Positions 1 through 42,913 of a stretch of DNA of 42,913 nucleotides are shown here, piece after piece. Positions within the stretch are counted from its first letter, which is position 1. Each line of letters begins with the position of its first letter. The position numbers were made by a program, and so were the translations under genes. The notes beneath the pieces were generated by a model. That model was not told where the DNA came from, did no database searches, and saw only the letters and a program-made list of their open reading frames with translations. The stretch spans positions 1 to 42,913 of the forward strand of contig PBSL01000007.1 of NCBI GenBank assembly GCA_002726205.1, written 5' to 3'. Source of the stretch: Planctomycetaceae bacterium. GTDB taxonomy: Bacteria > Planctomycetota > Planctomycetia > Planctomycetales > Planctomycetaceae.

Positions 1-1
1 A

Positions 2-751
2 GAGATCCGACGACTGGTCGGATTCATGCCGGATTTCTTCGGGGTGTATGACGACATGACCGTGATCGAGTACCTCGAGTTTTTTGCCGCCACGTACCGG
101 ATCGATGCCAATGCCCGACGAGCGATCTGCGAGGAAAAGCTGGAACTGGTCGACATGGGTTTCAAGAGAGATGCGATGGTCAACCAGTTGTCTCGCGGGC
201 AAACCCAGCGGATCGGGCTGGCCAGGGTGTTGCTGCACGAACCCCAGGTCCTGCTGCTGGATGAACCGGCCAGTGGCCTTGATCCGCGGGCCCGAATCGA
301 GATCCGCAATCTACTGAAGCGGCTCGGCGAGATGAACAAGACCGTGATCGTCAGCAGCCACATTCTCCCCGAGTTGGCCGACGTTTGCACCCGGGTCGGG
401 ATGATCGAGAAAGGGCACCTGATCGTCGACGGGCACGTTGAGGAAGTGATGCGGAAAGCACGTGAGCGGCTTGTGCTGCACGTGCGGGTACGCGGTCAGC
501 AGTCCGGACCCGACGATTCGACGACCGGGGCCACCGACCGCGCGGCGGCGTTGATTGAACAGGCCGACGGTGTCGACGGTGTCTCGATCAATCGAGGCAC
601 CGTGCACGTTACACTCGTCTCCGAGGTGCTCGACTACAGTTTTCTGCCAACGCTGTTGATCGAAGCCGGCTTTCGACTCGAGTTGTTTCGCGAGGAAGAA
701 GTGAATCTCGAGACGGCGTTCATGCAACTGACCAAGGGCCTGGTGCAGTAG
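2..751 (+). CDS. ABC transporter ATP-binding protein, C-terminal part (5' end outside window)
   Basis: The frame is open to the left edge, so the start and the Walker A loop lie outside the window. What remains is the Q-loop region (GFMPDFFGVYDDMTV), the ABC signature LSRGQ, Walker B LLLDEPASGLDP and the switch histidine in VIVSSHI. Together these define an ATP-hydrolysing subunit of an ABC transporter, of the type that drives ABC-2 export permeases. The last 90 or so residues form the extra C-terminal domain common in such exporters. The usual Q-loop glutamine position reads PD here, not PQ. The stop is followed 41 bases later by a DUF420 membrane protein in the same direction, so they are probably co-transcribed. 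The substrate cannot be told from this subunit. Confidence 0.93.
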   Translation, partial: EIRRLVGFMPDFFGVYDDMTVIEYLEFFAATYRIDANARRAICEEKLELVDMGFKRDAMVNQLSRGQTQRIGLARVLLHEPQVLLLDEPASGLDPRARIEIRNLLKRLGEMNKTVIVSSHILPELADVCTRVGMIEKGHLIVDGHVEEVMRKARERLVLHVRVRGQQSGPDDSTTGATDRAAALIEQADGVDGVSINRGTVHVTLVSEVLDYSFLPTLLIEAGFRLELFREEEVNLETAFMQLTKGLVQ

Positions 752-792
752 TCAATGATTCCCGGGTCCGCGACCGGGGAGACGGGTAAGCG

Positions 793-1272
793 ATGGCCGA
801 CGGATTCCTGGGATACGAAGCATCGTTGATGCTCGATGTTGTCGTGGTCTCGCTGGTCGTCGTCGTGCCTCTGCTGGGATTGAGCCTGGGCCTGGTTCGG
901 GTCCGGAAGAATTATCGGTTGCACCGGCGATTGCAGGTCCTGCTGGGAGCGATCCTGTTGATCGCGGTCACGCTGTTCGAGATCGACATGCGGCTGAGCG
1001 GTGGCTTCTGGCAGATGTCGAAAGACGATTCGACCGGCATGCACGTGCTGTTGTACTGTCACCTGTTCTTCGCGATTTCGACTGTCGGACTCTGGGCGGT
1101 GACGCTTGGCCTGGCACACCGTCGTTTCCTTGGCGACGACCCGGTGCCCGGAGATCACAGCCGGCTTCATCGACGGCTGGGCTGGTTATCGACACTCGAT
1201 ATCACCGCCACAGCGGTCACCGGGCTGCTGGTCTACTACTACGGTTTCGTGGCGCCGGTGGCCGGTTCGTGA
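793..1272 (+). CDS. DUF420 family membrane protein
   Basis: A 159-residue protein with about four hydrophobic segments (near residues 10-32, 45-63, 85-108 and 135-152). Conserved-looking histidines sit in the loops (YRLHRRLQ, MHVLLYCHLFF, HSRLHRRLGW). This matches the DUF420 family, small inner-membrane proteins often found near cytochrome c oxidase and Sco genes; the biochemical role is unknown. It follows the ABC ATPase by 41 bases and starts with ATG after a purine-rich stretch (GGGGAGACGGG). Its last 34 bases overlap the end of the opposite-strand zinc-ribbon gene. A link to respiratory oxidase assembly is inferred from family context only, because no oxidase gene lies in this window. Confidence 0.82.
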   Translation: MADGFLGYEASLMLDVVVVSLVVVVPLLGLSLGLVRVRKNYRLHRRLQVLLGAILLIAVTLFEIDMRLSGGFWQMSKDDSTGMHVLLYCHLFFAISTVGLWAVTLGLAHRRFLGDDPVPGDHSRLHRRLGWLSTLDITATAVTGLLVYYYGFVAPVAGS

Positions 1273-2252
1273 TCGTCGCAAGGGGCGCCGGCATGACCGG
1301 CCGTCGGTTGTGAACTTGCGGCGATGGCCTCCGAATGGGACCGCGATACGCTCTCATTCGATCCAACCTGCTCGATCCGCGACAGCTGCTGGTGCAGAGA
1401 GCGGACCTGGTGTGAGATTTCCTCGGTTGTCTGTTGCATGCCCCTGGAGATCAGGTTGACCACGCCAAGAAACAACAGGATCTGGCCGGCCGTCGCGACG
1501 AGCCAGGAGGTCGGAGTGTCGACCGGTGGTTGGCCGAACCTGTTCCAGAGGATCAAGATCCCGCCAGTGGTCAGACCCAACACGCCGCCGTAGGCGAGCA
1601 GTTGGGCCCAGAGCATCGGTGGCGGCTTCTTTTCCTGGGGGCTGGGATCGCTGGTCGCCTGGACCTTCGGCGTTGCGGGTCTGCCGGCTCTGAGATCGTT
1701 GCGATCGCCGTGCGGTCCTACGGTCGGTTGTTGGTGAGCGTCGTGGTGTCCTGTCGGAAGCGAGGCGAGCGTGGATGCCACGGTCGACAGCGGATCATCA
1801 GCGTTCGCCGCCGCTTCGGATGGTCCTGAAGAGGTCGTTTGTGGTGCGGAGACGGGTGTCGAACGAGGGGGGTCTGCCGTTTCCGACCGTGAGCCGGTTG
1901 TCGGTGTCGCCGGCGGTTGTTGTTTGTCATCGCAGTGCGCCGAATCGACACGGAAATTGAGTTGCGCGGTTCCGGGGAGCGGGGAATCCGATGCGGGCCG
2001 GGTCGTGTTCTGCAAGGTTGGTTCGGATTGTCGGCTGGCTGCCGGGGATGCTGCCGAGGCCGGGACAGCCGTGGATTCGAGTGGATCGTCGTCGTCCCAG
2101 CGTTGGAGCAGTTCCTGGGCCTGTTGGACAGCATCGGGAAGCGGGACTTCTTCAACCAATGGACCGGCGCAACGCGGGCACTGCGGGACATCATTTTCCC
2201 GGGAAGAAGCAAACTGGGCCTGGCACTTTGCGCACCACATCCGTGTGTCCAC
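1239..2252 (-). CDS. Zinc-ribbon, two-pass membrane protein of unknown function
   Basis: A 337-residue protein. The N terminus has a zinc ribbon with Cys7-x2-Cys10 and Cys25-x2-Cys28. A long Pro/Ser/Thr/Ala-rich, low-complexity linker fills residues 55-205. Two membrane helices follow (about 216-236 and 249-269), then a short amphipathic or coiled-coil stretch (272-294). The start is GTG at 2252; the first in-frame ATG is four codons later. An in-frame stop lies just upstream, so the start cannot move far. It is last in a minus-strand run, 102 bases after the phosphofructokinase. It overlaps the DUF420 gene tail to tail by 34 bases. I do not recognise a named family. The ribbon plus membrane anchor suggests a scaffold or sensor, which is a guess. 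Confidence 0.8.
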   Translation of the reverse strand: MDTRMWCAKCQAQFASSRENDVPQCPRCAGPLVEEVPLPDAVQQAQELLQRWDDDDPLESTAVPASAASPAASRQSEPTLQNTTRPASDSPLPGTAQLNFRVDSAHCDDKQQPPATPTTGSRSETADPPRSTPVSAPQTTSSGPSEAAANADDPLSTVASTLASLPTGHHDAHQQPTVGPHGDRNDLRAGRPATPKVQATSDPSPQEKKPPPMLWAQLLAYGGVLGLTTGGILILWNRFGQPPVDTPTSWLVATAGQILLFLGVVNLISRGMQQTTEEISHQVRSLHQQLSRIEQVGSNESVSRSHSEAIAASSQPTAGHAGAPCDDHEPATGATKP

Positions 2253-2354
2253 GTCGAGGTCAAATTTGTGGGGTTATTCTAGGAATGCCCCCCACTGACG
2301 CAAGAGCGGTTCTTCGTTCCGTGCCGCCACGATTCTGCTCAGACCCGGTCCGGT

Positions 2355-3386
2355 CTAGGTGAAGAACTCGCCGGCTTCGTCCATGAATTCTGCTTCCAGC
2401 ACACGCAGCTCGCCGACGGCATCGGCGAGCATGACCGACGTGATCCGCGTACCTCGCAGCGAGACCATCTGGCCAAATTGGCCGTCGTGCGCCAGTCGAG
2501 CGGCGTGGACGCCGAGCCGGGTTCCCAGCACACGATCGTAGGCGCTGGGAGCTCCCCCGCGTTGCAGATGACCCAGCGTGACGACACGGGTTTCGATGCC
2601 GGTTCGAGTCTCGATCAACTCCGCAATGATATCGCCGATTCCACCCAGCTTGACATGTCCGAACTCATCGATTTCCGTGTCACGGGTGATGAAACCGTTG
2701 GCTTCGGGCAGAGTGACGCCCTCGCTGACGATCACGATCCCGTACATCTTGCCGGCCTCGCGACGTTCCTTCAGCAGATTGCACATGCGATCGATGTCGG
2801 GGGCTTCCTCGGGCACCAGGATGTAATCGGCCGCGGTCGATACGCCGGCAAAACAGGTGATCCAACCGGCATGTCGTCCCATGGTCTCGATCACCATCAC
2901 CCGTCGGTGTGATTCGGCGGTTGTTCTCAGGCGGTCGACGGCTTCCATCACGACGTTGATTGACGTGTCGAATCCGAAAGTGACGTCGGTGCTCGAGAGG
3001 TCGTTGTCGATGGTCTTGGGAATCCCGATCGTGGGGACACCATGCTGGGCGTTCAATTGATGCGCGACGCCGAGCGTGTCGTCACCACCGATTGCGATCA
3101 GGGCGTCGAGCTCGACGGATTCGATCGTTGCCAGCACACGAGCGACCGATTCATCGTCCTTGAAAGGATTGGTTCGGGATGATCCCAGGATTGTGCCACC
3201 GCGGGAGATGATGTCGTCGGTCGCTTCGACGGTCAGTTCGATGTGTTCTCCACTGATGACGCCTCGCCAGCCCTCCAGGAAACCCAGCGTCGTTCCACCG
3301 CGGTTCGCGTTGGTTCTGACAACGGCGCGGATGACTGCGTTCAGCCCCGGGCAGTCGCCACCGCCGGTCAGTGTTCCGATCTTCAT
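2355..3386 (-). CDS. pfp: 6-phosphofructokinase, pyrophosphate-dependent type
   Basis: Phosphorylates fructose 6-phosphate to fructose 1,6-bisphosphate in glycolysis. The family is clear from GGDCPGLN near residue 10, PKTIDND (123-129), ETMGRHAGW and LGHLQRGG. Two positions decide the phosphoryl donor. The glycine after GGD in ATP enzymes (GGDGS) is Asp here (GGDDT, 100-104), and the position before TIDND is Lys, not Gly. Both are hallmarks of pyrophosphate-using enzymes, so a reversible PPi-dependent reaction is inferred. The 343-residue length fits the short actinobacterial-like group. The ATG at 3386 has purine-rich AGGATCGAGG upstream. It lies 75 bases after accC and may share its transcript. 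A mixed ATP/PPi specificity remains possible. Confidence 0.93.
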
Positions 3387-3461
3387 CGCCTCGATCCTGA
3401 TCGTGTTCGTGAGGTCATCGGTCGCGTCCGAGACAGAAGGAGAGGTGGTCGGGACCGGGGG

Positions 3462-4802
3462 TCACAGCAATTCCCGTTCGATGAAGCCCGTGTCGACATT
3501 TCCGTCGATGAACGCGGAGTGATTGAAGATCTGCTTCAGCAGTGGAATCGTCGTGTGGATCCCCTCGACACAAAATTCCTCCAACGCGCGTTTCATGCAC
3601 CGAATCGCCTCGGCACGCGTTGGCCGATGTACGATCAGCTTGCCGATCAGTGAGTCGTAGTAAGGAGGGACACGGTAACCGGCATGTACGTGCGAGTCGA
3701 AGCGGATGCCACGCCCTCCCGGTACCTTCAGTCCGGTGATCGTGCCGGGGGAACCGCGGAAATCATGCTCGGGATCTTCGGCGTTGATCCTGGCCTCGAT
3801 CGAGAAACCCAGGCAGGGAATTTTGCGCTGTGAAAATCCCAGTTCTTCTCCCGCCGCAATCCTCAACTGCTGTTCGATCAGGTCAATTCCCGTCACTTGC
3901 TCGGTCACCGGGTGTTCGACCTGGATGCGGGCGTTGACTTCGATGAAGTAGAACTGGTATTCGCTGTCGACCAGGAATTCCACGGTCCCCGCGTTTGCGT
4001 ATCCGGATGTCTTGACCAGCCGGATCGCGGCCTTGCAGATGTCCTCGCGAACCGCCTTGGGGAGGTTCGGTGCCGGAGTCTCCTCGACGAGTTTCTGGTG
4101 GCGTCGCTGCAGCGTGCAGTCGCGTTCCCAGAGATGAACGGTGTTGCCGTGGTGGTCGGCCAGGATCTGGACTTCGACGTGCCGTGGATTCTCGATGTAT
4201 TTTTCCAGGTAGACACCCGCGTTGTTGAAAGCCTTTTCGGCCTCGGCGGCTGCTGCCGACAGGCAACCCTTCAAGGAGATGTTGTTTCGGGCCACCCGCA
4301 TGCCCTTGCCGCCGCCGCCGGCAGTTGCCTTGACCAGTACCGGGTAACCGATCTCCTCGGCCACACGCAATGCCTCGGTCTCGTTCTCGATCAGCCCGTC
4401 GCTGCCGGGCACCGTGTACACCTTTGCGTTGCGAGCGATTGTGCGGGCAGTGACCTTGTCGCCGAGTTGCTGCATCGCCTCGTGCGGTGGTCCGATGAAC
4501 TCGATCTTGCAGCTGCGACAGACCTCGGCAAAGTGGGCGTTTTCCGCGAGGAACCCGTAGCCGGGGTGAATGGCCTGCACGTTTCCGATCTCGGCGGCAC
4601 TGATGATCCGGTTGATCATCAGGTAACTGTCACTGGAATTGTTGCCGCCGATACAGTACGCCTCGTCGGCAAGATCCAGGTAACTCGCGCCGCGGTCGGC
4701 TTCGCTGAACACCGCCACGGTTTCAATTCCCAGCTCGCGACAGGTGCGGATGATCCGCAGGGCAATCTCGCCACGATTGGCTACGAGGATCCGCTGGAAC
4801 AT
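3462..4802 (-). CDS. accC: Acetyl-CoA carboxylase, biotin carboxylase subunit
   Basis: Carboxylates biotin on AccB using ATP and bicarbonate, the first half of malonyl-CoA formation for fatty acid synthesis. The protein opens with [14 protein letters not shown], the usual AccC N terminus. It has the ATP-grasp glycine loop [12 protein letters not shown] and the catalytic region [15 protein letters not shown] chose the ATG at 4802 (446 residues). A TTG six codons upstream is open, but the ATG gives the standard N terminus and a length like the roughly 449-residue E. coli enzyme. It follows accB by 54 bases, the normal accBC order. The carboxyltransferase genes accA and accD are not in this window. 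Confidence 0.97.
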
Positions 4803-4856
4803 TGTGCTGGTCGCCGACAAAGTGAGCGAAAGATTCGCAGGGGTTCGAGAGGGAAA

Positions 4857-5309
4857 CTAGCCGGGTTGGATACGAAAGAGTGGTTGGCCATATTCCACTG
4901 CATCGCCGTTGTTGACGAGCACCTCGGCAATTGTCCCGGCCATCTCTGCGGGAATCTGGTTGAACACTTTCATCGCTTCGACGATGCACACGATCGTATC
5001 CGCCGAGACGGCCTGGCCAACCTTGACGAAGGCCGGGTCGTCCGGGGTCGGTGCTGAGTAAAATGTTCCCACCACCGGGCTGTCGATCGTGGGTGGAGCC
5101 GCCTGCACCGGCGCAGAGCCGGCTGGTGCAGCAGTGTCGGTCGCGTTTGCGGCCGGGACCATCTGGATGCTGTCACCGGAATCCTTGCGGACCTTCCACG
5201 CCTGGTCACCCTTGGTCAGGCTGACTTCACTTAGCCCGTGCTCGTCCATCAGGGCGATCAATTCCCTGAGCTTGTCCAGATCGAAGGCCTGTTCGTCTGC
5301 CATCGGCAT
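4857..5309 (-). CDS. accB: Acetyl-CoA carboxylase biotin carboxyl carrier protein
   Basis: Carries the biotin arm between the AccC and AccA/D reactions. It is 150 residues long with the classic layout: an N-terminal helical part ([21 protein letters not shown]), an Ala/Pro-rich linker near residues 50-75, and a biotinyl domain. That domain starts at [19 protein letters not shown] and contains the biotinylation site EAMKVFN, whose lysine is modified. Most homologues read EAMKLMN, so VF is a mild variant. Two ATGs, at 5309 and 5303, are both possible starts. It sits 39 bases after the peptidase gene and 54 before accC. Confidence 0.97.
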
Positions 5310-5348
5310 TGGTTCCGCGGTGGGAGAGACTCTGTGAGAAGTTGGGGA

Positions 5349-6467
5349 TTATCCGATCTCGACGACCGAGTCCTCGAATCGCTTGGGAACGCTGGTCAGC
5401 ACCTCGTGGCCATCCCGTGTCACCAACACATCATCCTCGATTCGCACACCACCTCGACCCGGGAGATAAATTCCCGGCTCGACGGTGATTACCATCCCCG
5501 GTTCCAAGACCCCCTGGGCAACAGGGCTGAAACGAGGTTCTTCGTGGATATCCAGGCCGATGCCATGTCCCAGCCCATGCCCGAAGAACTTACCAAAGCC
5601 CGCGTTTTCAATGACCCGGCGGGCGGCCGTATCGACCGATTTCAGCGTGGCCCCGGGGCGGATTGCCTTGATTCCGCGCAGCTGCGCACTCAAGACGACC
5701 CCATATATTTCCTCCAGTTTCGGCGGGATCTTACCGGTCACCAACAGGCGAGTCAAGTCACTGCGATACCCTCCCGTCGTCCGGGCGCCCCAGTCGACCA
5801 GTACGAATCCTGAATCGCCGATTCGAGTGGATCCGGGGCGGGCATGAGGCAGAGCGGCGCGGGCGCCAACGGCGACAATCGGTTCAAACGCAGGCCCTTC
5901 CGCTCCGAAGCGTCGCATCAGATGTTCCAGTTCATGGGCGACCTGGAGTTCGGACATCTCGGACGAGATGACCGACGAGACCGCGGCAAAGCCGCGTTGT
6001 GCCTGCACGACGGCCTTGCGGATCTCGGCGATTTCGTCGGCATCCTTGATCGCTCGCAGTTCGTTGACGACCATCCCGACTGCGACCAGTTCCAGCGGTG
6101 GATGGCTTCCCGAAACCGCCTCCTCAATTTTCTCCCAGCTCGCCACGCTGGTCGAGTGACTCTCGATGCCTAACTGCCCGGTTCTTGCCGTCGAGACCAC
6201 CCGGGCGACGGCCTGGTGCATCGGTTGCCGGGAGTCCCGGATTTCGACATCCAGGTCCGGACATTCTTCGGCAATCTGGACGGTGTAGCGGGTGTCGCTG
6301 ATCAGCACGCCGAACCCGTGTCCCAGTAACAGGTAACTGCTGTCGCCGGTGAAACCGGTCAGCCAGGTCACGTTGGACTCGTTGGTGACCAGCAATGCCG
6401 GGATTCCCAGCTTCTTGAGCCGGGCCAGGAGTTTTCGTCGTCGGCGTGCGAATCGCGATTGCGGCAT
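5349..6467 (-). CDS. Xaa-Pro aminopeptidase/dipeptidase (M24 family)
   Basis: A 372-residue metallopeptidase that should remove N-terminal residues ahead of proline. The N-terminal creatinase-like domain begins MPQSRFARRRRKLLARL. The C-terminal pita-bread domain keeps all five metal ligands: two Asp in DWGARTTGGYRSDLTR, His in GHGLGHGIGLDIHEEP, Glu in VEPGIYLPG and Glu in RIEDDVLVT. The frame stays open far upstream to 7295, but that part is antisense to larB and has odd composition, so I set the start at ATG 6467. It is first in the minus-strand run with accB and accC. A PepP/PepQ-like gene beside accBC is also common in Firmicutes. Exact specificity is not decidable from sequence. Confidence 0.93.
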   Translation of the reverse strand: MPQSRFARRRRKLLARLKKLGIPALLVTNESNVTWLTGFTGDSSYLLLGHGFGVLISDTRYTVQIAEECPDLDVEIRDSRQPMHQAVARVVSTARTGQLGIESHSTSVASWEKIEEAVSGSHPPLELVAVGMVVNELRAIKDADEIAEIRKAVVQAQRGFAAVSSVISSEMSELQVAHELEHLMRRFGAEGPAFEPIVAVGARAALPHARPGSTRIGDSGFVLVDWGARTTGGYRSDLTRLLVTGKIPPKLEEIYGVVLSAQLRGIKAIRPGATLKSVDTAARRVIENAGFGKFFGHGLGHGIGLDIHEEPRFSPVAQGVLEPGMVITVEPGIYLPGRGGVRIEDDVLVTRDGHEVLTSVPKRFEDSVVEIG

Positions 6468-6651
6468 GGTGACAGTACGAGGCGTTGCAAGTTGATTGCC
6501 GGGGTGACGTTGAAACCGGTCGGACCGCTGCCACCGGCACAGGCCCCATCGTAACGAAGCGTCGCCGGGGCGAATACCGTCGGCCGGTGCTGCTCCTGGT
6601 GGTGGCCAAGGGTTATCATGGCGGGAGGCATCCCGGGACGGATTGTCCGTG

Positions 6652-7482
6652 ATGTCGATGACGGAAAATACGGGAGCCGAGATGATCGTTGAACAGCTCC
6701 GGGCCCTGCTGTCTCGCGGCGAGCAGGACGGATGGACCGAAGCCGAATGGGCCGGTGCCTTCGGGGAACTTGCCGGCCGCACCGGTCCGGACGCGACCGT
6801 CGAGGTGGACTCGGCCCGTGTCGATCTCGATCGCTCGGCCCGCTGTGGATATCCCGAGGTCGTGTTCTGCGAGGGAAAGACCGTCGAGTCGGTGATCGAA
6901 ATTTTTGGCGTGCTGGCCGACGCGGGACAGGATTGCCTTGCCACCCGCGTCAATCTTGAGCAGGCCCGCGCGTTGACGGAGCGATTTCCCGCTGCGGAAT
7001 GGAACAGGATGGCCGGTTGTGTCAGATGGAACCGGGAGCCGGGGGCCGATGCCACCGGACACGTGCTGGTCGTGACGGCCGGTACGAGCGATCGAGCGGT
7101 GGCCGAAGAAGCGATCGAGACACTGCGATGGATGCGGTGCGGTGCCGAGTTGCTCGAAGACGTTGGTGTCGCCGGACCCCATCGCCTGCTCGAACAACGT
7201 GGCCGGATGTCGCGAGCCAATGCGATCGTGGTTGTTGCCGGCATGGAAGGTGCCCTGCCCAGCGTGGTGGGGGGCTGGGTGGCCTGCCCGGTCATCGCGG
7301 TACCGACAAGCGTCGGTTATGGAGCCGCCTTTGGTGGTCTGGCCGCGTTGTTGGGGATGCTCAACAGTTGCGCGGCGAATGTGACGGTGGTCAACATCGA
7401 TGCCGGCTTCAAAGGTGGTTTCGTGGCCGGTTTGATCGCTCGAGGGGCTGCTGTCGTGGCGGAATCCGGAGAGGCCGGCTGA
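6652..7482 (+). CDS. larB: Nickel-pincer cofactor biosynthesis protein LarB
   Basis: LarB carboxylates and hydrolyses nicotinic acid adenine dinucleotide to give pyridinium-3,5-dicarboxylate mononucleotide, the first step to the nickel-pincer nucleotide of lactate racemase-type enzymes. The C-terminal half is PurE-like: [57 protein letters not shown] and NIDAGFKGG. The N-terminal half has the LarB-typical [14 protein letters not shown]. The frame extends to a TTG at 6643; ATG 6652 is my choice and 6658 is possible. LarC, LarE and LarA-like genes are absent from the window. The next gene starts two bases after the stop. Confidence 0.93.
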
Positions 7483-7484
7483 TC

Positions 7485-8387
7485 ATGGACCCGACCCGGT
7501 TGCTGCCCCCGTTGCCCGGACGTCCGTCGGACGGTCACAAGGGGACGTTCGGACGTGTCCTGCTGGCGGCCGGCAGTCGTGGCATGAGCGGTGCGGCGGT
7601 GTTGGCCGCACTGGGGGCATTGCGATCGGGAAGTGGGCTGGTGAGGCTGGCGGTGCCCCGGAGCCTGGTCCCGGTGGTTGCCTCGGTCGAACCTGCCTGC
7701 CTGGTGTTGCCGCTTTCCGAGGATGCCGCCGGCACGACAGGCCTGGGAGGACTGGTGACGCTGCGACGGGCCGCGGCGCAGGCGACGGCCGTGGCCATCG
7801 GACCGGGCTGGGGGCAGGGTATGGCGCTCGAGGTGTTGGCCGAGACGCTCTACGTTGAACTGGACCGTCCCCTGGTCGTCGATGCCGACGGGATCAATGC
7901 CCTGGCCGTCAGCCGTCGCGTGTTCGCTGCCGGAGAGAATCGTCCACGGCCGGCCGGTCCCCGGGTCCTGACACCCCATCCCGGAGAGATGGCCAGGATT
8001 CTGGGAACCGATATTGCCTCTGTCGAGAATGATCGAGAATCCCAGGCACGGGCACTGGCTTTGCGGACCGGTGCGGTGATCGTTCTCAAGGGAGCCGCGA
8101 CGGTCGTCACCGACGGCGATCGGCTGATCGTCAACTCGACGGGAAACAGTGGGCTGGCCACCGGCGGCAGTGGAGACGTGTTGACCGGGTTGATTGCCGG
8201 CCTGCTGGCACAGGGTCTGCCGGTTCTTGATGCCGCCTGGTTGGGTGTTTACCTGCACGGTCTCGCTGCCGATCTCGCGGCCGCCGAACTTTCCGAATCC
8301 GGTCTGATCGCGTCAGATCTTCCTGATTGGATTCCCGCGGCCTGGTGTGAACTGGAGGCCCGCTCGGCGGAACACTGCGAGAATTGA
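7485..8387 (+). CDS. nnrD: ADP/ATP-dependent NAD(P)H-hydrate dehydratase
   Basis: Repairs hydrated NADH and NADPH by dehydration. The protein has 300 residues and is the stand-alone ribokinase-like domain without the fused NnrE epimerase. Motifs are HKGTFGRVLLAAGS and SGAAVLAALGALRSGSGLVRL, then DADGINAL, LTPHPGEMARI and the nucleotide/anion-hole region NSGLATGGSGDVLTGL. The ATG at 7485 lies two bases after the larB stop. The open frame continues upstream inside larB but that part is a shadow. Coupling to larB joins two genes that both act on nicotinamide-type dinucleotides, though a functional link is only an inference. Confidence 0.95.
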   Translation: MDPTRLLPPLPGRPSDGHKGTFGRVLLAAGSRGMSGAAVLAALGALRSGSGLVRLAVPRSLVPVVASVEPACLVLPLSEDAAGTTGLGGLVTLRRAAAQATAVAIGPGWGQGMALEVLAETLYVELDRPLVVDADGINALAVSRRVFAAGENRPRPAGPRVLTPHPGEMARILGTDIASVENDRESQARALALRTGAVIVLKGAATVVTDGDRLIVNSTGNSGLATGGSGDVLTGLIAGLLAQGLPVLDAAWLGVYLHGLAADLAAAELSESGLIASDLPDWIPAAWCELEARSAEHCEN

Positions 8388-8413
8388 CTGTGTGAAACGG
8401 TGCCACCTATGAT
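8384..8413 (+). promoter_or_regulatory. Predicted sigma70-type promoter for the MMPL exporter gene
   Basis: The -35 box TTGACT (8384-8389) and the -10 box TATGAT (8408-8413) each match the consensus at five of six bases, with an 18-base spacer. The -35 box overlaps the nnrD stop codon. Transcription would start near 8420, about 35 bases before the ATG at 8455. Confidence 0.55.
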
Positions 8414-8454
8414 GCAGGCCCGTTGCTTTCTGCACTTCTCGAGCGGTTTCGACC

Positions 8455-11052
8455 ATGTTCTCGCGTCTGGCCGCCGTTGTCGTTAGATTCTGGCCGGTCT
8501 GCCTGGGTGGCTGGCTGCTGGTGCTTGCGGTCAGCTGGCGAGCCGCACCCGATCTCAACGACGTTGTCACCTCCGGCGAGTTCGCTTTCCTGCCGGCGAC
8601 TTCGCCCAGTCGGGTGGGCGAGGAGTTGTTTGCCAGGGCCTGGGACGATCCGCTGGCCAGCCGGATCGTGATTGTTGTCAGCTGCAAGAGCGGCGATGAC
8701 CGGATCAACGAACTCGATGAACGATTCATCGACCGGGTACTCAAGCCGGCGATCGAACAGGTGGCCGAGCAGATGGGGGGGCTCGCGTCGACAACTGCCG
8801 GGGACGAGGTCGCCGACGAGGGGAACTCCGCCGATGACGGGGTGCCAGCGCCATCGGCTCCCGACAGTCGATCGCTGATCGCCCGGGTGCGGACGTTCAA
8901 GGACCGTTCGATCGGCAGGTTGCTGCAGAGTCGTGATGGCCGCGCGTCGCTGGTGATCGTCGAGTTGACGACCGAGTTTCTCAACCGGGAGAATTTCGAG
9001 ACGATCCGGCAGATCGAGGAGTTGATCTCGACTGACATTGAACGCGACCCGGGTCACCTGTGGTCGCCCGGGTTGGCGTTGTGGAAAGAGACCGACCTGA
9101 ACCCTCAGCTGGTCCAGCAACGACTGAAACTCTCGACCAGCGGCGAAGCGACCGTCGGCCGCGACATGTTGCGGGCCAGCGACGAGAGTGCCAGTGCAAC
9201 CGAAACGTGGACGGTGATCCTGGTTGTCGTCTTGCTGGTGTTGTTGTATCGGGCGCCGATCATCGCCCTGATCCCGCTGGTGACCGTGGTGGTCGCCGTA
9301 AAGATCTCGATGAGCCTGCTGACGCTGGGGGCGGCGTGGGGAATCGTCAACCTCTTCCGGGGCATCGAGGTTTATGTGACGGTCCTGTCTTACGGGGCGG
9401 GAGTCGATTACTGCTTCTTCCTGATCGCGCGGTACCGCGAGGAACTCGACGCGGGTGCGACACCGGCTGACGCGGTGGAACGGGCCCTGTCCCGTGTCGG
9501 TGCTGCGCTGACGGCCAGTGCCGGCACGGTGATCTGTGGGATCGGGATGATGGTCTTCGCCCGGTTCGGCAAGTTCCAGCAGGCCGGTGTGGGTATTTCG
9601 TTTGGCCTGTCCGTCGTGCTGGTCTCGTCGTTGACGTTCACGCCCGCCCTGTTGCGACTGGTGGGGGGCTGGGCTTTCTGGCCCCGCCGCTATGGCCTCG
9701 GCTCGACCGGGACAGCCGGCTGGGTAGCGACCGAGAGCCCGGTGGGACGCTGGCTGCGGAGCAACCCCGTCCAGTCGGCCTGGGACGGGTTGGCCGCCGT
9801 TCTTGTTCGGAGGCCGGCGACGATCTGGGTGACCAGCGTTGCCTTGATGTTGCCGCTGGCCGCCTGGGGGGCGGCGCATTACACGACACTCAGTTATGGC
9901 CTGCTCTCCGAGTTGCCTCGCGCCACCGCCAGCGTCAAGGGGGCGGCCGAGGTGCAGGCGTACTTTCCGGCCGGAAATGCGGGACCGGTTACCCTGTTGC
10001 TCGAGAACCAGCAACTCGACTTTTCTTCCCAGGAAGGTCGGGAGCGGATCACGTGGCTTTCGAACTTCCTGCGGGACCGCAAGCAGGCCCTGAAGATCGC
10101 CGACGTCCGCAGCCTGTCGCATCCCTACGGTCTCGACGGCGGCTCGGGGGTTTCCGGCAGCCTGATCGAACGACGGATCCGGCGACGAAGGCTTCGCCAG
10201 TATTATGTCTCGGACTCAGAAGCCGCCTCCGGTCGGGTCACCCGGATCGACATTGTCTTTGACGACGATCCATTCTCACGGGATAGCATCCGTCAATTGA
10301 CGGCACTGGAAAACGCCGTGGAGGAGCACCTTGGCAGGAAAGAATCTCCGGGATGGGTGCCGGCCGATGTGGAAAACCTGCTGGCGGTCGGTCCCACCGC
10401 CAGCATTCGCGACCTCAAGCAGGTGACCGACAACGACCAGATCCGCATCGATCTGCTGGTCCTGGCGGCCGTTTACGCCATCCTGTTGGTCCTGCTCCGC
10501 CGTCCGGCGATCTCGCTGTACTTGATCGTCGGCGTGTTCCTCAGTTATCTCGCGGCGTTAGGCGTGACGTTTATAGTCTTTGAGTTCATCGTTGCCGATC
10601 CGGGCGAGTTCGCCGGTCTCGACTGGAAGGTGCCGATGTTTCTATTCACGATCCTGATCGCCATCGGCGAGGACTACAACATTTTCCTGATGACCCGGAT
10701 CGAGGAAGAGCAGCAGGAGCACGGGCTGGTCGGCGGGGTGGTCGAGGCCTTGAAGAAGACCGGCAGTATCATCGCCGGCTGTGGCGTGATCATGGCGGGC
10801 ACGTTTTCCTCGTTGCTGGCCGGATCGCTGGTCGGCATGCACCAACTGGGGTTTGCGCTGGCCTTCGGCGTGTTGTTGGACACGCTGGTCGTGATGCCGA
10901 TCCTGGTGCCCGCCTGGCTGATCCTGCTGTATCAGGGGCGGTTGGGCCGTGTCGGTCGCTGGCTCGGAGCACCCGCGATCACCGGCATGGTCAATTCCGG
11001 AAGCGAGGCCGATCGGGATCCGGGGAGCGGGGGATTGTCGGCCGGCCGGTAG
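8455..11052 (+). CDS. MMPL/RND family transporter
   Basis: An 865-residue inner-membrane transporter of the MMPL branch of the RND superfamily, which exports lipids or hydrophobic compounds using the proton gradient. One helix lies at residues 10-28, followed by an outer domain. Helix block one (about 250-400) contains GAGVDYCFFLIARYREE; a second outer domain and helix block two (about 670-840) contain GEDYNIFLMTRIEEE. The paired Asp-Tyr (VDY, EDY) match the proton-relay pairs of MmpL3. A linker at about 115-145 is rich in Asp, Ala and Pro. The last 121 bases overlap the 3' end of the opposite-strand dioxygenase gene. The substrate is unknown; hopanoid or lipid export is one option for such proteins. 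Confidence 0.93.
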   Translation: MFSRLAAVVVRFWPVCLGGWLLVLAVSWRAAPDLNDVVTSGEFAFLPATSPSRVGEELFARAWDDPLASRIVIVVSCKSGDDRINELDERFIDRVLKPAIEQVAEQMGGLASTTAGDEVADEGNSADDGVPAPSAPDSRSLIARVRTFKDRSIGRLLQSRDGRASLVIVELTTEFLNRENFETIRQIEELISTDIERDPGHLWSPGLALWKETDLNPQLVQQRLKLSTSGEATVGRDMLRASDESASATETWTVILVVVLLVLLYRAPIIALIPLVTVVVAVKISMSLLTLGAAWGIVNLFRGIEVYVTVLSYGAGVDYCFFLIARYREELDAGATPADAVERALSRVGAALTASAGTVICGIGMMVFARFGKFQQAGVGISFGLSVVLVSSLTFTPALLRLVGGWAFWPRRYGLGSTGTAGWVATESPVGRWLRSNPVQSAWDGLAAVLVRRPATIWVTSVALMLPLAAWGAAHYTTLSYGLLSELPRATASVKGAAEVQAYFPAGNAGPVTLLLENQQLDFSSQEGRERITWLSNFLRDRKQALKIADVRSLSHPYGLDGGSGVSGSLIERRIRRRRLRQYYVSDSEAASGRVTRIDIVFDDDPFSRDSIRQLTALENAVEEHLGRKESPGWVPADVENLLAVGPTASIRDLKQVTDNDQIRIDLLVLAAVYAILLVLLRRPAISLYLIVGVFLSYLAALGVTFIVFEFIVADPGEFAGLDWKVPMFLFTILIAIGEDYNIFLMTRIEEEQQEHGLVGGVVEALKKTGSIIAGCGVIMAGTFSSLLAGSLVGMHQLGFALAFGVLLDTLVVMPILVPAWLILLYQGRLGRVGRWLGAPAITGMVNSGSEADRDPGSGGLSAGR

Positions 11053-11753
11053 GTGAGAACGACCGAGAACTTCGTGGCGTCGGTCCGGTTCGCCCCGGCG
11101 GTGTGCAGTGTGAGACAGTGGAACAACACCACGTCTCCGGCCTCGAGATCGAAACTTTGCCGCTTGGCGATCAGGGCCTGGTTCTGGGGGAGGTCTTCCC
11201 GGAAGAACCTACGTTCGTCGAACCGATCTTCGGAGAGCGTCAGGTTGTGGCTGCCGGGAATGAACTCCAACCTCCCGTTTTCGTCCCGCTCGGGTCCCAG
11301 TGCCAGCCAGACACTGACCAGTTCGGGTCGTTGAAACGACCAGTAGCGGAAATCCTGGTGCCAGCCGGTCACACTGGAGAACTTCGGCTGCTTGGTCATG
11401 ATGCAGTTGTGGTGGGCCAGTGACAGGACGAGATCGGGACCGAGCAACTCGCCCAGACAAGCCAGCAGCGGCGGGTCGGTCGCCCAGGTGGTGAAGAGGG
11501 AATCTCGATCGATGGCCTGTCGGAGCCGCCGGATCGTGGCGCCGCCTTCGGCCGCTCGGTCGGCGGGGGCGCCGGGATAGCCGAGATCGGCCTCGAATTC
11601 GACCGGGTTGAACGGCGCAGCCAGTTGGTCGTGGACCAGCGAGAGGAAGTCGCGACAAAGCGACGGGGACGCCAGGCCACGGATGACAATGAATCCGTCC
11701 CGCCGGAAAGCGTCGCCTTGCTCGCTGGTCAACCGTTGCCTGTCGGGATCCAC
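10932..11753 (-). CDS. Phytanoyl-CoA dioxygenase (PhyH) family protein
   Basis: A probable Fe(II)/2-oxoglutarate oxygenase. The metal triad is visible as HQD in TGWHQDFRYW (His132, Asp134) and the distal His217 in LTLHTAGANR, with an arginine soon after (Arg223) that would hold 2-oxoglutarate. The N terminus LTSEQGDAFRRDGFIVIRGL is typical of the family. I chose GTG 11753 because GACGAGGA lies just upstream; a TTG at 11774 is also open. The final 40 or so residues, rich in Pro, Ser and Arg, are read antisense to the end of the MMPL gene. Substrate unknown. The family in bacteria hydroxylates many small molecules and lipids, so the name should not be read as a phytanate pathway. Confidence 0.9.
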   Translation of the reverse strand: MDPDRQRLTSEQGDAFRRDGFIVIRGLASPSLCRDFLSLVHDQLAAPFNPVEFEADLGYPGAPADRAAEGGATIRRLRQAIDRDSLFTTWATDPPLLACLGELLGPDLVLSLAHHNCIMTKQPKFSSVTGWHQDFRYWSFQRPELVSVWLALGPERDENGRLEFIPGSHNLTLSEDRFDERRFFREDLPQNQALIAKRQSFDLEAGDVVLFHCLTLHTAGANRTDATKFSVVLTYRPADNPPLPGSRSASLPELTMPVIAGAPSQRPTRPNRP

Positions 11754-11783
11754 GGGTTCCTCGTCAAAAAACAACCGGCAGGA

Positions 11784-11803
11784 GCCTCGGGCGAGGCCTC
11801 GCC
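11784..11803. promoter_or_regulatory. Overlapping palindromes in the dioxygenase/adaptor intergenic region
   Basis: GCCTCG-GG-CGAGGC (11784-11797) overlaps a perfect 14-base palindrome GGCGAGGCCTCGCC (11790-11803). This gives three alternating copies of a GCCTC-type half site. They lie 20 bases upstream of a perfect TATAAT, where a -35 box would be expected and is missing. The arrangement looks like an operator or activator site; no protein can be assigned. Confidence 0.4.
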
Positions 11804-11822
11804 ACAGGGTGCAGGCAGTCCG

Positions 11823-11828
11823 TATAAT
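11823..11828 (+). promoter_or_regulatory. Candidate -10 box upstream of the RND adaptor gene
   Basis: A perfect TATAAT. No TTGACA-like box lies 16-18 bases upstream; that position is held by the palindromes at 11784-11803. If used, transcription would start near 11835 and give a leader of about 125 bases before the ATG at 11962. Confidence 0.4.
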
Positions 11829-11843
11829 GGCCCTGCGGTGATG

Positions 11844-11862
11844 CCGGTGAAGGGGTCACCGG
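11844..11862 (+). repeat. Inverted repeat (hairpin) in the presumed adaptor leader
   Basis: CCGGTGA (11844-11850) and TCACCGG (11856-11862) form a perfect 7-bp stem around a 5-base loop. It begins about 10 bases after the expected transcription start from the TATAAT at 11823. It could be a leader hairpin or a second DNA-binding site. No run of T follows, so it is not a standard terminator. Confidence 0.4.
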
Positions 11863-11961
11863 TCTTGGTGAGAACCAGTGGCTCTCATCCTATCACGTCG
11901 GGCGGTTCGGCTGCATCGTAGCAATCCAAAGGAGCCGGTCGCTGTCGGAATCGGGTAACCC

Positions 11962-13419
11962 ATGACCGAAACCATGTCCTCGCATCCGCGGCGTCGCCGG
12001 GTCGTCTCGGTCATGGCCTGCGCCGGTCTGTTGATCACCGGGGCGGTCGGTTTCAGCATGCTCGCCTCACTGCGTGCGAAGCCGCCCAGCCGTGCCGAGC
12101 AGAAGCGGATCTACCAGGTGGATGTCTTCCGCGTCGAGCGACAGCCGCTGCGGGAGATCATGACGGCATTTGGTACGGCACGCAGCGACCGGCAGGTGGT
12201 TGTGGCGGCACAGGTGGCCGGTGAGATCGTCGAGGTGCACCCTCAGCTGCGAGTGGGGCTGAGATTGCCTCCCCGGCAATCCGAGGCCGATCCGATCGAT
12301 CTGGTCGTGATCGATGAGGAAGCCTATGCCCAGAAGGTGATTCAGGCCGAGCGGCGTCTCGAAGAGGATGACGCGGAACTGGCTCGCCTGGCCCAGGACA
12401 AGGTCAACAAGCAACGTCAGCTCGAGAAGGCCCGTGGGGACCACGCCGAGTACAGCAAGGAATTCGAACGGATCCGCGAGTTGAAGGCCAAGGGCGTTGC
12501 AACACAGAGTGATTTCACCAAGGTCACGCTGGAGTTGAGACGTTACGAGGACCAGGTGATCGTTCTGGAAAACGCGAGCAAGCTGCTTCCGTTGGAGCAG
12601 GAACGCGTGCTGAAGCGACAGGAGTCGCACCAGTCGGACCTGGCCCTGGCCCGCCTGGACCTGAAGCACGCCCGGGTTCGTGCCCCCTTCGGCGGGGTTC
12701 TTGGGGAAGTACACGTCGAGAAGGGGCAGTACGTGCGGCCCGGCGAGCCGCTGGTCCGCCTGGTCGATGACAGTGTCGTCGAGGTCCCCGTGTCACTGAC
12801 CGCCAGCGACTACATGCGAGTCCGGGCGATGATCGCTGCCGGTCGGCGACTGCAGGTCGCCTTGGCCGTCAACGAGTCGGATGCTCCGTCGTGGAACGGC
12901 CGGATGACACGGGTGGCGCCGGAGGTGGATGAACTGACCCGCACGGCGCGAGCATTCGTCGTCGTGGAAAACCGCGACCAGAAGACGCCGCTGGTCCCGG
13001 GAACCTTCGTCCATGTGCGGATTGTCGGACCCGAGTTGTCCCGGCCACTGGTGATTCCACGGGATGCCATCAATGTCGATGAAAACGAGAAGACGTTTGT
13101 CTGGGCGGTGACCACGGCGGCACCCGGGCAGCCGTCGCAGGCTGCCGCTGGCACGGCCACGACCGCCAGGCAGATCCAGCGACGCTATTTTCGCATCGAG
13201 CGGACCTTCCAGACACTGGCCCTCGTCGATGGGAACGCATTGCAGGACGGTGACCTGATCGTGTTGACCAACCTGGACGCCCTTGGCCTCGAGTCGCTGG
13301 TACGTTTGTCCGGACCGGAGTCCTATCGCACGCTCGACCAGGAACTCGACGATCAGCGGATGCAAGTGCTCCGCCGCGTCCCGACGGCCTCGGGGGCGGC
13401 CCAAGAGGGTGTTGACTAG
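11962..13419 (+). CDS. RND efflux periplasmic adaptor (membrane fusion protein)
   Basis: A 485-residue adaptor that would bridge an inner-membrane pump to the outer membrane. It has a membrane anchor at about residues 14-36 without a lipobox. The lipoyl-like half QVAGEIVEVHPQLRVG is followed by a long coiled-coil hairpin (about 110-235) and the matching half APFGGVLGEVHVEKGQYVRPGEPL. A beta-barrel and a membrane-proximal domain with PGTFVHVRIVG and PRDAI follow. The C terminus carries an extra 40-residue tail. ATG 11962 is the first start after an in-frame TAA at 11956. A strong AAAGGAG lies too far upstream (11928-11934) to serve this ATG. No RND pump follows it; the nearest is the MMPL gene about 0.9 kb upstream. 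Confidence 0.9.
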   Translation: MTETMSSHPRRRRVVSVMACAGLLITGAVGFSMLASLRAKPPSRAEQKRIYQVDVFRVERQPLREIMTAFGTARSDRQVVVAAQVAGEIVEVHPQLRVGLRLPPRQSEADPIDLVVIDEEAYAQKVIQAERRLEEDDAELARLAQDKVNKQRQLEKARGDHAEYSKEFERIRELKAKGVATQSDFTKVTLELRRYEDQVIVLENASKLLPLEQERVLKRQESHQSDLALARLDLKHARVRAPFGGVLGEVHVEKGQYVRPGEPLVRLVDDSVVEVPVSLTASDYMRVRAMIAAGRRLQVALAVNESDAPSWNGRMTRVAPEVDELTRTARAFVVVENRDQKTPLVPGTFVHVRIVGPELSRPLVIPRDAINVDENEKTFVWAVTTAAPGQPSQAAAGTATTARQIQRRYFRIERTFQTLALVDGNALQDGDLIVLTNLDALGLESLVRLSGPESYRTLDQELDDQRMQVLRRVPTASGAAQEGVD

Positions 13420-13433
13420 CGTGCCCGCGGTGC

Positions 13434-13462
13434 TTGCAGTCGCTCGGGCAGAGTCGCACAAT
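13434..13462 (+). promoter_or_regulatory. Weak candidate promoter for the secreted metallohydrolase-like gene
   Basis: TTGCAG (13434-13439) and CACAAT (13457-13462) are 17 bases apart. They match the -35 and -10 consensus at three and four of six bases. The site lies 41 bases before the ATG at 13504. A TTGACT at 13412 overlaps the preceding stop but has no -10 partner. Confidence 0.25.
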
Positions 13463-13503
13463 AAGTTGTGACGGCTTGCGGTGTTTTTCCGAGGGGTGTT
13501 TCG

Positions 13504-15897
13504 ATGAGATCCTGTTCACGCTGTATGGGTCTGGTAGTGCTGGCGGTTCTGACCGGAGTCCCGCTGCCGGTCAACGCGGCCGGCCTGCCGGTGGTCGAGT
13601 CGGTCGAGCATCAACCGCTGGTAGCGGCGACCCGGCGGCTGGTCGATGCCCTCGAGTACGCGGGAGCCCCCCTGTCGAAAACTGACAACGCGGCGTTGAA
13701 GGCGGCATTGGCAAACCCAAAACAGGCCGAGTCGATCCGGACAATCCAGGCGATTCTCGACCGGCATTGTCTGGTCGGCGTTCACATCAATCCCGAGAGC
13801 CGGGTGAAGGTGGCCGAGGGACCGGTGCGAAAACAGCTGGTACAGCAGGGCTGGCGGACATTTCTCGTCAAAGTCCACAACGAGGCCGGCGTGACCGCGC
13901 CACTGGTCGCCAACAGTCCCCAGGCGCTGCCGGTCTACATGCGGGGTCGTGGTTCACGGCAACGGCCACAGGCCAAGGCCAAGCTGGTGGCACCGGCCGA
14001 TGTCGGGCAACGCTTCCTGGACCTGGCAATGTTCAGCCGCCAGCCACTCAAACCCACGCTCTCGGGACTGGAACTCGAGTACCGCATTCTGCACCTCTAC
14101 AGTCGGGATGTTGGACGACGCGAAGCCAAGCTGACCTTCCACGTTGGCCAGGGAACGCAGGATCTGGGGTTTCGCAGCGAAGTGCCGGTGCTGTTTGAAT
14201 GTGTACCGGCTGTCGAGATCTCACTGGACGTCCAGGACTTCGACGGTCGCCCCACGATGGCCGCCTTCGTCATCCGCGACGGGCAGGGACGCGTGTACCC
14301 CAACCCGGCACGGCGGCTTGCTCCCGACTTCTTCTTCCATAACCAGGTGTACCGTGCCGGTGGCGAGAGCATTCATCTGCCACCGGGGGTTTACAGTGTC
14401 GAGATTTCCCGGGGGCCGGAGTACCGCGTCGACATGCACCGGCTCGTTGTTCCCGCCGGTGTCGTCAGCCACAAGGCCGCGTTTCGGCTGAGCCGCTGGA
14501 TTCACCCGGCAGCCCGGCGGTGGTACTCGGGTGACCACCACGTCCACGCGGCCGGCTGCTCGCACTACGACAGCCCGACCGAGGGCGTGACGCCGGCGGA
14601 CATGATGCGACACATTCTCGGCGAGGACCTCAATGTGGGCTGTGTCCTCTCGTGGGGGCCGTGCTGGTACACGCAGAAACAGTATTTCGAGGGCCGCACG
14701 TCGGCGCTGTCGAAACCGCGTTATCTGATGAGGTATGACGTTGAGGTCAGCGGGTTTCCCAGCTCGCACGCCGGTCACCTGTGCCTGCTGCGATTGTCCG
14801 AGGATGATTACCCCGGGACGAAACTGATCGAGGAGTGGCCAAGCTGGACACTGCCGGTACTGGACTGGGGCAAGCAGCAGGGCGGCGTTGTCGGCTACAG
14901 CCACAGCGGTTGGGGGCTGGCATTGCCCGACTACTCGGCCGACGGGAAACGCGAGTTCATCAACCGTGGCAAGGTTCCCGCTGGCTGGACGGGCCGTGCC
15001 GCCGACACGTTGCCCGATTACGCCATGCCCCGGTTCGACGGCATCGGCGCCAACGAGTACATCGTGACGGTTGCCCACGACGTCTGTGATTTCATCTCCA
15101 CCGTCGACACGCCGGCCGTCTGGGAACTCAACATCTGGTACCACACGCTCAACTGTGGTTACCGGACCCGGATCAGCGGTGAGACCGATTTTCCCTGTAT
15201 CTACGGCGACAAGGTTGGACTGGGACGGATCTACGTCAAGCTCGACAAGGACCAGCCCCTGGACTTCGACAACTGGATCAACGGTGTTCGCGATGGTCGC
15301 AGCTACTGTGGCGATGGTCGTTCACACGTGATGGATTTTCGCGTCGAGGGTGTCTCGGTCGGAGAACCCGGTTCCGGCGGGGTGATCAGCCAGCTCGACC
15401 TCGACAGGCCCGACGAGGTAACCATCAAGTTCGACGTGGCGGCCTGGCTCGAGCCGAAGCCGACCGAGGCGACCCAGGCAATCCGCGGTCGCCGCCTCGA
15501 CCAGAAACCCTACTGGCACATCGAGCGGGGGCGAATCGGGGAGACCCGAAGGGTTCCGGTCGAACTCGTCGTCAACGGCTACCCGGTGGCTCGCAAGAAG
15601 GTCAAGGCCGACGGGAAGACCCGGTCGATGAAATTCGATGTCGACATCAAACATTCCAGCTGGATTGCCGTGCGAATCTTCCCCTCGGTGCACACCAACC
15701 CGGTGTTTGTTCGCGTCGACAAGAAGCCGATTCGAGCCAGTCGTCGCAGTGCGACCTGGTGTCGTCAGGCGGTCGATGTCTGCTGGAACCAGAAGAAGGG
15801 TCGCATTCGTGATGATGATCAGGCAGCCGCCAAGGCGGCCTATGACAAGGCTCGTGCCATCTACGAGGCGATCATCGATCAGAGTGTGGCTGACTGA
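13504..15897 (+). CDS. Secreted CehA/McbA-like (PHP-type) metallohydrolase family protein
   Basis: A 797-residue exported protein. The signal peptide covers about residues 1-25 (MRSCSRCMGLVVLAVLTG, cleavage after VNAA). The frame reaches a GTG at 13468, but ATG 13504 gives the clean signal peptide and has GAGGGG upstream. The first 330 residues look like beta domains. A PHP-like region starts near 341 with GDHHVHAAGCSHYDS, whose histidines and Asp are likely metal ligands. This region resembles the CehA/McbA group named after carbaryl hydrolase, though that activity should not be assumed. The C terminus (FPSVHTNPVFV, IRASRRSATWC, then a helical end) resembles large secreted planctomycete proteins. 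Substrate unknown. Confidence 0.8.
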   Translation: MRSCSRCMGLVVLAVLTGVPLPVNAAGLPVVESVEHQPLVAATRRLVDALEYAGAPLSKTDNAALKAALANPKQAESIRTIQAILDRHCLVGVHINPESRVKVAEGPVRKQLVQQGWRTFLVKVHNEAGVTAPLVANSPQALPVYMRGRGSRQRPQAKAKLVAPADVGQRFLDLAMFSRQPLKPTLSGLELEYRILHLYSRDVGRREAKLTFHVGQGTQDLGFRSEVPVLFECVPAVEISLDVQDFDGRPTMAAFVIRDGQGRVYPNPARRLAPDFFFHNQVYRAGGESIHLPPGVYSVEISRGPEYRVDMHRLVVPAGVVSHKAAFRLSRWIHPAARRWYSGDHHVHAAGCSHYDSPTEGVTPADMMRHILGEDLNVGCVLSWGPCWYTQKQYFEGRTSALSKPRYLMRYDVEVSGFPSSHAGHLCLLRLSEDDYPGTKLIEEWPSWTLPVLDWGKQQGGVVGYSHSGWGLALPDYSADGKREFINRGKVPAGWTGRAADTLPDYAMPRFDGIGANEYIVTVAHDVCDFISTVDTPAVWELNIWYHTLNCGYRTRISGETDFPCIYGDKVGLGRIYVKLDKDQPLDFDNWINGVRDGRSYCGDGRSHVMDFRVEGVSVGEPGSGGVISQLDLDRPDEVTIKFDVAAWLEPKPTEATQAIRGRRLDQKPYWHIERGRIGETRRVPVELVVNGYPVARKKVKADGKTRSMKFDVDIKHSSWIAVRIFPSVHTNPVFVRVDKKPIRASRRSATWCRQAVDVCWNQKKGRIRDDDQAAAKAAYDKARAIYEAIIDQSVAD

Positions 15898-15943
15898 GTT
15901 GATTCAGGTAATGGTCTAGAAACTGGTTCGCTGAGTTGTCGCG

Positions 15944-17401
15944 ATGATCTGCATTTCCGTTACGCCGCAGTCCCGCCGGTTTGCCAAGGCCGACCTGCTC
16001 AACGCATCGCGGCAATGTGACCTGATCGAGCTGTGTCTGGATCACCTGGTCAAGCCGCCGGACATGGACGACCTGCTCGCGGCCGTCGACAAACCGGTCC
16101 TGGTTTCCTGTCGAAGGTCACAGGACGGTGGTCAGTGGAAGGCCGGCGAAGAGGAGCGGCTGACACTGTTGAGACAGGCCATCGTCGCCGAACCGGCGTG
16201 GATCGAGCTTGACCTGGACATCGCCGGCAAGGTGCCGCGGTTCGGCAAGACCAAGCGGGTCATCAGTTACACGAGCCTCTACGAACCACTGGGACGAACC
16301 AAGGGGGAAATCGATGAGGTGTTCGATCGTGCCAAGGATGCCGGTGCCGATGTCGTCAAGTTCACCTGGCCGACCGAGACGCTTGAGGCCGCCTGGCCGT
16401 TGCTCTCGGCGGTGAGCCAGAAGCGGGAACTCCCGGTCGTTGGAATGGGCCTGGGCCGGTGTGGTCTGACCTTCTCTTTGCTGGGCCGCAAGTACGGGTC
16501 TCCGTGGATTTATGCCGCGTTGGAGAAAGGGATGGAGGCCTACGAGGGTCAGCCAACCGTCGCGGATCTCGACGAGATTCACCGCTGGCGATCGATCGGG
16601 CCGGGCACGAAGTTCATTGCCGTCGACGGCTTCGATGAGTCGACGATGACGATGGTTGCCGTATTCAACCGCTCGGCCGAATCCGCCGGGCTGGATGTCC
16701 GCTGGCTGCCGCTGACCTGGGAACGTTCCGATCGGCTCAAACAGATGCTCGAGGTCCTGAAGATCCAGGGAGTGATCGGCTGGCTGGGCCAGACCGACCG
16801 GTTGGGAGAATTGGCCGAGAGCCGCGAGGAGGCACTCGGTGCTGACGGTTCGGTGGATCTGCTGCTGAAAAAGAAAGATGATTGGAGCGGGTTCGGCTGC
16901 CTGTGGCGCAGTGCCGTGCTGAGGCTAGAAGAGGTCCTCGGTGGGGATTCGGACCGGCCGCTGGATCGCCGCAACGTGCTGGTGATCGGTACGGGATCGC
17001 TGGCGCGGACGATGGTCTTTGGGATCGGCCGCCGTCGAGGACTTGTCAGCGTGGCCGGGGCCGACGACCAGGCTGCTCAGCAACTGGCCGCGGACGCAGA
17101 AGTGCGTTTCGTACCCGGCCAGAATCTTTACGACACACTGGCCGATGTCGTGGTCCTGGCCGATCCGGAACTGCTGCTGGGTGCCCGACGCGGAGAGCTC
17201 AACCCATCATTCCTGCGGCCGCCGATGCTGGTGATGGATGTCGCGGCCGGGCGTGACGACAGCAAGGTGTTGTCCGAGGCGAGAAGTCGGGGCTGCACGC
17301 TGGTGGAACCGGCGGGGGTCTGGACGAGCGTGGTCGAGTCGCTGTATCGGTCGATCACCGGGTCGGACTTGCCTTCCGGTTGGGAAACCGCCACCGGCTA
17401 G
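15944..17401 (+). CDS. Fused dehydroquinate dehydratase/shikimate dehydrogenase-like protein, catalytically degenerate
   Basis: A 485-residue fusion. Residues 1-215 follow the type I 3-dehydroquinate dehydratase barrel: DLIELCLDH, SCRRSQDGGQW, ELDLD, and ADVVKFTW with the Schiff-base lysine (Lys139). The catalytic histidine expected in the SYHD-like motif is Thr110 (VISYTSL). The substrate-binding arginine of the GxxSR motif is Ser178 (GLTFSLLG). Residues 222-485 follow shikimate dehydrogenase. A Rossmann loop GTGSLA (349-354) and the end CTLVEPAGVW are present, but the SxS substrate motif, the catalytic lysine of VTxPhK and the NTD motif are missing. The fold is therefore recognisable but both activities are doubtful. 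It could be a regulatory or scaffold protein, or have a new activity. Start ATG 15944. Confidence 0.82.
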   Translation: MICISVTPQSRRFAKADLLNASRQCDLIELCLDHLVKPPDMDDLLAAVDKPVLVSCRRSQDGGQWKAGEEERLTLLRQAIVAEPAWIELDLDIAGKVPRFGKTKRVISYTSLYEPLGRTKGEIDEVFDRAKDAGADVVKFTWPTETLEAAWPLLSAVSQKRELPVVGMGLGRCGLTFSLLGRKYGSPWIYAALEKGMEAYEGQPTVADLDEIHRWRSIGPGTKFIAVDGFDESTMTMVAVFNRSAESAGLDVRWLPLTWERSDRLKQMLEVLKIQGVIGWLGQTDRLGELAESREEALGADGSVDLLLKKKDDWSGFGCLWRSAVLRLEEVLGGDSDRPLDRRNVLVIGTGSLARTMVFGIGRRRGLVSVAGADDQAAQQLAADAEVRFVPGQNLYDTLADVVVLADPELLLGARRGELNPSFLRPPMLVMDVAAGRDDSKVLSEARSRGCTLVEPAGVWTSVVESLYRSITGSDLPSGWETATG

Positions 17402-17408
17402 TCCGTGG
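17391..17408. terminator. Possible bidirectional hairpin between convergent genes
   Basis: CCACCGG (17391-17397) pairs with CCGTGG (17403-17408) with one bulged C and a 5-base loop holding the stop of the upstream gene. It lies exactly between two stops only eight bases apart. There is no clear T run, so factor-independent termination is uncertain. Confidence 0.3.
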
Positions 17409-17409
17409 A

Positions 17410-19359
<1,950 letters not shown>

Positions 19360-19475
19360 CGGGACCAGCTCCTGGTGTGAGTTTCATCGGCCGCAACCCG
19401 ACCGGGGGAGTGATTCTACGAACGCCCGGCCGAGGGTGTCAAACATCGTCGTCGGGATGATCCGGGGACGGCGGT

Positions 19476-20258
19476 CTAGGGCTTGCCCTCTGCCCGGTTT
19501 GACCACCACGGCAGCCCGACGCCCCCGTCGATCGTGGTGGTGCCGCCGGTCATGTAATCGCAGTCGTCGCTGAGAATGAAGGTGATGCCGCCGGCAATCT
19601 CCTCGGCTGTTCCCAGGCGACCGAATGGCAGCTGCGCGGCACCGTCGGCCAGTTCGCCCTCGGAAAAGAACTTCCGTTCGCCGGGCGTGTCGATCCAGCC
19701 CGGATGCACGATGTTGACGCGGATACGATGCGAGGCCAACTCGATCGCCGCGGTCCGGGCCATGTGATCGATGGCGGCCTTGGACATGTTGTAAGCCATC
19801 GAGGTGGGGATCGCGAGCACCGCGTGGGGTGAACTGACGATGACGATCGATCCGCCATCCCCCTGGCGGATCATCTGCTGGGCCGAGCAGCGCAGGCCGT
19901 AAAAGGCTCCCCACATCGTCACGTTGATCGTCGTGCGAAAACCGTCCATGTCGCAGTCGACCATCAACTCGCGGTCGCTGTAGGCGGCGTTGGAGACGAA
20001 GAGGTCGACCCGGCCCAGCTCGTCGGTCGTGCGGGCGACCATCGCCTCGACGGCCTCCTGGTCCGACACGTCGGCCTGCAGCAGGATCGCTCGTCTCCCC
20101 AGCTGTCGTATTTCCTCGGCCACCTCCTCGGCTTCGTCAACATGCGACCGGAAATTGATCCCCACATCGGCCCCGCCGCGAGCCAGCGCGATCGCTGTGG
20201 CCCGTCCGATGCCTCTTGACGCACCCGTCACCAATCCGACACGTCCTGCAAACTTCAT
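19476..20258 (-). CDS. SDR family oxidoreductase (FabG-like)
   Basis: A 260-residue classical short-chain dehydrogenase. It has the cofactor loop TGASRGIGRA, the NAA motif (SNAAYSD), the active-site serine region IVIVSSPHA, and YNMSK as the Tyr-x3-Lys pair. The C terminus GGTTTIDGGVGLPWW is the usual end. The frame runs on upstream to 20372, but ATG 20258 begins MKFAGRVGLVTGAS and has GGAAGGAAG before it, so it is the real start. An Arg in NFRSH near the second strand hints at NADPH use, as in FabG. The substrate cannot be named. Downstream is acs on the same strand. Confidence 0.94.
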   Translation of the reverse strand: MKFAGRVGLVTGASRGIGRATAIALARGGADVGINFRSHVDEAEEVAEEIRQLGRRAILLQADVSDQEAVEAMVARTTDELGRVDLFVSNAAYSDRELMVDCDMDGFRTTINVTMWGAFYGLRCSAQQMIRQGDGGSIVIVSSPHAVLAIPTSMAYNMSKAAIDHMARTAAIELASHRIRVNIVHPGWIDTPGERKFFSEGELADGAAQLPFGRLGTAEEIAGGITFILSDDCDYMTGGTTTIDGGVGLPWWSNRAEGKP

Positions 20259-20396
20259 GTTCGTCGCTTCCTTCCCCGGTCCAGCCGACAGCCCCTGCCT
20301 TGTGTACTGAAGCGAGAGGCCAGGTGACAATGTGGCCGATTCTGACCGACACCGGGCCGGCAGTGGCCACAAACCTCCGCCTGCCGTCGATCGTGC

Positions 20397-20732
20397 TCAA
20401 CAGGAAAAGCTGGTGCCACAACCGCAGGTCTTCTGGGCGTTTGGGTTGTCGAAGGTGAACCCGCGTTTTTCGAGGCCGTCGTACCAGTCGATCGTCGTGC
20501 CTTCCAGGAACGGCATGCTCTTGTGATCCACTGCCACGGTCAGGCCGTGCTGGGTCGAGACGTCGTCGGTCTCTTCGTTGCATGCCTCGTCAAAGGCCAG
20601 GCGGTATTCGAACCCGCTGCAGCCACCGCCGGCCACCGCGATCCGTAGCACGTGAGCGTTGACGTCCATGTTCTTCTCGGTCAGCGCCCGGTTCATCTCG
20701 ACCGCGGCTTTCTCTGTGATCGTGATTCCCAT
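20397..20732 (-). CDS. Iron-sulfur cluster carrier, IscA/ErpA/SufA type (HesB family)
   Basis: A 111-residue A-type carrier that delivers Fe-S clusters to target enzymes. The three conserved cysteines are present: Cys38 in GGGCSGF and Cys103 and Cys105 in KTCGCGTSFSC. A fourth cysteine ends the protein. The N terminus ITITEKAAVEM is typical. It stands alone, with no isc or suf genes beside it, which fits an ErpA-like or general carrier. The DinG-like helicase in this window is from a family that usually holds an Fe-S cluster. Confidence 0.95.
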   Translation of the reverse strand: MGITITEKAAVEMNRALTEKNMDVNAHVLRIAVAGGGCSGFEYRLAFDEACNEETDDVSTQHGLTVAVDHKSMPFLEGTTIDWYDGLEKRGFTFDNPNAQKTCGCGTSFSC

Positions 20733-20802
20733 CGTGTCGTCGTCTCGCTTGAGAGAGCTTGCATCGCCGAAGCCGGAAACCGGACCTGGCGTTCAGTGTG
20801 GA

Positions 20803-20808
20803 ATTCTA
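20803..20808 (-). promoter_or_regulatory. Candidate -10 box for the Fe-S carrier gene
   Basis: On the minus strand the sequence reads TAGAAT, five of six to the consensus, about 70 bases before the ATG at 20732. No good -35 box lies at the right distance, so the call is weak. Confidence 0.25.
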
Positions 20809-20967
20809 ACACTCATTGGAGCCCGGGAATAGACATCCATCGACAGGATTGGTTGTCCGCGGTGAAGCGGAGGACGAAATACGAATGTCGGTCGCATTGT
20901 GCGGGGCTGATGGCCGATCGGGACCTGCAGGAGCGACTTCCGTTGATCGGAACCGGTCTTGCGGCCG

Positions 20968-21456
20968 ATGGTCCAAATCACTATCAAACCGCCCCTTCCT
21001 GCTATTGATTCACCCATGGTCTGCCATTCCAGGGGACACGGCTGTTCCATCAACGGGATCGGTCGTCTGCTGCTGGTGGCCTGGGGTGTCTTCCTGCTGG
21101 GAGGATTTGCCTTGGCTGTCTCACTCACTCCCGATTCCAACGGTTTCGGTACTCATCGCCAACTGGGTTTCCCCCCTTGTTCGTTTCAGACCATGTTCGA
21201 GATTCCCTGCCCGAGTTGCGGGATGACCACGGCGTTTGCCCATTTTGTTCGGGGCGAGTGGATCTCGGCGGCGAATGCCAACATCGGAGGCCTGTTGCTG
21301 GCGATGGTCTGTGCGGGGCAGTTGCCCTGGAGTTTTGCCAGCGCCTGGCGGGGAGAGCTCTGGGGCGTCCGCAATCCCGACACCTGGCTGATGTGGCTGA
21401 TCGCGGCGCTGACGGTTGTTACCGGGGCAAACTGGCTGGTGGAGTTGATCAGCTGA
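20968..21456 (+). CDS. DUF2752 domain membrane protein
   Basis: A small membrane protein of about 162 residues with three hydrophobic segments (GRLLLVAWGVFLLGGFALAV, GGLLLAMVCAGQLPW and LMWLIAALTVVTGANWLVEL). The DUF2752 signature PCPSCGMTTAFAHFVRGEW lies between the first two. The CPxCGMT motif could bind a metal or take part in thiol chemistry, but the family's role is unknown. Start choices are TTG 20959, ATG 20968 and ATG 21016; the last would still keep the first helix. The stop overlaps the start of the next gene by one base (TGATG), so the two are translationally coupled. Confidence 0.85.
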   Translation: MVQITIKPPLPAIDSPMVCHSRGHGCSINGIGRLLLVAWGVFLLGGFALAVSLTPDSNGFGTHRQLGFPPCSFQTMFEIPCPSCGMTTAFAHFVRGEWISAANANIGGLLLAMVCAGQLPWSFASAWRGELWGVRNPDTWLMWLIAALTVVTGANWLVELIS

Positions 21457-22160
21457 TGTCGAAACAGGGCCAGTCAGCCTGTTTGCGAACCGCCCGGTCA
21501 TCCCGCTGCCGGGCGGGCGTCGTGCTGGGCCTGCTGCTGTCACTGGTTGTCACCGTCGGGTCCGGCTGTTCGCTGGTGGTGATGGCCGGCAAGATGTTCC
21601 TGGGCAATCCCAGGCTCGCCTCGGAATTCACGATGGCGACGGGTGTCAGGCTGGGTGATGCCGAGGAGACGGTCGTGGTGATTGCCCGGGTCCCCTCTTA
21701 TCTCTCCGGGGACCTTGCCACGCTCGAAAGTGATCTGATCACCGGGGTGACGGATCGCCTGATTCGTGAATCGATCAAGGCCACCGAGGCCGACGAGGTG
21801 ATTGACTGGATCGACGAACGGGGCACAAGTGACGATGTCGAGGGGGCGGCCCGGAAATTTGAAACCGACTACATCGTGCACATCGAACTCGAGGAGTTCG
21901 AGAATCGTGAAGAGAATACGTCGTCGCTTCATCGAGGTCGTGCCAGGGGAACCGTGCGAGCCTACAAGGTCGAATTGGTAGGGGAAAAGAGAGTTCCCCG
22001 GGTGATCTTTGACCGCGAGTTCCAGACCAAACATCCCCGGCAGCAACCCGTGTTGGTTGGCGAAGTCACTCAGACGGCCTTTGCCCGTCGGCACCTCGAG
22101 CAACTCTGTGGTGATCTTGCCCGCAAGTTCCACGATCACCTGCCCGGAGCCGGAATCTGA
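21456..22160 (+). CDS. Lipoprotein of unknown function, first of a tandem pair
   Basis: A 234-residue protein with a lipoprotein signal: a basic N terminus, a hydrophobic stretch GVVLGLLLSLVVTV, then GSGC with Cys38 as the lipid site. The mature part has about 195 residues without a known motif. A segment YIVHIELEEFENREE, then LHRGRARGTVRAYKVE and FDREFQTKHPR, recurs in the next gene, so the two are paralogues. The start overlaps the DUF2752 stop. The open frame continues upstream within that gene but that is a shadow. The likely location is the inner or outer membrane facing the periplasm. Function unknown. Confidence 0.83.
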   Translation: MSKQGQSACLRTARSSRCRAGVVLGLLLSLVVTVGSGCSLVVMAGKMFLGNPRLASEFTMATGVRLGDAEETVVVIARVPSYLSGDLATLESDLITGVTDRLIRESIKATEADEVIDWIDERGTSDDVEGAARKFETDYIVHIELEEFENREENTSSLHRGRARGTVRAYKVELVGEKRVPRVIFDREFQTKHPRQQPVLVGEVTQTAFARRHLEQLCGDLARKFHDHLPGAGI

Positions 22161-22252
22161 ACGAGTTGCACAGAGAGGCAACCGAATCGTCATCGTCGGT
22201 CTCGACTTGCATCCGGCGGCATCACCGACGAAACCATGCGGACCAAACGACC

Positions 22253-22930
22253 ATGATCCGATCCCGACGTCTGCTCCGAATCAGTGTCCACAGCACCGCT
22301 GCGGCACTGGTGGTCCTGTCGCTGACCGGCTGCTTGAAGCAGCTCCTGTTCCTGGGACTCCTGATCCACGGGCCTCCCTCGATCGAACCAGACTTCGATT
22401 CGCGAACCGGCAAGTCGATGACGGCCAAGGATGTCAAGGTCGCGGTGATCTGTGAAGCACCCCTGGAATTGCAGCACGACTTCGGCAAGATCGATCGTGA
22501 ACTCGGCAAGTTCCTCAGCTTCCGTCTTCGAGAACACCAGATCACCTCCGTCCACCATGAACTCGTCCAGGCCTGGATCGATGAGAATTCCCAGTGGGAC
22601 ACACCCACCGAACTCGGGGCGGCGTTGAAGGTGACCTACGTGATCCACATCGAGGTCGAGAAGTACAGCCTGTTCGAGAAGAACAACCAGAACCTGCTCA
22701 GAGGAAGGACCGAGGGACTGATCAGCGTCTACGAGATGTCCAAGGACGGCACTGGCAAGCGGATCTATACCCGTGATTTCCGGACCCAGCATCCGCGACT
22801 GGCACCACGTTCGACCTACAACACGACGCCGTCGACCTTCAAACGCGAGTACCTCTCGCGGTTGAGCGACCACCTCGGCTGGTACTTCTACGAGCACCAC
22901 GCCGGCGACGATATTCCAGACGCCACGTGA
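22253..22930 (+). CDS. Lipoprotein of unknown function, second of a tandem pair
   Basis: A 225-residue protein. The signal ends in VLSLTGC with Cys27 as the lipid site. It shares with the preceding lipoprotein the pattern VIHIEVEKYSLFEK, LLRGRTEGLISVYEM and YTRDFRTQHPR, plus a similar early region with HELVQAWIDE, where the first copy has DEVIDWIDE. The frame opens at 22166, but ATG 22253 gives a proper signal peptide. The gap to the first copy is 92 bases. These may be periplasmic adaptor or receptor-like lipoproteins; no function can be assigned. Confidence 0.83.
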   Translation: MIRSRRLLRISVHSTAAALVVLSLTGCLKQLLFLGLLIHGPPSIEPDFDSRTGKSMTAKDVKVAVICEAPLELQHDFGKIDRELGKFLSFRLREHQITSVHHELVQAWIDENSQWDTPTELGAALKVTYVIHIEVEKYSLFEKNNQNLLRGRTEGLISVYEMSKDGTGKRIYTRDFRTQHPRLAPRSTYNTTPSTFKREYLSRLSDHLGWYFYEHHAGDDIPDAT

Positions 22931-22958
22931 TCGCCGCGGACGTGGACGGCGTGGGGAA

Positions 22959-22987
22959 TTGACCGCCGGGGTTGTAGTGCGAATAAT
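22959..22987 (+). promoter_or_regulatory. Predicted sigma70-type promoter for the zinc-ribbon/secreted protein pair
   Basis: TTGACC (22959-22964) and AATAAT (22982-22987) are separated by exactly 17 bases, each five of six to the consensus. The expected transcription start is near 22994, leaving a leader of about 77 bases before the ATG at 23071. Confidence 0.6.
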
Positions 22988-23070
22988 CGGGACGAATCGG
23001 CAGTCCCGGCTCGGCGATGGCGTCGCGCGACGTTGCGAGGGACCGTCCAGGCCCAGGGTGATCTTTTGGC

Positions 23071-24414
23071 ATGCGAGGCTGGCTGAAATGGGGTCGGGTG
23101 GCCAAGCCCGGTGCCGTGAACGTGCCGTTTCGTCGCTCCTGTCGATGCGGCCATGTTGCCGATGTGCTCAGGACCAGCCAGCACCAGCGGTTGACCTGTT
23201 CGGCCTGCGGTGAGGCCGGGTTCGTGCTGCCCCGGGATGCTTACCCCGGACCCGGTCCGGTGCCGATAGACCAATCGCCGGACCCGCCGAGTCGGGCCAC
23301 GCCAACGACTTCGCGGTCGGGCCGGGCACGGCCGGCGACGAAGCCACCGCGGGAGATCGCGACCAATTCTCCCTCGACTGCGGCCGCCGCGGTTTCCGAG
23401 CCGCCACCAAAACGGCCGCCAGCCGATCCGTTGGTCACTCGCACCGGGATCCAGGCCGAATCGGTGCACACGCCACGGAGACGGTTGCTGACACCGTTCC
23501 GACTGGTGGGTGGGTGCATGCTGCTGATCGTCGGGGCCACCGTGTGGTGGGGTGTGCAGCGGGCACAGTTGGCCAGTGATGCAGGGCGGTTGAACGACCT
23601 GACGCGGGGAGGAATGGAATCGCTTGCTGCCGGCGACTTCGTTTCGGCGGCGCGGGATCTGGGCGTGGCCGCCGACGTGTTGCGGCGTCTGGGCCGAGAC
23701 GACCCGGCCGCACTGCTGATTCGGCAGCGTGGTCGAGAAGCCCAGGCTGCCACTGGCCTGGTATCGGTTTCGCTGATCGAGATTCTCAGGGCGGCCGATC
23801 GTTGTGTCGGCGACCGCAGTCCCGATGCCTGGGACCGTCAGTTTGAGCGGGAGTTCGAGGGAGGCTGGATCATCATGCAGTCACCCTTGGAGGCCCCGAT
23901 CACAGAACCTCGCGACCCGGAGACGCTCGACGATCCCGGCGACAAGGGCCAGGGGGAGGATGATGGTGGTGGTGATGAGCGGGAGGCGGTGAGTGAAGTG
24001 GGAGCCTTTTCGGTCGAGTATCCGTTTGCCGTCGGCAAACGCGGGGTTCATCTGGTGGGGCAGTTGCCCGAACTGGTGAGATTGCCGTCCTGGCAGGGTG
24101 ACTACGATTCGTCGCCGGTGATCTTTGCCGCTCAACTGGAGTCCTGTCGGCTGGATCCTCGAACCGACACGTGGCGACTGCAGTTGAAGACCGGCTCGAT
24201 CTTCCTCTGGACCGACTCCGACAGCTTGAAGCACCTGGGTTTTTTGTCGGATCTCTTGACTGATGATTCCGAGATCCAGGCGCTTCTCGACAACCAGGCT
24301 GGTGCTGTTGGCCTGGTTGTCGAGAAGCGACCGGCGAGCGACGGGGATGAGGAAACACGACCGAGACCGGCCGCTGACGGTGATGAGCAACCTCGCAGGG
24401 AGTCGGCCGAATGA
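23071..24414 (+). CDS. Zinc-ribbon, single-pass membrane protein of unknown function
   Basis: A 447-residue protein. The N terminus has a zinc-ribbon pattern: Cys24-x-Cys26, then Cys43-x2-Cys46 (RSCRCGHV, LTCSACGE). A Pro/Thr/Arg-rich linker covers residues 58-135 and one membrane helix lies at 143-161 (LVGGCMLLIVGATVWWGV). A helical stretch with SLAAGDFVSAARDLGVAADVL follows, then a soluble domain with a Gly/Asp/Glu-rich insert and a charged tail. The general plan, zinc ribbon plus linker plus membrane anchor, is like that of the gene at 1239-2252, but the sequences are otherwise different. The stop overlaps the next start as ATGA. Function unknown. Confidence 0.82.
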   Translation: MRGWLKWGRVAKPGAVNVPFRRSCRCGHVADVLRTSQHQRLTCSACGEAGFVLPRDAYPGPGPVPIDQSPDPPSRATPTTSRSGRARPATKPPREIATNSPSTAAAAVSEPPPKRPPADPLVTRTGIQAESVHTPRRRLLTPFRLVGGCMLLIVGATVWWGVQRAQLASDAGRLNDLTRGGMESLAAGDFVSAARDLGVAADVLRRLGRDDPAALLIRQRGREAQAATGLVSVSLIEILRAADRCVGDRSPDAWDRQFEREFEGGWIIMQSPLEAPITEPRDPETLDDPGDKGQGEDDGGGDEREAVSEVGAFSVEYPFAVGKRGVHLVGQLPELVRLPSWQGDYDSSPVIFAAQLESCRLDPRTDTWRLQLKTGSIFLWTDSDSLKHLGFLSDLLTDDSEIQALLDNQAGAVGLVVEKRPASDGDEETRPRPAADGDEQPRRESAE

Positions 24415-25931
24415 CATCCCGGAAAACACTGGTGATGGCGCTGGTTGTTTTTGGTGGACTTGGTGCCGTGTGTCCGGCCCCGGGGGCTGTGACGATCCAG
24501 GACTTCGTCCTGCAGAAAAAACGCTGGACGAAGCAGGTTGGACAACGTCAGGTGATCGAGGGCCGTTGGGCGGTCACCGGACGAACACTGTTGAAGTTTC
24601 AGGGCTGTGCCCTGGAATTCCGGTCGCGGGAACCGCTGCCGAAGCTGGCGCATCGTTCGGCTCGTGATGTCAACGTGCAGGTGATCGGGCGGTTGCGGCC
24701 GAATGCCGGCAAGTTGTATTTCCAGATCGAACAAATTGCCAAGTTGCCTGACGACCTGACCGTTTACCGGCGTCGCCGGCCGACGAGTCTCAAGGCCACG
24801 GCAGAAGACTGGTACGCGCTGGGTCGCTGGGCCGCTCGCCGGGGTGCTTTCTATAAGGATGCCGAGTTGACGGCCAAGGCGACTGAGGCGAACACGATGG
24901 GGATCGGGTTGGCTCGTCGGAAGGCGGCCGGAGATGCCGAGGCTCTCGGCAAGCTGGCGGAGACGGCTGTCACCTTGCGGGTCGCTGCGGGCTTGCCGAT
25001 GGCGATCGCGCACCAGGCATTGGTGGTGCAGCGGAAGGCATCCCGGGGGGATCTCGGGAAAATGAAGGCCGTACGGGACCAGGTCGGGCGGATGCTTCCG
25101 GGTGCCCGTGACCCGAAAAACCAGCCGACGGCAGCACTGGCCCGCCGCTATCGAGCGGAGAACCCGGTGTCAGTGTACGACGGGGCCGGCCAGGAGGACC
25201 GCCGACGGTTGCACCGCGTGTTTTACGTGGATCTGGCGACCGAGGTGATCGTTGCCGGGGCGCGGCCGGATGGCAGTAACGGGTACGAGATCGCCCAGGC
25301 CATTCGCAAGGTGGTTCCCGAGAACACCACTGAAGCCGATCGCTGGGAGCGGCTGGCGCTGCAACGGGACCTGGGGCGTGTTCCGCGGATGAACCGGCTG
25401 GAGCTCGAACAGGTGGTCGAGCGACTGCGGATGGCGAAGCGGTTGGTCGACGCGCAACGGGCTGTGGATCGCTGGCTGGAGCAACGCCGCAGGCGATTGA
25501 TGGGCGAAGGGGTCTCCGGGAGGCTGCAGTTGGCCGATCTGCTCTTGTCCCTGCGAAATGACCGTGAGCAGGCGATGCTGGTCTTGCAGGATGCCGATCG
25601 ATTGAAACCGGGCGACGCCGATGTTGCCGAGGCGATGCAGCGTCTGGGTTACGTCAAGCAGGGTGACCGTTGGGTGATCGCTGAAGGCAAGGCACAGCCG
25701 AAGAGGCCCCGGGCAGGCTGGGGCCTTCGCATCGGAATGACCCGGAAGAATCTGCTGGCGGCGATGGGTGTTCCGCGTCGCATTTCACGGGTGGCGTCGG
25801 CCGGGGCGATCAGTGAAATCTGGGTCTACGGGGATCCCCGCAGCGGCCGGATCGCGGTTCACCTGCTGCGATCGCACGCCGGCAGCGCCGCGGTGGTCAG
25901 GGACTTTTGCGATTTGCCTTCCCGGCGCTAG
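24411..25931 (+). CDS. Secreted protein of unknown function
   Basis: A 506-residue protein with a signal peptide (KTLVMALVVFGGLGAV, probable cleavage after PGA). The middle is mostly helical and rich in Ala, Arg, Leu and Lys, with repeat-like segments (LADLLLSLRNDREQAMLVLQ, LKPGDADVAEAMQRLGY) that resemble TPR units. The C terminus GLRIGMTRKNLLAAMGVP followed by SEIWVYGD resembles the short SmpA/BamE-type pattern of envelope proteins; this is a weak match by eye. It is coupled to the zinc-ribbon gene by an ATGA overlap, so the two proteins probably act together. Its stop shares CTAG with the stop of the helicase gene on the other strand. Confidence 0.8.
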   Translation: MTSRKTLVMALVVFGGLGAVCPAPGAVTIQDFVLQKKRWTKQVGQRQVIEGRWAVTGRTLLKFQGCALEFRSREPLPKLAHRSARDVNVQVIGRLRPNAGKLYFQIEQIAKLPDDLTVYRRRRPTSLKATAEDWYALGRWAARRGAFYKDAELTAKATEANTMGIGLARRKAAGDAEALGKLAETAVTLRVAAGLPMAIAHQALVVQRKASRGDLGKMKAVRDQVGRMLPGARDPKNQPTAALARRYRAENPVSVYDGAGQEDRRRLHRVFYVDLATEVIVAGARPDGSNGYEIAQAIRKVVPENTTEADRWERLALQRDLGRVPRMNRLELEQVVERLRMAKRLVDAQRAVDRWLEQRRRRLMGEGVSGRLQLADLLLSLRNDREQAMLVLQDADRLKPGDADVAEAMQRLGYVKQGDRWVIAEGKAQPKRPRAGWGLRIGMTRKNLLAAMGVPRRISRVASAGAISEIWVYGDPRSGRIAVHLLRSHAGSAAVVRDFCDLPSRR

Positions 25932-25938
25932 TTGCCGG
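25922..25938. terminator. Hairpin at the shared stop of two convergent genes
   Basis: CCGGC (25922-25926) and GCCGG (25934-25938) form a 5-bp stem whose 7-base loop contains CTAG, the palindrome that gives both genes their TAG stop. It is short and lacks a T run, so a role in ending transcription is only possible. Confidence 0.25.
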
Positions 25939-27916
25939 CATCGTCCCAGGCGTCATCGACCTCGACGCGGCACTCCGGCAAGCTGTCCAGGAAAACACGG
26001 CCGTAGGGCTTGGATCCGATTCGTGGATCGAGGATCACGACGCGCCCGGAATCGGTGGTCCGTCGGATCAGGCGACCGAAGCCCTGCTTGAGCTTGATGA
26101 CGGCCTCGGGCAGCTGGTAATCGACGAACGGGTTGCCTCCCCGTTGCCTGATCCTTTCGAGGCGAGCTTCGAGCAGCGGGTGATCGGGGACACTGAAGGG
26201 CAGCCTGGCGATGATCACGGTTTGCAGGGCGTCGCCAGGCACGTCGATTCCCTGCCAGAAACTCTCGGTTCCGAAAATCACCGCCCGGGGTTCCTTGCGG
26301 AAATGTTCGAGCATGAGTGTTCGCGAGAGATCACCGCCCTGGCAGAACAGGGGCAGTCCCTCTCGGTCCATCCACGACGAAAGGGCCTGGGAGCAGTGGT
26401 TGAGCATCGAGTAACTGGTGAACAGCACCAGCGTGCCTCCCGGGCTGGCCGCCACGTGGCGGCGGATCGCTTCGGTGCACGCGTTCGCGAAAGCGTCGCC
26501 CTCGGACGGGTCAGGCATCTTTGCGGGCAGGATCAGCCGGCACTGCGACGAGTAGTCGAAAGGGCTGCCGAGGCGGAGTTGACGGGCGCCGGTGAGTCCG
26601 AGTCGACCGGTGCAGAAATCGAAGTCGTCGGTCCCGACGGCCAGCGTGGCACTGGTCAGGATGACGCTGGGGACTGCCTGGAACAGCGATTCTCTCAGGA
26701 TCGGCGCCACGTCGACGGGGCTGGAGACCAGTCGCGTTCCAACACGGCGTGGTCCATGAACTGACTCGATCCAGTACACGGCGTCATCGATTCCCTGGAC
26801 CATCCAGGTATCGACCGCGGTGGCCAGTCCGGTTGTCCGTTCGGCCGCGGCCGTCAACTCGATCCGTTCCTCCTCCTCGTCGATCGTCGCGGCCACGTCG
26901 AGGACTCCCTGGGCCAGTTGTCTCAAGGGGGCACTGACCTGATTGAGCAGCGGGGGTGGGACACGGACGCGGCCGTTGGGTTCCTTTCGTCCCTGCTGCC
27001 AGTCGCGGAGAGCGGCAAAGAACTCGGTGGCGGTGCCGCGGGCTTGCTGGGTCAGTCTCTGGAGAGAAGTTTGCCGGTGATGGACAAGCAGTCCCCGGTT
27101 GCCGCGGTCGTTGTAGAGCCGATTGAGGACAAACTCGAGTTGGCCGCTGGTTGCAGCCAGCCCGAGATGGTCGGCCGCGACAGCCTCGATGGTGTGGGCC
27201 TCGTCGAGAATGGCCACGTCGTAGTCGGGCAGCAACCGCCCGCCGTTGCGGCGGACGGCCAGGTCGGAGAAGAAGAGGGCGTGGTTGACGACCAGCAGGT
27301 CGGCATTCCAGGCCCGGCGACGGGCCTTGTAGTAGAAACAGTCGTCGTGGCTGGGGCAGCTGCGACGCAGGCAGTTGTTGCGGTCACTGACCACCTCGTC
27401 CCAGACGGTTCCCAACGGGCGGAAATCAAGATCGGTCCGGCTGCCGTCGGTCGTTTGTTTGGCCCAGTCGACCAGGGTCTCGAGTTGATCGAGTTCGTCG
27501 GCCTGGTGGAACATCGAGCGTTCACGGGCGAGGGTGCCGGCCAGCCGACGCTGGCTGATGTAGTTGGATCGCCCCTTGACCAGCACCGCGGAGAATTCGA
27601 CGGGAAGCACGGCATTGAGAAAGGGCAGGTCGCGGCTGATCAGTTGTTCCTGCAACGAGATCGTGTGGGTTGAGATGACCACGCGGGTGCGGCCTGCGGT
27701 TCCAGAATCTGCGCTGGCCGCGAGGATGGCCGGAACCAGGTACGCATAGCTCTTGCCCACACCGGTACCCGCCTCGACGACGAGGTGTTCTTGAGCCGCC
27801 ATGGCGTCTGCGACCGCCCTGGCCATCTCCAGCTGTTGCGGCCTCGCCTCGTAGTCCTTCATCCGTCCCGCGATGAGGCCGTCGAGTCCGAGGATCGCGT
27901 CGACATCAACAGTCAC
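25928..27916 (-). CDS. DinG/XPD-like ATP-dependent DNA helicase
   Basis: A 662-residue superfamily 2 helicase, probably 5'-3'. It has Walker A AGTGVGKS (49-56), motif Ia ISTHTISLQEQL, the DEAH box (238-241), SVILTSATL, and the C-terminal motifs FGTESFWQGIDVPGD and QGFGRLIRR. In the Fe-S region only three of four cysteines remain: Cys182-x4-Cys187-x5-Cys193. The first, usually in KGRxNYLC, is replaced (KGRSNYIS). The start is GTG 27916, which overlaps the phosphatase stop as GTGA; the frame is open a little further but that part lies in the phosphatase gene. It likely acts in repair or in resolving blocked replication. Co-translation with a signalling phosphatase is unusual. Confidence 0.92.
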   Translation of the reverse strand: MTVDVDAILGLDGLIAGRMKDYEARPQQLEMARAVADAMAAQEHLVVEAGTGVGKSYAYLVPAILAASADSGTAGRTRVVISTHTISLQEQLISRDLPFLNAVLPVEFSAVLVKGRSNYISQRRLAGTLARERSMFHQADELDQLETLVDWAKQTTDGSRTDLDFRPLGTVWDEVVSDRNNCLRRSCPSHDDCFYYKARRRAWNADLLVVNHALFFSDLAVRRNGGRLLPDYDVAILDEAHTIEAVAADHLGLAATSGQLEFVLNRLYNDRGNRGLLVHHRQTSLQRLTQQARGTATEFFAALRDWQQGRKEPNGRVRVPPPLLNQVSAPLRQLAQGVLDVAATIDEEEERIELTAAAERTTGLATAVDTWMVQGIDDAVYWIESVHGPRRVGTRLVSSPVDVAPILRESLFQAVPSVILTSATLAVGTDDFDFCTGRLGLTGARQLRLGSPFDYSSQCRLILPAKMPDPSEGDAFANACTEAIRRHVAASPGGTLVLFTSYSMLNHCSQALSSWMDREGLPLFCQGGDLSRTLMLEHFRKEPRAVIFGTESFWQGIDVPGDALQTVIIARLPFSVPDHPLLEARLERIRQRGGNPFVDYQLPEAVIKLKQGFGRLIRRTTDSGRVVILDPRIGSKPYGRVFLDSLPECRVEVDDAWDDAGN

Positions 27917-29625
27917 GACGGCGAGCCGATGTGGCGAAACGCGACCAGGCACATGTCGTCGCTCTGCGATCGTCCATCGCAATAGGTTTCGACATCGCTG
28001 ACGATGCTCAGGATCAAGGCGTCGAGTTCCTGGGGAGCGGCGGCGAGACTGGATTTCAGGCGTTCTGTCCCGAAGATCTCGCTCTCTCCGTTCATCGCCT
28101 CGGTGACTCCGTCGGTAAACAGCAACCAGGTGTCTCCAGCGGCCAGCGGGAAGACCTCCTGCTGGAATTCCTGGTCGGGGACGATCCCCAGTGGCATGCC
28201 GTGGTGCTGGGAAACAAGCTCGGTGACTGAACCGTCAGGATGCCGTACCAACGGGGGCAGGTGCCCGGCGTTGGCCAGGGTGGCCTCGTTGGCAACCGGG
28301 TCAATGATTGCCAAGACGCAGGTGATGAACCGGTGGCCGAGGCCGCTGGTGGAAATGTCCCGGTTGAGGTCCGAGAGTGCTCGTCCGAGGTCACCCTCGG
28401 TGAGCAGATGGTAGCGGGTGGCGGAGTAGAGACGTGCCATCAGCAGCGCTGCCGGGATTCCCTTGCCGGCGACATCGGCGACCGCGACCGCGACCCGACC
28501 GTCGGGAAGTTCCACGTAATCGAAGTAATCTCCACCAACCTGCTGCGCCGCCTCGTAGTAGTCACAAAACTCCAGTCCCTCGGCCCTGGGCCTTCTGTTG
28601 GGAAGAAATCCGAGTTGGACCTGCGTGGCAAATTCGAGTTCTCTCTCGAGATCTCGTCGTTTGAGTACCTCCGAGTGCAGCGCGGCGTTCTCGATCGCCA
28701 GTGCTCCCTGCGTGGCGACTCCGATCAGGACATCCAGGTCACTTTCAATGAACGGCAGTGCGACATCGCGGCTGGCCAACTGGATGACGCCCAACGCCTG
28801 GCCTTCCTGGCTCATCAGCGGGGCGCACATCATCGATCGCAACTGCAATCCGGCAATGCTCTGGCTGCTCTCGAACCGGTTGTCACCGAGCACATCGGCG
28901 CTGAGGATTGCCTCACCACTTTGCATGGCTTCACGAATGATCGTCAGGCTGATCGCCGGTGGCCGGTCCTGGGCCTCGCCCCGGTTGCGGGTGGCCTTGA
29001 TCACCGGGCGATTGTTGTCGTCGTCGCGCAGCAGCACGAAGCCTTCCTGGACCTGCGGGAAGATCTCGAACAGTCCGTCGAGCACCCGTGTCAGGACCTC
29101 GTCGAGTTCCAGTACCTGTCCCAGGCTCTTGGAAATCTCCAGCACGGCGTGCAACTTTGCCTCAGGATCAGAGACGCTGTGATCGCGGGCGATCGAGACA
29201 ACACTGACCTTGGAAACGATCGATGAGGAACCGGCATCGTCATCGACCGGCTCGACGCCGACGGCGAAGTAGCGGCTGTTGTCGGTGTCGTGTTCCAGCA
29301 GTTCGTTCCCGGCGGGCTCGGGGCCGTCCTCGGGTTGTTGATCGTGAAAGTGGAATACGAAGTCGCAAAGCGTGATCGAGTCATTCTCGTGCAGTTCGGT
29401 TGGCTGATCGACCGGTCGCCCGTTGACCAGCGTCCCGTTGCGGCTCTTGAGGTCTTCCAGGAAGAAGTGCCCGTGGCTCTGCAGGATCTGGGCGTGGTGG
29501 CGACTGACGGCCTCGTTGTCGAGTACGACCTGGCTGCTGGGATGCCGCCCAAAGACGGTCCGCTCGCGATCGAGTCTGAGGACTCTCCAGGAAGTGTTGT
29601 CCTTGCTGGACTTGAGGTATGCCAC
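27913..29625 (-). CDS. FHA-GAF-PP2C (SpoIIE-type) protein phosphatase
   Basis: A 570-residue cytoplasmic signalling protein. FHA domain at about 22-92 (FGRHPSSQVVLDNEAVSRHHAQI, shortened here: GRHPSSQ, SRHH, KSRNGTLVNG), which binds phosphothreonine. GAF domain at about 165-315. SpoIIE-type PP2C phosphatase at about 345-566 with the metal aspartates in GGDYFDY, VADVAGKG, LFTDGVTE and SDDMCLV all kept, so it should be active. The start is GTG 29625. It follows the Ser/Thr kinase by 86 bases on the same strand, so the pair may form a kinase/phosphatase switch, with the FHA domain reading the kinase's output (inference). The helicase start overlaps its stop. Confidence 0.93.
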   Translation of the reverse strand: MAYLKSSKDNTSWRVLRLDRERTVFGRHPSSQVVLDNEAVSRHHAQILQSHGHFFLEDLKSRNGTLVNGRPVDQPTELHENDSITLCDFVFHFHDQQPEDGPEPAGNELLEHDTDNSRYFAVGVEPVDDDAGSSSIVSKVSVVSIARDHSVSDPEAKLHAVLEISKSLGQVLELDEVLTRVLDGLFEIFPQVQEGFVLLRDDDNNRPVIKATRNRGEAQDRPPAISLTIIREAMQSGEAILSADVLGDNRFESSQSIAGLQLRSMMCAPLMSQEGQALGVIQLASRDVALPFIESDLDVLIGVATQGALAIENAALHSEVLKRRDLERELEFATQVQLGFLPNRRPRAEGLEFCDYYEAAQQVGGDYFDYVELPDGRVAVAVADVAGKGIPAALLMARLYSATRYHLLTEGDLGRALSDLNRDISTSGLGHRFITCVLAIIDPVANEATLANAGHLPPLVRHPDGSVTELVSQHHGMPLGIVPDQEFQQEVFPLAAGDTWLLFTDGVTEAMNGESEIFGTERLKSSLAAAPQELDALILSIVSDVETYCDGRSQSDDMCLVAFRHIGSPS

Positions 29626-29711
29626 GCTCGCAGATCCCCGCTACAGGAGTCCCCTCGCTACGAGGGAACGGCCATTCCGATGGCCATCATACGGGTCGCT
29701 CTCGGAGCGGG

Positions 29712-31403
29712 TCAATCTGTCGGCTCCTGATCGCTGGCCTCGGCGTTGCGGAAAAGTTCTTCCAGTCCCTGCTGATTCTCGATCCGGACATGTTCCCGGT
29801 TTCGGGCAATCGTGTTCCGGATCAGGGATTCCATTTCCAGGCCCAGGTGCTCACGCAGCGCCACCAGTCTCTGAGCGATGATGTCCTGCGACTCCTGGAA
29901 GCGATCGCGGATGCTGGCGATGACTGCCTGCCCGGCCAGTCCGCAGGCCATCAGTTCGGGATCGCTCTCACCGGCTTCCGACAGTTCGTTGTAGATCTTT
30001 TCGGCATCCTCGATTCTCAGCAATCGCAGGAAACGCATCGCCAGTTTCTGCTTGGCGCGATTGGCAAACAGGCTCTTGCCCGGGAAGTTGTCGATCACCG
30101 CCTGCCAGGAGGGGATGTTGTCGACCATCATTGCGTACGCGTACTGGTCTTCGATCCGAGTCAGCTTGGGCGCTTCGCCCGTTCGAGGGGAATCGAGTTG
30201 CAGGGGATCGGGTGGTCGGGACAGCCGGGCGACCGATCCGGTCAGCACGGCGATGACCAGGCAGGCCGCCGGCAGTATCAGCCAGCCTCGCCAGCGATCG
30301 AGGTCGATCTCGGGGATCCAACCGGTCGCACGCGCCCAGAATGACACGGGAGGCTCGTAGTCGATCCACTCGCTGGTTGCTCCACCGCGTGGCAATCGCA
30401 ACCGTCGCTGCAGGTTCTCGAGTTCTTCGAGCAGCGTGGTCGCATCGGGAACCCGGTCGTCGGGCTGCTTGGCCATCATCCGGTGGACGAGGTCACAGAG
30501 TCTCCGCGGCAGGTCGCTGCGACTGTCGGAGAGCGGTTCAGGGGCCTGGTTGACGTGCTGCACGGCGACACTGATGGCCGTTTCGCCTCGAAACGGTGGA
30601 CGACCGGCCAGCAGGTGGTAGCAGGTCACGCCCAGCGAATAGATATCGCTGCGATGATCAACGCGTGCTCCGTTGACCTGCTCGGGACTCATGTAGAGCG
30701 GTGTCCCCATCGTCGTACCGACCTGCGTCAGTGTCAGGTTGGTATGGTCGGATTCTCGATTGAGTTGGGCGAGGCCGAAGTCGGTGACCTTCACGATTCC
30801 CTGCCGGGTCAGCAGGATGTTCTCGGGCTTGATGTCACGATGGACGATCCCGGCATCGGCTGCCGCCTTCAACGCCGAGGCGACCTGGCGAAGGATGTGC
30901 ACCGCGGTGCCGGCTTCGGGGGGCCCCTTGCGGCTGAGAAACTCGCGAAGATTCACGCCCTGCACGTATTCCTGGGCGATGTAGTGCAACCCACCCTGTT
31001 CGCCGACGGCAAAAACCTGGACGATGTTGGCGTGGTTGAGACCGGCTGCCGCTTTTGCTTCCCGGGTGAATCGTTCCAGGTAGGTGTCGTCAGCCAACAG
31101 GTCCGGCCGCAAGATCTTCAACGCGACCTTGCGTTTCAGCGACGTCTGTTCTGCCAGGTAGACATTGGCCATGCCGCCGCTGCCCAGCAATCTCAGCAGG
31201 CGGAACTCGCCCAGCAGTGACTCGCCCCCGGCCATGATCGATTCGACCGAACTCGATGGGCTGGCCCCGGGCTGCGAAGTGTCCGGCGATTCGTCCCGGC
31301 CTGTGGAATTCAGAGAAAACCCGCTGTCGGCCGGGGAATCGTCGAACGGGGCGGTATCCGAATTCGGATCGGAGGACGGCTCCGCATCGGGGGGGATTGC
31401 CAT
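29712..31403 (-). CDS. Membrane Ser/Thr protein kinase (Hanks type)
   Basis: A 563-residue kinase. An acidic Ser/Pro-rich N terminus (1-60) precedes the kinase domain (about 67-330). Motifs are GSGGMANVY, VALK, HRDIKPEN, TDFGLA and GTPLYMSPEQ, all intact. One membrane helix lies near 390-410 (WLILPAACLVIAVLTG), followed by an outer helical domain of about 150 residues. ATG 31403 is my start; ATG 31442 and a more distal start to 31505 are also open. The gene is divergent from the AAA+ ATPase gene, with about 170 bases between starts, and lies upstream of the FHA phosphatase. The signal it senses is unknown. Confidence 0.92.
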   Translation of the reverse strand: MAIPPDAEPSSDPNSDTAPFDDSPADSGFSLNSTGRDESPDTSQPGASPSSSVESIMAGGESLLGEFRLLRLLGSGGMANVYLAEQTSLKRKVALKILRPDLLADDTYLERFTREAKAAAGLNHANIVQVFAVGEQGGLHYIAQEYVQGVNLREFLSRKGPPEAGTAVHILRQVASALKAAADAGIVHRDIKPENILLTRQGIVKVTDFGLAQLNRESDHTNLTLTQVGTTMGTPLYMSPEQVNGARVDHRSDIYSLGVTCYHLLAGRPPFRGETAISVAVQHVNQAPEPLSDSRSDLPRRLCDLVHRMMAKQPDDRVPDATTLLEELENLQRRLRLPRGGATSEWIDYEPPVSFWARATGWIPEIDLDRWRGWLILPAACLVIAVLTGSVARLSRPPDPLQLDSPRTGEAPKLTRIEDQYAYAMMVDNIPSWQAVIDNFPGKSLFANRAKQKLAMRFLRLLRIEDAEKIYNELSEAGESDPELMACGLAGQAVIASIRDRFQESQDIIAQRLVALREHLGLEMESLIRNTIARNREHVRIENQQGLEELFRNAEASDQEPTD

Positions 31404-31576
31404 GGGCCGATTTCGCGTCGTTGCGGTGGACTTTCCGATCATACGCGGCGTGAGAACCACCTGCCAAGGTCTACCCGGATCGAGGGTTTGGTTTCTTGAG
31501 TTCACCGACGTGGCTAGACTTGAAGTCCCGTAATCGCGATGGACCTCACGTTTGTCGACCTGGACTTGTTTTCACG

Positions 31577-33016
31577 ATGACCGACCGACCACGCACTCTT
31601 GGCGAACTTGTCCAAAGCGGTTATCAGCCGCTCAACGTCAAGGACGAAATGCGGGCCAATCTCCTGCAACGTCTTCGCGACCAGCAGCCCCTGTTTTCCG
31701 GGATTCACGGATACGACGAGACGGTGATTCCGCAGATCCAGAACGCGATTCTCTCTCGCCACGATCTGCTTTTTCTCGGCTTGCGGGGGCAAGGCAAGAC
31801 CCGGATGCTGCGGATGCTCGTCGAATTGCTCGACGAGTTGATCCCGGTCGTGGCCGGATCCGAGATCCACGACGATCCTCTCTGCCCGCTCTCGAAGTTC
31901 GGCCGCGAGCGAATTGCGGCCGAGGGGGACGGAACTCCGATCGAGTGGATTGACCGGGGGGCACGCTACAACGAGAAACTGGCCACCCCCGATGTGACGA
32001 TCGCGGACCTGATCGGCGAAATCGACCTGGTCAAGCACGCCGAGGGACAGCACCTCTCCAGTGAAGACGTGCTGCATTTCGGGTTGGTGCCCCGCAGCCA
32101 TCGCGGGATTTTTTGCATGAACGAATTGCCTGACCTCAGCCCGAAAATCCAGGTCGGGTTGTTCAACGTGCTGGAAGAGCGAGACGTTCAGATCCGGGGA
32201 TTTCCCGTGCGGTTGAACCTGGACCTGTGCATGGTTTTCAGTGCCAACCCCGAGGATTACACCAATCGCGGTCGCCTGGTGACACCGCTCAAGGACCGGA
32301 TCGGCAGTGTGATTCGGACACACTATCCACTGACCAGGGAAATCGGCGTGCAGATCACCGAGGAGAATGCCTGGATCGAGCGTGATGGTCCGGTTGCGGT
32401 GATCGTTCCGGCGTGGGTCAAGGAGGTTGTCGAGGAGGTCTCGAGGCTGGCCCGGAGCAGTCCGCACGTCAACCAGCAGTCCGGGGTCAGCGTGCGGATG
32501 TCGATTGCCAACATGGAAAGTGTCGTCTCCAATGCCGAGCGCCGCGCCATCGTCCTGGGACAGGGCACCGCCGTCGCCCGGATCAGCGATCTGGTGGGAT
32601 TGCGGCCAAGTTCGCGGGGCAAGATGGAATTGAACATGACCGAGGAACCCGGCGAGGAAGATTCGCTGCTGGGTCGGCTGATTGAAGAGGCCGTCTGCAA
32701 CGTCTTTGACGGGCAACTGAAGACCCGTGAATTCCGGGACGTGGTCGAGTACTTCGAGGCGGGGAAACCCGTCGAGGTTGGTGACCTGGTCCCGGCCGGC
32801 ACGCTGCTGGAGCGGTTGCAGGCGATTCCCGGATTCTGCCAGCGATTGGGAGCACTGGCATTGCGATTGGACCCGCGATTGGCCGACCAGTCGGGCGACG
32901 ACGAAGCCGGCCGCGCCGTCCAGGCCAGCACGGCCGAATTCGTGCTCGAGGCCCTGTATTGTCACAACCGGCTGAACAAGTCGAACCGGTCCGGGCAGTT
33001 GCACTACGGCCTCTGA
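31577..33016 (+). CDS. AAA+ ATPase, MoxR/Mg-chelatase ChlI-like
   Basis: A 479-residue AAA+ protein. Walker A GLRGQGKT (68-75), Walker B GIFCMNE (177-183) with Asn where most have Asp, sensor 1 FSANPEDY (221-228), an arginine-finger region TPLKDRIGS, and a helical lid. This fits the MoxR/ChlI group, which remodels partner proteins and usually works with a VWA-domain partner. No VWA gene is next to it here; instead two kinases flank it. ATG 31577 starts MTDRPRTLGELV; the frame is open to 31496 but that part reads the intergenic region. It may be a target or effector of the kinases, which is an inference. Confidence 0.9.
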   Translation: MTDRPRTLGELVQSGYQPLNVKDEMRANLLQRLRDQQPLFSGIHGYDETVIPQIQNAILSRHDLLFLGLRGQGKTRMLRMLVELLDELIPVVAGSEIHDDPLCPLSKFGRERIAAEGDGTPIEWIDRGARYNEKLATPDVTIADLIGEIDLVKHAEGQHLSSEDVLHFGLVPRSHRGIFCMNELPDLSPKIQVGLFNVLEERDVQIRGFPVRLNLDLCMVFSANPEDYTNRGRLVTPLKDRIGSVIRTHYPLTREIGVQITEENAWIERDGPVAVIVPAWVKEVVEEVSRLARSSPHVNQQSGVSVRMSIANMESVVSNAERRAIVLGQGTAVARISDLVGLRPSSRGKMELNMTEEPGEEDSLLGRLIEEAVCNVFDGQLKTREFRDVVEYFEAGKPVEVGDLVPAGTLLERLQAIPGFCQRLGALALRLDPRLADQSGDDEAGRAVQASTAEFVLEALYCHNRLNKSNRSGQLHYGL

Positions 33017-33163
33017 GGAGCTGTCAGGGGCGATTCCTGGAAACCGTTCTTGCGGGTGGCATCGGGATGTCACTAACCTGAAGCCTGACTCATGCTGGTG
33101 GGTGGGCCGGCAGCGGGAGCGCGGCGGTGTGCCCCCGGTGGATCCCAGGCGTGTAACCCGGTC

Positions 33164-36100
33164 ATGCCCACGATCGATCTCGGCGATTTCCTGGAACGGC
33201 TGGAACGCAGCCAGCTGCTGACGGCTGAAGATCTTGATGCGCTCAACATCGAGATCGAACCGGTGCGTGATGTCGTGGAGGTCGAGCCGCTTGGCCGCAA
33301 GCTCGTCCGCCGGGGACAGCTGACCGACTGGCAACTGCAGATGCTGCTCTCGGGTCGCGACGGCCTCCGCCTGGGCAACTACCGGCTGCTGGATTTGCTC
33401 GGCCGTGGCGGAATGGGAACGGTACTCAAGGCCGAACACGTGGTCCTGGGGCACATCGTCGCGATCAAGGTGATGGCCCGTCGGCTGGTCAAAAGTTCCC
33501 GGCATGTCGCCCGCTTCCACCAGGAAATCCAGGCCGTGGCGGCGATCGACCATCCGCACGTCGTCCGGGCGATCGATGCCGAAAGCGTCGGCGACAGCCA
33601 TTTCCTGGTGATGGAATACGTCGACGGAACCGACCTGGGCTCGGTCGTGGAACGTCGCGGCCGGTTGGGTGTGGGCGAGGCGTGCGAGCTTGTCCGGCAG
33701 GCTGCCGAGGGGCTGGCAGCGGCTCACCAGGGGGGGCTGGTACACCGCGACCTGAAACCGTCGAACCTGATGCTGACCTGGACTGCCGACGACGAGCCGC
33801 TCGTCAAGATCCTCGACATGGGCCTGGCTCGCTTTGCCGCCCTGGAAGAAAAGGACGACAGCCTGACGAAGACCGGGCAGATGATGGGGACACCCGACTA
33901 CATGTCACCCGAGCAGGCCTGGGACACCAAGGGCGTCGATATTCGCGGCGATATCTACAGCCTCGGTTGTACTTTGTTTCGATTCCTGATCGGAACCCCT
34001 CCTTTCCGGGGTGACAACCCGTTCCAGACGCTGATGATCCGCACGACGCTCGAGGCACCATCGCTGAGATCTCTCGATGCCAACATCCCCGTGGCGCTGG
34101 ATTCGGTTGTCGCCAGGATGCTGCGCCGTGATCCAGCCGGTCGACACCAGGATCCCCGGGAAGTGGCGGCCGACCTGGCCGCATTCTCCAGCCCGCCATC
34201 GCGATTCGATGTCGAGCAGACGCCGGCGGTCGAACCGGTGGCAGTGTCGACGCCGATCGGAGTGGCTGAGCAACCGGCACAGGCGAGCGGAGCCAGTCTC
34301 GAGCAGTTTCTGACCGATCTTCGCCCGGTTGAGGATCCGGGGGCTGGGGAGTCGCCGGCCGCCGTTGTCAAAAGTGGCGACGGTGGCTCTGCCGGCGACC
34401 GTCGGGACCGGAAACGCCTAACGCCCGTTGCCGCGTCGGCCGCCGCGGGGCTTGTGCTTGCTGGGCTGATTGTTGGGCTGGTGTGGTGGACCTCGGATCG
34501 GCCACGAGACGTCGTCGCCAAGTCGACCGGGCCAGCCACGGTTGACCGCTCCGGCGTCATCGACGTGATCAGGCACCCCGAGAGAACGATCGACGAACAG
34601 AAGAGTTTCGAGATGGATGTCCTCGGTTCGGCTCATCCACTCACCTCACGGCGTGGAGATCCGGCACTGGAATTCCGCCTGCAGCCGGGTGGACCGGTCG
34701 GTGTGGCCGTCGATCGTGACGGTCGGCTGCATTGGACGCCCGCGGAAGCCCAGGGGCCGGGTCGTTATCGGGTCGTGGTCGAGTTTCGTGACGAGCCGGC
34801 TGCTGCCTGGCATGAAGTGGCCGAGGCGGCGATTCTCGTTCGTGAAGTCGATCAGCCGCCTCAGCTCGAGTCGCCCGGGAAATTCGAGATCAACGAACTC
34901 GAACCGTGGGAAGTTCGACTGGTGGCGACCGATCCGGATCGGCCGAGGAATCGGATCGAGTATGAACTCGGGGATGGTGCCCCGGAGGGAATGTCGGTTG
35001 AACCGACCACCGGAAAGCTGGCGTGGACACCCACGGAGTCCCAGGGGCCGGGAGAATTCAAGGTGACCGTGAGGGCGACGGCGTTTGATGCCGAAATCCT
35101 GACCCCGGTCCGTCAGCAAGACGAGCAGACGTTGGTGGTGCGTGTGGCCGAAGTGGATCAGGCCCCGCGGCTGCGGCCGATTCCGTCACTCTCGATGCGG
35201 GTCGGTCAACGGCTGAGATTGCGGGTCCGTGCCGATGATCCCGATGAACCGGCAGGTGGCGTACGATTCAGTATCCAGGGAAAATCGGCACGGGGAGCAT
35301 CGATCGATGCCTCGACGGGCATTTTTTCCTGGGCTCCGAGCATGGCACAAGCGGCGAGGAACTGGCGTTTTCGAATCCGCGCCGCTTCGGCGTCCAACGC
35401 CGCAGTCTTCACCGAGCGGGTGTTCTCTCTGGACGTGCGACCGCCACGGGTGACAGTCAAGGGCCAGGCACTTCCATCGAAGGCCGAACGCGATGCGGCG
35501 ACCAGGGATGTTCGCGACGTCTATCGCCGGGTGCTGGGGCAGGCCCGAACGCCATTGGCCCGATCTCGCCTGGCAGTTGACCTGCTGGAACAGGCACGCG
35601 AAACCGTTGACCCGCCACGGGCCTTCGCCCTGTTCGAGCTGGCGCACCAGACCTCGCTGCGGGCGCGGCGGACAGCGGTCGCGCTCGAGGTCGTTCGTGT
35701 CTGGCGGCAACGGTTCCAGGTCGACCCGGTGACGCTCGTGCTGGAGAGCTTCAAGGTGCTCAATCTCAAGGAAATGGATGCGGCGGCACGCTCGGAAATC
35801 AGCGAGCAAGCGTTGTGGGCGCTGGTCCCGGCGGTCAACCGGGGACGGTTGGTCGAAGCCGCACGACTGCTGCAGCACGCGGTCGCCGCTGTTCGGGGAG
35901 ATCGTCGGGAAGTGGCGAGAGTCAATGCGGCAGGCGGCCTGCTCGCTCAGGTGACCCAGGAAAACACCGCCGCGGCGGCAGAGCCGTTGAAATTGACCCC
36001 CAAGGGAAAAGTGGCTCTCGGGGGACTGGAAAAAATACTGGAACGATTGCGGTTCACACCCGTGTTTCGCGATGCCGGGAAACTCGGCTTCGTTCGCCAC

Positions 36101-36607
36101 AGCAAAGACGATCTGGAAGACCTGGGGCGGTCCCTGTGGACGATCTCCGGGGGGGATCTCCGGCTCGAGACTCCCGCCCTGGAGGCCGCGACCGGGTTCT
36201 GGGACAAGCGGCAGCCGCTGTCGCGGTTTCGCTTGAGGGCCCGGGTCTCGGCAGATACCACGACCGGCGCCCTGTTGATCGGTGGCCCGGTCAGCGGGGG
36301 CTTCGACGGACTGCAACTGGAATTGCGCCCCGATCGTTTCTGTCAACTGTTCCACCGTGGTTCACGACAGACGCTGGCCAGGCCGATCCGGGGGCCACGA
36401 CGCAGCCCGCTGGGTTGGGATCGACTCGAGCTGGTCGTTCGCGATGGCCACGTCAGCGTCGCTCTCAATGGCCAGACGTTGATCGACTTGGATGTCCCGG
36501 TGTCGCTCGAGGGATTTCTCGGTCTCGACGCGAGCTTGAGGCTCAACCAGACCGTTGCCCGGCTGCGGCTCCGGCAGGTCCGTATCCGGATTGAGGAGGA
36601 CCGTTAG
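33164..36607 (+). CDS. Large membrane Ser/Thr kinase with Ig-like repeats and a lectin-fold end
   Basis: An 1147-residue kinase. Residues 1-70 form a small helper module (VRRGQLTDWQLQMLL), as seen in planctomycete kinases. The kinase domain (72-345) has GRGGMGTV, VAIKV, HRDLKPSN, LDMGLAR (DMG in place of DFG) and GTPDYMSPEQ. A membrane helix lies at about 421-444. The outer part holds three Ig/cadherin-like repeats ending in a Trp motif (RLHWTPAE near 520, KLAWTPTE near 615, IFSWAPSM near 718). It then has a helical region and a C-terminal concanavalin-like domain (about 980-1147; LNGQTLIDLD). The outside probably binds carbohydrate or another ligand. Start ATG 33164; the frame is open to 33092. 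Confidence 0.9.
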   Translation: MPTIDLGDFLERLERSQLLTAEDLDALNIEIEPVRDVVEVEPLGRKLVRRGQLTDWQLQMLLSGRDGLRLGNYRLLDLLGRGGMGTVLKAEHVVLGHIVAIKVMARRLVKSSRHVARFHQEIQAVAAIDHPHVVRAIDAESVGDSHFLVMEYVDGTDLGSVVERRGRLGVGEACELVRQAAEGLAAAHQGGLVHRDLKPSNLMLTWTADDEPLVKILDMGLARFAALEEKDDSLTKTGQMMGTPDYMSPEQAWDTKGVDIRGDIYSLGCTLFRFLIGTPPFRGDNPFQTLMIRTTLEAPSLRSLDANIPVALDSVVARMLRRDPAGRHQDPREVAADLAAFSSPPSRFDVEQTPAVEPVAVSTPIGVAEQPAQASGASLEQFLTDLRPVEDPGAGESPAAVVKSGDGGSAGDRRDRKRLTPVAASAAAGLVLAGLIVGLVWWTSDRPRDVVAKSTGPATVDRSGVIDVIRHPERTIDEQKSFEMDVLGSAHPLTSRRGDPALEFRLQPGGPVGVAVDRDGRLHWTPAEAQGPGRYRVVVEFRDEPAAAWHEVAEAAILVREVDQPPQLESPGKFEINELEPWEVRLVATDPDRPRNRIEYELGDGAPEGMSVEPTTGKLAWTPTESQGPGEFKVTVRATAFDAEILTPVRQQDEQTLVVRVAEVDQAPRLRPIPSLSMRVGQRLRLRVRADDPDEPAGGVRFSIQGKSARGASIDASTGIFSWAPSMAQAARNWRFRIRAASASNAAVFTERVFSLDVRPPRVTVKGQALPSKAERDAATRDVRDVYRRVLGQARTPLARSRLAVDLLEQARETVDPPRAFALFELAHQTSLRARRTAVALEVVRVWRQRFQVDPVTLVLESFKVLNLKEMDAAARSEISEQALWALVPAVNRGRLVEAARLLQHAVAAVRGDRREVARVNAAGGLLAQVTQENTAAAAEPLKLTPKGKVALGGLEKILERLRFTPVFRDAGKLGFVRHSKDDLEDLGRSLWTISGGDLRLETPALEAATGFWDKRQPLSRFRLRARVSADTTTGALLIGGPVSGGFDGLQLELRPDRFCQLFHRGSRQTLARPIRGPRRSPLGWDRLELVVRDGHVSVALNGQTLIDLDVPVSLEGFLGLDASLRLNQTVARLRLRQVRIRIEEDR

Positions 36608-36613
36608 CCGTGT

Positions 36614-37741
36614 TCATTGCCCGGCCAACTCGATCAGCAGATCGGCGCCGGTTTCGAGCGTTTCGTCGTCGACGGCAAACGAGACGCGGATGTGCGTGTC
36701 GCGATCACTGAAGACGTTGCCGGGGATGATCAACAGACCCCGCTGGATCGCCCGCTCGACAAAATCGATTCCACTTCCCCGCGGGGATTCCAGGAAGAGA
36801 TAGAATGCGCCGGCCCCGCCGCCGATCCGGAAATGGGGAGCCAGTCGTTCGACGAGCCGGTTTCGCTTGCGGCGATAATCGTCAACGTGTTCGCTGACAT
36901 CGATCTCCAGGGCCGCCAGGCCTGCCCACTGGACCGGGTGTGGTGCGCAGACGAAGGTGAATTGCTGGAGCTTGATCATCTGTTCGATGACCGTGGCCGG
37001 ACCGTGAGTGAATCCCAGCCGCCAGCCGGTCATCGAGTGCGACTTGCTGAACCCGTCGGTCACCAGGACCTGGTCATTGTCGTTGGCCGGGGAATGGAAG
37101 GGGCCGTCGTAGCAGAAGCGGCTGTAGATCTCGTCGCTGATCAGCACGACGCCGTGTTCGGCCGCCAGCCGTGCCAGGGCGGCGATGGTTGCCGGATCAT
37201 CGACGGCTCCGGTGGGGTTGCCCGGGCTGTTGAAGATGATCGCCTTGGTCCGATCCGTGATTGCCGCCCGGACGCGTTCGATGTCGACCTGAAATTCCGG
37301 GTAGGTATCGACGCTGATGGCCGTTCCACCGGCGAGTGTGATCAGGTGCCGGTACATGACGAAACATGGATCAAAGACGATGACCTCGTCGCCGGGATCG
37401 ACCAGGCTGCAGATTGCCAGTGTCAAACCGCCGCTGGTGCCGCTGGTGACCATCACACGGCGGTCATCGTGCCCGAACTGCTCATCAATTCTCTGTTGCA
37501 GGGCTTGCCGCAACGGGGCGATGCCCGGCGATGGGCTGTAGCCGTTGTGTCCGTCTTCGACGGCTGTCGCCAGGGCCCGGCGAATCGGTTCGGGTGTGGG
37601 AAAATGCGGTTGACCAATGCTCAGGTCGATCTTCTTCTCGAGACCGGCGGCGAGATCGAAGATGCGGCGGATGCCCGACGCATCGATGTGGTGCATTCGC
37701 CCGGCGATCCAGGCGTCCGGGGAAGAGGTGTCGTCGGGCAC
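36614..37741 (-). CDS. PLP-dependent aminotransferase, class I/II
   Basis: A fold-type I aminotransferase of about 375 residues. Motifs are LSIGQPHFPTPEPIRRAL, SGTSGGL for the phosphate cup, NSPGNPTGAV, SDEIYSRFCYDG, and the PLP lysine in GFSKSHSMTGWRLG. It resembles aspartate-type aminotransferases, but the substrate is not clear. GTG 37741 sits four bases after the stop of the upstream gene; a TTG at 37762 and ATG 37696 are alternatives. It is probably co-transcribed with the phosphohexomutase-like gene upstream. It is convergent with the large kinase, with stops six bases apart. Confidence 0.92.
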   Translation of the reverse strand: MPDDTSSPDAWIAGRMHHIDASGIRRIFDLAAGLEKKIDLSIGQPHFPTPEPIRRALATAVEDGHNGYSPSPGIAPLRQALQQRIDEQFGHDDRRVMVTSGTSGGLTLAICSLVDPGDEVIVFDPCFVMYRHLITLAGGTAISVDTYPEFQVDIERVRAAITDRTKAIIFNSPGNPTGAVDDPATIAALARLAAEHGVVLISDEIYSRFCYDGPFHSPANDNDQVLVTDGFSKSHSMTGWRLGFTHGPATVIEQMIKLQQFTFVCAPHPVQWAGLAALEIDVSEHVDDYRRKRNRLVERLAPHFRIGGGAGAFYLFLESPRGSGIDFVERAIQRGLLIIPGNVFSDRDTHIRVSFAVDDETLETGADLLIELAGQ

Positions 37742-37745
37742 GGGG

Positions 37746-39038
37746 TCAGTGGCTCCGGGCAATCAATTGCGAGAGAGGTTGGTCTTGTCGATCGATTGTC
37801 TGCAGCAGGTGACCGATCACCAGCAGGGCGTCGCAGGTTGGAACGGTTTCCCGAAACCAGATGGTTCCCTCACTGCCCAGCCCGAGTATTGCGTCGTGAT
37901 CGTACATTGCCTGCCAGGTTTCGGACCGGGAATCGCCGGCAGCCTGTCGTGGTCGGCCACCGAGTCGCCGAATCATCGAATCGGATTCGCCAGCGTGACC
38001 GCGGTTGAGAATGACCGGGCGGCCGGGATGTTCGGCCAGCAGTCGTGTGGCCAGCAGCGTTGCCAGGGCCTGGTCGGTCACCGGGGTGCCCGTTTCATCG
38101 CAGGCTCGGACCCGGGCCCCATCGTCATAGCAGACCAGTCCCAGATCGGCTCCGCGAGCGATCGTCCGTTTGGTCACCCGTTCGGCCAGGGTCTGGTCCG
38201 GCCCCTCCACCTGTTCCAGTGTCCACGGCAGCCCGGAAAACAGCCGTTCCAGGGTGTCGGCCTGGGCTCCGGACGGGACTGCCAGGCAGATCGACAGGGG
38301 GCGAGTGGGAGAGAAGTGGCGCTTCAGGTTGGCCTCGTAGACACCGGTTGCCTGGAACGACCGCCGTTGTCCTGCCTGTCGCGTCGGCCGGGAATGCCCC
38401 TCGCGGGTTCGGGTTTCCCATCGCTCCAGCCCGCCCCGCGAGAGAGGCTGGCCCTGGGCGGCCACCGCATCGAGACCGGTCCAGGCCTGGCCACAACCAG
38501 CACCGGTGACACGTACCCCGGCGTCGGCTTGCAGGTGATCGACGGCGAACCGAAAGCAGGGGTCGCTGACGCGACCGATCTCCAACGCCCGGCAGCCGGA
38601 TCGCACCAGAGCGGCCAACACGCCGGCGACCAGATCCCTCGCGGCCGGCCTGGCGTCGTGTCCGACAACCACCACCGGCCCGACGTGGGGGCCGTCGCCG
38701 GCCGGCAGGGACCGCGGTTGGTCTTGCCAGCACAACCAGGCCAGCGCTGCCACCAGGCGATCGGCATCAACTCGAGTCAATTCGTTACGGTGGATTCCCC
38801 GGACCCCCTCGCTGGTGAACAACGTCGGCCGGGCAACTCGGCGACGGGTTCTCGCCAGGCGATCGACGGTCTGTTCGGCCAGGCCACCGGTGTCATCGCA
38901 ATGCAGGCAGTTGCGGCAGGCCGGGAAGAATGCGGCCAGACGCGACAGGTGGACGCTGCGGGAGATGGAGTGATCTTCACCCGGGCAGGTGTATTCGACC
39001 GGGGCACCGGGAGTGACGACGGGAATCTCAGTTGTCAT
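37746..39038 (-). CDS. Phosphohexomutase-like protein lacking the catalytic serine, with Cys-rich N terminus
   Basis: A 430-residue protein. From residue 72 it follows phosphoglucomutase/phosphomannomutase: LFTSEGVRGIHRNELT, VVVVGHDARPAARDL, then the active-site loop. In active enzymes that loop reads TASHNP; here it is TGAGCG (178-183), so the phosphoserine is gone. The metal loop DxDxDR is YDDGAR (304-309). The sugar loop region GLGSEGTIWF persists, but the fourth domain is missing. The first 50 residues carry Cys18, Cys41, Cys44 and Cys47 with nearby histidines, which could bind zinc or an Fe-S cluster. It is probably not a mutase. It may bind sugar phosphates or act as a sensor; this is inference. 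ATG 39038. Confidence 0.72.
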   Translation of the reverse strand: MTTEIPVVTPGAPVEYTCPGEDHSISRSVHLSRLAAFFPACRNCLHCDDTGGLAEQTVDRLARTRRRVARPTLFTSEGVRGIHRNELTRVDADRLVAALAWLCWQDQPRSLPAGDGPHVGPVVVVGHDARPAARDLVAGVLAALVRSGCRALEIGRVSDPCFRFAVDHLQADAGVRVTGAGCGQAWTGLDAVAAQGQPLSRGGLERWETRTREGHSRPTRQAGQRRSFQATGVYEANLKRHFSPTRPLSICLAVPSGAQADTLERLFSGLPWTLEQVEGPDQTLAERVTKRTIARGADLGLVCYDDGARVRACDETGTPVTDQALATLLATRLLAEHPGRPVILNRGHAGESDSMIRRLGGRPRQAAGDSRSETWQAMYDHDAILGLGSEGTIWFRETVPTCDALLVIGHLLQTIDRQDQPLSQLIARSH

Positions 39039-39087
39039 GATCGCCGGGGGTCTGATGTAATGGGACCCGGGTAATGCGCGGTCGGGA

Positions 39088-39117
39088 ACTGTAGTGGCTC
39101 TCAGGAAGACGGGTCAA
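39088..39117 (-). promoter_or_regulatory. Predicted promoter for the phosphohexomutase-like gene
   Basis: On the minus strand, TTGACC (39112-39117) and TACAGT (39088-39093) are 18 bases apart, five and four of six to the consensus. The start of transcription would be near 39081, giving a leader of about 43 bases. The -35 box overlaps the start codon of holA on the other strand. Confidence 0.4.
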
Positions 39118-40127
39118 TGGGAATGCACGCCACGGAATTCGTGCGGACGATCGCCCCCGGGCGGGTGCCGGCGGTGGTCGCACTGGTTGGGAAAGAGGGC
39201 CTGCTGGTGCAGCAGAGCACGCAGGCGATCACGCGGACGGTGTTCGGGGAAGACTCGGACGAGGAAATCAGTCGCTGTGACGGCGACCAGGCCCAGTGGC
39301 GGGATGTCCACGACCTGCTGGCAACTATCTCGATGTTCGCCTCGCAACGAGTGGTCCTGGTCGACGGTGCCGACGAGTTCATCAAGCAGAATCGGTCGGC
39401 GTTGGAAGATTACGTCCAGCGGCCGGTGGCTTCTTCGGTGCTGATCCTGCAGCCGAAGTCGTTTCCCGGTAACACAAAACTGGCCAAGGCTGTTGTCGCC
39501 AGCGGATTGATTGTCGAGTGCAGCGAGTTGGAATCGACCGCACTGGTGAAATGGCTGGGCGTGACAGCACGCGAGCAGCACGGGGTCGAGTTGACTCGTG
39601 ACGCCGCCGGGCTGCTGGTGGAACTGGTGGGGTCGAACCTGGCGCAGTTGGAGTCCGAGCTTGCCAAACTCGGCTCGTGTGTTTCCGACGGTCGAGTCGA
39701 TGTCGAGGCGGTACGGGCACTGGTGGGCGGCTGGCAGGTGCAGTCGACGTTCGAGATGCTCGCCGCGGTTCGCCGGGGCCAGACGGATCGTGCGATCAAG
39801 GAATTTCGCCGATTGAGCGAATCGGGCGAGGCGATGCCACGGTTGATGGGTGGAGTTGCCTATGTCTACCGGCGGCTGGCCCGCGCCACCGAACTCGCCC
39901 GTCAGGGACGGGAACTCAACAAGGCGTTGAAGGAAGCCGGCGTGTACTACAAGGAGATCAACGAATCCAATCGCTACCTGCGGCGAATCGGCCGTGGCGA
40001 GGCCGAGAGGATTCTTGAACGATTGGTCGCCGTTGACAAGGGGCTCAAGGGAGCCGATGGCGGTGGCAATCTGCCGGGACATCTGCTCGTTGAACGACTC
40101 CTGGTCCAGTTGGCTGGTGCCTGCTGA
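39117..40127 (+). CDS. holA: DNA polymerase III subunit delta
   Basis: Loads the sliding clamp as part of the replicative clamp loader. A 336-residue protein with the family's usual low conservation. The N-terminal AAA+-like part has VPAVVALVGKEGLLVQQ, SMFASQRVVLVDGADEF and SSVLILQPKSFPGNTKLAK. The middle has LVELVGSNLAQLESELAKL, a clear delta signature, followed by the C-terminal helical domain (TFEMLAAVRRGQTDRAIKEF). ATG 39117 has AGGAAGACGGG just before it; ATG 39123 is an alternative. smpB follows after 24 bases in the same direction. Confidence 0.92.
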   Translation: MGMHATEFVRTIAPGRVPAVVALVGKEGLLVQQSTQAITRTVFGEDSDEEISRCDGDQAQWRDVHDLLATISMFASQRVVLVDGADEFIKQNRSALEDYVQRPVASSVLILQPKSFPGNTKLAKAVVASGLIVECSELESTALVKWLGVTAREQHGVELTRDAAGLLVELVGSNLAQLESELAKLGSCVSDGRVDVEAVRALVGGWQVQSTFEMLAAVRRGQTDRAIKEFRRLSESGEAMPRLMGGVAYVYRRLARATELARQGRELNKALKEAGVYYKEINESNRYLRRIGRGEAERILERLVAVDKGLKGADGGGNLPGHLLVERLLVQLAGAC

Positions 40128-40151
40128 CGTGATGGGCCAAGAGAGTCACCG

Positions 40152-40640
40152 ATGAGCAAGAAGCGGAAGCAGAAATCCGGGGACCGACCCGACACGGGCC
40201 GGAAGGTCGTCAGTCGCAATCGCAAGGCGCGACACCAGTACGACGTGCTCGACGAACTCGAGTGCGGGATCATGTTGACCGGGAGCGAGGTCAAGAGCAT
40301 CCGCGACGGCAAGGTGTCGATCGACGAGGCCTATGCGCGGATGATCGGCGGAGAACTCTGGCTGATCGGGGCCAGGATCGCCGAGTATCCTCAGGCGAAC
40401 GTGATGAACCACGAACCCGAACGACGCCGCAAACTGCTGGTTCACAAGCGGCAACTGCACAAGTTTGCCGAAACGGCCACGCAACAGGGACTGACCCTGG
40501 TGCCGCTGACGATCCACTTCTCGCGGGGACGGGTCAAGGTGGGACTGGCCGTCGCCCGGGGCCGAAAAACCTACGACAAGCGGGACAAGTTGCGAACCAA
40601 GAGTGACCGCGCGGAAATGCAGCGGCAACTGCGACGCTGA
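40152..40640 (+). CDS. smpB: SsrA-binding protein SmpB
   Basis: Binds tmRNA and brings it to stalled ribosomes for trans-translation. The 162-residue length and motifs fit: RKARHQYDVLDELECGIML, TGSEVKSIRDGKVSIDEAYA, RRRKLLVHKRQL, LVPLTIHFSRGRVKVGLAVARGRKTYDKRD (seen in shorter parts: RGRVKVGLAVARG, KTYDKRD). The N and C termini are basic, as expected for tmRNA binding. It follows holA closely. No tmRNA gene (ssrA) is present in the downstream gap before the next gene at 40736. Confidence 0.97.
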   Translation: MSKKRKQKSGDRPDTGRKVVSRNRKARHQYDVLDELECGIMLTGSEVKSIRDGKVSIDEAYARMIGGELWLIGARIAEYPQANVMNHEPERRRKLLVHKRQLHKFAETATQQGLTLVPLTIHFSRGRVKVGLAVARGRKTYDKRDKLRTKSDRAEMQRQLRR

Positions 40641-40735
40641 CCGGACAGGGTGAGTTTTGCCCAGAGCTGTACTGGTACACGACAACGCCAGGCGGTAGGG
40701 TGTGAGCGTGAAGTTCTGGGTTGGAGGATTCAGGA

Positions 40736-41980
40736 ATGTCGAACGATAATTTTTCCCTGCCAGATGATCAGATCCGTCCTGGATCCGATGCAGACGAGCT
40801 TCCTCAATATCCATTCCCCAGTGGCGATGCGGGCCAGCTGGCCGACGATCCGGCTCCTGGATTTGCCGTCAACACCCCCCCTTCTGCCGACAAGGACGAT
40901 GATGACGGTTTCCTGGGAAACCTGGCCGAAGATGCCGGTGATGCGGCGTTGACGGCCGGCGGCGTGGCGTTGACGGCCGGCAAGTGGACCTGGAAACGCG
41001 TATGGCCCTGCATCAAGTTGATCGCCGCTGAGATCTGGGGAATTCTTTACGGCTATGGCATTCTCATCTTTGTGCCACTTCCTTTCCCGTATGTTGCGCA
41101 GAGGCAGCTTGCCTACCGCTTTGTGGATCCAGATGCCCGCAAGAATGAAAGGGCGTGGTGGATGGGACCGATTGACCGGGTTTTTGCAATTTTTGCAGCC
41201 GTGAAGGACGGAGCTGGAAAAGGCTCGGCCAATGCCGGGAAGAAACCCGACAAGATGGATTTGCATTTCTACTCGCAGCCGAACCTCGTGGTCACGATAC
41301 ATCTGATCTGGGTTGGCTGGCTTGTCGCCGCGTGTGAACTGTACAACTCGGTCTTCGAGAATGCCCAGATTGCCGAGTCCATTACCCGTGGCCTGGTCTG
41401 GTTCTGGCTGTTCGTTCTCTGCGTGACCATCATCGCGCTGGGAGTCCAGTTTGGCCGCGTGGCTTTCTTCTTCCTGACCGGATTGGTCGTGATGTTGCTG
41501 ATGGGGGTGGTGATCTGGGAGCAGGTCGGCGAGGTCGCGATCTTCGAGCCGATTCGTCAACTGCTGGGCAAGATTGACCTTGGGCTGGGCTGGGGGGTCC
41601 CGATGGTCATGTCGTTGGTCCTGGGCATTTCGCTGCTGATCAGTACGGTGTGGCAACAGCTTGACGACAGGTGGGCGGTTGAATACCAGGGGAACTTCCT
41701 CGATCACGAGAATTTCCAGCAGAAGGATCGCTCGATCCAGAAGGGAGCCAAGACCTTCCAGCAGGACTGGCAGTGCCTGGTGCGGAAGTACCTGCTGTTC
41801 GGGTTTGGTGACATCCTGGTGAAAGACTCGCGGGGAGAGAAAGAGATCGAGCGGATCGAAGGAATCTTCTTTGCACGCAAGGTTTCCGACAAGGTGAGAG
41901 ACCGGTTCAAGATGACCGATGTTGTTTATGGTGGGGCGTCGGCAGATGCCGAAGCAGAAGAGGAAGAAGAAGAAGCCTGA
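40736..41980 (+). CDS. Membrane protein of unknown function with acidic tail
   Basis: A 414-residue protein. An acidic, Pro-rich N terminus (1-70) leads to a repeated ALTAGG/ALTAGK segment (71-82). About five membrane segments follow, near 92-120, 183-205, 218-240, 242-263 and 288-307. The soluble C-terminal part (310-400) is helical and charged, ending with an Asp/Glu-rich tail. Its ATG 40736 is preceded by GGAGG with an 8-base gap, one of the best ribosome sites in the window, which suggests strong translation. The frame is open from a TTG at 40721, which would lose that site. I do not recognise a family. Confidence 0.82.
   Translation: MSNDNFSLPDDQIRPGSDADELPQYPFPSGDAGQLADDPAPGFAVNTPPSADKDDDDGFLGNLAEDAGDAALTAGGVALTAGKWTWKRVWPCIKLIAAEIWGILYGYGILIFVPLPFPYVAQRQLAYRFVDPDARKNERAWWMGPIDRVFAIFAAVKDGAGKGSANAGKKPDKMDLHFYSQPNLVVTIHLIWVGWLVAACELYNSVFENAQIAESITRGLVWFWLFVLCVTIIALGVQFGRVAFFFLTGLVVMLLMGVVIWEQVGEVAIFEPIRQLLGKIDLGLGWGVPMVMSLVLGISLLISTVWQQLDDRWAVEYQGNFLDHENFQQKDRSIQKGAKTFQQDWQCLVRKYLLFGFGDILVKDSRGEKEIERIEGIFFARKVSDKVRDRFKMTDVVYGGASADAEAEEEEEEA
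40945..40981 (+). repeat. Perfect 16-base direct repeat inside the membrane protein gene
   Basis: GGCGTTGACGGCCGGC occurs at 40945-40960 and again at 40966-40981, a 21-base period. In frame it encodes a seven-residue unit twice (ALTAGGV, ALTAGK-). It keeps the frame and is probably a recent tandem duplication. Confidence 0.85.
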
Positions 41981-42008
41981 CTCTCGTCAGTCGACTGGAT
42001 GAGCGGTC

Positions 42009-42887
42009 GTGTCGCAACGTGTCCTGGTTTTGGGCTGCGGTTATCTCGGACGGCGTGTCGCGGTGGCCTGGCACCGGCGTGGAGACTGCGTCCATGCGAT
42101 GACCCGCTCGTCGGCCCGGGCCGAGTCGTTTCGCCGGCAGGGTCTGGAGCCAGTCGTCGGTGACGTGACTGATCCGGCGTCACTGGTCGATCTGCCCACG
42201 GTTGATGTCGTGTTGTTCGCGGTCGGTCGCGATCGGGAACGGACATCACAGACGATGCGGGAGGTGTCGCTGGACGGGCTGCGGCATGTGATCGACGTGA
42301 TGCAGGGCCGGTGTGGACGTTTCCTGTTCGTCTCCAGCACCGGTGTTTACGGTCAATCCGACGGCGAGTGGGTTGACGAGGAATCGGCCTGTGATCCGGC
42401 CCGGGAAAACGGCCGCGTGTTGGTCGAGGCCGAGAGCGAGGTGCGGGACCGGTTGGGGAACCGTGCAAGTCTGCTGAGGCTGGCAGGACTCTACGGACCC
42501 GATCGGCTGATCTCGCGGCGAGACACGCTGCGATCCGCGACACCCCTGGCGGGGGATCCCCGGGCCTGGTTGAACCTGATCCACGTCGACGATGCCGCCG
42601 CCGCCGTCATTGCCTGCGGCGACCGGGACGACCGCGAGCGGACGTGGCTGGCCTGTGACGATCGGCCGGTGCGTCGCGAGGAGTTTTTCGGGAAGCTGGC
42701 CGAGCTGTTCGAGGCACCACCGCCGACTTTTGACGTCACCCGGGCCGGTTCCCGGATCGACGGGATCGGCAAGCGGTGTTGCAACCGGCGACTTCGCCGG
42801 GACCTGGGTCTTTTACTGGAGTTTCCCAGCATCGACGAAGGGCTTCCGGCGGCGGTGGCTGCCACGCCGGAAACGCCGCAGACCTAG
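42009..42887 (+). CDS. NAD(P)-dependent epimerase/dehydratase-like protein (YeeZ-like atypical SDR)
   Basis: A 292-residue extended/atypical SDR. The N terminus has VLVLGCGYLGRRVA, a GxGxxG cofactor loop, followed by VVGDVTDPASL. The central FVSSTGVYGQSDGEWVDEES and ENGRVLVEAE match the E. coli YeeZ-type group, which keeps the VYG motif but has no standard Tyr-x3-Lys pair. Later motifs are LLRLAGLYGPDR and WLNLIHVDDAAAAV. The start is GTG 42009. The role is unknown; related proteins act on nucleotide sugars or as sugar-binding oxidoreductases. The gene lies 28 bases after the membrane protein. Confidence 0.88.
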   Translation: MSQRVLVLGCGYLGRRVAVAWHRRGDCVHAMTRSSARAESFRRQGLEPVVGDVTDPASLVDLPTVDVVLFAVGRDRERTSQTMREVSLDGLRHVIDVMQGRCGRFLFVSSTGVYGQSDGEWVDEESACDPARENGRVLVEAESEVRDRLGNRASLLRLAGLYGPDRLISRRDTLRSATPLAGDPRAWLNLIHVDDAAAAVIACGDRDDRERTWLACDDRPVRREEFFGKLAELFEAPPPTFDVTRAGSRIDGIGKRCCNRRLRRDLGLLLEFPSIDEGLPAAVAATPETPQT

Positions 42888-42913
42888 GTGCGGCAGTACT
42901 GTGACGCCAGGGG

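Follow-up and report, generated by a model that had tools for sequence, protein, structure and literature searches.

A planctomycete paralogue of the AroD-AroE fusion enzyme, predicted to be inactive in both reactions, that retains the Schiff-base lysine

The window analysed here (the whole stretch of DNA, 42,913 nt) contains a gene whose product resembles a fusion of type I dehydroquinate dehydratase (AroD) and shikimate dehydrogenase (AroE) in which catalytic residues of both halves are replaced. This raises the question of whether such a protein still performs a step of the shikimate pathway, is a decaying duplicate or is retained for another function. The gene and its two halves are located as follows.

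15944-17401, plus strand: AroD-AroE-like paralogue, predicted to be inactive in both reactions (frame, profiles, alignment to the canonical fusion, residue counts).
15950-16579, plus strand: type I dehydroquinate dehydratase-like barrel, residues 3-212 (PF01487 match; strongly conserved among paralogues).
16601-17377, plus strand: shikimate dehydrogenase-like half, spanning approximately residues 220-478 (fold retained, catalytic residues lost, less conserved; Foldseek matches to AroE structures).

The open reading frame encodes 485 aa, begins with ATG and contains no internal stop. As the first-pass annotation had stated, the frame is thus intact and the composition normal (GC3 0.774, compared to 0.767-0.809 in three neighbouring genes). 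In a Pfam profile search, the sole match of the protein is DHquinase_I (PF01487; residues 3-212, E=1e-36, 127.7 bits at a curated cut-off of 22.2); the same search gave no match to the shikimate dehydrogenase substrate domain (PF08501) and no shikimate kinase domain. The NCBIfam equivalog for a working AroD, TIGR01093, scores 64.2 bits, under its cut-off of 139.3, and the equivalog for the bifunctional AroDE, NF006802, scores 24.3 bits, under its cut-off of 598. Shikimate dehydrogenase models are weak on the C-terminal half (NF001319, 31.2 bits versus 252; TIGR00507, 22.6 versus 200.2). In a small alignment of seven members, PF01488 is still matched by two of them and PF03807 by five, both weakly.

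A structure model, based on the window protein plus six relatives and with a mean pLDDT of 71, was relied on for the overall fold alone. Its best Foldseek match is the Arabidopsis DHQ-SDH fusion (PDB 2gpt, 2o7q) with a TM score of 0.75 on the query and E=1.9e-29; the modelled fold also matches AroE structures, with a best E of about 1e-14. Residues 185-189 and 194-202 have a pLDDT below 50 and residues 187-194 are drawn as a helix. The model agrees with the AroDE-like fold that had been proposed and is too weak in these two segments to place Glu194, a residue discussed below, in the pocket. The product of the window frame is related to the AroD-AroE fusion over its full length and shares with AroDE (Arabidopsis DHQ-SDH) the order of the two domains, the fold and the lysine.

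The genome assembly of the window (4.86 Mb, 96% complete) contains exactly two type I dehydratase domains, one in the window gene and one in a fusion protein on contig 75. The latter (494 aa) shows all of the landmarks SHH, K, SHS, TIPHK and NTD and carries the only PF08501 match of the genome. Aligned end to end, the two proteins are identical at 142 of 486 positions (29%, E=2e-55). The dehydroquinate synthase gene aroB was also found in this genome, and no type II dehydratase was found there. Since the same genome holds a separate intact fusion and aroB, the window gene is regarded as a paralogue and not as the pathway enzyme; an absence of other shikimate genes, which the first-pass annotation had named as an argument against its reading, does not apply.

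Residues were counted in 179 distinct paralogue sequences (73 plus 106 added later), which are a subset of all matches, and in 59 canonical enzymes. Gaps at the key columns of the 179 sequences number zero, except for the dehydrogenase Asn (one), Asp (one) and Gln (seven). Dehydratase residues are given in the enterobacterial numbering (Glu46, Arg48, Arg82, His143, Lys170, Arg213, Gln236), placed onto the window protein by alignment. The following positions of the barrel are central.

16028-16030, plus strand: Glu29 (equivalent to Glu46), kept in 179/179 paralogues.
16271-16273, plus strand: Thr110 at the place of the catalytic His143; His in 2/179 paralogues versus 59/59 canonical enzymes.
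16358-16360, plus strand: Lys139, the Schiff-base lysine (Lys170); Lys in 176/179 paralogues.
16475-16477, plus strand: Ser178 at the place of the substrate-binding Arg213; Arg in 0/179 paralogues versus 59/59 canonical enzymes.
16523-16525, plus strand: Glu194, a new near-invariant acidic residue; Glu in 178/179 paralogues, and Ser, Asn, His or Asp in 58/59 canonical enzymes.

His143, Lys170, Arg213 and the Lys and Asp of the shikimate dehydrogenase (SDH) are kept in all 59 canonical enzymes. In the window paralogue, replacements relative to AroDE affect the equivalents of His143, Arg213 and Arg48 and, in the SDH, the SxS motif, Lys, Asn and Asp. The place of Arg48 is taken by Cys31, with Arg in 39 of the 179 paralogues. 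In the second half, the SxS motif corresponds to M235/M237, the Lys to Thr284, the Asn of the NTD motif to Asp305 and the Asp to Leu320; across the 179 paralogues, the two SxS serines occur in six and four sequences, the Lys in one, the Asn in ten, the Asp in none and the Gln in 91. Ser232 aligns with residue 195 of the canonical enzymes, where all 59 have Leu, Met, Ile, Phe or Val. Several dehydratase contacts are retained: Arg82 (R57 in the window protein) in 175/179 and Gln236 (Q203) in 170/179, while the place of Glu86 holds Glu in 54 and Asp in 123 sequences.

Both paralogues with His at the His143 place (L050, L272) belong to genus g3 and still lack Arg213 and the SDH residues. In three sequences (L066, L089, L270), Arg replaces the Schiff-base lysine, so that Schiff-base chemistry cannot be a requirement in all paralogues.

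The claim of the first-pass annotation that nearly all catalytic residues had been lost holds for His, Arg and the SDH SxS, Lys and NTD residues, and the losses are conserved across the 179 paralogues. It is overstated with regard to E29, R57, Q203 and K139, the last of which it had itself recognised as the retained Schiff-base lysine. Misalignment of the catalytic residues was considered and rejected, as the columns are fixed by the 59 canonical and 179 paralogous sequences; nor do His and Arg reappear at the aligned columns beyond the two histidines mentioned.

In addition to the losses, the paralogues have near-invariant residues of their own that set them apart from AroDE. In the 73 sequences first aligned, S10, D17, N20, W151-P152, W188, E194 and G196 are near-invariant and rare in canonical enzymes, and R253, D305 and T398 form the same class in the dehydrogenase-like half. 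G196 and E198 are each present in 177 of the 179 paralogues; E198 also occurs in 21 of the 59 canonical enzymes. Glu194 probably lies at the mouth of the barrel pocket, although the model is weak at this residue; it would be located there if strand 8 has the same end point as in the enterobacterial enzyme.

Since the catalytic His, Arg213 and the SDH Lys-Asp pair are all gone, neither classic reaction is expected, and the window protein is predicted from its residues to lack dehydroquinate dehydratase as well as shikimate dehydrogenase activity. For this gene, a dehydroquinate dehydratase label taken from the PF01487 match alone would be an error. Passages of PMC4114755 and PMC9074039 describe the roles of the catalytic Lys and His in type I dehydratases, and according to a passage of the latter, replacement of the His by Ala alone severely lowers the activity of E. 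coli AroD. A divergent but active enzyme that still runs one classic step through an unusual pocket is accordingly very improbable, as the His is present in 2/179, Arg213 in 0/179, the SDH Lys in 1/179 and the SDH Asp in 0/179 paralogues, and an intact enzyme is encoded in the same genome. In its favour are the retention of Lys, Glu46, Arg82 and Gln236, the His at the catalytic place in genus g3, and a small number of genomes in which no PF01487 protein apart from the paralogue was found.

These genomes are G033 (L204; 100% complete, 80 contigs), G120 (L263; 97%, 560 contigs) and G163 (L231; 90%, 1340 contigs), in which no type I dehydratase domain other than that of the paralogue was found, and likewise the less complete G139, G083 and G036. 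A separate shikimate dehydrogenase domain is present in G033 and G163; none was found in G120. When G033 was searched at the DNA level for the canonical locus, only seven matches of about 30 bases were obtained. Assembly gaps are likely the simplest reason for the missing canonical enzyme in G033, G120 and G163. Nevertheless, these three genomes tell against a clean pseudo-enzyme reading, and the paralogue may have a residual dehydratase role there.

To describe the distribution of the paralogue, 170 genomes of the order of the window were searched, all of them from one family and covering 58 genera. A paralogue match below 1e-80 is present in 159 of the 170 genomes, some matches being cut by contig ends and one copy being broken. 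The eleven genomes without a match are G019, G042, G053, G060, G061, G076, G097, G099, G122, G133 and G162; G019 has a second dehydratase domain fragment at a contig edge. The copy in G027 is broken and that in G012 contains one stop. A canonical fusion match below 1e-90 is likewise present in 159 of the 170 genomes, the exceptions being G010, G033, G036, G054, G097, G102, G120, G139, G153, G158 and G163. Since the paralogue is missing from four genomes rated more than 90% complete (G162, G133, G053, G099) and broken in G027, it is not essential everywhere.

Outside the family but within the same class (397 class genomes searched), matches below 1e-60 were found in 28 of 273 genomes, namely 23 from f3, four from f8 and one from f4. 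A search of 199 genomes of the phylum gave a best match outside the class of 1.4e-41, which, judged by E-value alone, is the level of canonical enzymes; 21 of the genomes had no match. In a FastTree phylogeny that combined 73 paralogues with canonical enzymes drawn from the family (31) and from the wider class (28), all 73 paralogues share a single clade with a support of 1.0. The gene is regarded as an ancient paralogue of the planctomycete fusion enzyme AroD-AroE. A search of the open-licence literature found no work on a planctomycete AroD-AroE paralogue among the matches listed.

The paralogue is under purifying selection. In 14 paralogue pairs, omega is 0.02-0.20 for the nine with a dS of 0.2-1.0 and 0.03-0.16 for the five with a dS above 1.0; three canonical pairs analysed alongside gave 0.05-0.13. 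The loss of catalytic residues, the broken copy in G027 and the stop in G012 are what would be expected of a decaying duplicate, a pseudogene in the making. This explanation is nonetheless rejected as scarcely credible by the breadth of a single clade of full-length frames across many genera, by the omega of 0.02-0.20 in the nine pairs, and by 44 barrel columns that are at least 94% identical (see below). To the first-pass annotation, too, the gene had looked selected and not decaying.

Constraint is distributed unequally over the two halves. Of the two halves, the barrel shows the lower omega in 14/14 paralogue pairs and in 3/3 canonical pairs; a slow barrel alone is therefore not special, as the barrel is the slower half in the canonical pairs too. 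A matched comparison was based on 20 genomes with both genes (mean pairwise identity, 190 pairs each). For the barrel half, identity amounts to 0.62 in the paralogue versus 0.60 in the canonical enzyme, and for the dehydrogenase-like half to 0.35-0.36 versus 0.49-0.53, in a set in which one of 15 newly added canonical rows is misplaced at several key columns. From these identities, the barrel is as tightly constrained as that of the working enzyme and the dehydrogenase-like half is relaxed. In unmatched sets, with the canonical enzymes taken from best matches, the values are 0.67 versus 0.73 for the barrel and 0.40-0.46 versus 0.61-0.64 for the rest, and 0.59, 0.38 and 0.35 for 20 divergent paralogues. 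Columns that are at least 94% identical number 44 in the barrel of the paralogue versus 48 in the canonical enzyme, and 15 versus 57 in the other half (73 and 59 sequences).

A well-conserved barrel would also suit a partner protein with a structural or allosteric effect on the true AroD-AroE; by forming mixed dimers via the barrel, it would tune or stabilise the active enzyme. Matches to the two proteins are equally frequent in the family (159/170 each), and dimers of C. albicans Aro1 are mediated by the barrel according to a passage of PMC9074039. Such a partner is, however, unlikely: conservation includes residues at the pocket place (the equivalents of Lys, Glu46 and Arg82) and not surfaces alone, and in G033, G120 and G163, possible assembly gaps aside, the paralogue occurs where no second type I dehydratase domain was found.

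The genomic neighbourhood was compared at 41 paralogue loci, 22 from the family and 19 from others, with genes defined as mechanical open reading frames; in two loci (L057, L078), the paralogue itself is masked by a longer overlapping frame in this set. Gene order is mostly unshared around the 41 loci, and no conserved shikimate-pathway neighbour was seen. Of the interpretation given in the first-pass annotation, the loss of both activities stands at the residue level, while the suggested role as regulator of the shikimate pathway has no such neighbour to back it. The gene directly upstream in the window is a recurrent one.

13468-15897, plus strand: CehA/McbA-family metallohydrolase, possible operon partner (NF038032, E=2e-85; its stop lies 46 nt before the ATG of the paralogue).

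At four loci the metallohydrolase directly precedes the paralogue, both genes sharing one strand, at a distance of 46 nt in the window, 45 nt in L056, 51 nt in L068 and 167 nt in L066; in L061 it is located 1.6 kb from the paralogue. These five metallohydrolases are 64-80% identical. A functional tie between the metallohydrolase and the paralogue is possible.

One genome carries a fusion of the paralogue to a kinase. In G172, a single frame of 960 aa (L088:5945-8824, minus strand) joins a Ser/Thr protein kinase (PF00069, E=6e-49) to a paralogue, and no Met is present at the junction. The fused copy is divergent, with Ser in place of Glu194 and Ala in place of the Gln, and the same genome also carries an unfused paralogue (L087) and the canonical enzyme (L147). 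As the fusion was found in one genome only, it points weakly to a link with sensing. Planctomycetes carry many Ser/Thr kinases, and those located near the paralogue (L060, L066, L073, L079) were for this reason discounted as no more than chance. The frame upstream in L072 is similar only to the kinase protein of L073; read by eye, the similarity falls outside the kinase domain.

As the lysine and some contacts are kept, new barrel residues are fixed and the second half is relaxed, the paralogue most likely binds a different carbonyl ligand, as far as its residues can indicate. In the mechanism proposed here, a copy of the AroD-AroE fusion would have given up both reactions and been retained as a ligand-binding protein, whose barrel would bind a small carbonyl compound on Lys139 in a reversible manner and with no turnover. 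Because Arg213 is gone and Glu194 is added, the ligand is probably not dehydroquinate and may lack the carboxylate or bear a hydroxyl or positively charged group. The dehydrogenase-like half, being less constrained, might serve as a scaffold or output surface, and the protein would then work as a metabolite sensor or regulator.

A pseudo-enzyme of this kind, with a carbonyl metabolite on Lys139 in the barrel pocket and a sensory or regulatory role, is the reading favoured here, with the odds judged about even. It is favoured by the lack of a conserved metabolic partner, by the kinase fusion in L088 and by a parallel in fungi. The repressors QutR, GaaX and TanX derive from the last three AROM domains, i.e. 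dehydratase and dehydrogenase domains plus shikimate kinase, and the two of dehydratase and dehydrogenase type are thought to lack the known activities, inducer binding being the working hypothesis (passages of PMC6528562 and PMC10512348). Like these repressors, the paralogue has lost both catalytic sets at the residue level and is kept beside an active pathway enzyme. Unlike them, it is bacterial, forms its own planctomycete clade, has no shikimate kinase domain and has no known transcription factor partner. A second parallel is the dehydratase domain of C. albicans Aro1, which has Gln for the catalytic His, has no lysine and is inactive by assay, as given in a passage of PMC9074039. Both proteins have the fold of a type I dehydratase and a replaced catalytic His; in contrast to the paralogue, which keeps the lysine next to a separate intact enzyme, Aro1 has lost the lysine while its other domains work.

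The other leading reading is a new Schiff-base enzyme, in which Lys139 would be kept, His143 would be replaced in function by E194, E198 and D90, and another lyase, aldolase or dehydratase reaction on a different carbonyl substrate would be performed. Both suggestions of the first-pass annotation, a regulator and a new Schiff-base activity, thereby stay ahead of the other readings. Such an enzyme would explain why Lys (176/179), Glu29 (179/179), E194 (178/179), G196 (177) and E198 (177) are so strictly kept in a barrel as constrained as that of the working enzyme, and the metallohydrolase preceding the gene in four loci could be its metabolic neighbour. On the other hand, Arg stands for the lysine in three sequences, the loci share no conserved pathway context, and the metallohydrolase looks exported (N-terminal hydrophobic stretch, by eye) while the paralogue does not. 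It is therefore considered a possible but less probable reading, even though the two cannot be distinguished by sequence.

A broader form of the sensor reading is advanced more tentatively still, namely that the paralogues constitute a bacterial family of Schiff-base metabolite receptors that evolved once in planctomycetes, apart from the fungal QutR-type proteins. Lys139 would read a carbonyl metabolite and the protein would signal to partners, in one lineage to a joined Ser/Thr kinase. If true, this would be a bacterial conversion of a two-step shikimate enzyme to a receptor, matching the separate fungal case.

Some further features are confined to individual loci. In the window, genes for an MMPL/RND-type transporter and an RND periplasmic adaptor are located upstream at 8455-13419 on the plus strand. 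A membrane protein neighbour is common to L053, L054 and L063, and a hydrolase-like neighbour is found in L078-L081, both being local to few loci. In G007, a second, more divergent paralogue (L074, contig C41) is present beside the ordinary paralogue and the canonical enzyme. In G002 (L038, contig C118), the paralogue and the canonical fusion are encoded about 2.6 kb apart on opposite strands.
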